NCBI GenBank assembly: GCA_020057405.1
Contig: JAGVFW010000004.1
Span: forward strand, 62,001 to 126,000
DNA length: 64,000 nt
Direction: 5' to 3'
Source: an archaeon
Lineage (GTDB): Archaea > Micrarchaeota > Micrarchaeia > Norongarragalinales > UBA97
The translations under genes and the position numbers were made by a program. Below the pieces are notes generated by a model, which was not told the origin of the DNA, searched no databases, and saw nothing but the letters and a program-made list of their open reading frames with translations. This document shows, piece by piece, positions 1-64,000 of the stretch (the first letter of the stretch is position 1; the number at the start of each line of letters is the position of its first letter).

Positions 1-225
1 TTCGGGGGTGACGACTGGCTTGCCGCTCTTGACGACAACTAGTGGCCGAACGGGCCTGCCCTCGTCGCTGTTGACGAAGAGCTCGTTTGACTTCTTGTAG
101 TAGGAGACGCTCACATGGTGGTGGAGCTCGCCGTCGCGGCGCTTCTCGCGCAGCTCCTTTACGAGCTTCTCGCCGTTCTCGCTAAAGCCGACGAACCTGC
201 CATTAAGGTAAACGGTTGTCTTCAT
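1..225 (-). CDS. rpoB1: DNA-directed RNA polymerase subunit B' (Rpo2C), N-terminal fragment
   Basis: This is the 5' end of a gene that runs off the left edge; 75 codons are visible. The N-terminus (MKTTVYLNGRFVGF...) matches the start of archaeal split RNAP subunit B', which forms half of the catalytic beta-like subunit. Its ATG lies only 2 nt after the stop of rpoB'', as expected for a split B subunit read as one operon rpoH–rpoB''–rpoB'. Function of the visible part is structural; the catalytic regions lie outside the window. Confidence 0.9.
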   Translation of the reverse strand, partial: MKTTVYLNGRFVGFSENGEKLVKELREKRRDGELHHHVSVSYYKKSNELFVNSDEGRPVRPLVVVKSGKPVVTPE

Positions 226-227
226 TT

Positions 228-1694
228 TTACTCAGTCCTCATGGTTACGCCCATCTTTCTGAGCGAATTCTCGATTGGGTCTTCGGGGACGCCGATAGTA
301 ACTTCGCAGTAAATCGAGAGTGCCTTTACGAGACCGCAGTTGGGGCCTTCGGGCGTCTCGTTCGGGTCAAGCCTGCCGAAGTGAGTGCCGTTAAGGTCAC
401 GGGCCTTGTAGTGCGGGTGCTTCTTCGCCAAAGGCGAAGTCACGCGGCGGATGAAGCTCATTGTAGAAATGTGGTTGTAGCGGTCTAGCGGCTGGCTGAT
501 GCCGGAGTGCCCGCCGACCCAGTTGCCGGTTGCCATTGAGTACTTGATGCGCTCGGTTAAAGCATCAGGCCTAACGACGGTGAACATGCTCATCTTGCGG
601 CCACGGACGTTAGCGCGCTCCATCTGGTATGCGACGTCTTTTACTAGGAACTGGAACGCGTAGCGGAAGAGCTCCTCCATGAGGGCTCCTGAAATCTTGA
701 GGCGCTTGTTGGCGTAGTGGTCCTTGTCGTCGGGGCTGCGCTTCTTGTAGGCGACCAAGATTGCGCGCTCGGCCATCCTTGCAATGAAATAGCCCTTTGC
801 GATGCGAGCGCCCTCGTCAATGCCGATGTGCGGCAGGAGGTAGCGGTCAAGGAGGAGTTCGGCGCGGCGCACTTGGTACTCCGTGGGCTGGCCGGGTGCG
901 GCGCGCTTGCCGATGACCTCTAGTGCCTCGCGCTTGGTCTTGACTTCGTCAAGCTCGAGGTTGAGGTTGATGTCGTTAAGCACCAGGGGATTGTCTGAGA
1001 AGGCTTCCGAGATTTTCTCCTGCGAGAGGCCGAGCGCCTTCATCGTGAGAGTTAGTTCAAGCGGCTTTGAGTAACTCGGCATAGTCACTCCGAGCTTGCC
1101 CTCTAAAGAGCGGTCTACGGTGCAGCGGCCGCGGAATCCCAAACGCGTGCTGAAGATTTTTGCCTGCACAAGCTTGCCGTCCTTCTCGCGCGAGACAAGA
1201 ATGCGGTTGGGCGCCAAATCTTCAAGAGTCATGAGCGACTTTTCAGTGCCGTTGACGACGAAATAGCCGCCAGGGTCAAGCGGGTCCTCGCCGAGGGCAA
1301 TGAGTTCCTCTTCGCTCTTGCCGGTCAGGTAGCAAAGCTTGCTTTTGACCATCACGGGAAGCTCGCCGACGAAGACTTCCTCGGTGCGCTTCTCGCTTCC
1401 GTGGATAACGGGGGTGATTTCAAGAAATAGCGGGGCAGTGTATGACAAGTCGCGCACGCGCGCCTCTGAAGGATAGCAAATGCGAGAGCTGCCGTCAACT
1501 TCAATGACGCGGGGCTTCTCAACCCGAATCTTGCCGAGCTTGAGGACGAGACCCTCGATTTGAGGTTCGATGTACTCTTGGGCGTCAACGACTTTTTGGA
1601 GGCCCTCTTCGACGAACTTGTCGTAGCTATCGAGGTATTGCTTTACCAGGGAATTGCCGCGCAGATAATCTGCAGTTAGCTCTTCGTAAACCAT
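228..1694 (-). CDS. rpoB2: DNA-directed RNA polymerase subunit B'' (Rpo2N)
   Basis: 488 aa, the usual length of the N-terminal half of a split archaeal RNAP B subunit. It contains the protrusion and lobe regions; the block around 'GGYFVVNGTEKSLM' and the C-terminal 'SPLAKKHPHYKARDLNGTHFG' stretch with 'DPNETPEGPNCGLVK' are signature beta-subunit segments. It is followed after 2 nt by rpoB' and preceded by rpoH with a 28-nt gap, so one transcription unit. The split at this point is typical of methanogen/halophile-type euryarchaea and some DPANN. No anomalies seen. Confidence 0.97.
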   Translation of the reverse strand: MVYEELTADYLRGNSLVKQYLDSYDKFVEEGLQKVVDAQEYIEPQIEGLVLKLGKIRVEKPRVIEVDGSSRICYPSEARVRDLSYTAPLFLEITPVIHGSEKRTEEVFVGELPVMVKSKLCYLTGKSEEELIALGEDPLDPGGYFVVNGTEKSLMTLEDLAPNRILVSREKDGKLVQAKIFSTRLGFRGRCTVDRSLEGKLGVTMPSYSKPLELTLTMKALGLSQEKISEAFSDNPLVLNDINLNLELDEVKTKREALEVIGKRAAPGQPTEYQVRRAELLLDRYLLPHIGIDEGARIAKGYFIARMAERAILVAYKKRSPDDKDHYANKRLKISGALMEELFRYAFQFLVKDVAYQMERANVRGRKMSMFTVVRPDALTERIKYSMATGNWVGGHSGISQPLDRYNHISTMSFIRRVTSPLAKKHPHYKARDLNGTHFGRLDPNETPEGPNCGLVKALSIYCEVTIGVPEDPIENSLRKMGVTMRTE

Positions 1695-1722
1695 GTTAAC
1701 CCAACCCTTTCCGAGAAGGAAA

Positions 1723-1965
1723 TTAATCCTCGGATTCTACGACGAGCCGATAATATGGCTCAATTTTTTCAGTCACTGGACTAAGACGCTCGATGCGCAC
1801 GACGTCACCGGCACGCGCGTTAAGTGTGTTCAATCCAGGGTCTGACGAACTGATAATTGGAAGGCTCTCGACCGGCTTCTTAAGACTGTCCAGTAGTTTT
1901 CGCACTTCTTCTTCGCTCGCAATAATGTGTTTAGGCACTAGAATGTGGTTAGGGGCTTCTTCCAT
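1723..1965 (-). CDS. rpoH: DNA-directed RNA polymerase subunit H (Rpo5)
   Basis: 80 aa, matching archaeal Rpo5, the counterpart of the C-terminal domain of eukaryotic RPB5. It has the typical 'HILVPKHIIASEEEV' start and the 'GDVVRIERLSP' to 'YYRLVV' end. Rpo5 forms part of the lower jaw of the polymerase. It is the first gene of the rpoH–rpoB''–rpoB' operon, with a TATA-like box about 60 nt upstream. Confidence 0.96.
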   Translation of the reverse strand: MEEAPNHILVPKHIIASEEEVRKLLDSLKKPVESLPIISSSDPGLNTLNARAGDVVRIERLSPVTEKIEPYYRLVVESED

Positions 1966-2024
1966 AGAAATATACCACGCAGAATACGCTTTGAGGACAG
2001 GACAGTATTTCTATGTCACACAAA

Positions 2025-2033
2025 GCTTATAAA
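2025..2033 (-). promoter_or_regulatory. TATA box of the RNA polymerase operon
   Basis: On the minus strand the sequence reads TTTATAAGC, an archaeal box A match. A start site about 25 nt downstream would give a leader of roughly 40 nt before the rpoH ATG at 1965. Confidence 0.55.
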
Positions 2034-2067
2034 CAGTTGCGTGCATAAGTCGGCCCTGCTTGAGGGC

Positions 2068-2358
2068 TCACAAGGCCAAGCCTACTGCCGAGGCAACTCC
2101 GCGCACGAAGAAAAAGTACGCAAACTCGCTTGGAAGCATTGCAGCGCCAATGAGAAAGTCGCCTCCTCCGTAGAAAAGCTTGTAGTTAATGTCAGACGGG
2201 TCGCTCATGCCTCCCCCGCCAATCGTCATTATTCCGCGGGCGATTGCGAAGAGGCCCACCCAACCGGTGAAGCCCTCGGCAATGCCGCCAACAGCAACGA
2301 GAGCCAGGCCTGCTATCAAGTCAGGCGCGCCGTAAAAAATGCTAGAAAAGCCAACCAT
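2068..2358 (-). CDS. Small hydrophobic membrane protein, unknown
   Basis: 96 aa, rich in Gly, Ala and Phe with three or four likely membrane segments (around residues 5–25, 28–45, 62–95) and a short Gly-rich loop. I do not recognise a family. The start is supported by a GGAGGG ribosome-binding site about 9 nt upstream of the ATG. It is divergent from the ferric-reductase-like gene at 2503 and shares a short intergenic region with a TATA-like GCTTAAAAG (2471–2479) readable on both strands. Confidence 0.6.
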   Translation of the reverse strand: MVGFSSIFYGAPDLIAGLALVAVGGIAEGFTGWVGLFAIARGIMTIGGGGMSDPSDINYKLFYGGGDFLIGAAMLPSEFAYFFFVRGVASAVGLAL

Positions 2359-2502
2359 AGGAAATTTCCCTCCGCCGGCATTACCCGGAATACAGGTTCA
2401 ACGGGTCGAACGCAAACGCGTTCCTCTCAGCCAAGAAAGCTCCCCACAAACGCAAGTAGTTGAGTGCAATTAGCTTAAAAGATTTGCCGCGCTAAACTAG
2501 TT

Positions 2503-3213
2503 ATGGAACTACTAAACGAAATCTGGGAAAAGAAGGCATTCATCGTAAAGGCCACGCTGGCAACCACCGCCTTCTGGCTAGTAGAGCTCGCTTTGCAGCT
2601 CTATGTGGTTGGCGCCGAATCGTTCGACGCTGCAGTAATCCGCTCGCTTGCCTTTGCAGGCGCAACCCTCATTGGCGCTTCCCTCATCATCGGTCCCGTC
2701 GCAGTCCTCATGCCACGCTGGAATTTCGTGCAATACCGCCGTGCAATCGGCGTGGGCGGCTTCGTACTCGCAACAGTCCACGGCCTCTTGGTTCTGACAA
2801 CTTACTTTGGCGGCAGCTTGATGAATTTGCCTTGGGGAGCCGACCCGTTCAAGATGCCAATCTTCTTCGGCGTCTTCGCCTCATGGCTCCTCTACCCGCT
2901 TTTCTTCACCTCAACGGACTGGGCAATGAGAAAACTAGGCAGCCACTGGAAGACAGTCCACCGCTTGGTTTACTTCGCGTTTCTGCTCATTGTGCTGCAC
3001 TTCATGGCCATCAATCCTGGCGCAATGGCGACCATACCTGGCTACGCGCTCCTCTTCGTCACCGCAGTTGCAATCCTCCTGCAGATGGCGGGTTTTTTCA
3101 AGCGCTGGCTCAAGGCCCGCACAATGATTGCGGGAGTATTCGCAGGAGCAGTCATCCTGGCGTGGCTGGCTGGCCTCTACTTGTATTACGTTGCCAACCC
3201 AATTGGCGGCTAA
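2503..3213 (+). CDS. Ferric-reductase-like transmembrane (haem b) protein, MsrQ/YedZ type
   Basis: 236 aa with about six membrane helices. Haem-ligand-type histidines are visible in 'ATVHGLL' and in 'WKTVHRLVYFAFLLIVLHF', the pattern of the ferric reductase-like transmembrane domain (MsrQ/YedZ). No NAD- or FAD-binding domain follows, so it is probably a membrane electron carrier whose partner is elsewhere. It likely has a leaderless transcript, since a TATA-like box lies about 25–30 nt before the ATG. It ends 1 nt from the convergent VIT/CCC1 gene. Confidence 0.75.
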   Translation: MELLNEIWEKKAFIVKATLATTAFWLVELALQLYVVGAESFDAAVIRSLAFAGATLIGASLIIGPVAVLMPRWNFVQYRRAIGVGGFVLATVHGLLVLTTYFGGSLMNLPWGADPFKMPIFFGVFASWLLYPLFFTSTDWAMRKLGSHWKTVHRLVYFAFLLIVLHFMAINPGAMATIPGYALLFVTAVAILLQMAGFFKRWLKARTMIAGVFAGAVILAWLAGLYLYYVANPIGG

Positions 3214-3214
3214 A

Positions 3215-3958
3215 TTAGAGCACTACGCCAGCAAGGGCGCCGATTGCGTAACCCGCCAAGGCGGCAAGCATGCCGATGCCAGTCATTTCAATGCCGCTTT
3301 TGACCCAATTGCCTACAGTAATTGTGGCCTTGTAGGCACCTGCGGCGAAAAGAACTAGTGCTGAGACGCCAACTGAAACCAGCATTGCTTGCGGCAACGT
3401 GATTACCGAAAAGGGCACCAAAAGAAATGGCGTTAGGGGGACGAAGGAACCGACGGTAGCTGAAATGCCGACCACTATCCCCTCGCTTACGGGCCTTACC
3501 GAATCCGGGTCGTCAAGTTTTAGCTCTTCGGCCATCATCACTTGGAGCCACACTTTCTTGTCTGAAGTGATTTTCCTCACAACTTCCTCGAGCTGATGGC
3601 CGCGAAAGCCCTTCTTCATGTAGATGAGCCGGATTTCCTCGCGCTCGACTTCAGGCAAGTCGCGGATTTCCTGCTTTTCGTGGTCAACCATCTTGTGGTA
3701 GTAATCCTGCTCAGCGCGGGCCGAAGTGTAGGCAACAGCAGCCATTGAAATGCTTTCGGCAAACGTCGCGGCGAGACCCGCGATGATGACAATTCGAATG
3801 TCGCTCGTACCGCTTGCGACACCAAGAATGACGCCCAAGACATTAACGAGGCCATCCTGGCCACCCAGAATAACTTGGCGCAAGAGGGAACCCTGCCGGT
3901 CGCTGCCGTGGAACTCAAGCTCTGCCAATGCCGCTTTTCGGACTTGTGAACGGTTCAC
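3215..3958 (-). CDS. VIT1/CCC1 family metal (Fe2+/Mn2+) transporter
   Basis: 247 aa. The N-terminal helix pair with 'ILGGQDGLVNVLGVILGVA' and 'AATFAESISMAAVAYTSARAE' is diagnostic of the VIT1/CCC1 family. It is followed by the charged cytoplasmic metal-binding region (about residues 80–140, 'HEKQEIRDLPEVEREEIRLIY') and three further C-terminal helices. These proteins move Fe2+ or Mn2+ out of the cytoplasm, driven by protons. The start is a GTG. It is convergent with a ferric-reductase-like gene, a possible but unproven iron link. Confidence 0.88.
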   Translation of the reverse strand: MNRSQVRKAALAELEFHGSDRQGSLLRQVILGGQDGLVNVLGVILGVASGTSDIRIVIIAGLAATFAESISMAAVAYTSARAEQDYYHKMVDHEKQEIRDLPEVEREEIRLIYMKKGFRGHQLEEVVRKITSDKKVWLQVMMAEELKLDDPDSVRPVSEGIVVGISATVGSFVPLTPFLLVPFSVITLPQAMLVSVGVSALVLFAAGAYKATITVGNWVKSGIEMTGIGMLAALAGYAIGALAGVVL

Positions 3959-3983
3959 GAAAAGCGTAACCCCAATTGCGCTT

Positions 3984-4601
3984 TTAATGCTTGCTTAGCA
4001 TCTCGTCGAACCACTGCCTTAACTTCGAGGGCGGCTTGGTTGGCGCTCCCTTGATGCTGTACTGCCCAAACAAGTAAGCCAACTTGGCTGCAGGCAGCAC
4101 GTGTTCTTCTAAAATCTCGCTAGCAGGCTGGCCTCTTGCCTTGGCCCCGATGATTCCGCGCGCCAAGTGGGACCGCAAGGCAAGAAAATGCAATAGAACA
4201 CCGCCCAAGACAAATTCATTTCGCGACTTTACTCGCTTCTCCTCGCCATCGTAGCTTGGCTTAACCAGCCTGCGCTCGACAAGCTCCCCGGCAGCCGGCT
4301 TATAATCGCGGTAGCGGCCAAGCAAATAGTAGTTCCTAAGGAAGCCATCAACCTCAATGTCGCCTGGAGAAAACATTTCCCTAGAGCCGGTCATGCCGTC
4401 AACCACGCCCAACAGCTCGCCACGCTTATACGCGCGCAATTGACGTTCAAGCAAGCTTGTCTCGCGCTTCTCGGCGCGCGAAAGCTTCTTCCCAGCGCGC
4501 ACTTCGCCAAGAAGCCGCAGAACATCTTCCTCCGGGGAAGGCCCGCGCTGGACTTTCCTGACCTTTTCGGCAACCCCGCGCCCAAAATCCCTCAAACCCA
4601 T
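3984..4601 (-). CDS. Hypothetical basic protein
   Basis: 205 aa, rich in Arg, Lys and Glu, not recognised. The N-terminal 60 residues look helical and charged, and a mildly hydrophobic segment occurs near residues 130–150 ('FVLGGVLLHFLALRSHLARG'). No signal peptide. The ATG at 4601 is preferred over an in-frame TTG one codon upstream. It ends 25 nt before the VIT gene start and could be cotranscribed. Confidence 0.6.
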   Translation of the reverse strand: MGLRDFGRGVAEKVRKVQRGPSPEEDVLRLLGEVRAGKKLSRAEKRETSLLERQLRAYKRGELLGVVDGMTGSREMFSPGDIEVDGFLRNYYLLGRYRDYKPAAGELVERRLVKPSYDGEEKRVKSRNEFVLGGVLLHFLALRSHLARGIIGAKARGQPASEILEEHVLPAAKLAYLFGQYSIKGAPTKPPSKLRQWFDEMLSKH

Positions 4602-4671
4602 CAAACCGACTCCACAGACTAAAGAGGGCAGCGAGGGAAGAAAAAGCTTTGCGCTAAGGAAAAAAGAAGAG

Positions 4672-4787
4672 CGCCCTGGTCGGGATTCGAACCCGAGTCG
4701 ACGGCGTGACAGGCCATCATGCTAGACCGCTACATTTGGCAGATTAATCCACAACAAGAAATTGCGGAAAAAACCCTCCACCAAGGC
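4672..4787 (-). tRNA. tRNA-Asp (GTC) with a 43-nt intron in the D stem
   Basis: Exon 1 is 4778–4787 and exon 2 is 4672–4734 on the minus strand; joined they give a 73-nt cloverleaf. Acceptor GCCTTGG pairs with CCAGGGC (one U·G), the D stem is GTGT/GCAT, the anticodon stem-loop is ATGGC-CTGTCAC-GCCGT (anticodon GTC) and the T arm is TCGGG-TTCGAAT-CCCGA, with discriminator G. The intron (4735–4777) falls between mature positions 10 and 11. The junction folds as a bulge-helix-bulge: central helix TGGT/GCCA, bulges GGA and AAT cut after the second base, inner helix GGGTT/AATCT. Confidence 0.85.
4735..4777 (-). other. Non-canonical tRNA intron (bulge-helix-bulge)
   Basis: A 43-nt insert splits tRNA-Asp after nucleotide 10. 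Removing it restores a complete D stem. Splice sites are inferred from a bulge-helix-bulge with both 3-nt bulges cut at the standard place. It holds no ORF. Confidence 0.75.
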
Positions 4788-4802
4788 ACCAGACGCTAAT
4801 AC

Positions 4803-5501
4803 TTATTTGAGCCGTTCAGCTTTTCTACCTATCGCTAGGTGCGGAACGACCAATCGATTTAGCTTAACTGCCGTCGCGGAACTGACAAAAACCCACAAGT
4901 CAACGTGGTTTGGATAAGTCGAAATATAACCGTCAGGCAGGCTCATTGAAGCAAGCAAAGTTTGGACTTCCTTCAGGTGCCGCTTGTCGTTTGAAGCTAT
5001 TTTAATCAGGCGTTCGGTTCGCTTCCCGTCAGAGCTACGCCTAATCTGAACGCAACCATCGCCATCAATCAAGCCAGCCAAATAACCGCCACCCAAAACG
5101 GAATTTTCCAGTGCGGAGGTTGGAACTGCGAGTTTTCCCAATTGAACGCCAAAGCTAGTAAAAAGCAATGCGAGCTTTTCAAGAGTCTTTACCGAACCTT
5201 CCCGAATCAGATATTGCTCGAAATGCCGGTCGTATCTAGAATCGTACATTTGCTCTACCAAAATCTTGTGCTCTTTTCCCGTCAGCTCATCCAAAATACG
5301 CTTCCACTTTAGAAGCATCGGCAACGAGCAAGCGCTCACCCGCAGCCTTAGTTCTTGAAACCTGTTTTTGCGAGTGTAGACATAGCCGTCAGCGTGTAAC
5401 GCGCCAAGCCACCAAAAAAAGTCGCAGTCAAACATGAAAAAAGTAGTGTTTACCAAATGCTTTTCTTTTCGGGACGGTGCCTTGCCGGCTTTCCACCCCA
5501 C
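4803..5501 (-). CDS. LAGLIDADG homing endonuclease (two-motif, monomeric)
   Basis: Up to 232 aa with two LAGLIDADG helices: 'FFWWLGALHADGYVY' near the N-terminus and 'GYLAGLIDGDGCVQI' near residue 140. Both carry the catalytic-type acidic residue, so it should act as a single-chain DNA endonuclease. The longest frame starts with GTG at 5501, directly beside a TATA-like box, so the real start is more likely the ATG at 5435 (first motif then near residue 10). Its stop lies 15 nt upstream of the tRNA-Asp 5' end, outside the tRNA intron. Codon use is more AT-rich than neighbours, suggesting mobility. Confidence 0.88.
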   Translation of the reverse strand: MGWKAGKAPSRKEKHLVNTTFFMFDCDFFWWLGALHADGYVYTRKNRFQELRLRVSACSLPMLLKWKRILDELTGKEHKILVEQMYDSRYDRHFEQYLIREGSVKTLEKLALLFTSFGVQLGKLAVPTSALENSVLGGGYLAGLIDGDGCVQIRRSSDGKRTERLIKIASNDKRHLKEVQTLLASMSLPDGYISTYPNHVDLWVFVSSATAVKLNRLVVPHLAIGRKAERLK

Positions 5502-5528
5502 TATAAAAGCAATCTGCCTAATTTCTTC

Positions 5529-5747
5529 ATGATTATCGAAGTTCGCGTCTCAACAAACAACCCAAAGCCGGGCGCCGAAGAGAAGGACGGCCTGCTCAAG
5601 GTGCGCGTGAAGGCAAAGCCCATTGAAGGAAAGGCAAACGCCGAAGTCATTGAACTTCTGGCAAAGCACTACGGCGTCAAGGAAAATCAAGTTACGATTG
5701 TTGCAGGCCAAACTTCAAAGAAAAAAACAATCGAAATAATGCGATAA
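5529..5747 (+). CDS. DUF167 / YggU family protein
   Basis: 72 aa. The pattern 'LKVRVKAKPIEGKANAEVIELLAKHYGV' followed by 'VTIVAGQTSKKKTIEI' is the conserved DUF167 (YggU) signature. The family is widespread and small, with no firmly known function. The ATG at 5529 is used rather than an in-frame start 24 codons upstream because it begins the family alignment and lies about 25 nt after a TATA-like CTATAAAAG (near 5501), giving a leaderless mRNA. Confidence 0.9.
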   Translation: MIIEVRVSTNNPKPGAEEKDGLLKVRVKAKPIEGKANAEVIELLAKHYGVKENQVTIVAGQTSKKKTIEIMR

Positions 5748-5760
5748 TCGTGCTAGCTAA

Positions 5761-6249
5761 CTATTCGCTCAAGTCAAAGTAGGCAACGCCGACAGAGTCG
5801 AACGCTTTTTTCAGGTCGGCGGTCGCCAGGCGCACGCTTTTCGTCTTTAGCCCCGCGTTGAACTCTGAAGTCTCTCGCTCAAGGACTTTGTTGTCAACGA
5901 GAATCGCAAGGTCGTTGGCAAGGCCAAAAGGAGGCACGCCGCCGGGCTCGCAGCCGGTCTGCGAAATGACTTCGTCTTGCGAGGCAAACCGCACGTCATC
6001 AGCCTGCAGAACCGCCTTTGCCTTCTTCCAGTCGAGTTTCTTGTCGGCGGGTAGGTTGAGTATGGTGAAGAACTCACGCTCCTTGCGCTTTACCTTTACT
6101 AGCAGCGACTTTACTCCATTTTCTACTTGCCCGCCCCTGGCGGCAGCCGCCTCGGCACTCGTCCGCGCCGGCTCGTGCTCGATGGCCTCAAAGCTTATGC
6201 CAAGGCTTGAGAAAGTTGAAACGACCTTATCGTACTCTGCTTGCGACAT
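5761..6249 (-). CDS. YbaK/ProX-type aminoacyl-tRNA deacylase (editing domain)
   Basis: 162 aa. It matches the stand-alone YbaK/EbsC editing domain: 'EHEPARTSAEAAAARGG', 'VKSLLVKVKRKEREFFTILNL', 'VRFASQDEVISQTGCEPGGVPPFGL'. These enzymes hydrolyse mischarged aminoacyl-tRNAs such as Cys- or Ala-tRNA-Pro in trans. The invariant lysine (in 'KSLL') and the GxxPPF motif are present. The ATG at 6249 is chosen, with a GGTGA ribosome-binding site just upstream; an in-frame GTG at 6258 is possible. It ends 13 nt from the convergent DUF167 gene. Confidence 0.9.
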   Translation of the reverse strand: MSQAEYDKVVSTFSSLGISFEAIEHEPARTSAEAAAARGGQVENGVKSLLVKVKRKEREFFTILNLPADKKLDWKKAKAVLQADDVRFASQDEVISQTGCEPGGVPPFGLANDLAILVDNKVLERETSEFNAGLKTKSVRLATADLKKAFDSVGVAYFDLSE

Positions 6250-6268
6250 CCGGTTCACCTGATTCCTA

Positions 6269-6907
6269 TTACTTCGATTTGTTCATCGACTTTGCCAAAA
6301 GCACGGCGCCAACGGCGCCCAAAATTGGGCCAATCCAATAAACTAACTGGTTTGCCCACATTCCAGACGCCAGGGCAGGCCCAAACGCACGCGCGGGGTT
6401 AAGCGCACCGCCAGTAAGCGGGCCGCCGAAAAGGATGCCTAGAGTGATTGTCATGCCGATTGCAAGGGGCGCGAGGACGTTGTTCTTGTCGTAGACTGCT
6501 GAATTGAAGATTACGGTCACTAGGAAGAACGTGAGAATCGCCTCAATTGCTATTGCTGCTGCGAAAGAGACGCTTGGGCCAAGGGCGGGCGTGCCAAGAC
6601 CGGCAGTGCTGCCTGAATTGCCCAAGAGAAACAAGAGTGCGAAGCCAGCAGCGCTTGCCCCGAGCAATTGTGCGCCAAGGTAAGGACCGAGCTTGCCTGC
6701 ACTTAGCTTGCCGGTGACTGCGGCTGCGACTGAAACCGCGGGATTAAAGTGGCCGCCAGAAATTCTTCCGAAGGAAGTTGCCATGACGAAAATTACGAGG
6801 CCGTGGGCAAACGCTATTGCAACCAAGCCGGCGTTTATGGCAACCGAGCCGGCGCCGATGAAAATGAGTGCAAAAGTACCGATGAATTCCGCAACCAAGT
6901 CACGCAT
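6269..6907 (-). CDS. Aquaporin / MIP family channel
   Basis: 212 aa with six membrane helices and the two half-helix NPA motifs, 'GGHFNPAVS' and 'GGALNPARAFGP', the hallmark of aquaporins. It would conduct water or small neutral solutes across the membrane. The start 'MRDLVAEFIGTFALIFIGAG' is the family start; a longer frame to 7000 would run into tRNA-Tyr. It lies 34 nt downstream of tRNA-Tyr on the same strand and 19 nt upstream of the editing-domain gene. Confidence 0.95.
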   Translation of the reverse strand: MRDLVAEFIGTFALIFIGAGSVAINAGLVAIAFAHGLVIFVMATSFGRISGGHFNPAVSVAAAVTGKLSAGKLGPYLGAQLLGASAAGFALLFLLGNSGSTAGLGTPALGPSVSFAAAIAIEAILTFFLVTVIFNSAVYDKNNVLAPLAIGMTITLGILFGGPLTGGALNPARAFGPALASGMWANQLVYWIGPILGAVGAVLLAKSMNKSK

Positions 6908-6941
6908 CACAAAACACCCCGAATTCCAAAATGAACTGAAG

Positions 6942-7067
6942 TCCCGCTGGGGTGATTTGAACACCCAACACCCTGATTTCTGGCAACGACTGGCTTGCAT
7001 TCATCCACTCATGCAAGCGCCAAAGTTGGCTACAGTCAGGTGCTCTGCCAGGTTGAGCTACAGCGGG
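6942..7067 (-). tRNA. tRNA-Tyr (GTA) with a 52-nt intron at the canonical site
   Basis: Exon 1 is 7030–7067 and exon 2 is 6942–6977. Acceptor CCCGCTG pairs with CAGCGGG giving C1–G72, the archaeal tRNA-Tyr identity pair, with discriminator A. The anticodon stem is CCTGA/TCAGG and the anticodon GTA. The intron 6978–7029 interrupts after position 37, the usual archaeal site, and contains pairing such as CAAC/GTTG next to the splice sites. Confidence 0.92.
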
Positions 7068-7079
7068 GCAAACGGAAGC

Positions 7080-7089
7080 GCTTATAAAA
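7080..7089 (+). promoter_or_regulatory. TATA box for the secreted protein gene at 7111
   Basis: CTTATAAAAC lies 22–31 nt upstream of the ATG at 7111, so the transcript is probably leaderless. The same bases read on the other strand are too close to the mature tRNA-Tyr 5' end to be its promoter. Confidence 0.5.
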
Positions 7090-7110
7090 CAAGACTTCCG
7101 AATAGAGATT

Positions 7111-8655
7111 ATGTTCTCGAAAGATTTTAAACCCGTCATTTTCGCCGCCGTGCTCCTTTTTGCACTTGCAGGGCTTCCTTTCGCTCATGCGGCAAACAAC
7201 ACCAACGGCACCGGCAACAGCACTGGCAACGTGACTGCGACTCCAACACCGACGCCCACTCCCTCAATCTCACCCGTCGAAGAGGCGGCAGCCTACTACC
7301 TCGAGGGCGGGGAGAAAAAGGAAATCAAGGACTTCACCCACCAGGGCGCAAGCTACCACATGCTTATTGTTGACGGTTCTGAGTCCGTGATTTTCGACGC
7401 AAGCGCCAATCCAGTCACCGACGAGGCAAAGGTCAAGGAACTCGCCCAGACTTACGCCGACTCTCTTACCAACCCGTTCAAGCAGGAAAACCTGGACTCG
7501 CTAAAGTCATCGGCTGCGGACCTGAACAAGTCATACACCTACTGCACTCAGGCTTACACAAACTTTACCAAGGGCATCCGCAACTGCTTCCTAGTCATAG
7601 CCGGACACGTGTGGCTGTGCAACTTCGTCTACTATCAGGACCTCGGCCCCATACTCAACTTCAACTACTCGCTAGGCGGGTCGAAAAAGTCAGTGGAATC
7701 TGGCTTCGCGGCAATGAATTCATCAATGCAGGACATCAAAGACGGAGTCACCGCCCTTGACGCCGGCTTCCAGACCTTCGGCCTTATCGACACCTCGGCC
7801 CAGCTTGAAAAAATTGGCCGCGCGGGATCGAACTTCAGGGCCGGCTACCAGACGTTCCTATCGGGGCACAATAACCTGCTGACCACCTACGAGTTTGCAA
7901 GCGACGGCGGGCTGAACCGCTGCGCAATCGCCACAAGCGCAATCTCAACCATAGAGTCAAGCGGGGCAATGGCCGCAAGCGTGCCTAACCCCTCTGCAAT
8001 GACCGCAAAAATAATTGAATTCACCTCAACTCGAAGCTCTGTTGCCGCAAAAGCAAAGCGGGTGAGCGGCCTCGCGAGCAAGCTCGCCGCATTCGAGGCA
8101 AAGCTCGTGACATTCAAGGCAGGATTTACTCCAGTAAGCGGGCTTGACCCGACCTACTTCAACAACGCCGACACGACGCTAAAGTCCATGCTTGAAAAAG
8201 TCAAGACTGGAAACGACACGGACAACAGCGCAAAAGCATTTGACGAAAAAATGGCTGAAGTCGACGCCGCCATGAACCGCTCGCTTGCCCTGCTCCCGGC
8301 CTACGCCTCAAGCGATACATCCATCAACAACGCCACGATCGTAGTGGGTGACGCAGTGCGAAAATTCGGCACTACCGACCCGCGCGTCACAAGCGCCCAA
8401 ATGGAACTCCAGTCGATAAAGAAGTCGTTCGAGCTAAAGGAAGCCGACCTGAAGGCAGGCAGGCCAGTTACAAAAGCCGACTTCGAAGCAATACAATCCA
8501 ACTCAACTGCATTGAGCGGCAAGCTGACGGGCTTGGGCCGGATAGAAAACGAGCTCGACTTCGTGACAATAGGCGGCGCAATCCTCCTGCTCATCGTCCT
8601 TGGCGGCGGAATCTGGTTCCTCCGCCGCATGCGCCAACGCCAATCAGGGCTTTAA
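7111..8655 (+). CDS. Secreted, C-terminally membrane-anchored coiled-coil protein, unknown
   Basis: 514 aa. An N-terminal signal peptide (about residues 8–27, ending FAHA) is followed by an Asn/Gly/Thr tract and a TPTPTPTPS linker typical of glycosylated archaeal surface proteins. A long region of mostly helical repeats with many Ala, Lys and Ser (about 200–480) suggests coiled coils. A single C-terminal helix ('AILLLIVLGGGIWFL') and a basic tail anchor it. No family recognised. The last 12 nt overlap the convergent Nudix gene. Confidence 0.75.
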   Translation: MFSKDFKPVIFAAVLLFALAGLPFAHAANNTNGTGNSTGNVTATPTPTPTPSISPVEEAAAYYLEGGEKKEIKDFTHQGASYHMLIVDGSESVIFDASANPVTDEAKVKELAQTYADSLTNPFKQENLDSLKSSAADLNKSYTYCTQAYTNFTKGIRNCFLVIAGHVWLCNFVYYQDLGPILNFNYSLGGSKKSVESGFAAMNSSMQDIKDGVTALDAGFQTFGLIDTSAQLEKIGRAGSNFRAGYQTFLSGHNNLLTTYEFASDGGLNRCAIATSAISTIESSGAMAASVPNPSAMTAKIIEFTSTRSSVAAKAKRVSGLASKLAAFEAKLVTFKAGFTPVSGLDPTYFNNADTTLKSMLEKVKTGNDTDNSAKAFDEKMAEVDAAMNRSLALLPAYASSDTSINNATIVVGDAVRKFGTTDPRVTSAQMELQSIKKSFELKEADLKAGRPVTKADFEAIQSNSTALSGKLTGLGRIENELDFVTIGGAILLLIVLGGGIWFLRRMRQRQSGL

Positions 8656-9072
8656 CAAGCGCCCTGCATCCCCGATTACTTTACGGTGGTCAAAGGCAAC
8701 CTTGGCCGGCAGTCGATTAAGCGGAAAGAACTTGACTTCGCTAGTCTCGTCGCTCGTGCGCGCAGTGCCGCCGATGATGCTGACGATGAACGCCACCGCC
8801 ACAGTCTGGCGGTTGTCCCGCTTGGGCTCGCTGTAAACGCCCACAAACTTCTTGATGCGGCCCCGAAAGCCCGTCTCTTCGTAAAGCTCGCGCAGGGCCG
8901 CGGCCTCGCACGTCTCGCCAAGCTGCATGATGCCACCCGGAAGGCACCACCAGCCGGCGAACTTCTCGTGCGGCCCGTCACGCCGCTTCACCATAAGCAC
9001 TTTTCCGTCCCTTATCACCACGGGATCGCAGGCCACTACCCTCGCCAGCTTGAACACACCATGAAAGTCCAT
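8644..9072 (-). CDS. Nudix hydrolase, ADP-ribose pyrophosphatase-like
   Basis: 142 aa with a complete Nudix box (residues about 46–68): G-x5-E-x7-REUxEExGU is met by 'GGIMQLGETCEAAALREL' followed by 'YEETGF'. The residues before it ('VMVKRRDGPHEKFAGWWCLPGG') fit small archaeal Nudix enzymes that hydrolyse nucleoside diphosphate-linked compounds; the substrate cannot be told from sequence. The ATG at 9072 is used. Its 3' end overlaps the convergent surface-protein gene by 12 nt. Confidence 0.9.
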   Translation of the reverse strand: MDFHGVFKLARVVACDPVVIRDGKVLMVKRRDGPHEKFAGWWCLPGGIMQLGETCEAAALRELYEETGFRGRIKKFVGVYSEPKRDNRQTVAVAFIVSIIGGTARTSDETSEVKFFPLNRLPAKVAFDHRKVIGDAGRLLKP

Positions 9073-9163
9073 GGAAATAAAACGCGGGCACGGCTAATAA
9101 GATTTGGTGAACGCGAAGAAACCGTTTGGTGAAACTCTGAAAAACGCGAACCCGCTTTTTGAT

Positions 9164-9285
9164 GAAACTTTTTGCTTTCCGACCGGGCAAAGCCTTCGGC
9201 TTTGCTGGTCCTGCAAACGCGTAGCGTTTGCCCGGAGCACCGAGCCGCTCCGAGCGGGAGGCGCGCAGGAAAGCGAAAAAGTTTC
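9164..9285. repeat. Palindromic intergenic element, copy A (next to tRNA-Pro UGG)
   Basis: Outer arms 9164–9180 and 9268–9285 are inverted copies differing by one inserted G (GAAACTTTTTGCTTTCC and its complement). Inside are three smaller palindromes: GCAAAGCCTTCGGCTTTGC, GCAAACGCGTAGCGTTTGC and a GAGCCGCTC…GAGCGGGAGGC hairpin. The right arm abuts the tRNA-Pro 3' end (9288). The GAGCCG…CGGGAGGC.CGCAG core recurs near 37.9, 40.9 and 44.4 kb. Homopolymer T/A at the arms suggests a transcription terminator. Confidence 0.7.
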
Positions 9286-9287
9286 AG

Positions 9288-9360
9288 TGGGGGGTCCGCG
9301 ATTTGAACGCGGATCACCAGCTCCCAAAGCTGGTAGGATGCCAGGTTACCCCAACCCCCC
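9288..9360 (-). tRNA. tRNA-Pro (TGG)
   Basis: 73 nt, no intron. Acceptor GGGGGGT/ACCCCCC, anticodon stem-loop CCAGC-TTTGGGA-GCTGG (anticodon TGG), T arm with TTCAAAT loop, discriminator A. A palindromic element directly follows its 3' end. Confidence 0.95.
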
Positions 9361-9422
9361 GCAAAAGGATTATGCACAAAGCCGGTTATTAGCGTTCGGC
9401 CATGTGCTTCGCTAAGAATGTG

Positions 9423-9466
9423 AAAAAACCCGAATGGGCCCGCAGAGGCCCCCCTTTCCGGGTTTA
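9423..9466 (-). terminator. Hairpin terminator at the end of the superoperon
   Basis: Immediately after, and overlapping, the eL43 stop codon, the minus strand folds as AAACCCG…CGGGTTT with an inner GGGCC/GGCCC pairing and then a run of six T. It closes the long minus-strand operon that ends with eL43. Confidence 0.65.
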
Positions 9467-9700
9467 CTCTTTTGGCGCGCTGCCGGACTTCACAGTGCGG
9501 CTTGCAGTCGCACCGATTGTAGTCTGTGGCGAGTAAGCGCCGCCGGCGAACTTAACGCCGCAGGCACGGCATTTCCAAATGCCTGCGCCTTCGCGCTTGA
9601 CGGCCTTCTTGCCGCACTTGGTGCAGGCGTGGCGTCCGCGTGAAAGGGCGGTTACTGCGCTCTCGCGCTCACGAATCTTTTTTCCGTACCGTGAAACCAT
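9464..9700 (-). CDS. rpl37Ae: Large ribosomal subunit protein eL43 (L37Ae)
   Basis: 78 aa with a C4 zinc ribbon, CTKC (about residue 28) and CRAC (about residue 46), and the typical basic N-terminus 'RYGKKIRERE'. This matches eL43 in length and motif. It is the last gene of the exosome–proteasome superoperon, 14 nt after rrp42, as in many euryarchaea, and is followed by a hairpin terminator. Confidence 0.95.
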   Translation of the reverse strand: MVSRYGKKIRERESAVTALSRGRHACTKCGKKAVKREGAGIWKCRACGVKFAGGAYSPQTTIGATASRTVKSGSAPKE

Positions 9701-9714
9701 TCAAACCCAACCCC

Positions 9715-10491
9715 CTATACGTATCTCAAGAGTTCCTTGCCCTTATTTAGCGCAATGTCGGCAAGCTCCACGAGCTTCTCGCGCTTTAGTCCAAGCGAGC
9801 CGCTCTTTTGGCCCGCGCAGATGAAGCCGTCGCTGCTCGTGGAAATGGTGACCATGCCCTCGCTTGCGACTTCCTCCTCGTTAGTAGCGTCAATGAGCGG
9901 AACGCCGTTGACGAAGGTAAAGGTCGTCGGCATCGCCATTCGGGCGAGCTTGAGGTTGCCGCTTGACTCGCTGCGCACAAGCAAGTTGTTCTCCATCTTG
10001 GGAACGCGCGTGGTCGACAGGGCCGCCATGGCAGCCAATCCGGCGGCGTCAGTCAAGTCGCCGTTGTGGTCAAGCACGTACAAGTCGATGTAAACGCCGA
10101 GGACTTTGCCCTCGATGCCCGTCTCCGAAAGGCCCTTGATGTCGACTACGTCGGCGCTTCGGATGCCCCGGTCAATTACACGGGCAAGCTCGATGCTCTT
10201 CTCATTTGGCGGGCCGGCTTCAAACTCTGGGTGCGCCATCGGGGAAAACTCGGAGTTGAAAATGACTACGCCCTCGTTGGGCCGGTCGGCAAAAGGCGTC
10301 ATCAAGTCAAGCTTGACCCCAGCGAGCACTTTGGTGTCGCCAATGTGCGCAAGCGCGCTGCCTTCGGCGTTCGGGATGATGCCCGTCTGCACGCTAATCG
10401 GCCGGTAGTCAAGCATGCCTCGGTTGTCCGCACGCTTGCCGTTCTTGATGAGATCCTTGATGTAATCTTGTTTTACTTCGTCTACGATCAT
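9715..10491 (-). CDS. rrp42: Exosome complex component Rrp42
   Basis: 258 aa, an RNase PH-fold subunit without the catalytic residues; it forms the hexameric exosome ring with Rrp41. Recognised from 'NGKRADNRGMLDYRPISVQTG' at the start and 'LSETGIEGKVLGVYIDLYVLDHNG' near the middle. The ATG at 10491 has the recurring operon ribosome-binding site GGAGTTGA. It sits between rrp41 and eL43, the classic order. No anomalies seen. Confidence 0.97.
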   Translation of the reverse strand: MIVDEVKQDYIKDLIKNGKRADNRGMLDYRPISVQTGIIPNAEGSALAHIGDTKVLAGVKLDLMTPFADRPNEGVVIFNSEFSPMAHPEFEAGPPNEKSIELARVIDRGIRSADVVDIKGLSETGIEGKVLGVYIDLYVLDHNGDLTDAAGLAAMAALSTTRVPKMENNLLVRSESSGNLKLARMAMPTTFTFVNGVPLIDATNEEEVASEGMVTISTSSDGFICAGQKSGSLGLKREKLVELADIALNKGKELLRYV

Positions 10492-10511
10492 CTTGTCTTC
10501 AACTCCTACCC

Positions 10512-11246
10512 TTAACCGGTTTCGGCCTGCTCTGCAGTGCCGTATTTTGCCTTGAGCGCTTCAAGTTGCAGCTCGCGGACCTTCTTGCTTGCCTCAAAGG
10601 CCATGTCGAGGCCCTTTGCAAGCTCGTCGCGCGTGAGCATGCCGTCCATCTGCCAGAGGACTATCTCGCCGGTGCGGTGAGAAAAGCCGACTGGCATGTC
10701 GCTGGAGCCGAAGTTGTCCTCGTCCTTGTCGAGATCGACGACAATCCGGCCCTCGATCTTGCCAACCGACACGGGGCTGACGAGGTCACGCATTGGAATG
10801 CCGGCGTCGACTAGCGCCAGGCTCGCTGCAGTCAGTGCCGCAACGCGCGTGCCGCCGTCGCTTTGTATGACTTCGGTGCTGATGTCAACTGAAGTCTTCG
10901 GGAACTGGTTTACCAGCACAAGATTCTCAAAAACGTGCTTGAGGACTTTCGAGATTTCAATGCTCCTGCGATTGGGCCCGGCGCGCCCGTGCTCCTCCAT
11001 CGAGCAGAAGGGCGCCATGACGTAGCGGAAGCTGATGCGGGCCTTGTGCGGGTTGGTCTGGTGCTTTGGGAAAACTTCCCTCGGGCCGTAAACTGCGGCA
11101 ATCACTTTATTCTTGCCCCACTCGACCATCGCGCTGCCGTTGGCCTGCTTTAGGATGCCGACAGACATTGAGAGCGGCCGCAAGTCCACATCGGACCTGC
11201 CGCTAAGGCGCTTTCCGTCGTCGCCCAATAGTTTCTTTTCAGTCAT
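10512..11246 (-). CDS. rrp41: Exosome complex catalytic component Rrp41
   Basis: 244 aa, the active RNase PH-type phosphorolytic 3'–5' exonuclease subunit. It shows 'GRSDVDLRPLSMSVG', the RNA-binding 'RRSIEISKVL' region, 'SDGGTRVAALTAASLAL' and the metal/phosphate-site 'VDLDKDEDNFGSSDMPV'. The ATG at 11246 follows a GGAGTTGATT ribosome-binding site; an in-frame TTG lies two codons upstream. Partner genes rrp42 and rrp4 flank it. Confidence 0.97.
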   Translation of the reverse strand: MTEKKLLGDDGKRLSGRSDVDLRPLSMSVGILKQANGSAMVEWGKNKVIAAVYGPREVFPKHQTNPHKARISFRYVMAPFCSMEEHGRAGPNRRSIEISKVLKHVFENLVLVNQFPKTSVDISTEVIQSDGGTRVAALTAASLALVDAGIPMRDLVSPVSVGKIEGRIVVDLDKDEDNFGSSDMPVGFSHRTGEIVLWQMDGMLTRDELAKGLDMAFEASKKVRELQLEALKAKYGTAEQAETG

Positions 11247-11263
11247 TTTCAAATCAACTCCTT

Positions 11264-11890
11264 TTAAACGCTAGATTCTGGGGATGCCTTCTTGCCCGTC
11301 GCCGCCTCGAGGAACTCGCGCATGCGGTCGGTAAGGCCAGGCGTGTGGGCCTCGGCGTCAATCTTCATTATCGCCATCGACGCGAGCGTCGTGTTGCCGC
11401 CGCGAAGGTAAATGCGGCCATTTTTCCCGATGAAGAGGTCGCATCCGGTAAAGTCGCGGATCATCGCAAGCATGCTGCCGTTTTTCCCGATGATTCTGGG
11501 GACCTTGACGTAATCCACTTCAAGGATGGTGCCGCCGGAGAACTTGCGGGGCTCGACGAGGGTCGCCGCGTGAACCTCGTTTACTTCGGCCACTTTCGCG
11601 CTGATGACGTCGCCGACCGCGAAAGCCTCGCGCGTCTCGCGGTTGCTGAAGTTGCCCTCGTAAGGCGAGTGCAGCTCGACTATGTAGCCGGAAAACTTCT
11701 CGACGATGACGATGCCGACAACATAGTCGCCGGGAACGGGCAGGTAGTGGCCCTTAAGGGGGACGAAGCGGTCGTCGCGAACTAGGCCCATCACGCTTGC
11801 GTAGGTGCGCCCGTCGTCAACGAAAGTGCCCTCCAAGTCCAGTGGTTTTTCAAACAACTGCTCGCCGGGCGAGATTATTTTTTGCATCAT
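11264..11890 (-). CDS. rrp4: Exosome RNA-binding component Rrp4
   Basis: 208 aa from the ATG at 11890, which follows a GGAGTTGATT ribosome-binding site 16 nt after the SBDS stop. It has the N-terminal domain ('IISPGEQL'), a central S1 domain ('GDYVVGIVIVEKFSGYIVEL') and a C-terminal KH domain with 'VPRIIGKNGSMLAMI' and 'IFIGKNGRIYLRG'-like segments. Rrp4 caps the exosome ring and guides substrate RNA. A longer frame to 11929 overlaps SBDS and is not needed. Confidence 0.96.
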   Translation of the reverse strand: MMQKIISPGEQLFEKPLDLEGTFVDDGRTYASVMGLVRDDRFVPLKGHYLPVPGDYVVGIVIVEKFSGYIVELHSPYEGNFSNRETREAFAVGDVISAKVAEVNEVHAATLVEPRKFSGGTILEVDYVKVPRIIGKNGSMLAMIRDFTGCDLFIGKNGRIYLRGGNTTLASMAIMKIDAEAHTPGLTDRMREFLEAATGKKASPESSV

Positions 11891-11906
11891 TGTTCCAATC
11901 AACTCC

Positions 11907-12599
11907 TCATTCAAGCGCTTTAGTCTCAATCCGGCCCTGCGTCAACTTGTTGAGCCGGTCGTAAAATTGATTCGTGATTCCTGCAGGCATTTCGCACACG
12001 ACCGCCAATGACCCGTCACCGAGCCACTCCTCGCGCTGCAAGCCGTACTCCTTTAGTACGCCGTAAACTTTTGGCGCAAATTCGGCTGGCACTTTTACCG
12101 CCACCTTCGCCTTTGCAACGCTTATCGGGATTATCTCGCGAATCTCTTCAATCGCCGCTTCCATCTGCTCCTCAGCGCTCTTGAAAGCCTCGATGCCGAA
12201 CTTGGCTTCCTCAAGCGCTTTTTCAATGCGGGCAGGCGGGTGGGGCGCTTTCGTGCGCGGGTCAACGCAATTCCTTGCGATGAGCTCGATTAACTTGAGG
12301 CGCTTTTCCTCAATGTGCTTTCGGCGCTGGTCGGTGGTAAGCTGCAGTTCGCCCTCGGCGAAAATGCGGGCCGCGATTGGCGCGAACTCCTCGGTACCGA
12401 AAGTCTTTTTCAGCGCGGCTGAAGTCTGCCTCTCGCCTTTTTTCGCGTCTTTAAACACTTCGTCGACTAGGACTACATTGTCGAAGTCCTTCTTCACGCC
12501 GGTTTTGAAGTCGTAGGCGAGCTTGGGGTCGACGATGATTTCGAACCGCTCGTTGGCCTTCTCAAGCCGGGCTACTATGGTATTTTCGATGCCGCTCAT
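11907..12599 (-). CDS. sdo1: Ribosome maturation protein SBDS
   Basis: 230 aa, the three-domain Shwachman-Bodian-Diamond protein that acts in late 60S/50S maturation with EF-2-like GTPases. The N-terminal domain (residues 1–95, '[17 protein letters not shown]', '[17 protein letters not shown]') and the motif '[20 protein letters not shown]' are diagnostic. It lies between psmA and rrp4, as in the conserved archaeal superoperon. Confidence 0.97.
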
Positions 12600-12637
12600 A
12601 ATCCCACCTTGGGGGGAGCGGAAAGCAGGGAGAAGAG

Positions 12638-13354
12638 TTACTTCTCGCCCAGGAGCTTTGCGACTTCCGGCTGCGACAGGACTTCCGCCTTGCCGGTCTT
12701 AAGGTCGATGCGCGCCAAGTCAACCATGCGCGAAGTGAGTTTAGACTCAACTACCTTGCGCAAAGCCTTGACTGCAAGCTCCATGCCTTCCTGGGCACTC
12801 ATGCTTTCCTTGTATTCTTTTTCAAACATTTCCTCAACGGCCTTCTTGCCCGCCCCAATGGCGGTGGCCTTGTACTCGAAGAGCGCCCCGCTCGGGTCGG
12901 TCTCAAAAATCTTTCCTGCGCCGCTAGTCACCCCAGCGATGAGAATCGAGACGCCGTATGGCCGGACGCCTCCGTACTGCGTGTAAAACTGGATGTGATC
13001 GCCCACTTCCTTCGCCATGGCCTCGATTGGCATTGGCTCGTTGTAAAGCATGCGGTGGCGCTGTGAAATCAGGCGCGCGAAGTCAATGAGCTTGCGGGCG
13101 TCGGCAACGAGGCCGCTTGAAGCCGCTGCAGTGTGGCTGTCAATTAAGTAAATCTTCTCGTGGCTGTCGCCCACCATCAGGGGCGATGAAATGCGCTTGT
13201 GGGCCGCGAGCACGATGCCGTCCTTGCAGACAAGGGCGATGCTCGTGCTGCCGGTCTTGACCGCCTCGCGGGCGTACTCCACTTGGAAGAGACGGCCGTC
13301 AGGCGAAAAGACGGTAATTGCACGGTCATAAGCTGCTTGCGACGGAGGATACAT
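12638..13354 (-). CDS. psmA: Proteasome subunit alpha
   Basis: 238 aa from the ATG at 13354, which has a GAGGTGG ribosome-binding site 7 nt upstream; an in-frame TTG lies two codons earlier. The alpha-signature '[21 protein letters not shown]' region forms the gate and outer ring of the 20S core. It is the first gene after a promoter at 13404–13414 and starts the psmA–SBDS–exosome part of the superoperon. The beta subunit is at 32046. Confidence 0.98.
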
Positions 13355-13403
13355 AATCAAGCCACCTCAAACTACGAGCCCGCCACGCAGGGTCGGGTCG
13401 ATC

Positions 13404-13414
13404 GTATTTTTAAA
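13404..13414 (-). promoter_or_regulatory. TATA box upstream of psmA
   Basis: The minus strand reads TTTAAAAATAC about 50 nt before the psmA ATG, in a 113-nt spacer separating pop5 from psmA. This suggests an internal promoter dividing the superoperon. Confidence 0.5.
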
Positions 13415-13467
13415 CTCTGAAATAAGTTTGCCAAAACACCTTATTAATGCTTCCTGAAAAGAGGGGA

Positions 13468-13812
13468 TTATGCTCCGGGTTTGGCCACGCCACGCCTTCC
13501 TGAAACGCCTGGGGTCAGCTTGCCAATCATGCCGCTGATGAGCTTTAAGCGCAGGGCAATCGGCGAGCCGCGGAACTCGGTCTTTGCGGCAACTGCGGTG
13601 ATGACGAAGTCAAGCTGCGAGGTGGCGCACTTGATTACAAGCTCCTGCCTCGCGTCGTCAAACAATTTTGCCGAAACAACCGCCTTTGCCGCACCCTCTT
13701 CCCCAAGGAGGCCGAAGACCGCCTCGTAGACTGCGTGCTTGGCTTCCTCGGCCGACAGCCTGCGCGGGCACTCGATTTGCAAAAGCAAGTAGCGCTTCTT
13801 TTCGGAAACCAT
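13468..13812 (-). CDS. rnp2: Ribonuclease P protein component 2 (Pop5/Rnp2)
   Basis: 114 aa. Archaeal Rnp2 features are present: 'KKRYLLLQIECPRRLSAEEAKHAV' at the start and 'SQLDFVITAVAAKTEF' in the middle. It pairs with Rpp30 (14389) to activate the RNase P RNA in tRNA 5' processing. It lies 1 nt after the XTPase gene and begins with ATG. Confidence 0.92.
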   Translation of the reverse strand: MVSEKKRYLLLQIECPRRLSAEEAKHAVYEAVFGLLGEEGAAKAVVSAKLFDDARQELVIKCATSQLDFVITAVAAKTEFRGSPIALRLKLISGMIGKLTPGVSGRRGVAKPGA

Positions 13813-13813
13813 T

Positions 13814-14392
13814 TTAGTTTTTCACCGGCTTTGACTTCGAATACCACCTTGCGAACGCTGCGAATGCCTTTGAGCGCGAGCTGTTGGCAAGCTTGGCGGC
13901 AACAGACATCTGCGAGTAGGCCTTCTTGCCACCTGCGGGGATGAAGACCGGGTCGTAAGCGAGTTTTTCGTGGTGCGCAGCGGGACCCTTTGAAAGCGGC
14001 ACGCGGCCGTCAGTGCGGCCTGCGAAAACCCTCGGCTTGCGGCCCTGCTCTGCAAACGCGACGACGGTTTCGAAGTGCGCTTTTCGGTTCGTTCCTGCCG
14101 CCATCTTGAGCACGCCGTCAAGGCCGATAGTCTGCATCACCCACTTGCTGTAGGGGCCGGGAAAATTGCCCCAAGAGTCAAGGAAAAATCCCGTGTCCTC
14201 GACGACAACAGGCGCGCGAAGGATTTTTGCCGCGTGGATGGCTTTTGCAGAAGCGATTTTGGCAATGCTGTCGGATTGGAGTTCCTCTAGCTCGATTGCT
14301 TTTTGGACAACTGAAATGCCGAACCGCTTGAGAACCGCGCTGGCCTCGGAAAACTTGCCGCCGTTACTCGTTGCGAAAGTGACGCGCTTCAT
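13814..14392 (-). CDS. XTP/dITP diphosphatase (RdgB/HAM1 family)
   Basis: 192 aa. The family motifs are clear: 'FATSNGGKFSEA' at the start, 'VVVEDTGFFLDSWGNFPGPYSKW' near residue 60, and 'AAHHEKLAYDPVF' near residue 140. It hydrolyses non-canonical purine triphosphates to keep them out of nucleic acids. The ATG at 14392 overlaps the rpp30 stop as ATGA, so it is translationally coupled; the upstream in-frame extension is discarded. Confidence 0.95.
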   Translation of the reverse strand: MKRVTFATSNGGKFSEASAVLKRFGISVVQKAIELEELQSDSIAKIASAKAIHAAKILRAPVVVEDTGFFLDSWGNFPGPYSKWVMQTIGLDGVLKMAAGTNRKAHFETVVAFAEQGRKPRVFAGRTDGRVPLSKGPAAHHEKLAYDPVFIPAGGKKAYSQMSVAAKLANSSRSKAFAAFARWYSKSKPVKN

Positions 14393-14946
14393 TCGAGTCC
14401 CTCCAACAACTTTTGCGGCGTTTTTGAAATCGCTGCTGAAGCCTGCTCGGGCGAAATGCCATAGAAGACGCCGATGGCAATGACTTCGCGCGGGGACTTC
14501 AGCTCGAAAGCCGTTTGCGCCCCCGATGTGAAGACGAATGGCGCTTTGAACTTGAGGCACAGGCGCAGGAAAGCGCGCACTTGGGAAACGAGCTTGGCGC
14601 GGTAGACGAACTTGCTTGAAAGAAACGCGCGGACGGGAATCTCGAATGCTAGGGGCGCGTTCCTTGCCGCCTCGCCAACCGCCCGCACGAGGCCGTCGTC
14701 TTTTTGGAATTTGGGTACCTTAAGCGGGTTGACTAGGAGAAGGCCGGCGTCTCGCTTGCACGCGGCGCGCAATAGCTCGGAGTTTGTTGACTCGACAGCG
14801 TTCACTCCCGTTGACGGGAGGCGCTTTAGGTCCTTGGCAGTTGCTAGTGAGAGTGAAAAAGCGGGTTTGGCGTAAGAAAAACCCAGTTCGCTTGCGCGGG
14901 ATTCAAGCTCCGCGCTTGCGAGATTCAAGTCGTTAAAGGAAGTCAT
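14389..14946 (-). CDS. rnp3: Ribonuclease P protein component 3 (Rpp30/Rnp3)
   Basis: 185 aa, shorter than the roughly 205–240 aa of many archaeal Rpp30s but with the TIM-barrel (PHP-like) pattern: 'NAVESTNSELLRAACKRDAGLLLVNP' and 'FVFTSGAQTAFELKSPREVIAIG'. The ATG at 14946 overlaps the eL15 stop (ATGA). The family-typical first strand is 'DLNLASAELESRASELGF', somewhat degenerate. Linked with pop5 two genes downstream, as expected for RNase P. Confidence 0.85.
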   Translation of the reverse strand: MTSFNDLNLASAELESRASELGFSYAKPAFSLSLATAKDLKRLPSTGVNAVESTNSELLRAACKRDAGLLLVNPLKVPKFQKDDGLVRAVGEAARNAPLAFEIPVRAFLSSKFVYRAKLVSQVRAFLRLCLKFKAPFVFTSGAQTAFELKSPREVIAIGVFYGISPEQASAAISKTPQKLLEGLE

Positions 14947-15419
14947 TTGGTTGCCTTTGCCGAAGCGGTCTTTGCGGCCGGTGCAGAAACTTTCCTGACT
15001 AATGGCTTGTGAGACTGCTTGAGGCACATGATGACTTCGTAGTACTCGTGCGTGCCGTCTTTTCCGGCAAAGTAGGAGCCTACCACGCGCATGTTGATGT
15101 GGCCGCGCGCGGCACGCTGCTCTGCGAGCCACTGCTTGCTGTAAGCGGGAGAGACGCGCTTCTGGTTCTTGCCCGACTTTCGGCCAAGCTTCGCCTTGCG
15201 CCTGATGCGCCTGCCCTTCGGCGTGCGCACGCGCACGATGACGAACTCCTTCTTGGCCTTGTAGCCAAGCGCGCGGGCACGCGGGATGTTGGAGGGACCC
15301 GTTGCGCGGGCGACGGTGGAGCCTGACTTCCAGGCAGACACTCTCGCGCGATAAGCATCACTGCGTGTGGCCATCGACTTGGCCATTGACTTCGTCATCA
15401 TCGAGTAAGCACTTTCCAA
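14943..15419 (-). CDS. rpl15e: Large ribosomal subunit protein eL15, C-terminally short
   Basis: 158 aa from a TTG start with a GGTGAT ribosome-binding site. The core 'RARALGYKAKKEFVIVRVRTPKGR', 'GRKSGKNQKRVSPAYSKQWLAEQRAARG' and 'YYEVIM' is eL15. The usual protein is about 190 aa and ends in a basic 'RGLTSAGRRGRGL'-type tail; here that tail is replaced by a short Lys/Ala-rich end. The N-terminal 'MMTKSMAKSM' stretch also differs. First gene of the superoperon, from a bidirectional TATA box at 15475. Confidence 0.88.
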   Translation of the reverse strand: MESAYSMMTKSMAKSMATRSDAYRARVSAWKSGSTVARATGPSNIPRARALGYKAKKEFVIVRVRTPKGRRIRRKAKLGRKSGKNQKRVSPAYSKQWLAEQRAARGHINMRVVGSYFAGKDGTHEYYEVIMCLKQSHKPLVRKVSAPAAKTASAKATK

Positions 15420-15474
15420 AGAGTATCACCTGCTGCAAAATAACTAGTGCGCAAGAGTTTTATTGAAGAAAGCG

Positions 15475-15485
15475 CTTTTATATTC
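15475..15485. promoter_or_regulatory. Bidirectional TATA box between eL15 and the sulfur-carrier gene
   Basis: CTTTTATATTC reads as a box A on both strands (GAATATAAAAG on the minus). It lies 18–28 nt before the ATG at 15503, giving a leaderless plus transcript, and about 55 nt before the eL15 TTG. Confidence 0.5.
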
Positions 15486-15502
15486 ATACGGTGAGGGATC
15501 AA

Positions 15503-15706
15503 ATGAGGGTAAAATTGGGTAACGGCATTACCGCCGGACTCCAAGAGGATTTTCCGAAAGGCTGCACGGTTGCTCAAGTGATGGGGCTAAAGGGCCTTAA
15601 CGGCACTACGGTGATTGCAGTGCTTAACGGCGCTGTGGCGCACCCGGACACCGCCCTTAAGGAAGGCGACGAGCTCGAGCTTGTTGGCGTCATCTACGGC
15701 GGTTAA
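15503..15706 (+). CDS. Ubiquitin-like sulfur carrier / small archaeal modifier (MoaD/ThiS fold)
   Basis: 67 aa with the beta-grasp pattern: a short basic N-terminal strand, 'GCTVAQVMGLKGLNGTTVIAVLNG', 'LKEGDELELVGVIYGG' and a C-terminal Gly-Gly. That diglycine is the site that is adenylated and thiolated or conjugated in MoaD, ThiS, TtuB and SAMPs. The ATG at 15503 is used (a GTG lies four codons upstream). Two genes downstream lies a TtuA-type tRNA thiolase, suggesting it supplies sulfur for tRNA thiolation. Confidence 0.85.
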   Translation: MRVKLGNGITAGLQEDFPKGCTVAQVMGLKGLNGTTVIAVLNGAVAHPDTALKEGDELELVGVIYGG

Positions 15707-15736
15707 AAGCCTTCACGGGCAAGAGTGTTACTGCCT

Positions 15737-16357
15737 ATGCTCGAATTCTTGTCGAACTTCATCAACGCGGTCTACGACGTGCCCGCACTCATCGCGTGGG
15801 GCGGCTACGGCATACTCGCCGCAATCATTTTTGCCGAAACCGGCCTGATGTTCGGATTCTTCCTGCCCGGCGATTCCCTGCTCGTCACCGCAGGGCTTTT
15901 CGCGGCAACCGGGCAGCTTGACTTGTCTTTGCTCATACTCTTCCTCTTCCCCGCTGCGGTGCTTGGCGACGCGCTGGGCTACCTCATTGGAAGCAAGATG
16001 GGCCATGCGCTCTACTCCAGGCCGGACTCGCTCTTTTTCCGCCGCTCGCACCTGCTTAAGGCAAAGGCGTTCTACGAGAAGCACGGAGGCAAGACAATCA
16101 TCATGGCGCGCTTCGTGCCAGTAGTCCGCACTTTCGCGCCAGTTGTCGCGGGTGTGGCGGAAATGCCGTACTCCAAGTTCGCAGTCTACAACATCACAGG
16201 CGCTTTTCTCTGGGTGGCGGGGCTAACCTCCGCGGGATTCTTCCTCGGCCGAGTAATTCCGAACGTAGAGTCGCACTTGAACGTCATCATCGCACTCGTC
16301 ATCATACTCTCTTTCCTGCCTGCAGTCCATGAATGGCACAAAGAACGCAAGAAGTGA
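15737..16357 (+). CDS. DedA / SNARE-associated family membrane protein
   Basis: 206 aa with about five helices. The family signature 'FFLPGDSLLVTAGLFAA' and the conserved block 'GGKTIIMARFVPVVRTFAPVVAGVAEM' (Arg-rich VPxxR motif) are present. DedA proteins act in membrane homeostasis, some as lipid flippases or scramblases with proton-motive-force dependence. The ATG at 15737 is favoured over a GTG four codons earlier. It lies between the sulfur carrier and TtuA on the plus strand. Confidence 0.9.
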   Translation: MLEFLSNFINAVYDVPALIAWGGYGILAAIIFAETGLMFGFFLPGDSLLVTAGLFAATGQLDLSLLILFLFPAAVLGDALGYLIGSKMGHALYSRPDSLFFRRSHLLKAKAFYEKHGGKTIIMARFVPVVRTFAPVVAGVAEMPYSKFAVYNITGAFLWVAGLTSAGFFLGRVIPNVESHLNVIIALVIILSFLPAVHEWHKERKK

Positions 16358-16362
16358 ATGAA

Positions 16363-17328
16363 ATGCCCACCTGCACCAAATGCGGCGACCCCGCGGTCAC
16401 GCAGCTCCCTTACAACAAGCAAGACTTGTGCCGCAACTGTTTTTGCGACCAGTTTGAAAAGCGCGTGCGGAAGGCAAACCACGATTTCGAGCTTTTCAGG
16501 CGAGGCGATGTCGTTGCTGTCGGCGTAAGCGGGGGGAAAGACAGCCAAGCGATGCTCTTTGTGCTTGACAAGATGGCCCGCGACTATGCTTTCACGCTTA
16601 GGCCCGTCCTCATCGACGAGGGAATCGAGGGTTACCGCAACGTTGCGGCGAAGAATGCGGAAGCGCTTTGCACTCGCCTCGGCTACGAACTTCACGCAGT
16701 TGCCTTCAAGGACGAGTTCGGAGCCGGAATGGACGAAGTAATGCACAAGCGCGACTCCCTTGCGCTCTCGGTTGAGGGCTTCGAGTCAAGGCCAAGCTGC
16801 ACCTACTGCGGCGTTTTCCGCAAGCAATCACTCAACAAGGCGGCCCTTGACGTTGGCGCGACAAAGCTCGCAATTGGCCACAACGCGGACGACATTGCGC
16901 AGACGTTTTTGATGAACTTATTGCGCAGCGAAACGAGCCGCATCGGCAGGGGCGGGGCGGTCAGCGGGGCAGTTGAGCGCGAGGGCCTGGTGACGCGCGT
17001 AAAGCCGCTTATCTACAACCTGGAAATAGAGTGCGCAATCTACTGCCGGCTACAAAACCTGCCTTTCCACTTGGGCGGCTGCCCGTATGCGGCAGAGGCC
17101 TTCAGGGGACAGGTAAAGGACTTTCTTAACACCGCCGAGGCAGGCAAGCCTGGAGTGAAGTTCAATTTGCTGCGCTCGTTTCTGAAGCTTCGCGAGAAGA
17201 TGGACGGAGACGACGCGGGCGAGCTGGCTTACTGTCGCGAGTGCGGGGCGCCTTGTGGCAGTGACAAGTGCAAGGCGTGCCAGTTCGTGCAAGAGCTTCA
17301 TATTAGCCGAAATGCGACGACGGCTTAG
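16363..17328 (+). CDS. tRNA 2-thiolation enzyme, TtuA/Ncs6 (PP-loop ATPase) family
   Basis: 321 aa. Domain order: N-terminal zinc site (CTKCG near residue 4 and CRNCF near residue 22), PP-loop 'GVSGGKDSQAML' near residue 50, a 'CTYCG' near 140 and a C-terminal zinc ribbon with CREC, and CKAC. This is the TtuA/Ncs6 layout that thiolates U54 or U34 of tRNA using a thiocarboxylated ubiquitin-like donor. The start at 16363, 5 nt after the DedA stop, begins with the zinc motif; a longer frame to 16333 overlaps DedA. Confidence 0.92.
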   Translation: MPTCTKCGDPAVTQLPYNKQDLCRNCFCDQFEKRVRKANHDFELFRRGDVVAVGVSGGKDSQAMLFVLDKMARDYAFTLRPVLIDEGIEGYRNVAAKNAEALCTRLGYELHAVAFKDEFGAGMDEVMHKRDSLALSVEGFESRPSCTYCGVFRKQSLNKAALDVGATKLAIGHNADDIAQTFLMNLLRSETSRIGRGGAVSGAVEREGLVTRVKPLIYNLEIECAIYCRLQNLPFHLGGCPYAAEAFRGQVKDFLNTAEAGKPGVKFNLLRSFLKLREKMDGDDAGELAYCRECGAPCGSDKCKACQFVQELHISRNATTA

Positions 17329-17338
17329 TGCGCTTGCC

Positions 17339-17917
17339 TTAGCCGGTAATTCCTGCACGAATTAGTTCTATGCCAACCGCGCCGAGCAGAAGGGCCATGA
17401 CTTTAGAGGCGACTTCGATGGTGTTGCTGCCGATTGCCTTTTGCAGGCGAAGCGAGTTTGTCAGGATTAGCCATGCGATTAAGAGGGCCGCTGCGGCCGC
17501 GGCTGCTGTCGGGAGGAGGCCGAACTGGACGGACAAGACAATGACAGCCGTCATCACGCCGGGACCGGTGAGCATTGGCGTTGCGATGATGACGCTTGCC
17601 ACGTGCGGGTCTGACTGGCCGCCCTTGCGGAACTCAAAGCCAAGCAATGATTCAAGAGCCAAAAGGGCCAGGACGAAGCCGCCGAAGACCTTGAAGCTGG
17701 CAAGAGTCACGCCAAATGCGTCAAGCACTTGCATGCCGAAAAACAGAAAAGCAAAGGCGATGACGGCGGCGACGATGACGGCGTTGTTTGCAGCCGCCTT
17801 TTTGTCGGCGTCGGACATCTTCTTCGTCAGCGACAGGTAGAGGGGAATGCTGGCGAATGGGTCCATGATGGCAAAGAGGATTGCAAAGGCAGATACGAAG
17901 GCAGCAACGAAATCCAT
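17339..17917 (-). CDS. MarC family integral membrane protein
   Basis: 192 aa with six predicted helices. 'FAILFAIMDPFASIPLYLSLT' is the MarC/UPF0056 N-terminal signature and 'PMLTGPGVMTAVIVL' the conserved mid segment. Function of the family is unsettled; early links to multiple antibiotic resistance were not upheld. The ATG at 17917 starts the family alignment. It is convergent with the TtuA gene, 10 nt apart. Confidence 0.9.
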   Translation of the reverse strand: MDFVAAFVSAFAILFAIMDPFASIPLYLSLTKKMSDADKKAAANNAVIVAAVIAFAFLFFGMQVLDAFGVTLASFKVFGGFVLALLALESLLGFEFRKGGQSDPHVASVIIATPMLTGPGVMTAVIVLSVQFGLLPTAAAAAAALLIAWLILTNSLRLQKAIGSNTIEVASKVMALLLGAVGIELIRAGITG

Positions 17918-18007
17918 TTCAAAACCCTTGAACCGCACGCTTTTTAAATTCTCTTTGACACTAGCTATATGTTCTGGTTCTATTTCAAGCAATAGGGTGG
18001 AACTTCT

Positions 18008-18712
18008 ATGGGCATTCGACCAGCTAAAACAATAAGGGATTGGAAGGGCCAACCGTGGGCCCGCATGAGCCAGCGCAGGCCCCGCAAGAGCTTTGTCAAG
18101 GGCGCGCCCCACCCGAAAATCCGCCAGTACAACATGGGCACCGACAAGCGCTTTGAGCTTGAAGTCCACATGGTGCCCGACATTCGCCTACAGCTGCGTG
18201 ACAACTCAATCGAAGCAGCGCGCCAGGCGGCAAACAAGTACCTCGAAAAGACGCTCATGGACAACTTCTTCTTCCAAGTCGTCTCCTTCCCGCACCTCGT
18301 AGTCCGAGAGCACACGGCCCTCGGCGTTGCAGGCGCCGACCGCATCTCAAAGGGAATGAAAGCCGCATTCGGCAAGCCCAAGGGCCGCATGGCCCGCGTG
18401 AAAGCAGGCGAACCCGTCTTCCGCGCGCGCGTGATGAAGAAAGACCTTCCCGCACTCAAGGAAGCCCTGCGCCGCTCGATGCGCAAGCTAAGCGGCAACT
18501 ACTCGCTAATCATCCGCGACATTACCGTTGACCCGAAGAACCTCTTGCGCAGCGTGCTCGGCCGCAAGATGAAGAAGAGAGAAGAAGAGAAGCCTGTTGT
18601 CGAAGCCGCGAAGACTGAAGCCGGCGCAGTACCCGCAGAGGGAGCCGCCGCTGGCAAGGAAGTCGCGGCCAAGCCCGTCGAAAAGAAGGGCTCGCCGATG
18701 AAGACACTCTAA
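18008..18712 (+). CDS. rpl10e: Large ribosomal subunit protein uL16 (L10e)
   Basis: 234 aa. The start 'MGIRPAKTIRDWKGQPWAR' and 'ADRISKGMKAAFGKPKGRMARV' identify uL16/L10e, which sits near the A site and P site tRNAs. Beyond the conserved ~175 residues there is a 50-residue Ala/Glu/Lys/Pro-rich tail that is unusual and probably disordered. A GGGTGG ribosome-binding site precedes the ATG. Confidence 0.96.
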   Translation: MGIRPAKTIRDWKGQPWARMSQRRPRKSFVKGAPHPKIRQYNMGTDKRFELEVHMVPDIRLQLRDNSIEAARQAANKYLEKTLMDNFFFQVVSFPHLVVREHTALGVAGADRISKGMKAAFGKPKGRMARVKAGEPVFRARVMKKDLPALKEALRRSMRKLSGNYSLIIRDITVDPKNLLRSVLGRKMKKREEEKPVVEAAKTEAGAVPAEGAAAGKEVAAKPVEKKGSPMKTL

Positions 18713-18799
18713 GGCACTTAGTCTCCAAAAAGCAAGCCGCGTTTGCGGCAGTTTTTTAGTTCCCTAGCCGCCGCGTTGTTTTTTAACCCCCTGCGCGTA

Positions 18800-21157
18800 A
18801 TGTTTCTCGTGGCACAGAAAACAGTTTACTGGTTTGCCGAGATTGACCGCTCGAGTTTAGCCATTGCAGGCGGCAAGGGCGCGAATTTGGGCGAAATGAC
18901 GAAAGCTGGCTTCCCCGTGCCGCCGGGCTTTTGCGTAAGCGCTGACGCCTACTTCCAGTTCATCAAAGAAAACGGCATCGACGAGATTATCCGCACCAAA
19001 CTCGCTGGGCTAAACGTCGAGGACAACAACACACTACAGCCCGCAAGCGTCGCAGTCAAGGACGCGATTCTTGGCGGCCGCATCCCCCAGTCCATCCGCG
19101 ACGAAATCATTTCCGCTTACGAGAAGCTCTGCGATTCGCCCGACACCGACGGCATCCACACGATTGGCAAGGAAGTTCTCGTTGCAGTAAGGAGCAGCGC
19201 GACTGCAGAAGACCTGCCCGAAGCTAGCTTCGCGGGACAGCAGGCGACTTACCTCAACATCAGAGGCGATGCTGGCGTTGTCGACGCCGTTCGACGGTGC
19301 TGGGCGTCGCTCTTTGAAGCGCGCGCGATTTACTACCGCCAGACGAACAACTTCGACCACCTCAAAGTCGGCCTCTCGGCTGTTGTGCAGCGCATGATTG
19401 AGAGCGAGTCAAGCGGAGTGATGTTCACGGCGGATCCTTTTACCGGCGATGTCGGCAAAATAGTGATTGAGGCGGGCTGGGGCCTTGGCGAAGCAATCGT
19501 CAGTGGCATGATAACACCCGACCATTTTGTCGTAAACAAAGCAGACCTTAGCTTGGAAGAAAAGCAGATTCACAAGCAGGACAAGATGATAGTCTTGTCT
19601 GGAGACGGGGACGCCGAGCTTGACGTGCCAGAAGAGCTTGCCGAGCGCCAAAAGCTCTCAGACGAGCACGTCATGGAACTTGCTGCAATAGGCAGGCACA
19701 TCGAAGACCACTATCACGCGCCCCAGGACATTGAGTGGGCCCTTGAGAAAGGAAAACTCTACATCGTGCAAAGCAGGGCGATTACAACTCTAAAGAAAGA
19801 ATCTAACACTAGGGGTGAAACCGCAATGGCAACTAGTCCAACTACTTCAGAAAAGAAAGTGCTGCTACGCGGTGCAGGCGCCTCCCCTGGAATCGCAAGC
19901 GGGCCCGTGCGCATCATTGCCGACGCAAGCGAGCTTGACCGCGTCAAGCAAGGCGATGTCCTGGTTACGCGCATGACTTCCCCCGACTATGTACCGGGCA
20001 TGAAGCGCGCAATTGCAATACTCACTGACGAGGGTGGCGCCACTTGCCACGCGGCAATAGTCAGCCGCGAGCTTGGCGTGCCATGCATTGTTGGAACCGG
20101 CAATGCAACTAAAGTTCTTCATGATGACCAGATTGTCACTGTTGATGCCAAGCGCGGCGTTGCTTATGAAGGAGTTGTTGACTTGGGCGAGGCCGGCAAG
20201 GCTGCGGCAGCCGGTGCGGCCGGACAATCCGGCGGCTTTGGCGGCGGGGCGGTAATCACTGGCACCAGAATTTACGTCAACCTGGCAGAACCCGAGCTTG
20301 CGGAGAAAGTCGCTGCGCACGACGTCGACGGCGTCGGCCTGCTTAGGGCCGAATTCATGATTGCCGGCATCGGCATTCACCCGAAAAAAATGATTAAGGA
20401 AGGCCGGCAGCAGGAGTTCATTGACAAGATTGCCGAAGGACTGCGCCAAGTATGCAGCGCTTTTGACAACCGGCCAGTCATCTACCGCGCAACCGACTTT
20501 AAGACTAATGAGTACCGCAACCTCGAAGGCGGAGCCGAGTTTGAGCCGCACGAAGAAAACCCGATGATTGGCTATCGCGGTTGCCTGCGCTACATTCATG
20601 ACCCCGAAGTATTCAACCTCGAGCTCGAGGCAATTAAGAAAGTGCGCAACGAGTACGGCATGAAGAACATCAACCTCATGATACCCGTAGTGCGCACGAT
20701 TGGCGAGTTCAAGCAAGTAAAGGCGCTCGTCGAGGCCTCAGGGTTAAAGCCCGGCCTTGACTTCAAGCTTGGCATCATGTGCGAAGTGCCGTCGACAGTC
20801 ATTTTGGCCAAGGAATTCTGCACTGCTGGCGCGCAGTTCTTCTCAATCGGGAGCAACGACCTCACGCAACTCACACTCGGCCTCGACCGGGACAATGCGG
20901 TTATTGCGGAAGAGTTTGACGAGCGCGACCCCGCAATTTACAAGAGCCTCGAGAAAGTAATTCGCGAGTGCCACGAGAATGGCGTGACAGTAGGCATTTG
21001 CGGACAAGCTCCTAGTGTCTATCCCGAGTTTGCTGAAAAACTAATTGAATTCGGCATCGACAGCATCAGCGTGAACCCCGACGTCATCGAGGCGACGCGA
21101 AAGCGCGTGGCTTCGGTAGAGATGCGACTGCTTTTGAAGAAGGCCCGCGAAAAGTAG
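18800..21157 (+). CDS. ppsA: Phosphoenolpyruvate synthase
   Basis: 785 aa, the usual PpsA length. N-terminal ATP-grasp-like domain with 'GGKGANLGEMTKAGFPVPPGF' and 'VAVRSSATAEDLPEASFAGQQ', a swivelling phosphohistidine domain with the catalytic His in 'GGATCHAAIVSRELGVPCIVG' (near residue 415), and a C-terminal PEP/pyruvate TIM barrel with 'GIMCEVPSTVI' and 'FFSIGSNDLTQLTLG'. It converts pyruvate and ATP to PEP for gluconeogenesis. A Gly/Ala linker follows the His domain. Start at ATG 18800; an upstream extension is untypical. Confidence 0.97.
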   Translation: MFLVAQKTVYWFAEIDRSSLAIAGGKGANLGEMTKAGFPVPPGFCVSADAYFQFIKENGIDEIIRTKLAGLNVEDNNTLQPASVAVKDAILGGRIPQSIRDEIISAYEKLCDSPDTDGIHTIGKEVLVAVRSSATAEDLPEASFAGQQATYLNIRGDAGVVDAVRRCWASLFEARAIYYRQTNNFDHLKVGLSAVVQRMIESESSGVMFTADPFTGDVGKIVIEAGWGLGEAIVSGMITPDHFVVNKADLSLEEKQIHKQDKMIVLSGDGDAELDVPEELAERQKLSDEHVMELAAIGRHIEDHYHAPQDIEWALEKGKLYIVQSRAITTLKKESNTRGETAMATSPTTSEKKVLLRGAGASPGIASGPVRIIADASELDRVKQGDVLVTRMTSPDYVPGMKRAIAILTDEGGATCHAAIVSRELGVPCIVGTGNATKVLHDDQIVTVDAKRGVAYEGVVDLGEAGKAAAAGAAGQSGGFGGGAVITGTRIYVNLAEPELAEKVAAHDVDGVGLLRAEFMIAGIGIHPKKMIKEGRQQEFIDKIAEGLRQVCSAFDNRPVIYRATDFKTNEYRNLEGGAEFEPHEENPMIGYRGCLRYIHDPEVFNLELEAIKKVRNEYGMKNINLMIPVVRTIGEFKQVKALVEASGLKPGLDFKLGIMCEVPSTVILAKEFCTAGAQFFSIGSNDLTQLTLGLDRDNAVIAEEFDERDPAIYKSLEKVIRECHENGVTVGICGQAPSVYPEFAEKLIEFGIDSISVNPDVIEATRKRVASVEMRLLLKKAREK

Positions 21158-21207
21158 ATTCCGCGTTCAGTCAGGCCCAATATTTTGGGCCTACAAATAT
21201 CGTGCCA

Positions 21208-21909
21208 CTAGCTTTTTCTTACGACTGTGCCGGCGTGCTTCTCACCAAGGATTGCAGCGCGCACTTGCGAAAGATCGCTGCCCTTGATGAAGTGGACGGT
21301 GATGTTGCTTCTTTGTGCTAGCTTGCAGGCGATTAAGTCAAAAACGAAATTAGTGCGCGCGAGCCTGTCGTCGCTCTTTACCGCAAGCTCAACGAGCTGG
21401 GCGTAAGTCATTGAATCGAACTTTTTGGCATTCGGATTCTTGCGCGGGTCTGAGTCGTAGACGCCGTCGACGTGACTAACATTGACGACAGACCTGGCGC
21501 CGATGCGCTCGGCGACGATGACGCTGCAGGCGTCAGTGGTGATGCCCTCGAGGAAACCCCCACCGACTGCGATTTGGCCCGCCTCTAGGGCGGCAGCGGC
21601 TTCGTCGGGAGTAGTGAACGGTTGCGGGCACGCTTTTCCGTTTAGCTCGCGGATGAGGATTGCCGCATTCTCGCGCGTTGCCTTGATGGCCGCGCGGTCG
21701 GAAAAAAATTCACTTCCGGTTTCAGCACGGGCCTTGATTGCGTACTCGCTTGCAAGCCTGCCGCCGCCGACCACGATTACAAGGTTTGGCACCTGCTCTC
21801 GCAGTTCAAGGATCAATTTCTCAAAAGCGCGCATGTACTCGACGTCGATGCCGTCGTCCTTTAGGTAGAGCATGCTTCCCCCAAGCGAGATGACGACGGG
21901 ATTGTTCAT
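21208..21909 (-). CDS. pyrH: UMP kinase
   Basis: 233 aa, amino acid kinase family: 'VISLGGSML', 'VIVVGGGRLASEYA', and 'GARSVVNVSHVDGVYDSDPRKNP'. It phosphorylates UMP to UDP in pyrimidine synthesis. The archaeal PyrH type is supported by the short size and the 'TDACSVIVAERIGA' segment. The ATG at 21909 lies 26 nt after the ACT-protein stop, suggesting an operon. Confidence 0.93.
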   Translation of the reverse strand: MNNPVVISLGGSMLYLKDDGIDVEYMRAFEKLILELREQVPNLVIVVGGGRLASEYAIKARAETGSEFFSDRAAIKATRENAAILIRELNGKACPQPFTTPDEAAAALEAGQIAVGGGFLEGITTDACSVIVAERIGARSVVNVSHVDGVYDSDPRKNPNAKKFDSMTYAQLVELAVKSDDRLARTNFVFDLIACKLAQRSNITVHFIKGSDLSQVRAAILGEKHAGTVVRKS

Positions 21910-21935
21910 ACGCAGTTCTTTCTCCGGCATAACGG

Positions 21936-22577
21936 TTAAATGGCTTTTGAGTCGCGCGTGTTTATGATGACATCATTTAGGAGTAGGAAGGCCTTTTGGG
22001 CGTCGTTTAACTTGAAGAGAAGCACTTGGTCGGCGTTGCAGGTGAGCGTTTCCTCTAGGTTGACGCCGGCCGACGCGATTGACGCGAGGAAGTAGACTAC
22101 GACACCAGGGGTGGCCGTCGCTTCCACGGGGCGTTTTATCGTGATTGCAGCCAAGTGATGGCGGATTTCAAGGCCGCTTACAAGGGACGGGTCGGCCTTT
22201 GAAATCGAGCGCTCGTCGACGACCAGGTTAGTCGAGCTTGGCCCCTGTACGATGTGGTGCACGCTTAGGGCCGACGCCAGTTTCTTCCAGTCCGAGCCAG
22301 GCGGCAGGGTAATTACAGCGATGTTGGGACGAAGCTCAATTGAAGACTCGGAGACGACGCGTCTGAGGCGCTTGTCGTGCTCGCCCTCAACCGACGATTC
22401 TGCAAAGCGCTTGATTGCACTGACTACGGCTTCGGTGTTTGAAATGCCAAGGCGGTCGGCGAGGAGGCGGGCAAGGGCGCTGTAATTGACTATGCCGAGC
22501 TTGAGTCCCTCGGCAATGCTGGGGCGCTCCTGCAGCGCTTTTCGAACCTTCTTTGCAACTGAATCAGATTCAGACAT
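21936..22577 (-). CDS. ACT-domain-like regulatory protein, unknown
   Basis: 213 aa. The N-terminal third looks like a helical domain often seen in archaeal ACT proteins ('SIAEGLKLGIVNYSALARLLA', 'NTEAVVSAIKRF'). Two ACT-like segments follow, the second with 'ATPGVVVYFLASIASAGVNL'. Such proteins usually bind amino acids or other small effectors; the ligand is unknown. It precedes pyrH on the same strand. Confidence 0.75.
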   Translation of the reverse strand: MSESDSVAKKVRKALQERPSIAEGLKLGIVNYSALARLLADRLGISNTEAVVSAIKRFAESSVEGEHDKRLRRVVSESSIELRPNIAVITLPPGSDWKKLASALSVHHIVQGPSSTNLVVDERSISKADPSLVSGLEIRHHLAAITIKRPVEATATPGVVVYFLASIASAGVNLEETLTCNADQVLLFKLNDAQKAFLLLNDVIINTRDSKAI

Positions 22578-22673
22578 AGTAAACGCCCACCATAGATAGG
22601 AGGCAAGCAAACGATTTAAACCCCTGCAAACCGGCCACTTTCTACGCGAAAAGGCCGGAAACGGCCGAAACTT

Positions 22674-22683
22674 CTTTATAATC
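22674..22683 (+). promoter_or_regulatory. TATA box of a candidate small RNA gene
   Basis: CTTTATAATC lies about 25 nt upstream of the first base of a strong hairpin at 22702, the normal archaeal TATA-to-start distance. Confidence 0.45.
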
Positions 22684-22701
22684 GGCAAAGGAAATTAAAA
22701 A

Positions 22702-22778
22702 GAGGCGGAGAACCAACGCAACCCCAAGGAGGCAATCCGATAATTTGCTTTGCTCTTCTCCCCCTCATCCCGTTTTTG
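22702..22778 (+). ncRNA. Candidate structured small RNA
   Basis: A closing helix pairs 22702–22712 (GAGG-C-GGAGAA) with 22756–22766 (TTCTCC-C-CCTC): ten pairs around a single C/C mismatch. The loop between is 43 nt and rich in C and A, and a run of five T follows at 22773–22777. A TATA box lies about 25 nt upstream. No ORF fits. I do not recognise the class. It sits between the divergent ACT-protein and translin genes. Confidence 0.4.
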
Positions 22779-22816
22779 TAACTGGATTAAAAGCCTTCGA
22801 CCACACCTACTCTACT

Positions 22817-23389
22817 ATGAAAGAGTTGCATGCAGTTGAAGAGTCGATTAAGCGCATAGTCGGCGAGTTGTCCGAAAAGGAAAAGCGCCAGGATGAGGTA
22901 TTAAAACTCCAACGCGAAGTCATCCGCGACTGCGCACTAGCGATACGCCATCTCCACACCGGCGACTTGAAGGAAGCCGAAAAGACTACCGCAATAGCGG
23001 AGAAGAAACTAAAGCAAGTGTCGCTAATCGACAAGGGCCTCAAGCACAACTCAGCACAATGCTTCCAGGAGTTCGTCGAAGTCCGCTCGCTCCTCGCGCT
23101 CGTACAGCGAAAGGCAGTGCCGTCGCAAGACGAGCTTGGCGTTGATACTGTCGCTTACCTAAACGGCCTTGCCGACACTTCGGGCGAACTTCGCCGCGCG
23201 ATGCAAATCGCGCTTGGCGACGGGAAGAGGAAGGACGCGCAATACTATTTCGACTGCCTAAGCGAATTGTACGACAACTTGATGCTAGTGAAGTTCAGCT
23301 CCTCGCTCGTCGGCCCGCTAAAGCACAAGCAGGACGTCGTGCGCTCGCAGGTAGAGCAGGCCCGAAGCGAAATGCTTAGGAGCAGTTAA
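22817..23389 (+). CDS. Translin family protein
   Basis: 190 aa, almost all alpha-helical, with the translin pattern: an N-terminal coiled region ('KRQDEVLKLQREVIRDCALAIRHLH'), 'FQEFVEVRSLLALV' and 'YLNGLADTSGELRRAMQIALGDG'. Archaeal translins form octameric barrels that bind and sometimes cleave RNA. The ATG at 22817 is preceded by GGATTAAAAG about 25 nt away, so the mRNA is probably leaderless. Confidence 0.88.
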   Translation: MKELHAVEESIKRIVGELSEKEKRQDEVLKLQREVIRDCALAIRHLHTGDLKEAEKTTAIAEKKLKQVSLIDKGLKHNSAQCFQEFVEVRSLLALVQRKAVPSQDELGVDTVAYLNGLADTSGELRRAMQIALGDGKRKDAQYYFDCLSELYDNLMLVKFSSSLVGPLKHKQDVVRSQVEQARSEMLRSS

Positions 23390-23435
23390 TAGAACGTCGA
23401 TGCACTAAACGATTACCGGTAGGCATAGGGAAAAA

Positions 23436-24746
23436 ATGCTAGACATTCGATTCGTGAGAAAAGAGCCAGACTCCATTCGCGCTAGCCTGGCCAAGCGCGG
23501 CGATGCTGCAAAACTCGAGCTATTCGAGAAACTAATCATCGACGACGAGCTCTACCGCAAGAAACTGCAGGAAACCGAGGCTCTGCGCGCCAGACGCAAC
23601 GCGGTTACCAAGCAAGTCGCTGACGCGATGAAGGCCGGCGACAAGAAAAAGGCCGAAGAATTCAAGGCAGAGGCCGCAAACATCCCCGACGCCATCAAGG
23701 CAGCTGAGATGGAAATGCAGGTTATCCAGGAACGCGCCAAGTACGCACTCACTCACTTACCCAACGTCCTGCACGACACCGTACCAGTTGGCGAGGGAGC
23801 GGCAGGCAACATCGTAGTCCGTACCTGGGGCGAGGCGAAAGCCGCGCACGCTAGCCTCAAGCCCCACGGCGAGTTTGCCGAAGAGAACGGCTGGGCCGAC
23901 TTTAATCGCGCGGCAAAGGCAACAGGTGCGGGATTCGTCTACCTCTTGGGCGACTTGACACGACTTGACTTTGCAATGCAGCTCTTTGCCCTCGACTGCC
24001 TTGAGAAGAAAGGGTTCACCCCCGTGCAGGTGCCCCTGCTGCTTGACAAGAAGCCCTACGAGGCAGTCACAGACCTCTCCGACTTCGAAAACGTCATGTA
24101 CAAAATAGACGGCGAGGACAAGTACCTCATTGCGACTAGCGAGCACGCCCTTGGCGCAATGTTTGCTAGCGAGACTTTTGACCCCGACGACCTGCCAGTC
24201 AAGCTTGCAGGCGTCAGCCCGTGCTTCCGCCGCGAGATTGGCTCTCATGGCGTTGACACGCGCGGACTCTTCCGCATGCACCAGTTCAACAAAGTCGAGC
24301 AATTCGTCTTTAGCCGGCCCGACCAGTCGTGGAAAATCCACGAAGAGCTAATCGCAAATGCCGAGGAATTCTTCCAGGCACTCAGACTGCCTTACCGCAT
24401 AGTGAATTTGTGCACTGGCGACATGGGCACGGTCGCCGCGAAGAAGTACGACCTCGAAGTGTGGATGCCGCGGGAGGGCGCGTACCGCGAGGCGGTCAGT
24501 TGCTCTAACTGCACTGACTACCAGGCCGTTGGCCTGGCCGTGCGCTATCGCCTCAAGAAAGGCGGGGAAGAGAAGGAGTACGCGCACACGCTAAACTCAA
24601 CGCAAGTTGCAACTTCACGGGCCATGCGCGCAGTCTTGGAGAATTTCCAAACTGAAGATGGCACAGTTGTAGTGCCTAACTGCCTGCGCAAGTACATGAA
24701 CGACGTCGAATTCCTCCGCCCAGTCAAGAGGCCGGCGACGACGTGA
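23436..24746 (+). CDS. serS: Seryl-tRNA synthetase
   Basis: 436 aa, class II synthetase of the common (bacterial/eukaryal) SerRS type. N-terminal tRNA-binding coiled coil (residues 25–110, 'LYRKKLQETEALRARRNAVTKQ'), then motif 2 'GVSPCFRREIGSHGVDTRGLFRMHQFNKVE' and motif 3 near 'LNSTQVATSRAMRAVLEN'. It charges tRNA-Ser. Stop is followed 4 nt later by a GTG-starting AT-richer ORF. Confidence 0.97.
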   Translation: MLDIRFVRKEPDSIRASLAKRGDAAKLELFEKLIIDDELYRKKLQETEALRARRNAVTKQVADAMKAGDKKKAEEFKAEAANIPDAIKAAEMEMQVIQERAKYALTHLPNVLHDTVPVGEGAAGNIVVRTWGEAKAAHASLKPHGEFAEENGWADFNRAAKATGAGFVYLLGDLTRLDFAMQLFALDCLEKKGFTPVQVPLLLDKKPYEAVTDLSDFENVMYKIDGEDKYLIATSEHALGAMFASETFDPDDLPVKLAGVSPCFRREIGSHGVDTRGLFRMHQFNKVEQFVFSRPDQSWKIHEELIANAEEFFQALRLPYRIVNLCTGDMGTVAAKKYDLEVWMPREGAYREAVSCSNCTDYQAVGLAVRYRLKKGGEEKEYAHTLNSTQVATSRAMRAVLENFQTEDGTVVVPNCLRKYMNDVEFLRPVKRPATT

Positions 24747-24750
24747 TAAT

Positions 24751-25365
24751 GTGTTTAACCTATTCCGGCGAAAACCGGTAAAACTATCTATCGGAATAAA
24801 ACATGGCGTGAACCTATTCGATTCACCTAAAGACAATGAAAAGCGTAAGCTAAAACTTATTTCCAAAATCAAAACTCAAATCGACCGCGCCTTTAAAAAC
24901 GGCGCTCGGTCCATAGCAATCGAATTGACGCAATCCGAACTCGAAACCGTGACAGAAAATGGCGTCGATGCTGAAGCTCACGGAAAACTTATGAAAAGCT
25001 GGAACTTTGGCGTAGAGCCCGAAGGACTTCCCTTGGCTCCGTTTCTACAAGCAGCGGTTCACGCCAAAAAGTTAGGCATGAAAATAACGCCAATAGACTC
25101 TGCGCAAAATAAAACGGTTGCCATCCGCATCCTCGGACAAGCACACCCCGAATTGCTGCGCGCATTGGCGGGCTTTCCCGACGCTAAGAAAAATCTTGAG
25201 CAGATAAAGAATGCAGTCGTGAAGATTAGGAAAAAGGTAGATCCGCTGTTTTTGAAAAGAATACAAAATGCAGATTCCGACATCATTTTGTACGGCTCTA
25301 GCCATCAGGATACCCTAAAGTCAGATTTGAAAAACTACAAGCACATTAAGATAGAATTATGGTGA
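24751..25365 (+). CDS. Hypothetical protein, possibly TraB/TIKI-like
   Basis: 204 aa, GTG start, Lys-rich and more AT-rich than serS and prf1 on either side. The layout 'SIAIELTQSELE', then 'FLQAAVHAKKLGMKITPIDSAQNKTVAIRIL' resembles the Glu…Asp spacing of TraB/TIKI-type proteins, but this is weak. No signal peptide or membrane helix. Base use suggests lateral gain. It is inserted between two translation genes with short gaps (4 and 5 nt). Confidence 0.6.
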   Translation: MFNLFRRKPVKLSIGIKHGVNLFDSPKDNEKRKLKLISKIKTQIDRAFKNGARSIAIELTQSELETVTENGVDAEAHGKLMKSWNFGVEPEGLPLAPFLQAAVHAKKLGMKITPIDSAQNKTVAIRILGQAHPELLRALAGFPDAKKNLEQIKNAVVKIRKKVDPLFLKRIQNADSDIILYGSSHQDTLKSDLKNYKHIKIELW

Positions 25366-25370
25366 ACTGA

Positions 25371-26582
25371 ATGTCAATTGATGCGAAGAGCAAGGAAGTT
25401 TACGAGTTCAAGAAGCAGCTAAAAGCACTGGAAAGCTACCGCGGCAGGGGCACCGAGCTCATCACAGTCTACATCACCCCCGGCTACCAAATCAGCGACA
25501 TCATGGGCAAGCTAAAAGAGGAAGCCGGCCAGGCGACCAACATCAAGAGCACGGGAACGCGCAACAACGTTACCGACGCGCTTGCCAAGATTATTGCGTA
25601 TCTAAAAAACTTCAAGACTCCGCCACAAAACGGCATGGCGATATTCTGCGGCAACGTCTCGGAAACCGAAGGCAAGCCGGACATCCAGCTCTTTAGCATC
25701 GAGCCTCCGGCGCCACTGCACGTGCAGTTCTACCGCTGCGAAAGCATCTTCGTGCTGGACCCGCTAAGGGAGCTCATCGAGCACGAGGGCGCCTACGGAT
25801 TGGTCGTGATGGACGGAAAGGAAGCGACGGTCGCGGTCCTTCGCGGCAAGAACATCAAGGTCATCAAGCAAATCCACTCGACGGCTCACGCAAAAACTCA
25901 CAAAGGCGGCCAAAGTGCCGCACGATTCCAGCGCCTTCGCGAGGAAGGCATCGAGTGGTTCCAGGAACGAATAGGCGAGGCAATGAACGCGTTTCTTGAA
26001 GTCAAGGGGTTCAAGGGCGTGATTGCCGGCGGGCCGGGCCCCGCGAAAGAGGATTTCATCAAAGCAAAGCCTTTCAACTACCAGCTAAAGATTCTCGCAG
26101 TCGTTGACACGGGCTATACCGACGAGTACGGCCTGCGCGAACTGCTCGACAAGGCGGGAGAAGTCATTTCCGAGCAGGAATCGGTCGTCGAGAAGAAACT
26201 GGTTGCGGAGTTCATGAGCCAGGCCGCGCGAGGGGGCGCCGTAGTCTACGGCTACGACGCGGTAAAGCAGGCGATTGAGGCCAACCAAGCCAAGCAAGTG
26301 CTTGTGACCGAGAACCAGAACTTCTACAAGCTCGACCTGCAGTGCTCGGCCTGCAACTTCACTTCGACGATGACAAGCACGAACAACATTTTCGAGTCCG
26401 ACTGCCCCAACTGCAAGAGCGGCAAGCTAAGGAGCGTCAAAAGCACCGACTTGATTAACGAGCTAATCGGCATGGCCGAGGACCGGTCTGTGCCGGTTGA
26501 AATGATTTCAAACGAGACTAGCGAAGGCGAGCAGTTCGCCGGCGGCTTCCACGGCATCGGCGCTTTCCTAAGGTATAAATAG
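25371..26582 (+). CDS. prf1: Peptide chain release factor aRF1
   Basis: 403 aa. Domain 1 carries the stop-codon-recognition motif NIKS (in 'ATNIKSTGTR') and domain 2 the catalytic GGQ in 'KTHKGGQSAARFQRLREE'. Domain 3 has a zinc-ribbon-like CSACNF…CPNCKSG. It recognises all three stop codons and triggers peptide release, with aIF2/aEF1-like partners and ABCE1 in recycling. Confidence 0.98.
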   Translation: MSIDAKSKEVYEFKKQLKALESYRGRGTELITVYITPGYQISDIMGKLKEEAGQATNIKSTGTRNNVTDALAKIIAYLKNFKTPPQNGMAIFCGNVSETEGKPDIQLFSIEPPAPLHVQFYRCESIFVLDPLRELIEHEGAYGLVVMDGKEATVAVLRGKNIKVIKQIHSTAHAKTHKGGQSAARFQRLREEGIEWFQERIGEAMNAFLEVKGFKGVIAGGPGPAKEDFIKAKPFNYQLKILAVVDTGYTDEYGLRELLDKAGEVISEQESVVEKKLVAEFMSQAARGGAVVYGYDAVKQAIEANQAKQVLVTENQNFYKLDLQCSACNFTSTMTSTNNIFESDCPNCKSGKLRSVKSTDLINELIGMAEDRSVPVEMISNETSEGEQFAGGFHGIGAFLRYK

Positions 26583-26607
26583 GCTAAAAATCGAGAGAGT
26601 AATCAAA

Positions 26608-26859
26608 ATGGGCCTGCTTGAAAACATCGGAAACAACATTGTCGAGAGCCTCACGAGCAGCCTGCGCAGGTTCGCGTCGTTCATATTCCTGCTATTCGCC
26701 TTAGGCGTCGCCTACGGCGCCCTCATCATCACGCACAACCCGGCAATGCTCGTCTGGGCAATCGGCATACCCGTCCTCCTAGCCGTTCTCGCCTACTTCA
26801 ACACCGCCTTTGCGGTCATCAGCTTCATCCTGCTCGGACTACTGCTGCTAGTGTTCTAA
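26608..26859 (+). CDS. Small two- or three-helix membrane protein, unknown
   Basis: 83 aa with an amphipathic N-terminus and about three hydrophobic segments (22–42, 48–64, 67–83). It ends in a run of Leu. No family recognised. Follows prf1 by 25 nt on the same strand. Confidence 0.6.
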   Translation: MGLLENIGNNIVESLTSSLRRFASFIFLLFALGVAYGALIITHNPAMLVWAIGIPVLLAVLAYFNTAFAVISFILLGLLLLVF

Positions 26860-26945
26860 AGCGGTAAAGGAAAGGGCATAAGCCATTTTAAGCACTGGCG
26901 CGGTACTTTCTCTGGCGCGGCAACCTGCGCCGGAAATGCACGGGA

Positions 26946-27617
26946 ATGAAACTACAACCGCCATCGTTTGACCGCGAGCAAGTCCTCTTGACGCTAGACA
27001 AGCTTTTGGGCGTCAACCGCAAGTCCCACGCAAAGGAACACAAACTCAAGTGGAAACTCCCCGAACAAAGACTTTCGTTTTCACTCAAGGACGCCGAACT
27101 CACCGTCGCGGGCCTAAAGAAAAACAGCGTGCGCTTCGTAGGGGGAGGGGAATACTCGGAAATAGTGCACGCCAAGGACATGGGCGGAATGTTCGCCTAC
27201 ATGCTCGTCCGCACCGACTCGAAAACAGAAGAAGAGACTATTGTCGCCGAGACTTACATGCTGCAGGAAGAAGACAAGCTCGGCTTTGACATCACAAGCG
27301 CATTCAAGTTCGCCGAAGACCTCGAACAAATCGGTTACGTGAAGGCATTTGACCGCGAGTACGACGTGTGGCGCTTCCTCTACTTCGAAGTGCCGGTCAC
27401 AGTTTACGCAATCAGGGGCTTTGGTGACTTCCTTGAGCTCGCACTGCCGGCAACCAACTTCCCGCGCCAACGCGAGCGGGCGCAAAAGCACGCTTACGAA
27501 CTTGCCGAAAAGCTTGGCTTCAAGAAGGAAGAGGCAATGGGCACCGACGTCGTCACCCTCCAGCTAGCAGCCATGATGGACGCGGCGCAAAAAGGCGGGC
27601 AAAAGCAAAGGCGCTGA
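26946..27617 (+). CDS. Hypothetical protein with CYTH-like features
   Basis: 223 aa. The arrangement 'FAEDLEQIGYVKAFDREYDVWRF', 'VTVYAIRGFGDFLELALPA' and then a C-terminal helix with 'LAEKLGF' resembles the second half of CYTH (triphosphate tunnel) proteins, which bind triphosphates through alternating charged strands. The first half has no clear ExExK motif, so the link is tentative. No signal peptide. An ATG at 26946. Confidence 0.55.
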   Translation: MKLQPPSFDREQVLLTLDKLLGVNRKSHAKEHKLKWKLPEQRLSFSLKDAELTVAGLKKNSVRFVGGGEYSEIVHAKDMGGMFAYMLVRTDSKTEEETIVAETYMLQEEDKLGFDITSAFKFAEDLEQIGYVKAFDREYDVWRFLYFEVPVTVYAIRGFGDFLELALPATNFPRQRERAQKHAYELAEKLGFKKEEAMGTDVVTLQLAAMMDAAQKGGQKQRR

Positions 27618-27742
27618 AGCGCAGCCAAGGATAGTTCAAATCCCTCCACGCAGCCTGTATCTTTCTAGGGTCTTCCATTTTCTTTAAGGAATGGCCTAAG
27701 GAAAAGCAAGCATTAAATAGATTAGGAAAGTTAAGTTATTTT

Positions 27743-28669
27743 ATGAAAATTCTTGCGGCAATAGCCGTTATATTGGCCCTCGTAATGCTCGGTTGCTTGA
27801 CTAATTCGACATCCCAAAACGATGTTTTGCCAGAAAACCAAACCACGCCAACGCCATCTTCCAGCATTGCCGCCTCCCCTACCGCCAGCCCTAGCACTAT
27901 CGGCTACCCGAAGATAGGCGGGTCCAATGAAAAAATCATTCGACCACAAGAATGTCCGGACAAAGCAAGATTTGTTATAGAACAAAAAGGATTTGCAGAT
28001 ATACGCTCATGTCGGCAGCAAGAACAAGCCATTGACGGCAAAACTGCTTGGTTTGTTGAAATTTATTATGGTCCTGGAATGGATTGTCCTGCGGGATGTA
28101 TTTATGCTAAATTTCTAGGGATAGTGGACGGAACAGAAATTCATGAACTGGGGCTTGCCCCCCGAATTAATTTCAACGATTTTATTCAGGAGGTATGTGG
28201 CTCTGAAACTAAAATTATCAAATATAAAGATACTTACAAATGGGCGGTTTTCTTTAATGGAACCCCGGGTGGGAAAGCGGTTTACCTAATAAATGAAACG
28301 ATTACTAAGCCTGGACTTGAATACCCGTATTCAGGATGGGACGGATGGGACACGACAGAACTTACTATAAACGAATATATCGCTCCGAAAATATGCAGTG
28401 AGGGTAATTGTCACCCGTACCTTGGCCCATATCACTACCTGGATTTTGATGAGTTTATGGCCGTCAAAGGGACCGAACTGTTCGACAATCTGGGAATTAA
28501 TATATCTCAATTACAAAGAACCAACAATAGAGCTACGGTGGAAGTGAAGTGCGTAGATAAAAAAGCTATCGCAGATGTCGAAATTCTTGATAATAAAACT
28601 AATTGTAAATACAAATTCAACTTGCATTTAGATGGCAGTAATGATGACTACCTAGGATGTAAGCCTTAA
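27743..28669 (+). CDS. Putative lipoprotein, AT-rich, unknown
   Basis: 308 aa. Signal peptide with a lipobox-type end (ALVMLGC, Cys near residue 18), then a Ser/Thr/Pro-rich linker (residues 30–55) and a globular domain with several Cys (CPDK, CPAGC, CSEGNC) that could form disulfides. No family recognised. Beyond the first 200 nt the base composition is clearly more AT-rich than the neighbourhood, suggesting recent acquisition. A TATA-like 'CATTAAATAG' (27712–27721) lies about 25 nt before the ATG. Confidence 0.7.
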   Translation: MKILAAIAVILALVMLGCLTNSTSQNDVLPENQTTPTPSSSIAASPTASPSTIGYPKIGGSNEKIIRPQECPDKARFVIEQKGFADIRSCRQQEQAIDGKTAWFVEIYYGPGMDCPAGCIYAKFLGIVDGTEIHELGLAPRINFNDFIQEVCGSETKIIKYKDTYKWAVFFNGTPGGKAVYLINETITKPGLEYPYSGWDGWDTTELTINEYIAPKICSEGNCHPYLGPYHYLDFDEFMAVKGTELFDNLGINISQLQRTNNRATVEVKCVDKKAIADVEILDNKTNCKYKFNLHLDGSNDDYLGCKP

Positions 28670-28766
28670 ACAACAAATACAATTGTTCATGTGGAATTGG
28701 GCCTGATTTTACGGGGTGTTCTTCTAGCCCATATCTAAGCTTACTCCCCCTGCACTTAGTCCCAGT

Positions 28767-29276
28767 CTATTCGAAACACTTTTTGAACAGCTCCCTAACG
28801 CGTTTTTTCTTCGCTTTAGTCGCCCTAACTGCTACCACGCCCTTGTTGGGCTGGCCGTAGAAGAGAAGCGAGCCTTCGGGAACCGCGAGCAGTAAAGGCA
28901 GGAGGAGCAGGTCTTCCTCGCCGTCAACGAAGATAACGGCGGGGCGGCCGCTTACGGCAGCGCTTACTGCAGCCTTGACTGCCTTTTGCGCGCCTGTGGA
29001 AATAGTGCCCGCGGGGTTCTTGCACTTGAATGAAACTGATTTGAGCGCGCGGAGTTTTTTTGCCAGCCTCACTTCAATGGGCTTTCGCTGGACTTGAAAG
29101 TCGACTATTGAAATACTTGGAACAAAATGGGAGAGAAAAAGGAGTGTCGTGACATCCCCGACAGTAGCGGTGAGGTCCTCACGCGTTGATTGGAAGAGAG
29201 TGACGGCATCGCGGGAAGAGAGCAGGCGTCCGAGTGGCCTTTTGAGGAACCGTCGGAACGCGGGCTTAAGCTTCAT
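28767..29276 (-). CDS. GTP-dependent dephospho-CoA kinase (DUF359)
   Basis: 169 aa. Archaeal DUF359 pattern: 'VGDVTTLLFLSHFVPSISIVDFQVQRKP', 'CKNPAGTIS', 'FVDGEEDLLLLPLLLAVPEGSLLFYGQPNKGVV'. The acidic 'DGEEDL' holds catalytic residues. It makes CoA from dephospho-CoA using GTP, the archaeal last step. The ATG at 29276 is chosen; a longer frame passes through an acidic mini-ORF in another frame. Confidence 0.92.
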   Translation of the reverse strand: MKLKPAFRRFLKRPLGRLLSSRDAVTLFQSTREDLTATVGDVTTLLFLSHFVPSISIVDFQVQRKPIEVRLAKKLRALKSVSFKCKNPAGTISTGAQKAVKAAVSAAVSGRPAVIFVDGEEDLLLLPLLLAVPEGSLLFYGQPNKGVVAVRATKAKKKRVRELFKKCFE

Positions 29277-29301
29277 CGCGAAAGTCCTTCTTTGAAGAGT
29301 T

Positions 29302-29433
29302 TTACTCGTCGCCGCCGTCGTCGTCTTCGTCCCACTCTTCGTCTTCGTCCCAATCCTCTTCGTCATCCGAGTCGTCGTCTTCGGCCATCTTGAAGACGGG
29401 TGGGAATGAGTAGGGTAGTCCATACATTTTCAT
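29302..29433 (-). CDS. Acidic mini-protein, 43 aa
   Basis: A short ORF starts 'MKMYGLPYSFPPVFKM' and then becomes almost wholly Asp/Glu with Trp (about 25 residues). A GAGGTGA ribosome-binding site lies 7 nt upstream and a TATA-like GTTTATAAAC near 29477–29486. It is 25 nt upstream of the dephospho-CoA kinase gene and likely cotranscribed. No family recognised; the acidic tail may bind a basic partner such as a ribosomal protein. Short length makes it tentative. Confidence 0.55.
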   Translation of the reverse strand: MKMYGLPYSFPPVFKMAEDDDSDDEEDWDEDEEWDEDDDGGDE

Positions 29434-29478
29434 TTGGTGAGTCACCTCTGCAAAGTCTATTTAATTATCTGCAGTCGT

Positions 29479-30039
29479 TTATAAACCTTTTCCACCGGAG
29501 CGGGTTGCGAGGCCCGAAAGCGGCGGTTTGACCAGCAAGGCCGTCCAGTCGACTGAATCGCTTTTTCGGCTCTTTACCCGGTTTAGGAGAAATTTTGGAG
29601 TCCTTCGCTTGGTGGCGTCCACTTGAATGACTTTTTGGCTACCGTAGCTGCCTTCGGCCTTCAGGACGCAGTAGTCGAGGGCTTCCGCAACAGCATTGTC
29701 GGCCGCCTTTTGCTTGCCGTAGCCGCGTTTGGCGTAGCGCTTAAGGAGCACGCGCGGGTCGCATCGCAGCACGAGAACGGCGTCGGCCGGGAGCGCAAAC
29801 TCGCAGAGCAAATGGCCCTCGACGACGATGGAGTGGCTGGCTGAAAACCGCTTCAGAAGAGCCTTGCGGAGCTTCCTTAAGTCGACAGTGAGCTCGTTTT
29901 CGCCCCTTGCTTTCTTGGCGGCGCCAATTTCCTTGGCCAGGTCGTTGGCGTGAACTAGCTCGGCGTCAAGGAGCTTGGCTAGTGCCTTCGAAATTGTGGT
30001 CTTGCCCGCCGCGGGCACCCCAGTGATGACGAGTCGCAT
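29479..30039 (-). CDS. AK6/Fap7-like adenylate kinase
   Basis: 186 aa. P-loop 'GVPAAGKTTISKAL' at residue 7–20, then 'VHANDLAKEIGA' and 'IVVEGHLLCEFALPADAVLVLRCDP', the AK6/Fap7 pattern. These small dual ATPase/adenylate kinases act in small-subunit ribosome maturation. The C-terminal 30 residues differ from the typical family. The ATG at 30039 lies 10 nt after the FttA stop, so one operon. Confidence 0.87.
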   Translation of the reverse strand: MRLVITGVPAAGKTTISKALAKLLDAELVHANDLAKEIGAAKKARGENELTVDLRKLRKALLKRFSASHSIVVEGHLLCEFALPADAVLVLRCDPRVLLKRYAKRGYGKQKAADNAVAEALDYCVLKAEGSYGSQKVIQVDATKRRTPKFLLNRVKSRKSDSVDWTALLVKPPLSGLATRSGGKGL

Positions 30040-30049
30040 TATTTCCACT

Positions 30050-31945
30050 TTACTTTAAGCGTATGCTGTCGAGGTTCATAGGCACTTGCGTCTGCACGTG
30101 CAGCATGCGGTTTAGCGTGCGCGCAAGCTCTTCGCACTTGCCTTCCTCGCCGTGCATGGTCATGATGCGGGATGGCTTTGGCCGCAGGTTTCGCGTCCAT
30201 GCAAGCAATTGCGGCCTGTCCGAGTGGCCCGAGAAGCCGTCGAGAGTGAAGTTGGTGAGCTTGACGTGGATGGACTCCTGCTTGTTGGCGCTGTTTAGCA
30301 CAGGCACTTCGCGCTCGCCGTGCTGAATCTTGCGGCCAAGGGTGAGGGCCGCCTGGTAGCCGACGAAGACAAGCGAGTTGCGCTCGTCGTGGGCCATCAT
30401 CTTGAGGTACTCGACACTCGGTCCGCCCGTAAGCATGCCGCTTGGGGCGACGATGACACACGGGTCGTCGCTCTCAACTATCGCCTTTCGCTGGTCGTTG
30501 TTCTTCACGCTCTTGAACATGGGCTTGTCAAACGGCGAGTCGTTCTGCAGGATGCGGCGCTGCACGTTTCTGCGCAGGTACTCGGGATAGACGGTGTGGA
30601 TGGCGCTAGACTCTTTGACCATGCCGTCAAGGTAGACGGTGAAGTCCGGGTCCTTGAACTTTTCCTCAAGCACGAGCATTACCTCTTGCGCGCGGCCCGA
30701 GGCGATGACTGGAATGAGCACTTTGCCGCGCTTGGCGACAGTCTGGGCGACGATTTCGGCAAGCTTGGTCTCGCTTTCCTCAAGCCTTGGCTTGATGTCG
30801 GCGTGCCCGCCGTAAGTCGACTCGATTAAGAGCGTTTCCACGCGTGGGAAGTTGGTTGACGCCGGCTCGCAAAGTTTCGTGCGGCCGTACTTGAGGTCGG
30901 CACTATAGACTAAGTTGTGCATGCCCTCGCCGATGTGAAGGTGCACCATGGCACTCCCCAGCATGTGGCCCGCGTTGTGGAAGGTGAAGCGGATGTCGTT
31001 AGTCACGTCGGTGACTTCGCCGTACTCGCGAGTGATGATGTGCGCGAGCTGTTTTTTGATGTCGCGCTCGCCAAAGGGTGCCTTGCCCGTCTCGCTGTGC
31101 ATGACGTTGATGCAGTCCTGCTGGAGCAACACCATCATGTCGCGGGTCGGGGGCGTGACGTAAGTCGGTCCTTCGTAGCCGTAGGCGTAGAGGTAGGGCA
31201 CGAAGCCGCTGTGGTCAAGGTGGGCGTGGGAAATGATGACTGCGTCGATTTGCTCAAGCGAGAGGCCCATGGCGTTAAGGTACGGATACGCTCGGCTGGC
31301 GTCGCTGGTGTCGATGTTGATGCCGCAGTCGATAATGACGTTGGAATTAGGCGTTTGCAAGAGAAAACAGCTTCGGCCGACTTCGCGGAATCCGCCAAGG
31401 GCGGTGATTTTGACCCACTCGCAGGGCTTTCCGGGAATGGTGAAGAGCTTCTTGCCTAAGTTTACGAGGAACTTCTTGCGCTGTTCGCTCATCGTGTGGC
31501 TCGCACCCCGTATGGCTGCAATAGTCTCGCTGGGCATTGTCGGCGAGCGCAGCACCCGGGGCGACCAGCCGGTTGCCAGGATGATGGACTTTAGCACAGA
31601 GCCCTGCTTGCCGATGACAATGCCGGGCTTCATCGTCTCAATGATGACTTCGTTGAAGTTCGGGTCAAAGTGGATGTCCTTTACGCCGGCTTCCTCGGGA
31701 ATGAGTTCCTTTAGCTTGGCCATGGCGCGCTCAACGGGCATTAGGACGCTTGAGTCGGCGCGCACGACGATTTTCTTGCGCAGCTTGCCCGCTATGCGGG
31801 TGATAAGGTGCTCGTCGGAGTAAAACGCCTGCATGTTCTTGATGTAGATGACAATCTGGGGGCCCTCGAGCTCGACTTTGACGAGTTCGCAGGCTTGGGG
31901 CAGGACTGACTTGACTGTTTCTTCGATTTCCTTTAAGCCACTCAT
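30050..31945 (-). CDS. fttA: Transcription termination factor FttA (aCPSF1), KH–beta-CASP ribonuclease
   Basis: 631 aa. Two N-terminal KH-like domains ('PGIVIGKQGSVLKSIILATGW'), then a metallo-beta-lactamase core with the zinc motif 'SHAHLDHSGFVPYLY' and 'HNAGHMLGSAMV', then a beta-CASP domain ending 'SGHSDRPQLLAW'. It cleaves nascent RNA at U-rich sites and terminates transcription in archaea. The ATG at 31945 has an AGAGG ribosome-binding site and a TATA box near 31989. Confidence 0.97.
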   Translation of the reverse strand: MSGLKEIEETVKSVLPQACELVKVELEGPQIVIYIKNMQAFYSDEHLITRIAGKLRKKIVVRADSSVLMPVERAMAKLKELIPEEAGVKDIHFDPNFNEVIIETMKPGIVIGKQGSVLKSIILATGWSPRVLRSPTMPSETIAAIRGASHTMSEQRKKFLVNLGKKLFTIPGKPCEWVKITALGGFREVGRSCFLLQTPNSNVIIDCGINIDTSDASRAYPYLNAMGLSLEQIDAVIISHAHLDHSGFVPYLYAYGYEGPTYVTPPTRDMMVLLQQDCINVMHSETGKAPFGERDIKKQLAHIITREYGEVTDVTNDIRFTFHNAGHMLGSAMVHLHIGEGMHNLVYSADLKYGRTKLCEPASTNFPRVETLLIESTYGGHADIKPRLEESETKLAEIVAQTVAKRGKVLIPVIASGRAQEVMLVLEEKFKDPDFTVYLDGMVKESSAIHTVYPEYLRRNVQRRILQNDSPFDKPMFKSVKNNDQRKAIVESDDPCVIVAPSGMLTGGPSVEYLKMMAHDERNSLVFVGYQAALTLGRKIQHGEREVPVLNSANKQESIHVKLTNFTLDGFSGHSDRPQLLAWTRNLRPKPSRIMTMHGEEGKCEELARTLNRMLHVQTQVPMNLDSIRLK

Positions 31946-32045
31946 AGTAATTTTCCTCTTTTCAGATATAACTCGAGCTAATGCGCTTATACTGTAAACT
32001 AACGGGGTTGCCTCCCAAATTTCAGGGTTGGTGAAAATCTTTGTT

Positions 32046-32675
32046 TTACGAAAGCGCGGGTATGACCGGAGCGGTCTTGTACTTCTTAATCGAGTCGCGG
32101 CTGATTGCAACCACGTCGATTCCCTCGCCGCTTGCGCTGTCGCGCTTGATTGCCGCGCGGATTGCCCGCTTGGCCAGCTCGACGGCGTCCTCTTCCTTCA
32201 TGCCTTCCTTAAAGCCGTCGTCAAGCACGCCGTACGCGACGATGCTGCCGCTCCCAGTTGACGTGTATTTCTCCTCAAGCAATCCGCCGAAGAGGTCGAC
32301 GTCAAAGAGGCGGGGCGCCGTGTCGTAGCCGCCGATGATGATTTGGACGATGTACGGGAAGTACTTGCTTCCCTGCAAGACGTTTGCAAGAAGCGTCGCC
32401 GAGCCCTGGATTGAGAGAGCCTCGCCGCTTGAATACTTGTACATCTCAAGCTCTGCGCGAAGCAGCCGCGCGAGTGACTGCGCGTCGCCAACCCCACCGG
32501 CGGTAGTGATTGCAATTCTATCGCCGACGGGGAGAATCTTCTCGACGTCCTTGCTTGCGATGAAGGTGCCCATGGTCGCGCGCTTTTCAGCGGCAAGGAT
32601 TACGCCCTTGTCGTAGACTATGCCGACAGTCGTAGTGCCCTTGAACTTCTTGTCTTCAGCGCTGTTATCATTCAT
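32046..32675 (-). CDS. psmB: Proteasome subunit beta
   Basis: 209 aa with a 13-residue propeptide cut before the catalytic Thr in 'FKGTTTVGIVYDKGVILAAEKRATMG'. Catalytic Lys and Asp are in place. It forms the inner peptidase rings of the 20S core with PsmA at 12638. A TATA box TTTAAATA (32735–32742, minus) lies about 60 nt upstream. Confidence 0.97.
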   Translation of the reverse strand: MNDNSAEDKKFKGTTTVGIVYDKGVILAAEKRATMGTFIASKDVEKILPVGDRIAITTAGGVGDAQSLARLLRAELEMYKYSSGEALSIQGSATLLANVLQGSKYFPYIVQIIIGGYDTAPRLFDVDLFGGLLEEKYTSTGSGSIVAYGVLDDGFKEGMKEEDAVELAKRAIRAAIKRDSASGEGIDVVAISRDSIKKYKTAPVIPALS

Positions 32676-32734
32676 GCGCTACCACCCCATGATAGAAACC
32701 GAAACGGATTGCAACACACCTTTGTTCCCAAAAA

Positions 32735-32742
32735 TATTTAAA
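32735..32742 (-). promoter_or_regulatory. TATA box of psmB
   Basis: TTTAAATA on the minus strand, followed by ATTTTTGGG. With a start 25 nt downstream the psmB leader is about 35 nt. Confidence 0.5.
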
Positions 32743-32749
32743 CCATCTG

Positions 32750-33385
32750 TTATACCGAGTCTGGCGACTCGTAGTCCTCACAGAACGAAACCGTCTTCAC
32801 TCCGGGCACGTATCTCAGGCAGCGGGCGACAAACCCGAGCTTTCGGGAAATGAAGTCAGTGTCCTTTCGCACGCCAGCGGATGCGGAGACCTTGACAACG
32901 GAGCCCTCAAGCACTGCAGTGCAGCCCGAAAGCATGTGCTCCTGCATGCCAGTCACCTTGTCTGCCGGAGTCGAGAAAGACTTTTGGATGGTAAACTCGT
33001 ACTCAACCAGCTTACCCGCCAGCTCGTGGTTAAAGTCAACGCGAACCCTGCCGCCGCTAACGCTTTGGATGCGCGCAGGCACGCCGTCAAGCTCTACGGG
33101 CAGTCCCGCAACGGGCTCTAGGCCCTGGCGGTGGAACTGCTCAAGGGGAATTAAGCGAACCGCGTCGTCACGGCGCTCGCCAAAAGCATTCTCTGGAGCG
33201 AGGGAAACTTTAGTCGCCGAACCCACCTCAGCAGCGAGCAGGGCATCATCGAGGCCCTTGACAACCTGGCCCTCGCCGGCAAATACGACTAGGGGCTTTT
33301 CGCTCTTCTCGAACACTGCACCGCCAGCACTGCCAGTAATCATGACTTCAATAAGATCGCCTTTCGAAACCTTCACTAAAACCAC
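32750..33385 (-). CDS. FKBP-type peptidyl-prolyl isomerase (SlyD-like)
   Basis: 211 aa. The FKBP core 'VFAGEGQVVKGLDDALLAAEVGSATKVSLAPENAFGERR' with an inserted-in-flap domain (about residues 85–135, 'DFNHELAGKLVEYEF') is the archaeal SlyD-like long form. The C-terminal 70 residues are an extra domain seen in long archaeal FKBPs. It acts as prolyl isomerase and chaperone. It starts 3 nt after the upstream secreted-protein stop. Confidence 0.92.
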   Translation of the reverse strand: MVLVKVSKGDLIEVMITGSAGGAVFEKSEKPLVVFAGEGQVVKGLDDALLAAEVGSATKVSLAPENAFGERRDDAVRLIPLEQFHRQGLEPVAGLPVELDGVPARIQSVSGGRVRVDFNHELAGKLVEYEFTIQKSFSTPADKVTGMQEHMLSGCTAVLEGSVVKVSASAGVRKDTDFISRKLGFVARCLRYVPGVKTVSFCEDYESPDSV

Positions 33386-33388
33386 CCT

Positions 33389-34204
33389 CTAGTTTGACGA
33401 ATTGGAATCATTGAAACCGCCCGCAGGCGAAGGCGTTGCCGACGGCAGCGGCGTTGCAGTCAAGTTTCCGCCAGTCGAATTACCCGTTGAATTGCCAGTC
33501 GAGTTGCCGATAGTGCCGTTAGTCGCGTTGCCCGTCGTCTCGTTTGCCGGCGGGTTGGCGGTTATCTCGCCGACGTTTTGCTCCTCGGCAACCATGTCCG
33601 TGATTTGGGCTCCCGTTAGGGTGACGGAAATGTAGACTAGAACCGTGTCGTTGACCCGCGTCGAAATCGCCTCGAGATAGGCAGGAACGCCGGCCAAATT
33701 CGCCGTCTGAAGGCCGTAGCCCCTCGCCTCAAGCGGGTAAATCGTCCGGTTGCCTTGGATAGCGCTGTCGGGAGCGGCCTGCAGGACTACAGGGCCAGTA
33801 AAATCTATGAGCGACGAGCGCAGGACCTTCAGGTTAGTGCACCTGGAAACCGAAGCCGCGGCCACATTGGCAGCAATCGCACTTCCGTCCCGAGTGGCGT
33901 TTAGAACAACAATGAAGAGCTCTGGACTGGCTTTGAAGGCAGTTGAAACGCCTGAGATGGACTCAAGCGCAGCCAGTTCGTCGGCTGCAGGGGACCCGCA
34001 CTGGACAATCAACTGGCTGCCCAATACGAGTACGCGCGCTGAGGCTGGCGCGAAGCCCTTAAACTGCGTCGCGTCGGGCGTTGGCTGGCTGCCCGCCGCC
34101 GCGTCGGCGGCGTTTGGGACGCTTAGAATGACGCTGAATAGTGAGATGCCGAATAGCAAGATGATTGCTACTGTAAAGTAGAACGTAGCGGGTCTTGCAG
34201 CCAT
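33389..34204 (-). CDS. Membrane-anchored secreted protein with Asn/Thr/Gly-rich tail, unknown
   Basis: 271 aa. One N-terminal membrane segment (residues 8–30), a globular region of about 170 residues, and a C-terminal low-complexity tail of NxT/NxS repeats (NSTGNSTGNSTGGN) that are strong N-glycosylation sequons. Likely displayed outside the cell under the S-layer. No family recognised. Coupled to the FKBP gene. Confidence 0.7.
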   Translation of the reverse strand: MAARPATFYFTVAIILLFGISLFSVILSVPNAADAAAGSQPTPDATQFKGFAPASARVLVLGSQLIVQCGSPAADELAALESISGVSTAFKASPELFIVVLNATRDGSAIAANVAAASVSRCTNLKVLRSSLIDFTGPVVLQAAPDSAIQGNRTIYPLEARGYGLQTANLAGVPAYLEAISTRVNDTVLVYISVTLTGAQITDMVAEEQNVGEITANPPANETTGNATNGTIGNSTGNSTGNSTGGNLTATPLPSATPSPAGGFNDSNSSN

Positions 34205-34304
34205 GGGAACTAAAGCACCTGTACAAGCAGTTGATGAACGGAAAGGCAAATAAAAGGTTCAGTAAAGCGAAGGAAAGCGGCTATTCAGTAAAGAGTTGAA
34301 GAAA

Positions 34305-34348
34305 AAAGAAGAAAGAAAAAGAGGGGGAGAGGCGTTTTACCGCCCCTC
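34305..34348 (-). terminator. Terminator of the S-layer gene
   Basis: Beginning 13 nt after the S-layer stop, the minus strand folds GAGGGGCG-GTAAAA-CGCCTCTC (eight pairs, one G·U) and continues into CCCCCTCTTTTTCTTTC, a pyrimidine/T-rich tract. Confidence 0.6.
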
Positions 34349-34361
34349 AAAGCACTACGCC

Positions 34362-37232
34362 TTAGACGCCACGGACAGCATCGCGGTTCGTCGCCAACCA
34401 ACCGATTAGCGCGTTAGCCGCATCCTGCGTGTCCTGAGCCGTGTAGCCAGCGACGATAACCTTACCGCCGATGACACGGACGATGGACGAACCGGGTGCG
34501 TTGGTCGCCTCGGCAACGCCGGGGGTTCCAGCAGCAACGCTGTTCACCATCGGGCCGCCGACGACGATTACCTGCGCGGTCGAGCCGGCATCGGTGTCAA
34601 GTACGACGAGCCTGTCCGACGCGGTGTTGAGCGGCGTGACAACTGCAGCCTTTGCAGGCGAGCAGGTGCCAGCACCACCAGAACCAGCGCCAGTGCAGAC
34701 TGCGGTACCGCCGATGGCCGAAACCATGACCTTGTAGCCGCCGCCGAGCGAGTACTCCTCGCCTTCCTTAAGCGTAGTCGTCGAGACGATAGCACCGGAT
34801 TCGGTGATGTTCACGTCAGAGGGCGCACCAAACTGCCAGCGAGCCTTCACCAGCTTCTTCGGGTACAAGACGGCAATCTCGTTGTTGCTCAACATCGAGA
34901 GGACGCTTCCACCGGGCGTGATGTATCCCTGCTCAGCACCGAGGGTGCCGGTTGCGGGCATGTTCGTTATCGACGTGCCGGGCGAAGTCGTGGTCGTGTA
35001 CTGCGTAGTCAGGGTCGAGGTCGTCAACGTGCTGTTGAACAAGTACTGCGCATCGGTGTCAGTTCCACCAGGGAACATGTCGATGTTGAAGTAACCATTC
35101 AGGGCAGCGGTGTTGTCGATGATGGGCTCGTAGATGCGGAGCTTGATCGTCGCACCAGTGTTGTTGGCGAAGGGCAGAGTCTGTCCAATAACCTGGACGT
35201 TGACCTGCGCGCTTGCGTTGAAGCTCGTCGTCGTTGAAGGCAGAGTCGCCAACAGGAAATTACCTGTCGAGTTACCCATGTAGACCTTGAACGCCGCAGC
35301 GCCGTTTACTGGCAACCACGATAGGATAGGACCGCCCGCGAGTGCACCACCATCGTGGACACGAGTCTCTGCGCGTGCAATGGACTCAGAGCCTGACGAG
35401 GTGTTGTAGGTCACGAAGTACCTAGCCGACGTAGTCATGTTGAACGCGGCTGAACCGGGGTTGTAGGTTGCGGTGAAGCCAGCGGGGCCGGGCCTTGCGT
35501 TTGAGCTGACCAGCATGATACCAGCACTCGCCGTAGTCGACGGGTAGTAGTAGTCAAGCGTGTCGTCTGCTACGTCGCTCGGGGTAGTGTAGTTTGACTG
35601 CGTGCCCGAAGCATCGTAGACGATGAAGCGACCGTTGTACTTGTCGATCCACACGGTGTCGTAGGTCTTGCCGCCAACGAGAAACGCGTTGTTGTAGGCT
35701 GACTTGAGCTGAGTCACGTTGACATCGACGTTAGTGCCGAAGCCGAGCGTGCCGTCAGACTGCCTTGAGATGACGTTGACGAACGGGTCTGCCGTCGCGT
35801 TGTCACCAAGAGGCGACATCTTGCTCATGGTCGTCCTGCCGAGCGCCTTGATAGTCAAGGTGTCGTGGTCGGTTGGAACCTGGCCAAGGAAGGTCAAGCT
35901 CTTTGCCACAGGCTTCGCAATGAGGTTGAAAGACTTTCCAACTTTCACGCGAGTCGAGGTGGGGCCAGACAGCTTAATCTGCTTGAGCGACTTCTGCGCT
36001 TGGTCACCAACAGTCAACTGGTTGAACACGAGGTTCGCAACCCAGTTGGCATCCTGGTTCAGACGCGTAGACGCGTCGTCACCCTGGAACACGAGCTTGC
36101 TACCGTCCGTTAGGGTAATAGCGCTCGAGTAGACGGCAACCTCAGTGTATGAGGAGTCGCCGCCGCCCACGAAAACATCGCGGACGTGCAGGATGATGCC
36201 GTTCTTGTTGTAGTCTGAGGACGACTTGGACATCGAGAAGAAGTCCAGGCGGGTGCCCTCTGCGTCAGTTATCTCGAACGAGGAGAAAGGCTCGTTTCCA
36301 CCACCAGTGGCGATGGGTGAGATGCTGACCAGGCGGACTTCCTTGTCGCCGAGCTTGATGGACTCACCAGCCTTCATCTGCTTGAAGACTGCTGACTCAC
36401 CGAGGCTGAGCGTCGGGGTCGTCGTTGCGGTGCCGTTCTCAAAGTCAGTGATGACAAAGTCGCGGCCGAGGAACTTCACCTTGATGTTCCTGTTCTCCGT
36501 AATCTTGTCGTCATTGCTTGAGCGGCCTGAAGTGCTGCCGTTGACGATGTCGATGTGGTAGGGGACGGCATCAGTAAAGTTGCTGATGTATGCCATCTTG
36601 ATGCGGTCTGCCACAAGAGCGTCCTCAGTGAAGTCGTAGTAGTTCTGGCCAGAGACGTAGAAGCCGTCTTCCTGGGTAACAGTGTACGAGCCGAGGTTTG
36701 TAACAGCGCCCTTGAAGACAACGTCGGGGAAGAGCGTGTTTGACAGGTAGAAACCACCAGTGGTGATGCCGTTACCAACCAAGAGGCTGGCAGCGTCGTC
36801 GTCACGGGTCGTCGTGGCGGTCTTGATGTCGTTGTCAAGGAAGTCGTAGAGCTGCGTGTCGATGGTTGCAGTGCCGGTCTGGCCTGTTGCGCCTGCGGGC
36901 GAAGTAACCGAGAGGTCAACAGTCTTGTCGGCCACAGTGCCTGCGGGAAGTCCCGTAGGAGCGGGCGACGCGGTTGTGCCACCGAGCTGGGTGACATCAC
37001 GCTCGCTGTACGCGAGGTTGCCTACCATGGCGGCAATGTTGGCGGCAGCGACACCGTCCCAAATCTGGGCGTTGGAGCCGACGACAATCTTCACATTGGG
37101 CTCGCCATTGGTAAAGAAGTTATAGTTACCAAGGCTGCTTTCATCTACCGTGACAGCGCCAGCGAAGGCAGCCGCAAGGAGAGCTCCACCAGCAGCGGCG
37201 GAAGCGATTTTCTTCACATTCAAACTCTTCAC
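34362..37232 (-). CDS. S-layer protein
   Basis: 956 aa from a GTG at 37232 with a GGGGTGA ribosome-binding site 4 nt upstream. The N-terminus 'VKSLNVKKIASAAAGGALL' is a signal peptide, followed by 'NGEPNVKIVVGSNAQIWDGVAAANIAA', the methanococcal-type S-layer N-terminal domain. The long middle is Thr/Ser/Asp-rich with beta-sheet character, and the C-terminal 'GKVIVAGYTAQDTQDAANALI' ends with the matching family domain. It forms the cell-surface lattice. Many NxT/NxS sites suggest glycosylation. Confidence 0.93.
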   Translation of the reverse strand: MKSLNVKKIASAAAGGALLAAAFAGAVTVDESSLGNYNFFTNGEPNVKIVVGSNAQIWDGVAAANIAAMVGNLAYSERDVTQLGGTTASPAPTGLPAGTVADKTVDLSVTSPAGATGQTGTATIDTQLYDFLDNDIKTATTTRDDDAASLLVGNGITTGGFYLSNTLFPDVVFKGAVTNLGSYTVTQEDGFYVSGQNYYDFTEDALVADRIKMAYISNFTDAVPYHIDIVNGSTSGRSSNDDKITENRNIKVKFLGRDFVITDFENGTATTTPTLSLGESAVFKQMKAGESIKLGDKEVRLVSISPIATGGGNEPFSSFEITDAEGTRLDFFSMSKSSSDYNKNGIILHVRDVFVGGGDSSYTEVAVYSSAITLTDGSKLVFQGDDASTRLNQDANWVANLVFNQLTVGDQAQKSLKQIKLSGPTSTRVKVGKSFNLIAKPVAKSLTFLGQVPTDHDTLTIKALGRTTMSKMSPLGDNATADPFVNVISRQSDGTLGFGTNVDVNVTQLKSAYNNAFLVGGKTYDTVWIDKYNGRFIVYDASGTQSNYTTPSDVADDTLDYYYPSTTASAGIMLVSSNARPGPAGFTATYNPGSAAFNMTTSARYFVTYNTSSGSESIARAETRVHDGGALAGGPILSWLPVNGAAAFKVYMGNSTGNFLLATLPSTTTSFNASAQVNVQVIGQTLPFANNTGATIKLRIYEPIIDNTAALNGYFNIDMFPGGTDTDAQYLFNSTLTTSTLTTQYTTTTSPGTSITNMPATGTLGAEQGYITPGGSVLSMLSNNEIAVLYPKKLVKARWQFGAPSDVNITESGAIVSTTTLKEGEEYSLGGGYKVMVSAIGGTAVCTGAGSGGAGTCSPAKAAVVTPLNTASDRLVVLDTDAGSTAQVIVVGGPMVNSVAAGTPGVAEATNAPGSSIVRVIGGKVIVAGYTAQDTQDAANALIGWLATNRDAVRGV

Positions 37233-37246
37233 GAAATCACCCCGTA

Positions 37247-37263
37247 CGAACCTTGTGGGTTCG
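37247..37263 (-). promoter_or_regulatory. Leader hairpin beside the S-layer ribosome-binding site
   Basis: The 5' leader folds CGAACC-CACAA-GGTTCG, a six-pair stem ending 3 nt before the GGGGTGA ribosome-binding site (37237–37243). It could stabilise the mRNA or tune translation. Confidence 0.45.
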
Positions 37264-37308
37264 GACAATGTCTTACAAAGACCTATGTTATACACCAACT
37301 TGACGCCG

Positions 37309-37317
37309 CTATTTAAA
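37309..37317 (-). promoter_or_regulatory. TATA box of the S-layer gene
   Basis: TTTAAATAG on the minus strand. A start 25 nt downstream would give a leader of about 50–55 nt that includes the hairpin. Confidence 0.55.
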
Positions 37318-37722
37318 CCTTCGCGCCCCGACAACGGTTTTTTAAACCATCGCCAAGAAGCGATGCTTATACAGCACCAAGCTAGTGGAATACCCTTAAC
37401 ACTGGGTCGCTTTATAAGAGTTACGGGTAAAGTATTGCCTACTGACGATGATTTGGGGGACGGGAAGCGAATTTGGGCCCTTTTTCGCCGTAACCCCTTT
37501 CGACAAACATTAGACGCCTGACGAAGAAAACACAGCTTTAGAGTGCGCCAGATGGGAAAAACCATGGACCGCCGCCACCAAAGACTCCCGGGGGGAACTA
37601 GCACCAAAAACCTAGCGCCTGCCTGCCAACCGCATCCGGCTACGCCGGCAGGGACAACCACCACACCCCCCATAGGCGGCACGGAGGTGACGCCAGGCGG
37701 CCGGGACTTTTTGCGCCATTAC

Positions 37723-37737
37723 CTTATACTATAATAG
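37723..37737 (+). promoter_or_regulatory. TATA-like box of a candidate structured RNA
   Basis: CTTATACTATAATAG stands out as the only AT-rich run in a GC-rich stretch and lies about 25 nt before the first hairpin at 37753. Confidence 0.45.
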
Positions 37738-37752
37738 TACAAACCCGGTTTT

Positions 37753-37976
37753 GGGGCTAAAACGACTCCGAAGCCCCGCCCCCAACTTGGGGGGGTAGAG
37801 ATGCACGAGCAGTTTGACCAAGCAGAGCTAGGCTGGTCCGCGTGGAGCATAGCTCACGGGAGCCGTGAACGCGTCAAGCGTCCACCCGCTCCAGCAAACC
37901 CGTAGGGTTTAGCCCGGAACACCAAGCCGGGAGGCTCGCAGAACCGCGATGTCTCCCTCCCCCCTAACTTAAACGA
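37753..37976 (+). ncRNA. Candidate structured RNA, about 220 nt
   Basis: Starts with GGGGCT…AGCCCC (37753–37777). A long-range helix joins 37789–37801 (GGGGGGGTAGAGA) with 37952–37964 (TCTCCCTCCCCCC). Enclosed stems include GACCA/TGGTC, TGGAGC/GCTCCA holding TCACGG/CCGTGA and ACGC/GCGT, then AACCC/GGGTT and CCCGG/CCGGG. The 3' third shares the palindromic-repeat core with elements near tRNA-Pro genes. I looked for RNase P and SRP signatures and did not find convincing ones. Confidence 0.4.
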
Positions 37977-38072
37977 AAGTAAAATAAACTGTTGGGAACT
38001 ATTGGATAGTCAAGTAAAAGGGTTCTGCCGCTATTGTCGGCGCGGGCCATTGTGATTTTGGAGGGGGGTTTT

Positions 38073-38855
38073 GTGGAGAATATTAGGAACGGATTGTATG
38101 CTTTGGCCATTGCGGTCGTGGCGTCCACCATTATATTGAGCGTGAGCCTTGGCAGCGCTGCAGGCACCATTTCAGAGGGCTTGGCGCAAGTCAAGGTCGG
38201 CGTGCCAGTAGCAGTCGGCGGAAGCGGAACTGGGGCCCAGCCTACGGTTGGAGTCCAGCAGCAGCCTACTGCAGAGCCTACTACGGTCCAGCAGGCCCCT
38301 CGCGGCAAGCTTGACTTGAGCAACGCGGCCAGCGAAGGCAGCAAGGACGCCAAGATAGTGCTTGTCGAGTACAGCGACTTCCAGTGCCCGTTCTGCGGCA
38401 GGTTCTACACCGGTGCCGAGGTCGAGATCAAGAAGAACTACATTGACACGGGGAAAGTGAGGCTGGTTTACAAGAACTTCCCGCTTGACAGCATCCACCC
38501 GAACGCAAGGCCGGCGGCTATTGCCTTTGAATGCGCTCGCCAAGATGACGAGGCCAAGGCGTGGCTGTTCCGCAACAAGATGTTCGAAAACCAGGGATCG
38601 CTTAGCGACGCCAGCTACGCCCAGTGGATAAAGGACGTTGGGCTTGACTCAGCCAAGTTCAGCACGTGCTACACCACAAAGGCAAGCGAGCCGGTTGTGA
38701 ACGCGCAATTCCAGGAAGGCGCCAACAACGGCATCCAGGGCACTCCGGGCTTCCTCATCACTGACGCAAGCGGCAACATCGTGTTGCCCGAAATCAGCGG
38801 CGCCCAGCCCTACGCGGTCTTCCAAGCCGCACTCGAGCAGGCCCTCAACGCGTAA
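38073..38855 (+). CDS. DsbA-family thioredoxin-fold oxidoreductase, membrane-anchored
   Basis: 260 aa from a GTG with a GGAGGGG ribosome-binding site; an in-frame ATG-like start at 38034 is less likely. An N-terminal helix (residues 8–30) anchors it outside. A Gln/Pro/Thr linker precedes a DsbA-like domain with active site CPFC ('YSDFQCPFCGRFY') and the cis-Pro loop 'IQGTPGF'. It would make or isomerise disulfides in surface proteins. The next gene is a CxxC membrane protein that may re-oxidise it. Confidence 0.9.
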   Translation: MENIRNGLYALAIAVVASTIILSVSLGSAAGTISEGLAQVKVGVPVAVGGSGTGAQPTVGVQQQPTAEPTTVQQAPRGKLDLSNAASEGSKDAKIVLVEYSDFQCPFCGRFYTGAEVEIKKNYIDTGKVRLVYKNFPLDSIHPNARPAAIAFECARQDDEAKAWLFRNKMFENQGSLSDASYAQWIKDVGLDSAKFSTCYTTKASEPVVNAQFQEGANNGIQGTPGFLITDASGNIVLPEISGAQPYAVFQAALEQALNA

Positions 38856-38928
38856 GTAAAACGCCTTTTTCCCGCTAGGGGGGCTTCAACCCCCTTCTTT
38901 TATTTTACAGCCCTTACTTGTAGTTAGC

Positions 38929-39474
38929 ATGAACCAGACTAACCCGTTCTTTAGCGGTGCGCGAGCCGACCTGATGGTGGCTTTCGGCACGGTTTTCGCC
39001 AAAGAACACTACCGCCTCTTAGCCATTGGCGCTGCCTTCGCCGCCGCCTTTGCCTTCATCTGGGTTCCGGTAGCAACAACGCCGGGTAACGACTTTGCAT
39101 TCTACTTTCGCATCACGCCGTGGTGGAACTACGTCTTTTTGTTGCTTTTCGCCGCAGGGTTTGGCTTCATGCTGCCAATGCAGGTCTACCTCCTGCGCCA
39201 AAAAGCGCCCCCCGCCAAGGAAAAGGCCAAGGGCCTGGCGCCCGTTGTCTCAAGCGCGCTTGCCGGAATTTACGCAACCGCGGCCTGCGCGGGATGCGTG
39301 ACGACCGTCTTTAGCTTCTTTGGCTTTGGCGGCGTGCTCTTCCTTTTAGAGTACCGCCTGCCACTGCTTGCCGTAAGCCTTGCCTTGCTTGCCGCAAGCG
39401 TCTACTACACGGCACGCCAGATTGCCGGCCACTGCCCCGAGTGCGCAGTCGTCTCGCCAAACAGGCAGGTTTAA
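38929..39474 (+). CDS. Four-helix membrane protein with two CxxC motifs, unknown
   Basis: 181 aa with four likely helices (about 28–48, 66–90, 105–142, 143–165). CAGC lies in helix 3 ('ATAACAGCVTTVFSFFGFGG') and CPEC follows helix 4 at the C-terminus. Two Cys pairs in a small bundle next to a DsbA-like gene suggest a DsbB/VKOR-like quinone reductase role, but the sequence is not recognisably VKOR. A mercuric/thiol transporter is the alternative. Confidence 0.65.
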   Translation: MNQTNPFFSGARADLMVAFGTVFAKEHYRLLAIGAAFAAAFAFIWVPVATTPGNDFAFYFRITPWWNYVFLLLFAAGFGFMLPMQVYLLRQKAPPAKEKAKGLAPVVSSALAGIYATAACAGCVTTVFSFFGFGGVLFLLEYRLPLLAVSLALLAASVYYTARQIAGHCPECAVVSPNRQV

Positions 39475-39514
39475 ACTCTTTTTTCCACCTAAGTAGTTTC
39501 ACTAGTTCTGCGTT

Positions 39515-39587
39515 AGCCCCGTCGTCTAGTGGTCAAGGATAACAGGCTCTGAACCTGTGGACAGCGGTTCGAATCCGCTCGGGGCTA
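39515..39587 (+). tRNA. tRNA-Gln (CTG)
   Basis: 73 nt. Acceptor AGCCCCG/CGGGGCT, anticodon stem-loop ACAGG-CTCTGAA-CCTGT (anticodon CTG), T arm AGCGG-TTCGAAT-CCGCT, discriminator A. No intron. Confidence 0.95.
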
Positions 39588-39619
39588 TTCTTAAATTCTT
39601 AGCGGCAGTCCACTGGCCT

Positions 39620-40003
39620 ATGAAGCCCGTCGTCAAGGAGCTGCTTAGCCGCCCGCTTTCCTGCGTCTTTTTCCACGGCCACCACCTGACTTTTTGCTTT
39701 GACGGCGAAAAGCATACTTACTTCATCAAGTTTGGCCACGCGAGGAACCATGTTGGCGAGTGGCACAGGCAACGGCCCGTGTTGTTCGTTGACGAGAAGC
39801 TAAAGGGCGACGACCGGCTCTCGATTGCCTTGCATGAGGCGATTGAGAAGCGAATGGCGCAAAAGTACGGCCTTGACGTCGATAGCGAGGCACACAAGGT
39901 CGCAGTCACCATCGAGCGAAAGTGGTACCGCATGCGGCACAAGAACTGGCGTTCCCACCAGATGAAGGTCTACTGGATTTGGAAAAAGCGGGGCGCGAAA
40001 TAG
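39620..40003 (+). CDS. Hypothetical protein with HExxE…H minimal-metallopeptidase-like motif
   Basis: 127 aa, starting 33 nt after tRNA-Gln. The segment 'LSIALHEAIEKRMAQKYGLDVDSEAHKVAVTIE' has H-E-x-x-E and a downstream A-H, a layout met in small archaeal and phage proteins related to zinc peptidases. The first half has hydrophobic strands ('VFFHGHHLTFCF', 'RPVLFVDEKL'). A catalytic function is not proven. The C-terminus is basic and aromatic-rich. Confidence 0.6.
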   Translation: MKPVVKELLSRPLSCVFFHGHHLTFCFDGEKHTYFIKFGHARNHVGEWHRQRPVLFVDEKLKGDDRLSIALHEAIEKRMAQKYGLDVDSEAHKVAVTIERKWYRMRHKNWRSHQMKVYWIWKKRGAK

Positions 40004-40034
40004 GTTAAAGAACAGGACGGGGACAAAACTGCTT

Positions 40035-40793
40035 GTGACTGGAGAAAAACGCGGACTGGAGTTTCGGACCGTCGTCGAGTGGCCGTTTTTCACAACCGCC
40101 CTTGGCAAACACTTTGGCGGCCTGCCCACAAAACAGAAGCAGGAAGCAATCGACAGAATCACCGACGCCATGTTGCAAGTGATTGACGCCCACGAGGGCA
40201 AAAAACGCGAGAGCGGCGGGCCATACATCGAGGGCCACGACCTGCCCGTGACATACTTTTACATGCAACTCGCCGACATGGCTGGCATAACGAAAGCAGA
40301 GCAGCCGATGGGAATTCAGGCTTCGCTTTTGCACGACGTAATCGAGAACCCCACTGACAAGCGCCTTCGGGACAAGTATCGCGCCCGGATTGCGCAAAAC
40401 TATCACCCCGATGTTGTTAAGATAGTGGAAGCGCTGACGAAAAGGCCTTACGATGACTTTGCGGGAGGCAAGAAACTCCAGCGCATTGCCCGCACGCAAG
40501 CGCACTTACAGGCGATTGCCGAGCTGCCCGAGGAATTGCGCAGGCACGCGCTTTTAATCAAGCTTGCCGACCGCATTCACAACATCCTCACGCTGCAGTA
40601 TTCTACTCCAGGCAAGCAAACGCGCTATTCGCGCGAGACGCGTGACGTATTCCTGCCGTTCTTCCGCACGCACTTGGGCGACGAGCTCACCGGCCACCTC
40701 GAACACGCCCTCTCACTTCACGTCAACCGGCGCGCATTAGGTACTATGCTGAAGCAAAAAGCCCCGGCGAAAAGGCCGACTAAGCGACTGTGA
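40035..40793 (+). CDS. HD-domain phosphohydrolase, SpoT/RelA-hydrolase-like
   Basis: 252 aa from a GTG. HD-type metal site: 'IQASLLHDVIENP' and 'ALLIKLADRIHNILTL', with 'VVKIVEALTKRP' between, the order of the (p)ppGpp hydrolase half of SpoT/MESH1 proteins. No synthetase domain or ACT/TGS domain is attached. It may hydrolyse nucleotide 3'-pyrophosphates or a related substrate; archaeal roles are poorly defined. Confidence 0.8.
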   Translation: MTGEKRGLEFRTVVEWPFFTTALGKHFGGLPTKQKQEAIDRITDAMLQVIDAHEGKKRESGGPYIEGHDLPVTYFYMQLADMAGITKAEQPMGIQASLLHDVIENPTDKRLRDKYRARIAQNYHPDVVKIVEALTKRPYDDFAGGKKLQRIARTQAHLQAIAELPEELRRHALLIKLADRIHNILTLQYSTPGKQTRYSRETRDVFLPFFRTHLGDELTGHLEHALSLHVNRRALGTMLKQKAPAKRPTKRL

Positions 40794-40817
40794 AGAAAAA
40801 GCGTTTCGGTTACCTTG

Positions 40818-40970
40818 CAAAGCGAAGCTTTGCGAGGCGCGGCAAGGCTTTGCCTTGCCTGCGAGCTTTTCGAGGCCTAGCGCCGAACTGTTTTTTGATT
40901 AACCTTTTTCGAGCGCGAGAAGCGAGCCGCCAACCGGGGGCGGGAGCCTCGCAGCGCTAGGAAAAAGGTT
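40818..40970. repeat. Palindromic intergenic element, copy B (next to tRNA-Pro CGG)
   Basis: Outer arms AACCTTTTTC (40901–40910) and GAAAAAGGTT (40961–40970) are exact inverted copies; inside are AGCGC/GCGCT and the core AGCGAGCCG…CGGGAGCCTCGCAG. Upstream lie two more hairpins, GCAAAGCGAAGCTTTGC and GGCAAGGCTTTGCCTTGCC, followed by a T6 run. The right arm ends 3 nt from the tRNA-Pro 3' end, between convergent genes, as expected of a terminator. Confidence 0.7.
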
Positions 40971-40972
40971 AG

Positions 40973-41045
40973 TGGGGTCGCCGCGATTTGAACGCGGATC
41001 GATAGCTCCCGAAGCTACCAGCATGCCAGGTTGGCCCACGACCCC
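40973..41045 (-). tRNA. tRNA-Pro (CGG)
   Basis: 73 nt. Acceptor GGGGTCG/CGACCCC, anticodon loop TTCGGGA (anticodon CGG), T arm with TTCAAAT, discriminator A. No intron. Palindromic element B follows its 3' end. Confidence 0.95.
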
Positions 41046-41087
41046 AGTGAAGTAATTGAGGGGCGTAAACGGTTTTAAGCCCCCAAC

Positions 41088-41762
41088 CTAAAGAGGATGA
41101 ATCCACTTCTGCCGCGAACGCCGCGGGTCGAATTCAACGCGCCGTTCGATATCCGCCTGGCGTAGGACGGCGTTGGAAAAATCCTCGGCCCACTGGCGGT
41201 TGGCAAACGTCACCCCGGCCCTGACCTTGGCAGCCCTCGCCCGTCCGGCTCCAACAAAATCCAGGTCGTAGCGGCCAATCGTCGTATCTCTTAACGTCGG
41301 GTTGACGTCAAGCTCCAAGTTTGCAGGCGTAACGAGGCGACGGGAACCGTCCTTGAGGCTCGCGCTCACTAAGTACGTTTCGAAATGGCTGTCTTGCGGC
41401 GGGACAAATTCTATGTACGCAGCGTGGCCTGCCGCAAGCCCGTGTCTAAGCTCTTCGTTTTCCATCACCAGCCGCTGGGCTTTCTCCTGAAGCTCGTCAA
41501 AGAACGGCTGATACTTCAGCTTTTCAACCTCGAAAGCGGATTGGTGCACGAAAATATCGGCGTCGCCTATAATGCGCTGCAGCTTGGGTGCTTCAGAGTG
41601 GGGCACGCGGAAGTTGAAGTTCAGACGGAAAGTATTGGCGTCTTCCTTAGTCAAGGCCAACTCCAGCCGCCGGCGCGCGTCACTGTCCAAAAGAGCCGAC
41701 TTGGCAGTTCGCGCCAGTACGCCGACGGCATGAATTAATTCCTCGTAATCATCGAATCGCAT
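41088..41762 (-). CDS. Hypothetical protein
   Basis: 224 aa, not recognised. No signal peptide. The N-terminal half has a helical region with 'DADIFVHQSAFEVEKLKYQPFFDELQEKAQRLVMENEEL', likely a short coiled coil; the C-terminal half is mixed alpha/beta and Arg-rich. The ATG at 41762 is preferred over an extension into tRNA-Arg. It lies between tRNA-Pro and tRNA-Arg on the same strand. Confidence 0.6.
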   Translation of the reverse strand: MRFDDYEELIHAVGVLARTAKSALLDSDARRRLELALTKEDANTFRLNFNFRVPHSEAPKLQRIIGDADIFVHQSAFEVEKLKYQPFFDELQEKAQRLVMENEELRHGLAAGHAAYIEFVPPQDSHFETYLVSASLKDGSRRLVTPANLELDVNPTLRDTTIGRYDLDFVGAGRARAAKVRAGVTFANRQWAEDFSNAVLRQADIERRVEFDPRRSRQKWIHPL

Positions 41763-41797
41763 ACTGAACCTTGGGAAAACCAAAGAATAAAAGCAGG

Positions 41798-41872
41798 CGG
41801 GCCCGGTGGGATTTGAACCCACGGCATCCTGCTTAGAAGGCAGGCGCTCTGTCCAGGCTGAGCTACGGGCCC
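41798..41872 (-). tRNA. tRNA-Arg (TCT)
   Basis: 75 nt. Acceptor GGGCCCG/CGGGCCC, anticodon stem-loop CCTGC-CTTCTAA-GCAGG (anticodon TCT), T arm GTGGG-TTCAAAT-CCCAC, discriminator G. No intron. Confidence 0.95.
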
Positions 41873-41926
41873 ACGATAATGTTGTGGAGGCGAGCGGTTT
41901 TATTCCCGCCCTCCCTTTCCTTATTC

Positions 41927-43210
41927 ATGAAAGCGGCAGGCCTGGAGTTCGACTTTACCCACTCTGGCATAACAAGCGCGAAAATAGCCCGGGCCAGCCG
42001 GCGCTTTGCGCCCATAGTCAAGTACGTCAACGGCACGATTGCAAAAAACGACTACTCAAACGACGCGGCCTCGCTCAACCTTCCCTCGGAAACGAAGTTC
42101 TTGCGCGAGTCGCGGTCGCTCGCGCGCGAGTTCTCGGGCGCTGATGCACTCGTCATGGTCGGCATAGGCGGCTCGAATCTCGGCACCTCGGCCGTTTTGC
42201 AGGCAGTCAAAGGCAGTTACTATAATCTCGAGAATCCCGACAAGCAAGTGTTTTTTGCCGACACTACTGACTCGCGCTCGATTGCTGCAATCGCCAGGCT
42301 GGTATCCTCAAAGAAGAAAGTCGTCATCAACGCAGTGTCAAAGTCCGGCTCTACTACCGAGACAATCGCCAATTTCCGAGTGCTGAAAAATCACTTGCCC
42401 AAAGCGAAAATCATCGTGACTACCGACGCGGGCTCGAAGTTCGAGGCGGCTGCCAAGGCAAATGGCTACCCCACGCTCGAAATCCCGTCCAAAGTCGGCG
42501 GCAGGTATTCCGTCTTCTCCAATGTCGGCCTCTTTCCGCTTGCCTGGGTGGGACTCGACTGCCACGCCCTGCTTGCAGGAGCCAAGGAAATGCGCGACTC
42601 TTGCCTCAGGAACGAAGAAAACCCGGCCTCTGCGATGGCCGTGCTCTTGCACGCAAACGCAATGGCAGGAAGGCGCATTCACGACCACTTCCTCTTCGCA
42701 AGCGACCTCGAAGGCGTCGGCAAGTGGTATCGCCAACTGCTTGGGGAAAGCATCGGGAAAGAGTGGGACTATTACGGCAAGCGCCGCGTGCGCACTGGCA
42801 TCACGCCAACAGTCTCAATTGGCTCTACTGACCTTCACTCTGTTGGCCAGCTCTATTTTGGCGGCCCGCGGGACAAGTTCTTCCGCGTCGTGAGCGTCGC
42901 TGGCGAGAAGACTTCTCCCAAAGTGCTTCCTGAGCGGGCTTTTGACAAGCTCGCGCCAGGCATTTCGGGCAAGTCGCTTGACAAGATAATGAACGCCATT
43001 GTCGAGGGGACGAAGGGCGCGATGAGAAAGCAGGGCCTGCCTTACGCAAGCGTGCAACTGCCCGACTTGAAGGAACACACAATCGGCGCGCTCTTGCAGG
43101 AAGAAATGCTCGAGACCATGCTCTTGGGCGAGCTTTTCGCCGTCAACCCGTTCGACCAGCCGGCAGTCGAAAGCTACAAGCAAGAGACACGGCGTCTGCT
43201 GTCAAGGTAA
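41927..43210 (+). CDS. pgi: Glucose-6-phosphate isomerase (PGI superfamily)
   Basis: 427 aa, the short form of the classical PGI/SIS-fold family rather than the archaeal cupin type. Diagnostic: 'VMVGIGGSNLGTSAV', 'VINAVSKSGSTTETIANF', 'GGRYSVFSNVGLFPLAWVG' (the Arg-Tyr-Ser motif) and 'LHANAMAGRRIHDHF'. It interconverts glucose-6- and fructose-6-phosphate. The ATG at 41927 lies 55 nt after the divergent tRNA-Arg. Confidence 0.95.
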   Translation: MKAAGLEFDFTHSGITSAKIARASRRFAPIVKYVNGTIAKNDYSNDAASLNLPSETKFLRESRSLAREFSGADALVMVGIGGSNLGTSAVLQAVKGSYYNLENPDKQVFFADTTDSRSIAAIARLVSSKKKVVINAVSKSGSTTETIANFRVLKNHLPKAKIIVTTDAGSKFEAAAKANGYPTLEIPSKVGGRYSVFSNVGLFPLAWVGLDCHALLAGAKEMRDSCLRNEENPASAMAVLLHANAMAGRRIHDHFLFASDLEGVGKWYRQLLGESIGKEWDYYGKRRVRTGITPTVSIGSTDLHSVGQLYFGGPRDKFFRVVSVAGEKTSPKVLPERAFDKLAPGISGKSLDKIMNAIVEGTKGAMRKQGLPYASVQLPDLKEHTIGALLQEEMLETMLLGELFAVNPFDQPAVESYKQETRRLLSR

Positions 43211-43249
43211 ATAAGCTCTTGCGATACCTATTTGCGCGAGGGACTCAAA

Positions 43250-43870
43250 TTGCCTGAACGATTCTATTCCAAATCGCCGCAGACTGAATACACGCCTACG
43301 GTAAAGCACTTCATCGGCACCGTCTTTCCAGCGGAAGTTAGGGGCAAAGAGGACCTTGAGCAGCTGCTAGAAGCAGTCAAGCGGGAAATCCCGTTCAAGA
43401 AAGACCTGGCGGAAGTCGAGTCATTCAATCCGGAGCTCAACGAAAGCCTAGACATTGCGAAAGAAAACCGCGAGGACATGGAACACCCCGAAATCCACGC
43501 GCTTGTCCCAGGCGTGCGCAGCGCCGAAGAAATAATCGAAGACGGATTCGTAAGCCACTACTACCCCTGCACGGACTACAACACAGTAATCATGGCCGTG
43601 CTAAGGGCAAAGGGAATCAAATGCAGACTGACTCGCATCATTTCCCAAAAAGCCGTGCACCAAACTTGCTTCACCGAGCTTGAACTCGGCGAAAAACACT
43701 ATCGCGTTCATCCGGTCAAGGAAGGACTCACGGGCCCAGAAATCAAAGAAGGCCTGCTTCAGAAAGAAAGAGCGGAACAGCGCCTGATTACCTCCGAAGA
43801 CCACGAGACAAGCGGCATCAACCTGTACAACCTAATAACTGGCCTTAACCGCATTCGCGGTAAGCCGTGA
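43250..43870 (+). CDS. Transglutaminase-like protein
   Basis: 206 aa from a TTG with a GAGGGA ribosome-binding site 8 nt upstream; an earlier TTG at 43232 is possible. The core 'YYPCTDYNTVIMAVLRAKGIKCRL' followed by 'VHQTCFTELELGEKHYRVHP' fits the Cys…His…(Asp/His) triad arrangement of transglutaminase-like cysteine peptidase folds. It lacks a signal peptide, so it is cytoplasmic. The substrate is unknown. Confidence 0.75.
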   Translation: MPERFYSKSPQTEYTPTVKHFIGTVFPAEVRGKEDLEQLLEAVKREIPFKKDLAEVESFNPELNESLDIAKENREDMEHPEIHALVPGVRSAEEIIEDGFVSHYYPCTDYNTVIMAVLRAKGIKCRLTRIISQKAVHQTCFTELELGEKHYRVHPVKEGLTGPEIKEGLLQKERAEQRLITSEDHETSGINLYNLITGLNRIRGKP

Positions 43871-43927
43871 AAAAGAAAACCATGCCCAGCTAGTTAAGTT
43901 AATTAATTCTTGAGGGCAGATTAGCGC

Positions 43928-44344
43928 ATGCCTGCCGAACCCATCCCGCATCCTGTGCTCATAGCACGACTCAAGGCGCCCGAAAAGCACTTTCCCAACG
44001 AAAGTGCCAATGTGCACGCCTTTTCAAGGCTCCTTGCCAGGCAATTCGAGCAAATATTTAAAGAAACTCCCGGGCACGTCAACCCAAAGACCTTCACCAC
44101 AAACGCAATTTTGCTCACCGGCCGGCTTGAAGCCATGCACGATTATGACCTTCAGGCAACGCTCGGAATCGAACCAACTGAGTTAGCTGACGCAAGAAAT
44201 CTCTTTGGCCTCGAACACGAAGACTTTGACGCAATAGTGAAAAGCATCCCCCGAGTCGCCGGGGCAGTAGCCTCCTCGGCCTTTGGGCAAGAAGTTCAAA
44301 AATATCTTAGCGACTACATCGAAAAAAGAAAGAAGCCGGGATAA
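43928..44344 (+). CDS. Hypothetical protein
   Basis: 138 aa, helical, no signal or membrane segment, not recognised. A patch 'ARQFEQIFKETPGHVNPKTF' and 'QATLGIEPTELADARNLFGLEHEDFDAIVKSI' suggest helix-loop-helix repeats. It ends in a basic tail and is followed by a hairpin terminator. Confidence 0.6.
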   Translation: MPAEPIPHPVLIARLKAPEKHFPNESANVHAFSRLLARQFEQIFKETPGHVNPKTFTTNAILLTGRLEAMHDYDLQATLGIEPTELADARNLFGLEHEDFDAIVKSIPRVAGAVASSAFGQEVQKYLSDYIEKRKKPG

Positions 44345-44360
44345 GCGAATCGAAAGAAAG

Positions 44361-44394
44361 TAAAAAAAATCGGCCGTTCGCACGGCCGCTGTTT
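44361..44394. terminator. Bidirectional hairpin terminator
   Basis: A8 – CGGCCG-TTCGCA-CGGCCG – CTGTTTTT. The stem is perfect and flanked by A-run on the left and T-run on the right, so it can end transcription from the plus gene at 43928 and from the opposite strand. Confidence 0.7.
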
Positions 44395-44415
44395 TTAGAA
44401 AACGAGTTTTGGTGA

Positions 44416-44480
44416 AGCTTTTCGAGGGCGAGAAGCGAGCCGGCGACAAAGCCGGAAGCCTCGCAGCCCGAAGAAAAGGT
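44416..44480. repeat. Palindromic intergenic element, copy C (thermosome 3' end)
   Basis: Arms AGCTTTTCGAGGGC and GCCCGAAGAAAAGGT enclose the core AGCGAGCCG…CGGAAGCCTCGCAG, nearly the same core as copy B. It starts 4 nt beyond the thermosome stop. With the neighbouring A8-hairpin-T5 it forms a double terminator between convergent genes. Confidence 0.7.
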
Positions 44481-44483
44481 TCC

Positions 44484-46130
44484 CTACATGTCCATGCCGC
44501 CCATGCCACCGCCTTGCGGCATTTGGGGCTTGCCGCGGCTTGCGATGATGTCGTCGATGCGCAGGATGAGCTCGGTGACTTCGCTGCCGGACTGGATGGC
44601 CTGCTTCTTGACCTTCATGGGCTCGATGACGCCTAGCTTCTTCATGTCGTCAATCTTGCCGTGAAGCACGTCTACGCCGGCGACGTTGCCGGATTTCTCG
44701 TGCTTGGTTCGAAGGTCAACGAGCGTGTCGATGGCGTCCATGCCGCAGCTTTCAGCAAGCGTACGGGGGATGACTTCGAGTGCCTCGGCAAAAGCGGTGA
44801 TGGCAAGCTGCTCGCGTCCGCCCACTTCGATTGCGTACTTGCGCAAGCGCATGGCAAGCGCCATCTCGGTGCTTCCACCGCCTGTGACGTACTTGCCCTC
44901 TTCAAGGGCGCTGGTTACAGAGCCGATTGCGTCGGTAAGTGCGCGCTCGGCCTCGTCGACCACGTGCTCGGAACCGCCGCGCACCAGAATGGTGACGCTC
45001 TTCGGGTCCTTGCATTTCTCGACGAAAACCATGTGCTCGCCTGAAATCTTGCGCTCCTCGACTGCACCGGCCTTGCCCAGGTCGGCTGCGTTCAAGTCGT
45101 CAAGCGTTGTGACAATCTTCGAGCCGGTTGCGCGGACGAGCTTTTCCATGTCGCTCTTCTTCACGCGCCGTGCCGCGAGGATGCCGCGCTTGGCTAGGTA
45201 GTGCTGCGCGACATCGTCAATGCCCTTTTGGCAGAAGAGGACGTTTGCGCCCGTTGCTGCAACTTTCTCGACCATGTCCTTTAGGACCTTTTCCTCGTGC
45301 TCGAGGTAGGCGGTGAGTTGCTCTGGTGCGGTAATCTGGATGCGCGCGTCGGTCTCGGGCTTCTCGATCTCGAGTGCCACGTCGACGAGTGCAATCCTTG
45401 CGTTCTCGATGCGCTTTGGCATTCCCGGGTGCACGACTTCCTTATCGATGAGCACGCCGTTAATCACTTGAGTCTGCATGACGTCGCCGCCCTGCTTCTT
45501 TTCGAGTTTGATGTAGTCCTTGTCAATGATAATCTTGCCGTCGCGGGTTTCCGCAACCTGAACGACTGCGTTGACTACCATCTCGGCGAGCACGTCCTTT
45601 GCGGTGCCGTGACCGATGGTCTTGCTGCCCATGCTGATTGCGGCAATGCGCTGAAGCAACTTCTTCTCGTCCATGCCGATGGGCGTGCTGATTTGCCCTA
45701 GGATTTCGATTGACTTTTGCGCGGCTGCCTTGTAGCCGTTGATAATCGTGGAGGCGTGGATGCCCTGGTCGAGCAAGTCAACGCTGTTTTTGAGCATTTC
45801 GCCGGCGAGGACAACTGCGGTGGTCGTTCCGTCGCCGACTTCGTCGTCCTGCGTTTTCGCGATTTCGACCATCATCTTGCCGGCCGGGTGCTCGATGTTC
45901 ATTTCTTTCAGGATGGTGGCGCCGTCATTCGTGATGACGATATCGCCCATCTCGCTAACGAGCATCTTGTCCATGCCGCGTGGACCGAGAGTCGACTTTA
46001 CTGCGTTGGCAACTGCCACGCCGACTGCAATGTTTGAGCGCTGTGCGTCGCGACCGATAACGCGCGAGCTGCCTTCAGGCAAAATGAGTACCTGCTGACC
46101 GCCTATTTGACCCTGCTGAATTGATGCCAT
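44484..46130 (-). CDS. thsA: Thermosome subunit (group II chaperonin)
   Basis: 548 aa. ATPase motifs '[10 protein letters not shown]', '[11 protein letters not shown]'-like ([14 protein letters not shown]), '[15 protein letters not shown]' and '[13 protein letters not shown]' are group II chaperonin signatures; the C-terminus ends with the Gly/Met-rich tail 'GGGMGGMDM'. It folds cytosolic proteins in a double-ring ATP machine. The ATG at 46130 has a TATA box about 70 nt upstream. Confidence 0.98.
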
Positions 46131-46195
46131 AGAAACCACCCCAAAATAAAACACTGCTAAATGCAAGCTGGAAAGCCAACCAAGCAAAACCAGTA

Positions 46196-46204
46196 CAATA
46201 TATA
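46196..46204 (-). promoter_or_regulatory. TATA box of the thermosome gene
   Basis: TATATATTG on the minus strand, a close archaeal box A. With a start 25 nt downstream the leader is about 45 nt. Confidence 0.55.
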
Positions 46205-46265
46205 GAATGCCGAAAAGCATTTAAAAACACTTTTGCGGGGCACAGCCGGGATTCCGTAGCGCAAG

Positions 46266-48008
46266 TCAGGCTTTTGCCGGGGGTTTGCCAAGCGCGTCCG
46301 GCTTGAGCCTCGCTTCAAGGATTGCCTTGACTTTAGCCAGCTGCGCGGGGTCGACTTTCGTGAAAAGCGGCTTGATTTCCGCCATTGGCGCAATCTCGTG
46401 GCCCGCGGGCAGCTTTTGCTCAGCTGCTGAATTCCAGCTTGAGCCCTCGATTGAGCCGAGCTTTAGGTAGTCGAAAATCTTTTGCGAAGAGGACGGAATG
46501 AAGGGTTGCAGAACCACGGCAAGTGAGCGCACGGCTTGCAGAGTCATGAAAACGGTCGTCGCTGCTTTCCGCTTGCCTTCCTCGCCTTCCTTGACTTTCT
46601 TCCAAGGCTCGCCGTCGTTGAAGTACTTGTTAGACTCGTGGGCAATCTGCATGGCTTCGCGCAGCGCTTCCTGCCATCGGTAGGCGTAGAAGGACTCCTC
46701 GCTTGAGGCGACCTGTTTTTTGACTGCGCGCCAGAAATCGTTGTCGGCAGGTTGCAGCTCGCCCGGCGCAGGCACTTTTCCTTCAAAGTTCATGTGCGTG
46801 AAAGAAAGGCAGCGGTGCACTAGGTTACCTACGGCATCGGCCAGGTCCTTGTTGCTTTTTTGCATGAGTTCGTGCAGCGAAAAGTCCGCGTCGCCCTGCT
46901 CGGGCAGGATACTGCACAAGTAATACCGCCAGTAGTCGGCGGGGAACCACTCTAGCGCCTCGTCGGAGTTTATTCCCCAGTTGCGCGAGGTGGAAAACTT
47001 CTTGCCCTCGAGGTTTAGAAACTCTAGTGACTTGACTTGCGAGGGGAGGTCGGCATAACCGCTTGCCATAAGCATTGACGGCCAGATGACGGTGTGGAAG
47101 GCAAGATTGTCTTTTCCAAGGACGTTAACTATTTTGCAGTCGCGGTTCTTCCAGTAGTGCTCCCAAAGCGCGGAGTCGCCCTTTGTTCTTGCCCACTCTT
47201 TTGTGAACGACACGTAGCCGATGGGAGCGTCGAACCACACGTAGAAGACCTTGTCTTCGTACCCCGGCATCGGGACCTTGACGCCCCATGAGAGGTCGCG
47301 GGTGATGCACCGCTCGTGCAGGCCCTGCGCAATCCATTGCAGCGCGAAGTTGCGCGCATTTTGCGGCCACTGCTCCTGTTCAGTAATCCACGTTTTTAGT
47401 TGGCCGGATAGTTTTTGCAGCTGCAAAAACAAGTGCTTGGTCTTGCGGAACTCTATTTCGCTTTTCCCGCACACGTTGCAGTGGGGCTTCTTGAGGTCAA
47501 TTGGGTCAAGCACTTTTCCGCACTTCTCGCACTGGTCGCCGCGGGCGCCCTCAAAGCCGCAGTGCGGGCACGTGCCCTCAATGTACCGGTCGGGCAGGAA
47601 TCGCTTGTCGAACAGGCAGTAGGGCGTCTGCATTTCCTTCTCGATGACGTAGCCCTTGTCGTAAATTGCCTTGAAAATTTCTTGAGTCGTCGCGTGGTTC
47701 TCGCCGGAACTTGTGCGGCCGAAGTAGTCAAACGACAGGCCCCACTTTCCGTAAATCTCCTTTTGTTTCGCGTGGTACTTGTCGGCGAAAGCCTGCACGG
47801 GAACGCCGGCCTTGAGGGCCGCGACTTCGATTGTGGTGCCGTGCTCGTCGGTGCCGCAAACGTAAATCACGTCAGCGCCCTGGAGGCGCAGGAAGCGCGC
47901 GTAGACGTCGGCGGGAAGCAGGCTGCCGACCAGGTTGCCGATGTGCTTGACGCCGTTGGCGTACGGCAGGGCGCTTAACACGAGGTAAACTGGCTTGTCT
48001 TCTGGCAT
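46266..48008 (-). CDS. metG: Methionyl-tRNA synthetase
   Basis: 580 aa, class Ia. HIGH-type motif 'GVKHIGN', KMSKS-type 'GKKFSTSRN', and a zinc domain with CPHC…CEKC and CNVC (about residues 140–190). The ATG at 48008 is favoured over an in-frame GTG three codons earlier. No C-terminal tRNA-binding (EMAP II-like) domain is attached; many archaea encode it separately. It charges initiator and elongator tRNA-Met. Confidence 0.97.
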   Translation of the reverse strand: MPEDKPVYLVLSALPYANGVKHIGNLVGSLLPADVYARFLRLQGADVIYVCGTDEHGTTIEVAALKAGVPVQAFADKYHAKQKEIYGKWGLSFDYFGRTSSGENHATTQEIFKAIYDKGYVIEKEMQTPYCLFDKRFLPDRYIEGTCPHCGFEGARGDQCEKCGKVLDPIDLKKPHCNVCGKSEIEFRKTKHLFLQLQKLSGQLKTWITEQEQWPQNARNFALQWIAQGLHERCITRDLSWGVKVPMPGYEDKVFYVWFDAPIGYVSFTKEWARTKGDSALWEHYWKNRDCKIVNVLGKDNLAFHTVIWPSMLMASGYADLPSQVKSLEFLNLEGKKFSTSRNWGINSDEALEWFPADYWRYYLCSILPEQGDADFSLHELMQKSNKDLADAVGNLVHRCLSFTHMNFEGKVPAPGELQPADNDFWRAVKKQVASSEESFYAYRWQEALREAMQIAHESNKYFNDGEPWKKVKEGEEGKRKAATTVFMTLQAVRSLAVVLQPFIPSSSQKIFDYLKLGSIEGSSWNSAAEQKLPAGHEIAPMAEIKPLFTKVDPAQLAKVKAILEARLKPDALGKPPAKA

Positions 48009-48090
48009 CGGAATCACTCAAAAACTCTTGTGCCACCAACTATTATTTATAGCAATAGAAGCCCGAAATTACTAGAGAACTTATTCTGGC

Positions 48091-48165
48091 GCTCCAATCG
48101 TCTAGTCCGGTCAAGGACACTGGCCTTTCAAGCCAGCGACTCGGGTTCAAATCCCGATTGGAGCA
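48091..48165 (+). tRNA. tRNA-Glu (TTC)
   Basis: 75 nt. Acceptor GCTCCAA/TTGGAGC, anticodon stem-loop CTGGC-CTTTCAA-GCCAG (anticodon TTC), T arm TCGGG-TTCAAAT-CCCGA, discriminator A. No intron. Confidence 0.95.
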
Positions 48166-48175
48166 CTTCAACTCC

Positions 48176-49162
48176 TCAAGAACAACGACTCTCGCACTCG
48201 CTAAACGTGCCGGGTCCGGCCTCGGGCGAGAAGTAAATGCAATAGGGCGGGAGTTTCGTCTGCGGGTTCTTGCAAATAGTTACGAAGGCATCGAAACTGC
48301 CGCACGATTGGATAGCGCCATAACCTCCGAAATCCAATAGGCGGAATTGTTTTGTCTCATCTGTGCAGGAAGTTTCTTGCAAGATTTTCTGGTCCACGAC
48401 GAAAATAATGTCGCCCGGGCTCACATTTGCTTCTGATAAGTAAGCACTGCGAGTCATGCCCCAGGTTTGCATCAGCTCACCTCGGCGGAAACTTAAGTTC
48501 ATTACGGCATTGGGTTTAGCGGTCCGCAAGTAGTCGCTCAAGGCGAGCTCCAGCTGACCCCAAGAATTTATCTGACCCCCGTCAGAAGGCGCGGCAGTAT
48601 TTGTGGTTGAAGTTGATTCGTCTGGCTTGCAGCCAGTTACCTTTGGACCCGTGTCTTTCGAGTCGATGCAAACTTTGTAGGCAGGCGGCTGTGATGAAGT
48701 GTCGCCGCAAACTACGAAAACTATTTGCGCTTCAGGCGACGAGAGCGCGGCAGAAACTAACTTAGCTCCATTCGTTCCGCCAACTGTCGAACCGCTGCCA
48801 ACCACCCCGGCAGCACCAGATTCGAACTTGAATTCGTCAGTGTCCCGGATGCTGACGATATCGCCGCGGATTTGTTTTGCGAAAATTGTGGTGCCGCGCT
48901 TGATGATTGCCTTTGTGGGCGGCGAGCAGCCGTAGCCCTGGGTGACCACGTCTTTGAGCTTGTCGTGCATGAGCTTGTCGGGTTCAAGCGAGTAGGTATG
49001 CACGGGAGAAGGAAAGAAGCCAATGAGAAGCAATACTACGATAACCGCGATAATTCCTGCAGCGAAGCTAAGCAACCCGCCCAGCATAGACCCGCCGGGG
49101 CTGCCGCCCTCGTTTTGGGACGCTCTCGCCTCGTTGGATTTGACTTTAGGCAACGAACCCAC
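48176..49162 (-). CDS. Membrane-anchored extracytoplasmic protein, unknown
   Basis: 328 aa. A short polar N-terminus, one membrane helix (about residues 27–50), and a large outside domain with six or more Cys (CGSF, CKNP, CIYF, CESRCS) that may form disulfides. No family recognised. Its start overlaps by 17 nt the end of the next upstream gene, so the two are cotranscribed. Confidence 0.65.
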   Translation of the reverse strand: MGSLPKVKSNEARASQNEGGSPGGSMLGGLLSFAAGIIAVIVVLLLIGFFPSPVHTYSLEPDKLMHDKLKDVVTQGYGCSPPTKAIIKRGTTIFAKQIRGDIVSIRDTDEFKFESGAAGVVGSGSTVGGTNGAKLVSAALSSPEAQIVFVVCGDTSSQPPAYKVCIDSKDTGPKVTGCKPDESTSTTNTAAPSDGGQINSWGQLELALSDYLRTAKPNAVMNLSFRRGELMQTWGMTRSAYLSEANVSPGDIIFVVDQKILQETSCTDETKQFRLLDFGGYGAIQSCGSFDAFVTICKNPQTKLPPYCIYFSPEAGPGTFSECESRCS

Positions 49163-49793
49163 CCCACTCCACTACGGTGAAGCCCTTGCGCTGCGGAGTC
49201 TCGGTTATCGGTGCTACCAGCTTCTCTTCTTCGGCTGTTGGCCGAAAGCCAATCAGAACCCGAATTACAGTGTCCGGCTTTGGAGAAACCGAAAGCCTGA
49301 GCTTAGAGTCAATTTCGCTCTGCGGAATTACGTAAACTGAATAATACGGCGAATACTGCAGCCGGGCAGTCCAGTACGCAAGAAATTCCTTGCGTTCGGC
49401 ATCGTTCAAGCCAAGCTGCTTGAGACGATAGTCCAGAACCGAAGGAAGCTGCCCGTAGGGAACCGACCAGCCGTAAGAAAGCGGAAACTTCCGGCCAAGG
49501 TAGGTAGTTTCGTAGAAAAGGTAAGGATACTGGCGCCCGCCTGCGACCAAAACCGAATCGGGATAAGCCGTAAACTTCCAAACTGCAGGGGACACCAATC
49601 CAACATCCGGTTCGGAAGCGATGAACAACTCGTCAGAAGAAACTGAAGCCGTGACTTGAGTTGGGAAAGTCGGGTAAAAATAGATGGCCGGCTTGGCTAT
49701 CATAAAGAATGAAAGGAAAAGGAAAATCGCTAGAATAATGCCCATGACAACGCCGACAACGAACAGTTTCTTGTCAAACCACGACGGCAGCAT
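49146..49793 (-). CDS. Membrane-anchored protein with KPAIYFYP-type domain
   Basis: 215 aa. An N-terminal helix (residues 10–34), then 'KPAIYFYPTFPTQVTASV' and 'WKFTAYPDSVLVAGGRQYPYLFYE', matching a widespread but uncharacterised extracytoplasmic domain. Coupled by overlap with the gene at 48176; probably a surface pair. Function unknown. Confidence 0.7.
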   Translation of the reverse strand: MLPSWFDKKLFVVGVVMGIILAIFLFLSFFMIAKPAIYFYPTFPTQVTASVSSDELFIASEPDVGLVSPAVWKFTAYPDSVLVAGGRQYPYLFYETTYLGRKFPLSYGWSVPYGQLPSVLDYRLKQLGLNDAERKEFLAYWTARLQYSPYYSVYVIPQSEIDSKLRLSVSPKPDTVIRVLIGFRPTAEEEKLVAPITETPQRKGFTVVEWGGFVA

Positions 49794-49841
49794 ACAAAAG
49801 CCATTGGTTCCGGCTTCTTAAGCATATTGAAAGCCGCGCGG

Positions 49842-50333
49842 TTACGCGCGGTAACTCGCCTTCTTGATGACGATGTCCTTTGCCGGCCAGTCTTCGAAGA
49901 AGCCGCGGGTTGCGGTTTTTGTTTCGCCGATTTTCTTGACAACGTCAAGGCCGCTCGTCACTTTGCCGAAGACGGCGTAGCCGTCGTTTGAGGCGGAGTG
50001 GTTGAGAAAGTCGTTGTTCTTGAGGTTGATGAAGAACTGGGAAGTCGCGCTGCCGGGGTCGTTCGTGCGCGCCATCGCAATGGTGCCCAAGTCGTTCTTC
50101 AGGCCATTGTCGGCCTCAAAGGCAATCGGTGGTTTGGTTGGCTTTTCGTTGCCTGCAGAATTAAAGCCGCCGCCCTGGACCATGAAGTTCTTTATCACAC
50201 GGTGGAAAATGAGCCCGTCGTAAAAGCCGCTTTTCACGTACTGCACGAAATTCTCTACTGACGCGGGTGCGACCCTGCGGTTAAGCTCGATTTCGATGTT
50301 TCCTTCGCTAGTCTCTAGTACTACAATTTCCAC
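49842..50333 (-). CDS. Cyclophilin-type peptidyl-prolyl isomerase
   Basis: 163 aa. Cyclophilin core: 'FYDGLIFHRVIKNFMVQGGG', 'AMARTNDPGSATSQFFINL' and 'AVFGKVTSGLDVVKKI'. The catalytic Arg in 'FHRV' is present. No signal peptide, so cytosolic folding helper. It follows the small charged protein at 50346 in the same direction. Confidence 0.95.
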   Translation of the reverse strand: MEIVVLETSEGNIEIELNRRVAPASVENFVQYVKSGFYDGLIFHRVIKNFMVQGGGFNSAGNEKPTKPPIAFEADNGLKNDLGTIAMARTNDPGSATSQFFINLKNNDFLNHSASNDGYAVFGKVTSGLDVVKKIGETKTATRGFFEDWPAKDIVIKKASYRA

Positions 50334-50345
50334 TTAAAACCACCC

Positions 50346-50546
50346 TCAAGATTTGGCTGACTTTTCCTTATGCTTGTTGAATGCGAGCCTAAACCGCTCG
50401 AGACGTTCGAGGTAATGCCGCTCTTGCTCTGGAGTTCGTTCGAGCTGCGGGGTTTTTGCCAGAAACTCTTTGAACTTGCTTTTGTCCGCCGCTTCCTTCA
50501 CCGTCTTTTTGCGGTGCAGTTCTCGGATTTCCTCTTCCTCGTCCAT
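50346..50546 (-). CDS. Small charged helical protein, unknown
   Basis: 66 aa, Glu/Lys/Arg-rich and likely all helical ('PEQERHYLERLERFRLAFNKH'). Starts with ATG and ends 12 nt before the cyclophilin gene; probably one operon. No family recognised. Confidence 0.55.
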   Translation of the reverse strand: MDEEEEIRELHRKKTVKEAADKSKFKEFLAKTPQLERTPEQERHYLERLERFRLAFNKHKEKSAKS

Positions 50547-50625
50547 CGGTAGTCAATTCACTCAAACCACGAATTTAAACTCTTGCAAAACGCTTTTAAG
50601 TTCGCTGAAGCCTACTCAAGTCATA

Positions 50626-51558
50626 ATGAAGTTGTTTGCCGCCGTGGTGGGCGTCTTATTTGCACTCCAGCTTGCAGCAGCCTATCCCCAGCTAGTCGTC
50701 ACTGTTGACGCGCCAAGGTACGCTTCGGCACTTGAGCCGATGCTCTCGGTGCCTGAACTCAAGGGATTCATTGGCGACTCGGCAACAATTCTGGTGCGCG
50801 CCGGGAGCGACCGCGCGTTCTTCAAGATAGAGGGCGGGAAGGCAACTTACTTGGCAACCGCCAACGGCGACGCCGACTTCACCGCTTCGGGCTCGATGGA
50901 TGCCTGGCTCACGCTCCTTAACGCGGTTGACAAGACACTCACGTTCAAGCGCCTGCTCGCAGCGCGTGCCATTGTAATCAGCGCGCGCGACGGGGTAAAG
51001 CAGGCTGCGATAAACGCCGGAATGTCAAGTGGTGCTCTTTCAGTTGATGCCATCAAGGACGGCGACTCAATGCGCTATGACGGCGAAGGGCGCATCCGCA
51101 TGGAAAACAACAGACCAATACTGCAAGTCGGCAACGACAACTTCCTGCTCAACCGCTTTGGCGGGATTGTCGGCGGCCTCCCGAAAGGCTACGACCGCTT
51201 TTCACAGCCGCCCGCAAAGCTCGGCCTCTATTTTGAAAAGCCCCCTGGCGTGCTCGCGCAGTTTCCCGGACTCATCTACGACACGGTCTCCAATCACCCG
51301 TCGCCCAACATGATGGGACCGTGGAATGTCTTCAAGATTAACCCGGGGCTCATTGGCCCGGACCAGATACTCAAGCTAAACCCGGGATTAATCGGGCCGG
51401 CAGACATGGCGCTCCTCAACCCGAACCTGCGTGGCCCTGCGGAATTCGCGCACATGATGGGCATCGGCGCGCACAGCCGCTCGGCGCAGGCGCTGCAGGA
51501 CCGGGGAATGCTTGGCAACTTTGACTTGTCAAACCACAATCGATGGGGACAACGCTAA
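50626..51558 (+). CDS. Secreted protein with NPGLIGP tandem repeats, unknown
   Basis: 310 aa. Signal peptide (residues 1–18), a globular domain with 'DADFTASGSMDAWLTLLNAVD' reminiscent of SCP2-like lipid-binding folds (weak), then three 14-residue repeats 'INPGLIGPDQILKL', 'LNPGLIGPADMALL', 'LNPNLRGPAEFAHM'. The stop of this gene is followed directly by the next ATG (0 nt). A TATA-like CTTTTAAG lies about 30 nt upstream. Function unknown; sits just upstream of the surface-polymer island. Confidence 0.7.
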   Translation: MKLFAAVVGVLFALQLAAAYPQLVVTVDAPRYASALEPMLSVPELKGFIGDSATILVRAGSDRAFFKIEGGKATYLATANGDADFTASGSMDAWLTLLNAVDKTLTFKRLLAARAIVISARDGVKQAAINAGMSSGALSVDAIKDGDSMRYDGEGRIRMENNRPILQVGNDNFLLNRFGGIVGGLPKGYDRFSQPPAKLGLYFEKPPGVLAQFPGLIYDTVSNHPSPNMMGPWNVFKINPGLIGPDQILKLNPGLIGPADMALLNPNLRGPAEFAHMMGIGAHSRSAQALQDRGMLGNFDLSNHNRWGQR

Positions 51559-52005
51559 ATGAAGCTCGGCACAATAATCATCGTCCTCTTCGTCTTGGCA
51601 CTAATCGCGGCAGGCGCATTCATCTTCCTCGCCTCAACGGGGGGAAGCGGTGAACCGCAGCCTTACGCCGAGGAAGTGAGCCTGGAGCAGCGCAGCGCGA
51701 ATGCGGGCGTGATTTCGGCCCTTGCGGCCGGCGGAATCGACAGTGCGATGGCCGACGTTAGCGCAAACCAAGTCTACATTGCATACGACTTGCCCGCCGG
51801 GACTGACGCGGACATAATGCAGCAGTTTGCGCTCGGCGTTGCCGGCAGCGCTGCTGAGAACTCCAAAAACATCGTTGTGCTCCAATACCAGGACGAGAAG
51901 CCCAAGACTGCCTGGACGGTCTCTGCCGCGGACTTTGACGCGTTCATGCGCAAGCAGATTACTGCAGAACAGCTGGACGCCAGGATTGCGAAGCAAAACT
52001 TCTAA
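51559..52005 (+). CDS. Secreted or membrane-anchored small protein, unknown
   Basis: 148 aa. One N-terminal helix (residues 5–26) and an outside alpha/beta domain, 'ANQVYIAYDLPAGTDADIMQQFALGVAG', with no clear family. Its ATG directly abuts the stop of the repeat protein at 50626, so they are cotranscribed. Confidence 0.65.
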   Translation: MKLGTIIIVLFVLALIAAGAFIFLASTGGSGEPQPYAEEVSLEQRSANAGVISALAAGGIDSAMADVSANQVYIAYDLPAGTDADIMQQFALGVAGSAAENSKNIVVLQYQDEKPKTAWTVSAADFDAFMRKQITAEQLDARIAKQNF

Positions 52006-52086
52006 GCGCGCGAAATCCGCGGGCCCTAATTCCATTCCACCTAACTTACCGTATTTAATCCAAAGGCCGCCCTTAGTGTTATTGTC

Positions 52087-53664
52087 ATGAAACCAGTTGA
52101 AACTTCGTTGCCCCAGGGGTCTGCAGAAACATCCTCGGCCCTAAAGTCAGTCGTTAAGGGCGCGGGACTCGTGCTCGTCGGCCTGGCAATCTCAAAGGCA
52201 ATGTCTTACTTCCTTCGCCTAGTCTTAGCCAGGCTGGGTCCCGAGCAGTACGGCCTCTTCACACTCGGCCTCACGGTTTTTGACTTTGCCACGTTTCTCA
52301 CTTCACTGAGCCTCCTTACTGCGGTGCTGCGTTACGCGCCCGAGTACCACGCGCTTGGCAACAACAAGCGGCTCTTAGGCGTTTTTTCCGACTCGGTCAA
52401 GCTCATAATCGCCGCAGGCATCGCCGGCTCTGCAATCCTCTACTTTTCTGCAGACGCGATTTCAACAATCGTCTTTCACCAGCCCGCTCTTGCGGGCATC
52501 CTGCGCATAATGTCGTTTGCAATAGTGTTCTACAACCTCAGCGGCGTAGTCACGTCGCTTGCTCGCGCGCTTAACCGCGTGGAGTATGAAGTCGCGCTAA
52601 AGATGGTTGTCGAAAACGCATTCAAGCTCGCCTTGGCCGCAACGGCGGTTGCCATGGGCCTTGGTCTCGCGGGCGTCACGGCTGGATTCTCAATAGCCAT
52701 TTTCCTCACCTGCCTCGTTTCATTCTACGCAGTTGAAAAGAAGGTCTACCCGTTTGTTGCAAAGGCAACTTCGGGCGCCCCCATCGAAAGCACGGCAAGG
52801 CAGCTTCTGACGTTCTCGCTTCCCCTCACCGCGGACGGCCTGGTGTGGATGGTGGCGGCGTCGGCTGACATCATAGTCATAGGCATTTTCCTGGGCGCAG
52901 CACAAGTGGGCATCTACGGCACGGCGCTCCCGACCGCAGCGTTCCTGACCGTGATACCGCTTGCGCTGCAGACTATGTTCAAGCCACTCACCGTCGGGCT
53001 GCTTGCCAAGAAGAAGACCGAGGACGTCAAGCGAGTTTACTACACGCTTAGCAAGTGGGTATTCGCGGCCAACCTCGCGGTTCTTTTGCCGGTCGTCGTT
53101 TTCGCCACCCAGATAATCGCTATTCTCTTCGGCCGCGACTACGGCCCGGCGGCCCTGCCACTCTCGATACTCTCGACTGGCTTTTTCTTAAGCCAGCTCT
53201 TGCGCATTGGCGAGGAAATCGTGGTCGCATACGACAGAACCGTGTTTTTGCTTGCAAACGCGGTCGTGGCAGTTGCGATTGCTGGGCTTGCCCAATTGTT
53301 GCTCGTCCCGCATTACGGGATTGCTGGAGCTGCAGTCGGCGCGGCGCTGACTTGGCTCGCCATGGGCTTCGGCATTTGGTATAAGGCAAGGAGGCTCACC
53401 GGGTTTTCGCCTTTTGCCGCATCCAAGTACCTGCACATCACTCTTTCGGGCGGGATTGCCGTCGGTGCGTCCTACTTGCTCGCCAAGTACTTCCTTGCCG
53501 CCGACGTCTTTGGCGCAATCGTGATACTCGTTTCATTCGTAGCGGTTTACGCAATTTGCCTGCGCGGCCTTAAAGTCGCCGACGAGTATGACATCGAGGT
53601 CGGCGAGGCCATCACGCGCAAGCTCGGCATTAAAATCAACGTCAGGAAAATCCTGACAGCGTGA
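52087..53664 (+). CDS. Polysaccharide/oligosaccharide flippase (Wzx/MVF type)
   Basis: 525 aa with about 14 membrane helices. The N-terminal block 'GAGLVLVGLAISKAMSYFLRLVLARLGPEQYGLFTLGLT' is typical of Wzx/RfbX-like lipid-linked glycan flippases. It would move a lipid-linked sugar unit to the outside. The TATA-like CCGTATTTAATCC region (about 52047–52059) lies 30 nt upstream. Its stop overlaps the next start (TGATG), opening the surface-modification operon. Confidence 0.9.
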   Translation: MKPVETSLPQGSAETSSALKSVVKGAGLVLVGLAISKAMSYFLRLVLARLGPEQYGLFTLGLTVFDFATFLTSLSLLTAVLRYAPEYHALGNNKRLLGVFSDSVKLIIAAGIAGSAILYFSADAISTIVFHQPALAGILRIMSFAIVFYNLSGVVTSLARALNRVEYEVALKMVVENAFKLALAATAVAMGLGLAGVTAGFSIAIFLTCLVSFYAVEKKVYPFVAKATSGAPIESTARQLLTFSLPLTADGLVWMVAASADIIVIGIFLGAAQVGIYGTALPTAAFLTVIPLALQTMFKPLTVGLLAKKKTEDVKRVYYTLSKWVFAANLAVLLPVVVFATQIIAILFGRDYGPAALPLSILSTGFFLSQLLRIGEEIVVAYDRTVFLLANAVVAVAIAGLAQLLLVPHYGIAGAAVGAALTWLAMGFGIWYKARRLTGFSPFAASKYLHITLSGGIAVGASYLLAKYFLAADVFGAIVILVSFVAVYAICLRGLKVADEYDIEVGEAITRKLGIKINVRKILTA

Positions 53665-54770
53665 TGATAGTGGCTAACGCTATTCCGGAAAACCTGCGGC
53701 CTGACCGCGTCTCCCTAGTTGCAATCGACTTTCTTAACCGCTCAAGCAGCCTTTTTTTCAACTGCCTCCTTGACGGCCACCCCCAAATCATTCACGGCTT
53801 TGCGCAAAACTATCCTGCCGGGGCAAGCTCGCGGCAAGAAGCGGCCAGGGCCGCTTTTGAAAATCTTGCGTCTAGCATGATTTGGCATTACTCCCCCCGC
53901 GACTTTCCTTTCTCGTTTAGGGAGTTCGAACCGCTTTTCAACCAGTACGCCGACGAATTCGGCTTCTCGCAAAAAAGCGCGTTTGTCGCGGCGCACTACG
54001 CCTTGGCAAAACTGCTTGGAAAAGACTTAAAGAAAATCAAGTGGATTGCGTACCACCCGCACGGCCACTCAAATATCGGCAGTGTAATGCGCGCAAAGCG
54101 GGACTTTCCGAACCAAAAACTGATTCTCACGGTTCGCGACCCGCGCGCGGCCATTTGGGGAAACCTGCGGGCGGACAAAAAAGTGCCCCTCTACGAACTT
54201 TTGCCGCAGGCTCCGGCCTACTGGTGGGCTTACAAACGCATTTTTGCAAGGAACGAAATTAGGGTCGTGAGGCACGAGGACATTCACACTAATTATCCAC
54301 GCGAGCGGGTAGCCTTGACGGAATTTTTGCAGATTCACGACGAGGCTAGCCTTGACCAAGCCACGCTATTCGGCAAGCCCTGGGATGGGAGTGCGAAAAA
54401 CGCGGTCCTCTCGAACACTGGCCGCAAGTCAAGCAGGCCCGACCCGGCTTTTGTCACAGACGACTGGAAGCAGGGGCTCTCGCGTTTTGACTTGTTCTTG
54501 ATACAGGCGGCTCTTGCGGGTTTCATGCGCGAGTTTGGTTACTTGCCGTACAGCAAGCCCGACGGGAAGTGCAAGCAAGTCGAGCTTGACTATGGCGCGC
54601 TGTGGAATGAATTCACTGCAAAAACTGTTCCTGCCTCGCTTCGTCCCGCCCTTGGCGGCGTCGCCTCAACACCTTTTATAAGCGTGGTTCCAAAAACAAT
54701 TATTCACGCCATGATAGCGGCGCGGACGGCGCGCAATTACCTGGCGCTTTACTCCGCAGTCACAAGCTGA
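53664..54770 (+). CDS. Sulfotransferase-fold protein; candidate phosphoramidate transferase
   Basis: 368 aa. The 5'-phosphate-binding loop region 'DFLNRSSSLFFNCLLDGHPQI' and the 3'-phosphate-binding 'ILTVRDPRAAIWGNL' are the two PAPS-type nucleotide motifs of sulfotransferases. In this operon the likely donor is not PAPS but 3'-phospho-CDP-amidate, which has the same 3'-phosphate, 5'-diphosphate layout. The second role is inference. Starts by ATG overlapping the flippase stop. Confidence 0.72.
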   Translation: MIVANAIPENLRPDRVSLVAIDFLNRSSSLFFNCLLDGHPQIIHGFAQNYPAGASSRQEAARAAFENLASSMIWHYSPRDFPFSFREFEPLFNQYADEFGFSQKSAFVAAHYALAKLLGKDLKKIKWIAYHPHGHSNIGSVMRAKRDFPNQKLILTVRDPRAAIWGNLRADKKVPLYELLPQAPAYWWAYKRIFARNEIRVVRHEDIHTNYPRERVALTEFLQIHDEASLDQATLFGKPWDGSAKNAVLSNTGRKSSRPDPAFVTDDWKQGLSRFDLFLIQAALAGFMREFGYLPYSKPDGKCKQVELDYGALWNEFTAKTVPASLRPALGGVASTPFISVVPKTIIHAMIAARTARNYLALYSAVTS

Positions 54771-54805
54771 TGGCGGCGTAGGGGAAACACGGAAGTTGGG
54801 ATTTA

Positions 54806-55588
54806 ATGAGCGAAAAACTTTACTCAAGCGAGTGGGACTACACGTCTCAGGCCAAGTTCTACGACAGGCGGCCCAACTACGCCCCAAAGGCGATTGAGCG
54901 CATTTGCAAGCACGTTGGCGCAAGCACTCACGGCAACTACGCTGTTGCAGACATCGGCGCCGGCACGGGTAACCTCACGCTCTTGCTTGCCAACAAAGCG
55001 GCTAAAGTAATTGCAATCGAGCCCAACGACGCCATGCGCGAGATAGGCAGGGGCAAGACAAAGGCGATGCCCAATGTCGAGTGGCGGGTGGGCAGCGGCG
55101 AGAAAACCGGATTGCCTTCAGGCGCGGTCGATTTGGCCGCTTTTGGCTCTTCGTTTAACACAACCGACAGGGACGCGTCACTGCGCGAGTCGCACCGCAT
55201 TCTCAAGCCGGAAGGCTTCTTCACCTGCATGTGGAACAACCGCGACCTGCAGGATGGGCCGCAAAAGCGCGTCGAGGAAATCATCCGCGAGTTCGTTCCA
55301 GACTACAGCCACGGCACGCGGCGCGAGCAGCAGGCCGACGTCATCATCGCAAGCCGCCTCTTCAACAACCTCTACTACCTGGAAGAACCACAGGCGGTCA
55401 AGATGAGTGTCGAGAATTTTGTCGACGGCTGGCGCTCGGTCAAGAACAAGTACTGGGACCCGGCGACCCCAGAGGGCAAGGAACTGCTTTCAAAGATTAT
55501 CGCCAGGATAGAGTCGGAGTTTGCGGACACCCCGGAACTGCAAATCACTTACGTCACCCGCGCGTGGACTGCAAAAAGAGAGGACTGA
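54806..55588 (+). CDS. SAM-dependent class I methyltransferase
   Basis: 260 aa. Rossmann motif I 'VADIGAGTGNLTLLLA' near residue 50 and motif 'LRESHRILKPEGFF' downstream (post-I). It belongs to the UbiE/CoQ-like general group. In Campylobacter two methyltransferases sit beside the phosphoramidate genes and methylate the phosphoramidate oxygen; by context this could do the same. Substrate otherwise unknown. Confidence 0.85.
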   Translation: MSEKLYSSEWDYTSQAKFYDRRPNYAPKAIERICKHVGASTHGNYAVADIGAGTGNLTLLLANKAAKVIAIEPNDAMREIGRGKTKAMPNVEWRVGSGEKTGLPSGAVDLAAFGSSFNTTDRDASLRESHRILKPEGFFTCMWNNRDLQDGPQKRVEEIIREFVPDYSHGTRREQQADVIIASRLFNNLYYLEEPQAVKMSVENFVDGWRSVKNKYWDPATPEGKELLSKIIARIESEFADTPELQITYVTRAWTAKRED

Positions 55589-55596
55589 ACTTAGCC

Positions 55597-56388
55597 ATGG
55601 CCGGAGAGCGAAGCGAACTACAAGCGCTCGCCGGTGCCCTGCAAACGGCAGGCGATGCGATTCTAAAAGTGCGTTCGCGGGCATTCTCACTAAAGCGCGA
55701 CAAGAGTCCCGTCACGGCAGCCGACCTAGCCTCGTCAAAAATTCTTGAGCGCGAGCTGTCGAAGACGGGCATTCCGGTATGCTCGGAAGAGCGCCGCGTG
55801 AGGGCAGCCAAGGAAATGTGGTTCGTCGACCCGCTTGACGGCACGAAGAACTACATCGAAGGCAACCCCGGCTACTGCGTGATGGCAGGCCTTCTAAGGA
55901 ATGGGAAAATAGTCATTGCCGGAATTTACGTTCCAAGCACCCGCGAGCTTTACTACGCCGAGCTAGGCAAGGGCGCGTTCCTGCTTAAAGGCGGCAAGCG
56001 GACGCGCTTGAAGGCAAGCGGCAGGACGCGTCCGTCTCTTTTACGCGTAATCAAAAGCCGCCACCACCACACTGCAACCGACGAGGCCTTCATCAAGCGC
56101 GCTGGCCTGGGCCGCCAAATCGGGATTGGTAGCGCGGGCCTCAAGCTTTGCGCAATCGCGTCAGGCAAGGCGGAGCTTTACGTCAATTTCGACGGCCTTT
56201 GGGCCTGGGACATTGCCGGACCGCAGCTTGTGCTTGAGGAAGCGGGCGGCAGCGTCACCGACGCGACAGGCCACGCCCTGCGCTACCCGCCGGCTGGAAT
56301 GCGCTTTGCCGGAGGAATCATCGCGTTAAACAAGGCAAACGCCGAAATACTATCGCTTGCTAAAAAGCATTGGAAGGAAATTAAATGA
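55597..56388 (+). CDS. Inositol monophosphatase family, CysQ-like bisphosphate nucleotidase
   Basis: 263 aa. Metal-binding motifs: 'VTAADLASS', 'CSEERR', 'WFVDPLDGTKNYIEG' (DPLDGT) and 'WAWDIAGPQLVLEEAGG' (WD near the C-terminus), the IMPase/CysQ set. CysQ removes the 3'-phosphate of PAP. Here it could clear the 3',5'-bisphosphate of cytidine (pCp) left by a transferase using 3'-phospho-CDP-amidate. It starts 8 nt after the methyltransferase and overlaps the next gene (ATGA). Confidence 0.85.
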   Translation: MAGERSELQALAGALQTAGDAILKVRSRAFSLKRDKSPVTAADLASSKILERELSKTGIPVCSEERRVRAAKEMWFVDPLDGTKNYIEGNPGYCVMAGLLRNGKIVIAGIYVPSTRELYYAELGKGAFLLKGGKRTRLKASGRTRPSLLRVIKSRHHHTATDEAFIKRAGLGRQIGIGSAGLKLCAIASGKAELYVNFDGLWAWDIAGPQLVLEEAGGSVTDATGHALRYPPAGMRFAGGIIALNKANAEILSLAKKHWKEIK

Positions 56389-56900
56389 AGGGACTCCTAG
56401 TCTGGATTACAGGGCTCGCTGGATCCGGCAAGACTACGCTTGCGGCTATGGTTGAAAGCGGCCTTCGGGCCAAGGGCGTGCGCACGGTGCACGTCGACGG
56501 CGACGCTGTCCGCGAGATTTTTGGAAACGAGCTCGGCTTCCACCGGGAAGACCGGCTGAAAAACGCCTGGCGCATCGCCCGGCTCTGCAGTTTCCTCACA
56601 AGCCAGGGGTTTGCAGTCGTCTGCTCGACAGTGTCCCTCTTCCACGAAATCCACGGCTACAACCGCAAAACAAATTCAGGCTACCTTGAAGTCCACCTGG
56701 CAGTCAGCGCGGCCGAGCTTACCCGAAGGAACAAGAAGGGATTGTACGGCAAGGGCGGAAAGCAGGTTGTCGGCAGGGACATTGAACCCGAGTTTCCAAA
56801 GAAGCCCGACATGATGTTGGCAAACGACAACAAAACCCAGCTTGGGCAAAACGCCGGGGCAATAATTTCGAAAGCCGCGAAAATGGCTGCGGGCAAGTGA
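56385..56900 (+). CDS. Cytidine diphosphoramidate kinase (Cj1415-like; APS-kinase family)
   Basis: 171 aa, the same size as C. jejuni Cj1415. P-loop 'GLAGSGKTTLAAM' and 'VDGDAVREIFGNELGFHREDRLKNAWRIARLC' are APS-kinase-like, but the usual APS-kinase 'ISPF/ISPY' region is replaced by 'VCSTVSLFHEIHGYNR', the pattern I associate with the CDP-amidate kinase branch. It would add a 3'-phosphate to cytidine diphosphoramidate. Plain APS kinase is the alternative, but no ATP sulfurylase is present. Overlaps the next gene by GTGA. Confidence 0.8.
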   Translation: MKGLLVWITGLAGSGKTTLAAMVESGLRAKGVRTVHVDGDAVREIFGNELGFHREDRLKNAWRIARLCSFLTSQGFAVVCSTVSLFHEIHGYNRKTNSGYLEVHLAVSAAELTRRNKKGLYGKGGKQVVGRDIEPEFPKKPDMMLANDNKTQLGQNAGAIISKAAKMAAGK

Positions 56901-59278
56901 GTCGAATGGTGCCGTTCAAGTTCTCTACAAAAGCCGAAACGCTCAAGCGGCTCGCGCCCCTGCTGAAAGTCGGCGCGGTGCTGCCGCAACACCACTTCAC
57001 GGTTGGCGAATGGAAGAAAAACAAGCCTGCGATTGCGGCCAAAACGCTAAAAGAATTGGCGGACGCCAAAAAACTCGCAGTGCGCTCAAGCGCAGTTAAT
57101 GAAGACTCGCACTCAAGCTCGATGGCAGGCAACTTCACAAGCTGCCTCAATGTGCAGCCCAATGGGGCGAGCCTTGAAAAAGCGGTTGAAACCGTAATCG
57201 CAAGCTATGGAAACGGCGGGCACGCAAGCGACGCCAACCAGGTCCTCGTGCAGCCGCAGATTGAGAACCTGGAAGTGAGCGGCGTCGCCTTCACCTGCGA
57301 CCTTGACACGGGCGCACCTTACTACATCGTCAACTACGACGACATTTCCGGCAAGACCGACGTCGTAACGTCAGGCACTAGCAACAAGGTCAAGATGTTC
57401 GTCTACAGCAAGTTTTACGGCCAAAAACCAACGAGCCCCAACCTCGCGCTCATCATCTCCGCAGTGCGAGAGCTTGAGAAGGCAACCGGAAGCGAAGCGA
57501 TTGACATTGAGTTCGCCGTGTCAAAAGGCAAGTTTTTTGTTTTGCAGGTGCGGCCGATTACTACCGCTGGCAGGAAGCGCAACTATTCGCAGGAAGCGCT
57601 AAAGCAGGAACTCGACAACATCAAACGCTTCATTCGCGAGAACAAAAGGTCGTTCCCCAACTTGTTCGGCAGTCGAAACGCCTACGGCATCATGCCCGAC
57701 TGGAACCCGGCGGAAATAGTTGGCGTCAACCCCAAGCCCCTGGCGCTCTCGATGTACAAGGAGATTATCACGGACTACATCTGGCCCCTAAGCAGAAAAG
57801 AAGTTGGGTACAAGGACGTCGGCTACCACCCGGGCCTCTGCTCGCTCTCCGGCAAGCCCTACATCGACATTCGCCTCAGCTTAAGCACGTTCCTTGCCGC
57901 AGACATTCCGGATGCGCTTGCGCAAAAGCTCGTAGACTTCCAGCTAAACAAGCTGCAGCTCAACCCCATGCTTCACGACAAAATCGAGTTCCAGATTGCC
58001 CACACTGCCTACAGCCTCAACTTCAAGCAATCGGCGGAGGAACTGCTCAAAAACGGCTTTTCAAAAGAGGAAGTCGAAATTCTACGAAAGTGCCTCCTAA
58101 AGCTTACGAACAACATCCTTGCAGAGCGGGTCACAAGCGTCGGCAGCCAGATGGCACTCGTTTCGCACCTCGATGCCAAGCGCAGGAAAATCAGGCTCTC
58201 CGACATTCCGATTGAAGTGAAAATAGCGCAACTCGTGCACGACTGCAAGTACTACGGCACCCTGCCGTTTTCCAAGCTCGCTCGCTTTGCATTCATCGCA
58301 AGCATTTTGATGCGCTCGCTTCGCGAGCGGGGAGTGATTACGCAGGCGCAGTACGACGGGTTCTTCAGCTCAATAGAGACGGTCGCGACCGAATTCGTCC
58401 GCGACATTGGCGAGATGAAGGCAGGCAAAATGACGCGAGCTGAATTCTTGAACCGCTACGGCCACCTGCGGCCGGGCACTTACGACATCACGTCACTCAC
58501 TTACGCTGAGAACCTTGAGAACTACATTGACCTCAAGCACTACGACTCTGGCAAGACACACGAGAAGTTCGCTTTCGACGCGGCGACCATAAGGCGCATT
58601 GACGGCGAGCTAAAGGCGCAAGGCGTCGAGGCAAACGCGCACGAGCTGCTTAAGTTCGTAGAGGAAGCGACAATCGGCCGCGAGAAGTCGAAACTTGAGT
58701 TCACCAAGAACCTTAGCCTCGCGCTTGACTACTGCACGCAATACCTCCACAGGTACGGAATCGACAGGGAGGACGCGGCGTTTCTGGAAATCGGCGACTT
58801 GCTTGCCGCAAGCCACGACAGCAAGCTCTCAACCGCTAAAGGAGACCTCGAGGCGAAGATTGGGAGCCACAAGGCAAGCTATGAGATGACGAAGGCAGTG
58901 CGCCTCCCGCCACTCATTTTCGACGAGAAGAATGTCGAGTACTTCCACTACCGCGATGACATGCCGAACTTCGTTTCCGACAAGCGGGTTAGCGCAGAAG
59001 CAGCCTACGTTGCCGCAAACACCACCGACGGCGCGTTGTTGGACGGAAAGATTGCACTCATCGAAAACGCCGACCCGGGCTTTGACTGGATATTCAGCCA
59101 CAACATCAAGGGGCTCGTCACGAAATTCGGCGGGGCCAACTCGCACATGGCAATCCGGTCCGCAGAGTTCGGCCTCCCTGCCGCAATCGGCTGCGGGCAA
59201 GTGCTTTTCGCCTACCTCAAGGACGCACGCAAGATAGAAATAGACTGCAGCGTCAAGCAAATAAGGAAAATACAATGA
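56897..59278 (+). CDS. L-glutamine kinase (Cj1418-like, PEP-synthase-related)
   Basis: 793 aa. N-terminal ATP-binding domain with 'LAVRSSAVNEDSHSSSMAG' and 'GAPYYIVNYDDISGKTD', a central domain with 'MPDWNPAEIVGVNPKPLALSMYKE', and a C-terminal swivelling domain with catalytic His in 'GGANSHMAIRSAEFGLPAAIGCG'. PEP/pyruvate barrel is absent, as in Cj1418, which phosphorylates the side-chain amide of L-glutamine. Start by GTG overlapping the kinase stop (an ATG lies three codons on). The first committed enzyme of phosphoramidate synthesis. Confidence 0.85.
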   Translation: MSRMVPFKFSTKAETLKRLAPLLKVGAVLPQHHFTVGEWKKNKPAIAAKTLKELADAKKLAVRSSAVNEDSHSSSMAGNFTSCLNVQPNGASLEKAVETVIASYGNGGHASDANQVLVQPQIENLEVSGVAFTCDLDTGAPYYIVNYDDISGKTDVVTSGTSNKVKMFVYSKFYGQKPTSPNLALIISAVRELEKATGSEAIDIEFAVSKGKFFVLQVRPITTAGRKRNYSQEALKQELDNIKRFIRENKRSFPNLFGSRNAYGIMPDWNPAEIVGVNPKPLALSMYKEIITDYIWPLSRKEVGYKDVGYHPGLCSLSGKPYIDIRLSLSTFLAADIPDALAQKLVDFQLNKLQLNPMLHDKIEFQIAHTAYSLNFKQSAEELLKNGFSKEEVEILRKCLLKLTNNILAERVTSVGSQMALVSHLDAKRRKIRLSDIPIEVKIAQLVHDCKYYGTLPFSKLARFAFIASILMRSLRERGVITQAQYDGFFSSIETVATEFVRDIGEMKAGKMTRAEFLNRYGHLRPGTYDITSLTYAENLENYIDLKHYDSGKTHEKFAFDAATIRRIDGELKAQGVEANAHELLKFVEEATIGREKSKLEFTKNLSLALDYCTQYLHRYGIDREDAAFLEIGDLLAASHDSKLSTAKGDLEAKIGSHKASYEMTKAVRLPPLIFDEKNVEYFHYRDDMPNFVSDKRVSAEAAYVAANTTDGALLDGKIALIENADPGFDWIFSHNIKGLVTKFGGANSHMAIRSAEFGLPAAIGCGQVLFAYLKDARKIEIDCSVKQIRKIQ

Positions 59279-59919
59279 AAATGAAAATCGGCCTCTCGAT
59301 GCGGATGGTGCGCTGCCAAAAGCCCGGCCACACTACGGGGAAGGGCGAAGTGCGCCACGCCATTTCGCAGGATTGGATGACGCTTTTGCAAAAGCTGGGC
59401 TTTACTCCCGTTTTGTTGCCGTCTGACCTCAAGGACATTCCCCAAATTGACGGCGTGATTCTCACAAACGGCAACAACGTCGACCCGCGCGCCTACGGCG
59501 GGAAGCCCCTTGACGACGTTTTTGCCGAGCGCGATGCTTTTGAGGCAAGGCTCGCCAAGATGGCACTCGGCAAGAAAATCCCGATTCTTGGCGCGTGCCG
59601 GGGCAGCCAGATGCTAAACGTGTTTTTCGGCGGAAAGCTAAAGCAACACGTGGCGGGCCACAGCGGCACGACGCACGCCATTGCACTGCGGAACGGCAAG
59701 CGCGTGACAGTCAACTCTTACCACGACCACGGCATTGCCGCCGACGGGCTTGGCAATTACCTAGAACCGCTTGCGTTTAGCGACGACGGCTTCATTGAGG
59801 CGTTCGGCCACAAAAGCGTACCCGCCATGGGCATCATGTGGCACCCCGAGCGCGGGCCGACTGCGTTTAACGACAGTCTAGTCAAGAGATTTTTCACTCG
59901 CCGAGGAGAACTCATTTGA
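59275..59919 (+). CDS. Gamma-glutamyl-CDP-amidate hydrolase (Cj1417-like, class I amidotransferase)
   Basis: 214 aa, peptidase C26/class I glutamine amidotransferase fold. Nucleophile Cys in 'LGACRGSQMLNVFFGG' and His/Glu in 'GIMWHPERGP'. In C. jejuni the related protein releases glutamate from gamma-glutamyl-CDP-amidate to give cytidine diphosphoramidate. A general gamma-glutamyl hydrolase is the alternative, but the operon fixes the role well. Overlaps neighbours on both sides (ATGA, TTGA). Confidence 0.83.
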   Translation: MKMKIGLSMRMVRCQKPGHTTGKGEVRHAISQDWMTLLQKLGFTPVLLPSDLKDIPQIDGVILTNGNNVDPRAYGGKPLDDVFAERDAFEARLAKMALGKKIPILGACRGSQMLNVFFGGKLKQHVAGHSGTTHAIALRNGKRVTVNSYHDHGIAADGLGNYLEPLAFSDDGFIEAFGHKSVPAMGIMWHPERGPTAFNDSLVKRFFTRRGELI

Positions 59920-60713
59920 AGGCAATCATCCTTGCCGCAGGCAGGGGCACGCGCTTGGGCGATTACGCAAAAGGAATGCCGAAAGCCATGCTCGATTTTG
60001 CAGGCAAGCCCCTGCTTGCAACGCAGCTGAAGGTGCTCCGCGCTGCAGGCGTCAATGACATTACGGTCGTCACGGGTTTTGCCTCCAAAAAAATTGCCTT
60101 TGATGGCGTAAATTACGTCCATAACCCTGATTTTGCGACAACTAACATGGTGGAATCACTCATCGTTGCGCGCGATGAGCTAAAGGCCGGGGCACTCGTG
60201 TGCTATGGCGACATAATCTACGAGCCTAGGGTGCTAAAGGCAGTGATGAAGGCAAAGGCCGACGCCGTAGTTGCAGTTGACTACGACTATCTCGACTATT
60301 GGAAGGCAAGGCTTGGGGACGAATGGGAAAATGACACTGAATCCCTGCGGGTCGTAAACGGCAAAATTACCGAACTAGGCGGGTCAAACCCGTCGGCCAA
60401 GGAGCGGCAATGCCGTTACGTCGGGCTCCTCAAGTTCTCTGCAAACGGGGCAAAGTTGTTGCTTGAGACGTACTACGCTGAAAAGCGGCGCCATTGGGAA
60501 TCCGAGAAGCCTTGGCTTAACTCTCCGTCATTCAAGCAGGCATTCATGACCGACCTGCTAAACGCGTTTATCGCGCGGGGCAATGAAGTCAGGCCAGTGG
60601 AGATAGAGCGCGGGTGGATGGAGTTTGACACTGCTGATGACTATGAAAAGGCAAGCGCGTGGCTGGCTGATGGCAGCATCAAGCGCTTTTTCGACCCACG
60701 GACGCTGGCGTGA
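59916..60713 (+). CDS. CTP:phosphoglutamine cytidylyltransferase (Cj1416-like)
   Basis: 265 aa from a TTG that overlaps the previous stop (TTGA). Nucleotidyltransferase signature 'AIILAAGRGTRLGDYAKGMPKAML' at the start, 'VCYGDIIYE' for the metal-binding Asp, and 'RGWMEFDTADDYEKA' near the end. In Campylobacter the homologous enzyme joins CMP from CTP to gamma-glutamyl phosphate amide. A sugar-1-phosphate nucleotidyltransferase is the alternative by sequence alone; context favours the former. Confidence 0.8.
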   Translation: MKAIILAAGRGTRLGDYAKGMPKAMLDFAGKPLLATQLKVLRAAGVNDITVVTGFASKKIAFDGVNYVHNPDFATTNMVESLIVARDELKAGALVCYGDIIYEPRVLKAVMKAKADAVVAVDYDYLDYWKARLGDEWENDTESLRVVNGKITELGGSNPSAKERQCRYVGLLKFSANGAKLLLETYYAEKRRHWESEKPWLNSPSFKQAFMTDLLNAFIARGNEVRPVEIERGWMEFDTADDYEKASAWLADGSIKRFFDPRTLA

Positions 60714-60727
60714 TAGGCTGGACGGGG

Positions 60728-60738
60728 TTTAAAAGGAT
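60728..60738 (+). promoter_or_regulatory. TATA box upstream of the carbamoyltransferase genes
   Basis: GGTTTAAAAGG lies about 22–30 nt before the ATG at 60759 in a 45-nt gap, so the carbamoyltransferases may have their own leaderless transcript. Confidence 0.45.
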
Positions 60739-60758
60739 TTTCTGGCCCAACTAAGTTT

Positions 60759-62489
60759 ATGAACATACTCGGCGTCTACCCCGTTTGGGGCCACGACACC
60801 TGCGCGGCAATAATCAAGGACGGCAGGCTAGTCGCGGCTGCGGAGGAAGAGCGCTTCACCCGCCACAAGCACGCCCTGCCGCGGCCCCATAGCATGACGA
60901 ACATGATTGACCAGTCCGTCGAGCCCTCGTTTCACTCAATAAAATTCTGCCTCGACTACGCGGGCCTCACCATGGACGACATTGACGCAATTGCAGTGCC
61001 TTGGAACCCCGACCTCATCGTCAAGCAAAACTTTACCAGCGGCTCAAGGCTCATTCCAGAACTCGCCGCAAAGGCGCTCATGCTGCCCGCGGGACGGCTT
61101 TGGCGCTACAAGAAACTCTTCCGCAAGGGCGCGTCACTAAAGCAGGCGCTCTACTACGACTTTTTCATGGAACCATCGCTCTCGGGATATTCGAGCCTTC
61201 CTGAAATAAGGTATTACGAGCACCACCGCGCCCACGCCGCGACCGCTTTCTACGCGTCAGGATTCGAGAACGCGGCGGTCGTGACTGCAGATGGAGCGGG
61301 AGAGTCAAACGCAACAGTCGCCTGGCACGGGAAGGGAAACACGCTAACTAAACTCCGCGAGAAAATGAAGGACCAGTCAATAGGCAATTTCTACACGCTC
61401 GCCACCGAATACCTCAACATGGGCTACGGTGCCGAAGGAAAGACAATGGGCCTCTCGCCCTACGGCAAGCCCAACGCCAAAATCAGGGAAAAACTCCTCC
61501 GCAGGCTTAACCCGGAAACGGGCGACTGGTACGAAGGCAAGCTTGAGACCCTAAACGAGGCTGAAATGGGCTTTCCAGCGCGCACCAACCAGGCGGTTAC
61601 TTCGCCGCCCTATAGCGACCTTGCCTACGAGGCAGAGGAGATTCTTGAGGCGGCGATGGTGAAAGTGGCCAAGTGGACGGTGGAGGCTACGGGAGAAAGC
61701 AAGGTCTGCGTGGCAGGCGGCGTCGGGTTAAGCTGCACGACAAACTCGCGCATCATCAACGCGGGCTTTGCAGACGACATATTCATCTTCCCGGCAGCAA
61801 ACGACGGCGGCACCGCAATTGGGGCGGCCCTTGAATGCGCCGCCGAAATGGGGGAGAAAGTCAAGTTCAAATTCGAGCACGCTTACTGGGGCCCCGAGTA
61901 CTCTGACGCGCAAATTGAAGTTGCGCTAAAGCAGAGCAACGCGAGGTTTGAAGAAACAACTGACCCCGGCGGGGCAGCTGCAGACCTGATTGCAAAAGGA
62001 AAAGTAATCGGCTGGTTCCAAGGCAGGATGGAAATCGGCCCCCGCGCGCTTGGGAACCGAAGCATCCTGGCAGACCCGACGCGCACAGACGCGTGGGAAA
62101 AAGTGAATGAAATCAAGCTGCGGGAAAGGTGGAGGCCGCTCGCTCCAAGCATGCTTTACGAGGCCAAAGACGAGTACCTGGAAAACGCGCGCGACTCACC
62201 CTTCATGATACTCGCATTCCAAGTACCGAAAGAAAAACACAAGGAAATCCCGGCGGTCGTACACGTCGACGGCAGCACCCGACCGCAAACCGTCAAGAAG
62301 ACGACCAACGAAAAATACTGGAACCTAATCAAAAAACTCGAGCAAAACAACGGCACGCCAGTCACACTGAACACCAGCTTCAATGTCGGGCCGGAACCAA
62401 TCGTCTGCACGCCAAAAGACGCGCTGCGAACGTTCTTCACATCCCAGCTTGACGCAATCGTAATCGGGAACTACGTGCTAGAAAAGTGA
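60759..62489 (+). CDS. Carbamoyltransferase (NodU/CmcH family), copy 1
   Basis: 576 aa. N-terminal ASKHA-type (Kae1-like) domain: 'HDTCAAIIKDGRLVAAAEEERFTRHKH', 'YYEHHRAHAATAFYASGF', 'ADGAGE'. C-terminal domain: 'WFQGRMEIGPRALGNRSILADP'. This family moves carbamoyl from carbamoyl phosphate through carbamoyl-AMP to sugars, antibiotics or lipid-linked glycans. A surface glycan is likely by context. It is tandem with a paralogue, sharing near-identical DNA in the 3' third. Confidence 0.92.
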   Translation: MNILGVYPVWGHDTCAAIIKDGRLVAAAEEERFTRHKHALPRPHSMTNMIDQSVEPSFHSIKFCLDYAGLTMDDIDAIAVPWNPDLIVKQNFTSGSRLIPELAAKALMLPAGRLWRYKKLFRKGASLKQALYYDFFMEPSLSGYSSLPEIRYYEHHRAHAATAFYASGFENAAVVTADGAGESNATVAWHGKGNTLTKLREKMKDQSIGNFYTLATEYLNMGYGAEGKTMGLSPYGKPNAKIREKLLRRLNPETGDWYEGKLETLNEAEMGFPARTNQAVTSPPYSDLAYEAEEILEAAMVKVAKWTVEATGESKVCVAGGVGLSCTTNSRIINAGFADDIFIFPAANDGGTAIGAALECAAEMGEKVKFKFEHAYWGPEYSDAQIEVALKQSNARFEETTDPGGAAADLIAKGKVIGWFQGRMEIGPRALGNRSILADPTRTDAWEKVNEIKLRERWRPLAPSMLYEAKDEYLENARDSPFMILAFQVPKEKHKEIPAVVHVDGSTRPQTVKKTTNEKYWNLIKKLEQNNGTPVTLNTSFNVGPEPIVCTPKDALRTFFTSQLDAIVIGNYVLEK

Positions 62490-62496
62490 TTTGAAA

Positions 62497-64000
62497 ATGG
62501 CTAACGTACTCGGCATTTGCGTTGCTTCGGAAGTCCAGGAACGGCATGATACTGGCGCCGCTCTAGTCAAGGACGGCAAGCTCATTGCGGCGGTTGAGGA
62601 AGAGCGCTTCACGCGCAAGAAGCACGAAACGGCCCCGCCCGTGCTCTCGGTAAAGTACTGCCTTGCGGCGGGTGGCCTGACGATGGATGACATCGACGGC
62701 ATTGCAATCATGTGGCGCGACGTGCAGGCGCCTTATGCGGATGTGCTAAACGCAGTTCTGCGCTACAACAAGGCCAAAAACGTGCTTTTGCGCAAGCTCG
62801 GCACTGACTTGAAGAAACTTGCTGGCGGCTACCGCGACCCGCAGCTTGACTTCCTGCGCGAATACAGCCGCTCGCCTCCAGTCACTTACTACGAACACCA
62901 CTTGACGCACGCCGCGACTGCTTTCTACCCGTCGGGCTTCAAAGACGCGGCGATAGTGACTGTCGACGGCACAGGCGAGTGGAACTCGACAGTCGCTTGG
63001 AAGGGCGGCGCCGACGGCATCACAAAACTAAAGGAAAAGCCCAACTCGCAGTCGCTCGGATTCTTTTACTCGGCAGTGACAAAGCACATCCGCATGGGAA
63101 GCCAGGCCGAAGGAAAGACCATGGGCCTGGCGCCGTACGGCAAGCACGACCCCGACATCTACTCGCGGCTTACCAACTTTATCAACCCGAACAAGGGCGA
63201 ATGGTACGAGGGCGCGACGACACGCGACATCAACCAGGCCGACCTCGGCTTTCCCCAACGGCTTGATTCTGAAAAAGCCACTAGCGAAAAGTACGCCAAC
63301 CTCGCCTACAACGCGCAGGAAATCCTAGAAGAGGCGCTCCTAAAAGTTTCCAAGTGGACGGTTGACGAAACCGGTTGCAAAAACATCTGCCTCTCTGGCG
63401 GAGTTGCGCTAAACTGCACGACGAACTCGCGCATCATCAACGCGGGCTTTGCGGATGACATTTTCATCTTCCCGGCAGCAAACGACGGCGGCACCGCAAT
63501 TGGGGCGGCGCTCCAGCTTGCTGAAGAACTTGGAGACAAGACGGCATTCCGGATGGAAAGCCCATACTGGGGCCCCGAATTCACCGACGAGCAAATTGAG
63601 GAAGCACTCAAGGAAAGCGGCGCGACCTTTGAAGAGACTGGCGACCCAAGTGGTTCTGCGGCGGACCTTATTGCAAAAGGCAAAATCATTTGCTGGTTCC
63701 AAGGCAGGATGGAAATCGGCCCCCGCGCGCTTGGGAACCGCAGCATCCTGGCAGACCCGACGCGCACAGACGTGTGGGAGCGCGTAAACGAGGTGAAGCT
63801 GCGCGAACAATGGCGGCCGCTCGCTCCAAGCATGCTCTACGAGGCCAAAGACGAGTACCTAGAAAACGCGCGCGACTCACCCTTCATGATACTCGCATTC
63901 CAAGTGCCAAAAAACAAGCACAAGGAAATCCCGGCGGTCGTACACGTCGACGGCAGCACCCGACCGCAAACCGTCAAGAAGACGACCAACGAAAAATACT
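62497..64000 (+). CDS. Carbamoyltransferase (NodU/CmcH family), copy 2 (runs off the edge)
   Basis: 501 codons visible, start ATG at 62497, 7 nt after copy 1. Same domain order: 'RHDTGAALVKDGKLIAAVEEERFTRKKH', 'YYEHHLTHAATAFYPSGF', 'VDGTGE', 'WFQGRMEIGPRALGNRSILADP'. N-terminal halves of the two copies differ clearly, while the 3' part is almost identical at the DNA level, ending in an 82-base identical run at the window edge. Substrate unknown; two sites or two positions of one glycan are possible. Confidence 0.92.
   Translation, partial: MANVLGICVASEVQERHDTGAALVKDGKLIAAVEEERFTRKKHETAPPVLSVKYCLAAGGLTMDDIDGIAIMWRDVQAPYADVLNAVLRYNKAKNVLLRKLGTDLKKLAGGYRDPQLDFLREYSRSPPVTYYEHHLTHAATAFYPSGFKDAAIVTVDGTGEWNSTVAWKGGADGITKLKEKPNSQSLGFFYSAVTKHIRMGSQAEGKTMGLAPYGKHDPDIYSRLTNFINPNKGEWYEGATTRDINQADLGFPQRLDSEKATSEKYANLAYNAQEILEEALLKVSKWTVDETGCKNICLSGGVALNCTTNSRIINAGFADDIFIFPAANDGGTAIGAALQLAEELGDKTAFRMESPYWGPEFTDEQIEEALKESGATFEETGDPSGSAADLIAKGKIICWFQGRMEIGPRALGNRSILADPTRTDVWERVNEVKLREQWRPLAPSMLYEAKDEYLENARDSPFMILAFQVPKNKHKEIPAVVHVDGSTRPQTVKKTTNEKY

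Follow-up and report, generated by a model that had tools for sequence, protein, structure and literature searches.

The window analysed here, a stretch of 64,000 nucleotides, comes from a Micrarchaeota archaeon with a 1.22-Mb genome that is 90.6 % complete. Towards its end it carries the following genes, the flippase being the first that is clearly part of the cluster:

52087..53664, + strand: MOP/Wzx-type polysaccharide flippase (Pfam Polysacc_synt, E 1.5e-21), its 3' end overlapping the start of the next gene
53661..54770, + strand: sulfotransferase-fold protein (ST), 369 aa, predicted (methyl)phosphoramidate transferase (searched alone, Pfam Sulfotransfer_3 E 9e-4, below the curated cut-off)
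54806..55588, + strand: class I SAM methyltransferase of the phosphoramidate-locus type, in the Cj1419/Cj1420 position
55597..56388, + strand: CysQ-like protein of the 3',5'-bisphosphate nucleotidase / inositol monophosphatase family, predicted pCp 3'-phosphatase (TIGR01331, E 5e-44)
56385..56900, + strand: APS-kinase-like CDP-amidate kinase, Cj1415 type (NF004041, above cut-off)
56897..59278, + strand: L-glutamine kinase, Cj1418 type (NF004508, 888 bits, cut-off 501)
59275..59919, + strand: gamma-glutamyl-CDP-amidate hydrolase, Cj1417 type (NF045546 as best NCBIfam match, E 2e-32, below cut-off)
59916..60713, + strand: phosphoglutamine cytidylyltransferase, Cj1416 type (NTP_transf_3, E 4e-19)
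60759..62489, + strand: NodU-type carbamoyltransferase (Carbam_trans_C, E 3e-68)
62491..64000, + strand: second NodU-type carbamoyltransferase, continuing beyond the window, with its stop about 170 bases further

The homologues of the CDP-amidate kinase, glutamine kinase, hydrolase and cytidylyltransferase constitute a complete donor-pathway set in one tightly packed operon with 4-base overlaps. The carbamoyltransferase at 60759..62489, encoded on the same strand, is probably a member of the same glycan cluster. The first-pass annotation placed ST and the CysQ-like phosphatase in one operon; both are present there, but the methyltransferase gene lying between them had been left unmentioned. 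Translation of ST may start from the GTG at 53661 or from the ATG at 53664 (368 aa).

In C. jejuni the Cj1415-Cj1422 genes constitute the O-methyl phosphoramidate (MeOPN) capsule pathway, and Cj1421 and Cj1422 were identified genetically as the MeOPN transferases. Taylor and Raushel reportedly described the C. jejuni CDP-amidate kinase in 2018, with 3'-phospho-CDP-amidate as its product.

The fold of ST, read as that of a sulfotransferase in the first-pass annotation, was borne out at the sequence level, the protein being a divergent member. A profile built from 22 members of the ST family, all proteins of phosphoramidate loci, matched human tyrosylprotein sulfotransferase 1 (TPST1) with E 1e-18 over a region covering the 5'-phosphosulfate loop as well as the 3'-phosphate motif. 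Of the 22 members, 15 matched Sulfotransfer_3 singly, which puts the assignment of the fold well beyond chance. Both nucleotide-phosphate loops that had been claimed for ST are also recognisable, at residues 26-41 and at R159, though the Ser of the R-x7-S 3' motif, found in 16 of the 22 relatives, is replaced by Gly167:

53736..53783, + strand: 5'-phosphate loop and next helix, NRSSSLFFNCLLDGHP, ST residues 26-41, placed by the family and TPST1 alignments
54060..54062, + strand: His134, at the position of the catalytic His of sulfotransferases, kept in 19 of 22 relatives (role predicted)
54135..54161, + strand: 3'-phosphate motif RDPRAAIWG, with R159 invariant (22/22)

The 5' loop, NRSSSLF..LLDGHP, aligns with RSGTTLMRAMLDAHP of TPST1. 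His134, predicted to be of the catalytic type, sits between the two loops, 25 residues before R159. The nearest relatives of ST were found in phosphoramidate loci; family searches of the 90.6 % complete genome revealed no other sulfotransferase, and tblastn detected no ST relative on plasmids.

The kinase of the operon grouped in the tree with 66 other phosphoramidate-locus kinases, those of Campylobacterales among them, and the split of such kinases from the sulfate APS kinases had a branch support of 100/99. The FTG..PYE adenine-site motif of sulfate APS kinases is replaced by VVGRDIEPE in the window protein. The tree split and the loss of this motif rule out its identification as a sulfate APS kinase. 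A kinase of the same type is fused to the glutamine kinase in six Acidobacteriota and proteobacterial loci.

The association of ST with the 3'-kinase was determined in 80 related loci. An ST gene was located near 28 of the 55 loci with a 3'-kinase and near 2 of the 25 without it (Fisher p 1.7e-4), and in a wider set the respective fractions were 30/66 and 1/29 (p 2.8e-5). A test corrected for relatedness left 9 independent comparisons and gave p 0.375 for ST alone and p 0.06 for ST together with the DUF2972 type; the link after this correction, at p about 0.06, is only suggestive. The two ST loci without a 3'-kinase are L070, on a 7.6-kb contig, and L106, a Helicobacter locus incomplete upstream. 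Three other archaeal loci (L030-L032) share the core gene set and ST. Among 348 Lachnospiraceae genomes the glutamine kinase was present in 13 and the ST family in 3, in two of them with the glutamine kinase on the same contig (co-occurrence p 0.004). The cytidylyltransferase homologue was found in 76 of the 80 related loci, and a methyltransferase of the Cj1419/Cj1420 type in 36 of the 80 and in most Campylobacterales loci. Viral contigs scanned with the glutamine kinase gave no match.

As its predicted fold is that of PAPS enzymes, ST could be a true sulfotransferase that merely neighbours the phosphoramidate genes and draws its PAPS from a host cell, by import or scavenging. Small archaea may depend on partners, and one of the loci (L081) carries a Sat-APS kinase fusion together with two ST genes. 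Against this, family searches detected neither type of ATP sulfurylase (PF01747, CysD) and no PAPS/APS reductase-type protein (PF01507) in the 1.22-Mb genome; the lack of ATP sulfurylase, pointed out earlier for the window, thus extends to the whole genome, although it is not absolute since the genome is only 90.6 % complete. Moreover, the operon kinase falls in the phosphoramidate clade rather than the sulfate clade, ST follows the 3'-kinase across phyla, and it also occurs with phosphoramidate loci in genomes where neither kind of ATP sulfurylase was found (8 of 23 ST-bearing loci). A role in sulfation is therefore considered highly improbable.

The actual transferase could also be another protein, encoded nearby or elsewhere, with ST acting as a regulator or a non-catalytic binder of the donor. 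In about half of the 3'-kinase loci an ST is missing from the surrounding 10 kb or so, which makes the existence of other transferases probable. No hidden ST was revealed in the genes adjoining these ST-less loci, which instead encode aminotransferase, sulfatase-superfamily (L058, L061), peptidase and unassigned proteins. Such a non-catalytic role is difficult to reconcile with the conservation of His134 and R159 indicated above, and Pfam and NCBIfam profiles showed no further unassigned transferase-type gene in the interval from the flippase to the carbamoyltransferases. The known C. jejuni transferases, in addition, form a remotely related family, and this explanation is regarded as improbable.

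That relationship came from the comparison of ST with Cj1421/Cj1422 proposed in the first-pass annotation. The C-terminal region of Cj1421/1422-type proteins scored higher against the ST profiles than any of 450 column-shuffled controls, by way of an RDPxxxxxS motif, and for this reason these transferases are probably remote kin of the ST family. The similarity is of the remote profile kind only; the ST-like stretch lies upstream of and adjoins PF11186 (DUF2972), a C-terminal domain of unknown function for which Pfam gave no match in ST itself. A literature search found no paper tying MeOPN transfer to sulfotransferases.

Taken together, the complete donor pathway, the kinase of the CDP-amidate type, the absence of a detected PAPS route in the genome, the tracking of the 3'-kinase by ST across distant phyla and the remote homology that links the known C. 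jejuni transferases to the ST family make the transfer arm well supported by comparative evidence. Most likely, ST would move a (methyl)phosphoramidate group from 3'-phospho-CDP-amidate to a glycan.

The CysQ-like phosphatase scored 150.8 bits against the CysQ equivalog cut-off of 228.8, CysQ still being the best NCBIfam model, and grouped in the tree with the CysQs of loci L030 and L037 (support 95/92). CysQ-type enzymes are broad, and the one encoded here could have a different substrate, be it an inositol phosphate, a sugar phosphate, pAp or an acceptor carrying a phosphate, with ST still transferring phosphoramidate. This would agree with the lack of a significant tie to the 3'-kinase in the wider set (15 of 66 loci with the kinase and 3 of 29 without it, p 0.25), with the presence of CysQ nearby in just 11 of the 80 related loci, and with a tree in which phosphoramidate-locus CysQs do not form a single group apart from those of E. 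coli and Sinorhizobium. On the other hand, CysQ-family genes are several-fold commoner near phosphoramidate loci than expected from a background density of one to two per Mb (p between 5e-7 and 3e-4 by a rough Poisson estimate), they lie between or beside core genes in L036, L091, L106, L108 and L154, and the window genome encodes a second, separate IMPase for housekeeping. A different substrate is thus judged unlikely, and removal of pCp by the CysQ-like enzyme is plausible, though weaker than the transfer arm.

The earlier proposal that ST transfers phosphoramidate and the phosphatase cleans up pCp is therefore partly supported, well for its first part, on the comparative evidence, and less firmly for its second, in which CysQ has no significant link to the 3'-kinase. 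The whole reading, in which the operon makes a phosphoramidate donor, ST moves the group to a glycan and the CysQ-like enzyme clears pCp, is given a probability of about 0.72. In the predicted course of events, the glutamine kinase, cytidylyltransferase and hydrolase would produce CDP-amidate, to which the APS-kinase-like protein, assigned by homology to the known C. jejuni chemistry, would add a 3'-phosphate. ST would grip the resulting 3'-phospho-CDP-amidate with its two loops, whose counterparts in other proteins bind PAPS by its 5'- and 3'-phosphates. With His134 as the likely base, it would transfer the phosphoramidate to a sugar hydroxyl of a surface or lipid-linked glycan. The group is perhaps O-methylated already, as the neighbouring methyltransferase may work before or after the transfer. 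Cytidine 3',5'-bisphosphate (pCp) would be left as by-product, and the CysQ-like phosphatase could strip the 3'-phosphate from it, which would allow CMP to be reused and prevent product inhibition. The glycan would presumably be exported by the flippase.

It also appears rather probable that the sulfotransferase fold holds a whole class of phosphoramidate transferases using 3'-phospho-CDP-amidate, comprising the STs of these loci and the DUF2972 proteins Cj1421/Cj1422, that glycan phosphoramidate occurs widely among bacteria and archaea, and that a PAPS-like logic of 3'-kinase, ST-fold transferase and 3'-phosphatase evolved for a non-sulfur group. If true, the 3'-phosphate on the C. jejuni donor would be explained, since the transferase fold is built to hold it, and the uncharacterised Cj1421/Cj1422 type would gain a fold and an active site. 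Genes annotated as APS kinase and sulfotransferase would not always be proof of sulfation. Phosphoramidate (P-N) glycan chemistry, reported from Campylobacter alone in a 2019 account (PMC6429109), would reach to archaea and many bacterial phyla.

In comparison with TPST and other Sulfotransfer_3 proteins, ST has the same elements in the same order, i.e. the RSG/RSS 5' loop followed by LLDxHP, the Arg of the 3'-phosphate motif and the RxEDL region, but the pairwise similarity is very low, the expected donor is 3'-phospho-CDP-amidate instead of PAPS, and PAPS synthesis was not detected in the genome. The phosphatase belongs to the same family as CysQ and other 3'(2'),5'-bisphosphate nucleotidases and adjoins a 3'-nucleotide kinase, an arrangement also seen in S. 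meliloti, where CysQ adjoins NodQ, whereas its predicted substrate is pCp rather than pAp and its score is below the equivalog cut-off. The parallel to the C. jejuni MeOPN pathway is the presence of Cj1415, Cj1416, Cj1417, Cj1418 and Cj1419/1420-type homologues, all adjacent in the operon. The host here is archaeal, however, the cluster additionally has a flippase, two carbamoyltransferases and, inside the operon, a CysQ-like phosphatase, and a recognisable sulfotransferase-family gene takes the place of the PF11186-bearing Cj1421/Cj1422. The Campylobacter proteins are longer at the N terminus by a domain of about 244 residues (PMC5808241), but their C-terminal region contains a loop rich in glycine, and its RDPIS(x3)S motif aligns with the ST family. 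The two types share the same predicted reaction and the same place in the pathway.

The window region 52087-64000 is a single run of same-strand genes, overlapping by 4 bases or narrowly spaced, in the order flippase, sulfotransferase-fold protein (ST), methyltransferase, CysQ-like phosphatase, APS-kinase-like protein (3'-kinase), PEP-synthase-like protein, class I amidotransferase-like protein, cytidylyltransferase and two NodU-type carbamoyltransferases. This packing confirmed that ST and the phosphatase belong to the same operon, as noticed in the first-pass annotation, whose interval spans three genes: ST, methyltransferase and CysQ.

53661-54770, + strand, ST, predicted (methyl)phosphoramidate transferase
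55597-56388, + strand, CysQ-like phosphatase
56385-56900, + strand, 3'-kinase
60759-62489 and 62491-64170, same strand, tandem NodU-type carbamoyltransferases beside the phosphoramidate genes, the second stopping at 2171 of L161 (sequence past the window end)

The C-terminal halves of both carbamoyltransferases are almost identical, which we read as recent duplication or conversion.

The PEP-synthase-like protein, which we take to be of the Cj1418 glutamine-kinase type in Campylobacter jejuni naming, scored 888 bits against NF004508, passing the curated cut-off of 501, and the top NCBIfam model for the amidotransferase-like protein was the gamma-glutamyl-CDP-amidate hydrolase NF045546 (E 2e-32, under cut-off). 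Since 3'-phospho-5'-cytidine diphosphoramidate is an intermediate of the C. jejuni pathway (review, PMC6429109) and the window genes are homologous, the 3'-phosphorylated donor claimed earlier is their expected product. A search of 60 genomes found a glutamine kinase over the cut-off in the window's genome alone, so the phosphoramidate operon was probably gained by acquisition.

No ATP-sulfurylase domain, CysD or PAPS-reductase/CysD-type domain was detected in the host genome (1.22 Mb, 90.6% complete, 0.27% contamination), in agreement with the first reading of the window, and ST was its sole Sulfotransfer_3 match. In 23 genomes with ST beside a phosphoramidate locus, many of them incomplete, Sat was present in 5, CysD in several and neither in 8 (the window's counted).

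We placed the 3'-kinase in a tree that joins 70 phosphoramidate-locus kinases, the window's among them, with 10 of sulfate type (E. coli CysC, NodQ, Sat-CysC and others). A 100/99 branch has on one side 67 of the 70, including those of the window and Campylobacterales; three divergent ones (L058, L062, L109) lie near the sulfate side. The FTG..PYE motif at the adenine site of sulfate APS kinases is mostly replaced by (V/I)(V/M/A)G in the phosphoramidate-locus kinases (VVGRDIEPE in the window), and in six loci the kinase is fused to glutamine kinase. From tree placement, motif replacement and fusions the window protein is best read as a CDP-amidate kinase; on the branch and the motif we reject a sulfate APS kinase. 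In Halocatena and Burkholderia glumae plasmids (L169, L170) cysC adjoins an annotated sulfotransferase, and these kinases cluster with sulfate APS kinases, though on long branches.

A genome scan with a glutamine-kinase alignment gave 80 loci from archaea and many bacterial phyla; relatives number at least 538. ST was found in 28/55 loci with the 3'-kinase versus 2/25 without (p 1.7e-4), where one exception is a contig of 7.6 kb (L070) and the other a Helicobacter locus cut off on its upstream side (L106); for the methyltransferase the counts were 35/55 and 1/25 (p 3e-7). Inclusion of Campylobacterales loci and DUF2972-type transferases gave 38/66 versus 2/29 (p 2.8e-6). Corrected for relatedness on a tree with 9 independent pairs, this combined association kept its direction (4.5 same, 0 opposite, median p 0.06), and ST without the DUF2972 type gave p 0.375; the direction is consistent, with low power after correction. 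The closest archaeal loci (L030, L031, L032) combine ST, 3'-kinase, methyltransferase and donor genes, L030 also having CysQ. In Lachnospiraceae, where the ST family is rare (3/348 genomes), ST lies on the glutamine-kinase contig in 2 of the 3 (p 0.004).

Most loci without the 3'-kinase (L033, L034, L047, L055, L064, L075 and others) have glutamine-kinase ORFs of ~1000 aa with an extra cytidylyltransferase-like domain fused N-terminally, which suggests a second pathway branch with a donor lacking the 3'-phosphate. Sulfatase-superfamily (alkaline-phosphatase type) proteins, possibly alternative phosphoramidate transferases, adjoin the 3'-kinase in two loci without ST (L058 6352-8175, L061 5201-6958). 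Hydrolase and glutamine kinase form one fused protein in a faecal scaffold deposited as phage (MT837632; L029 652-3687), a doubtful label since the neighbouring genes appear chromosomal (MurC-like, PRPP-synthetase-like).

By itself, ST matched Sulfotransfer_3 weakly (E 9e-4). In its family, which we collected by searching the ORFs of related loci iteratively, 15 of 22 members matched individually, and the 22-member alignment matched human TPST1 at E 1e-18, the 5' loop and 3' motif lining up in order. The claim of both nucleotide-phosphate loops thus held apart from one position: eight residues past the invariant R159, Ser (16/22) is replaced by Gly in the window protein. His134, conserved in 19/22, is the putative catalytic base.

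Genetic work identified Cj1421 and Cj1422 as transferases of MeOPN, the capsular O-methyl phosphoramidate (PMC3907429); both have a conserved 244-residue N terminus and C-terminal PF11186, a domain of unknown function (PMC5808241). Proteins of this type occur in the Campylobacterales loci examined. Aligned to three ST profiles, their C-terminal region, beginning ahead of PF11186, reached hhalign scores of 29.9, 36.6 and 38.0 across 86-96 columns, above all controls (150 column-shuffled per profile, maxima 18.3, 26.6 and 17.7; reversed, 11-18); unrelated families of the same loci gave E of 0.1 or more. What the two have in common is RDPIS(x3)S preceded by a glycine-rich loop, and Cj1421/22-type proteins are over-represented in sub-threshold ST-profile hits. 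The comparison proposed at first pass hence provides evidence of remote homology, short of fold proof. In L156 (Campylobacterales, 13273-15625) an ST-family gene adjoins a DUF2972-type gene, next to two methyltransferases fused into one, and so offers a natural link from one transferase type to the other.

CysQ-like genes occur in 11/80 loci, between or adjoining core genes in several. At a background frequency of 1-2 genes per Mb fewer would be expected (p 5e-7 to 3e-4, roughly estimated). Their link to the 3'-kinase was not significant (15/66 loci with versus 3/29 without, p 0.25), and in the CysQ tree those of phosphoramidate loci were not separated from sulfate-pathway CysQ; the window's clusters with its L030 and L037 counterparts (95/92). 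The host encodes a second IMPase. Removal of the 3'-phosphate from pCp (cytidine 3',5'-bisphosphate), as suggested earlier, would be the natural reading of CysQ, favoured by the enrichment and weakened by the non-significant 3'-kinase link and by the tree.

Of the two arms proposed, transfer of phosphoramidate by ST is well supported by sequence comparison and clean-up by CysQ is plausible; we infer for ST the use of 3'-phospho-CDP-amidate as donor, a glycan acceptor and the order of methylation. Among known systems the MeOPN pathway of C. jejuni comes nearest; the window system differs from it in its archaeal host, a recognisable sulfotransferase-family transferase and the location of CysQ inside the operon.

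Follow-up and report, generated by a model that had tools for sequence, protein, structure and literature searches.

P–N bonds on sugars are rare, and the literature surveyed gives chemical evidence for them in Campylobacter capsules alone. The Campylobacter pathway leads to 3'-phospho-cytidine diphosphoramidate (PMC6429109, PMC11924219), and the O-methyl phosphoramidate (MeOPN) group is transferred by DUF2972 proteins (PMC5808241). The printed lengths of C. jejuni mpnD, mpnC, mpnB, mpnA and two methyltransferases are 170, 253, 200, 779, 253 and 257 residues (PMC7901785). A Campylobacterales locus in our set, L143, encodes proteins of 170, 253, 200, 779, 253 and 257 residues, followed by kpsC/kpsS-like genes. 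It was used as the Campylobacter reference because these lengths equal the C. jejuni values and because of the kpsC/kpsS-like genes. It scored 1173 bits to the glutamine-kinase family NF004508, and its gamma-glutamyl-CDP-amidate hydrolase scored 330 bits. From the gene order, the family score and the protein lengths we infer that L143 is a C. jejuni-type MeOPN locus. In archaea, an O-methyl phosphoramidate cluster was proposed in 2025 in the Cobalt Borg, an extrachromosomal element (PMC12660748). By its published description this cluster resembles the locus studied here: it lies in an archaea-linked glycoconjugate region and includes, along with related genes, a predicted phosphoglutamine cytidylyltransferase. 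However, the Borg proposal is based on structure comparison, whereas our locus is chromosomal.

The window (the whole stretch of archaeal DNA that was analysed, 64,000 nucleotides) contains a run of co-directional genes at 52087-60713, which is followed by two carbamoyltransferase genes:

52087-53664, +, MOP-type flippase-like membrane protein (weak NCBIfam MOP flippase matches; GTGA-type overlap with the next gene); first of the overlapping run, context and not core
53661-54770, +, sulfotransferase-fold protein, proposed phosphoramidate transferase (profile comparison with PDB, AlphaFold model, conserved in three archaeal operons)
54806-55588, +, SAM methyltransferase of the Cj1419-position type, proposed to carry out O-methylation (identity to L143:2135-2896, tree clade)
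55597-56388, +, CysQ-like 3'(2'),5'-bisphosphate nucleotidase, proposed to recycle pCp (Inositol_P; TIGR01331 as best NCBIfam)
56385-56900, +, APS-kinase-family enzyme (171 aa), proposed cytidine diphosphoramidate 3'-kinase, MpnD/Cj1415 (NF004041, tree)
56897-59278, +, predicted glutamine kinase (793 aa), MpnA/Cj1418, with motif His 750 (NF004508, tree, AlphaFold model)
59275-59919, +, class I amidotransferase (214 aa), proposed gamma-glutamyl-CDP-amidate hydrolase, MpnB/Cj1417 (NF045546 as best family, identity to the Campylobacter enzyme)
59916-60713, +, nucleotidyltransferase (265 aa), proposed CTP:phosphoglutamine cytidylyltransferase, MpnC/Cj1416 (NTP_transf_3, identity to the Campylobacter enzyme)
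60759-62489, +, NodU-like carbamoyltransferase, glycan decoration context (Carbam_trans N and C domains)
62491-64000, continuing beyond the window end, +, second NodU-like carbamoyltransferase (L030:2492-4171)

The flippase gene overlaps the sulfotransferase-like gene by 4 bases, the methyltransferase gene starts 35 bases after the latter, and the CysQ-like gene follows after another 8 bases and shares an ATGA overlap with the 56385 kinase gene. An initial annotation had described an operon of the last four genes of the run, at 56385-60713. These genes are indeed present on the + strand and coupled by GTGA, ATGA and TTGA overlaps, but the run begins further upstream, and the sulfotransferase-like, methyltransferase and CysQ-like genes had been overlooked. 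The motifs reported for the core, GGANSHMAI, GACRGSQ and CSTVSLF, were all found in the translated ORFs. The families were also as described: APS_kinase (PF01583), PPDK_N plus PEP-utilizers as the only domains of the large protein, with the PEP barrel absent, Peptidase_C26/GATase and NTP_transf_3.

The locus was compared with the MeOPN system of C. jejuni (mpnA-D, which are Cj1418, Cj1417, Cj1416 and Cj1415, and the methyltransferases Cj1419/Cj1420). The four donor enzymes and one methyltransferase are homologous, and in both cases the genes are clustered with surface-polysaccharide genes. Unlike C. jejuni, the host is an archaeon, the gene order is different, there is one methyltransferase instead of two, and a CysQ-like gene lies inside the operon. 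Moreover, no DUF2972 transferase (Cj1421/Cj1422) was found among the window operon genes; in its place a sulfotransferase-fold protein is encoded next to the cassette. The match to the set Cj1415-Cj1418 that had been put forward is supported: family assignment and alignment pair each of the four enzymes with its Campylobacter counterpart, and for both kinases the trees do so too.

For the amidotransferase, the best family was NF045546 (gamma-glutamyl-CDP-amidate hydrolase, Cj1417) at 112.6 bits, with the next family at 47.8 bits. The cut-off of 250 was not reached, and it is also missed by other archaeal and Helicobacter relatives. The protein is 33% identical to the Campylobacter enzyme, and the catalytic Cys and the His/Glu motifs are conserved. 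The nucleotidyltransferase showed 31% identity to the Campylobacter enzyme (Cj1416) over 255 columns (E 1.9e-42) and takes the same place in the cassette. It is a homologue of Cj1416 and a predicted CTP:phosphoglutamine cytidylyltransferase.

Steps 1 to 4 of the following pathway are modelled on the known chemistry of the single steps of the Campylobacter mpnA-D pathway, whereas steps 5 to 7 are inferred in this analysis. In step 1, the glutamine kinase would N-phosphorylate L-glutamine with ATP via a phospho-histidine. In step 2, the cytidylyltransferase would join phosphoglutamine to CTP, giving CDP-glutamine, from which the amidotransferase-type hydrolase would take off glutamate to leave cytidine diphosphoramidate (step 3). 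The APS-kinase-like enzyme would then phosphorylate the 3' hydroxyl of cytidine diphosphoramidate (step 4). On the basis of the homologies, it is probable that the operon makes a P–N donor and that these four steps are its function. In step 5, the sulfotransferase-fold protein would use 3'-phospho-CDP-NH2 as donor and transfer its phosphoramidate onto a sugar hydroxyl, with release of 3',5'-pCp. The rationale is that the sulfotransferase fold recognises a 3'-phosphonucleotide, so that the donor would be used as PAPS is used by sulfotransferases. The Cj1419-like methyltransferase probably O-methylates the phosphoramidate group to O-methyl phosphoramidate (step 6), and the CysQ-like phosphatase would convert pCp to CMP (step 7).

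Several observations bear on the transferase step. The 53661-54770 profile matched PDB sulfotransferases with an E of 8e-14, and its AlphaFold model (pLDDT 78) matched tyrosylprotein sulfotransferase (E 9e-8). The protein has a sulfotransferase fold with 5'- and 3'-phosphate motifs, the single-sequence Pfam match lies under the cut-off, and it is the sole sulfotransferase match in the genome. Common descent of this archaeal transferase and the Campylobacter DUF2972 transferases was considered and is unsupported: despite an RDP-like motif in both, profile comparison gave no kinship between the two families (probability 0.8%). Across the 196 genomes of the class, the glutamine kinase is above its cut-off in three. 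The sulfotransferase-like family, whose search model was built partly from these genomes, has strong matches in exactly the same three. Of 74 loci with good flanks, 47 have the 3'-kinase, and a sulfotransferase-fold gene was found at 17 of these, compared with 0 of the 27 loci that lack the kinase (Fisher p 1.3e-4). When relatedness was accounted for, about two independent contrasts remained, both in the predicted direction and none opposite, which is not significant (p 0.5). Co-occurrence of CysQ with the 3'-kinase across loci was not significant either (p 0.31). Overall, we give even odds to the sulfotransferase-fold protein being the predicted phosphoramidate transferase.

The window methyltransferase is 47.9% identical to L143:2135-2896, which lies beside the glutamine kinase in Campylobacter (the Cj1419 position), and in the tree it joins the Campylobacter Cj1419-position clade (support 99/94). 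The methyltransferase of genome G116 is of the same type. In G079, L035 and L036 (the latter two being loci of Pacearchaeota and Nanoarchaeota), the methyltransferase falls in the opposite half of the tree, where the Cj1420-position type is also placed. No solved structure close to the window methyltransferase was found. The CysQ-like protein scored 161 bits to Inositol_P, and its best NCBIfam was TIGR01331 (CysQ) at 150.8 bits, below the cut-off of 228.8. The proposed roles of both proteins follow only from their homology and position. Taken together, recruitment of a sulfotransferase-superfamily enzyme for phosphoramidate transfer and CysQ-like recycling of pCp would give a complete P–N analogue of the PAPS cycle for archaeal surface glycans, a scheme for and against which the chances appear about equal.

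The flippase gene overlaps the first gene of the seven-gene set, a BacA-type lipid pyrophosphatase and the carbamoyltransferases are encoded downstream, and the genome encodes an STT3-type oligosaccharyltransferase. The flippase and the carbamoyltransferases place the operon in surface glycan synthesis, and judging from these neighbours a glycan is the likely acceptor for the phosphoramidate. The phosphoramidate donor could also be used outside glycans, to build a small molecule or a lipid head group or to modify a protein. Related core cassettes do lie beside other partners, and the one in Agrobacterium vitis adjoins a CDP-alcohol phosphatidyltransferase. However, the flippase, the carbamoyltransferases and the BacA-type enzyme near the operon argue against a non-glycan product, as does the G116 copy, which is located within a polysaccharide cluster amid dTDP-sugar epimerase, UDP-glucose dehydrogenase and glycosyltransferase genes. 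We therefore regard a non-glycan product as rather unlikely.

A second explanation is that of a sulfation operon: PAPS made by the small kinase would be used by the sulfotransferase to sulfate a glycan, CysQ would clear the PAP, and the other genes would have unrelated functions. The APS_kinase, sulfotransferase and CysQ families are indeed adjacent, as they are in real sulfation loci, e.g. NodQ-CysQ. PAPS sulfation (CysC/NodQ, sulfotransferase, CysQ) also resembles the proposed pathway in its 3'-phosphonucleotide donor, its sulfotransferase-fold transferase and its bisphosphate nucleotidase, whereas for the window operon the predicted donor is built on cytidine and carries a P–N group. The kinase scored 158 bits to NF004041, above the cut-off of 127, and 102.8 bits to apsK (TIGR00455), below the cut-off of 138.7. 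In a tree of 69 rows, which included Campylobacter, E. coli CysC, NodQ and other sulfate-assimilation kinases, it was placed with the phosphoramidate-type cassette kinases, Campylobacter included. A branch of 0.96 (support 100/99) divides these from E. coli CysC, NodQ and the other sulfate-assimilation kinases. Hence the window kinase lies outside the true APS kinases, as the phosphoramidate interpretation would have it. In addition, the motif that reads SPF, SPY or APF in true APS kinases is mostly S-[LMIV]-F in cassette kinases, and the window kinase has SLF, not SPF or SPY. Neither ATP sulfurylase (PF01747) nor CysD/CysH (PF01507) had a match in the kinase's own genome, which is 90.6% complete; a PAPS pathway in the host is therefore unlikely as judged from its gene content. 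At this completeness the sulfation genes could be absent merely from the assembly. Among the 74 loci, ATP sulfurylase genes were found near only a few cassettes. A sulfation operon would also leave the glutamine kinase, the hydrolase and the cytidylyltransferase unexplained. With no APS source found in the genome and the kinase in a separate clade, the sulfation reading was rejected, and we assign it a low probability.

The 56897-59278 protein scored 888 bits (E 5e-267) to NF004508, for which the cut-off is 501 bits, which excludes a chance match. It aligns over its full length with the L143 glutamine kinase (37.7% identity), and the His of the GGANSHM motif is residue 750. By its sequence, the large protein is a member of the NF004508 glutamine-kinase family. 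An ordinary relative of PEP synthase or rifampin phosphotransferase, unlinked to phosphoramidate, would share the common ATP-binding domain and mobile His domain, and with rifampin phosphotransferase also the helical middle domain and the overall architecture. Accordingly, the AlphaFold model (pLDDT 88) showed a dikinase architecture with rifampin phosphotransferase as the nearest PDB entry. However, the PEP-synthase and rifampin-phosphotransferase models stayed below 70 bits, the PEP barrel is missing, and the conserved partner genes are different from those of these enzymes. The genome already has its own PEP synthase, and in the tree very long branches lie between the large kinase and both this enzyme and E. 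coli PpsA. The family scores and the tree, which group the protein with the Campylobacter-type glutamine kinases, led us to reject this identity, which we consider highly improbable. Together with the small-kinase tree, this supports the phosphoramidate interpretation of the initial annotation at the level of sequence.

Bacterial contamination of the archaeal assembly was rejected on contig context and G+C and has a negligible probability: although the operon's close relatives are mostly bacterial, archaeal genes including thermosome and proteasome share its 185 kb contig, its G+C is that of the surroundings, the genome (1.22 Mb, completeness 90.6%) has a contamination of 0.27%, and the nearest relatives of both kinases in the trees are archaeal.

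The cassette is already known to be widespread in bacteria and present in other archaea, and a Borg cluster has been proposed. In view of the related archaeal cassettes and the Borg proposal (PMC12660748), the window operon is not the first archaeal hint of such chemistry. The initial annotation's statement that no archaeal phosphoramidate glycan had been described holds for measured glycans, of which no report was found in the literature searched, but the Borg cluster had already been proposed. No report of a sulfotransferase-fold phosphoramidate transferase was found among the top-ranked literature matches either. The pathway encoded by the operon is thus a known one, found in a new context and predicted to differ in how the group is transferred and the carrier recycled. 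Its new elements are the seven-gene archaeal version and these two proposed steps. If this is true, some archaea decorate their surface with P–N groups as Campylobacter does, and where genes of such operons are publicly labelled 'adenylyl-sulfate kinase', 'PEP synthase' and 'sulfotransferase', the labels describe the wrong chemistry. It would also explain the addition of the 3' phosphate, by which the donor becomes readable by the sulfotransferase fold. Purified proteins would suffice to test the enzyme claims, with no need to culture the archaeon.

At least 538 loci, from numerous bacterial phyla and from several archaea, were found to carry a glutamine-kinase relative; one of the archaeal loci with a related cassette, L094, is from Haloferax elongans, a species that can be grown in culture. 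Since the cassette is absent from the other sampled members of the order to which the window belongs, and archaea and bacteria are mixed in the trees, the sequences suggest that it spread horizontally. The seven genes occur together in three genomes in differing order, and the two others belong to other families of the class. Among the class members with the operon, G079 (L034) is LFW-281_7, 'Ca. Burarchaeum australiense', which has been placed in 'Ca. Micrarchaeota' (PMC8561730), and the window's host is therefore most likely a member of this DPANN phylum. A sulfotransferase-like gene is also found near the cassette at the Pacearchaeota and Nanoarchaeota loci.

In several bacteria (comparison loci L025, L061, L069 and L070, among others) the 3'-kinase domain was found fused to the glutamine kinase or to other domains, which supports a functional link of the 3'-kinase. 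A second cassette type, consisting of glutamine kinase, hydrolase and cytidylyltransferase and lacking both the 3'-kinase and the methyltransferase, was found at L059, L066, L097, L099 and L102, in a haloarchaeon, Woesearchaeota and Altiarchaeales. In several of these cassettes, including the haloarchaeal one, the glutamine kinase is extended at its N-terminus by a nucleotidyltransferase-like stretch. The transfer chemistry of this cassette type, which has no 3'-kinase, is probably different. The 3'-kinase is also absent from a cassette on an Agrobacterium vitis plasmid (L032:5917-11006), where the same three genes lie next to one for a CDP-alcohol phosphatidyltransferase and one for a LysE exporter; its product is perhaps a small phosphoramidate or a lipid.

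The database family of the cassette-type kinase, NF004041, is still named adenylyl-sulfate kinase and that of the glutamine kinase, NF004508, hypothetical protein; annotations derived from these families will be misleading.

The Campylobacter transferases of the O-methyl phosphoramidate (MeOPN) are DUF2972 proteins:

L141:3266-5104, DUF2972 MeOPN transferase
L143:93-1235, DUF2972 MeOPN transferase
L145:3202-5046, DUF2972 MeOPN transferase

Their [VI]RD motif is reminiscent of the sulfotransferase 3'-phosphate loop; the profile comparison gave too weak a signal to decide either way.

The window also harbours the following genes:

34362-37682, minus strand, large secreted-looking, S-layer protein-like protein
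50470-51558, plus strand, a short way upstream of the operon, 362 aa protein with repeated LNPGLIGP/LNPNLRGP-like motifs
60759-64000, plus strand, two tandem NodU-like carbamoyltransferases

The S-layer-like protein is a possible glycan carrier. For the 362 aa protein, a Pfam search gave no match. Towards the C-terminus, the two carbamoyltransferases are nearly identical to each other over long stretches, which suggests a recent duplication or gene conversion.
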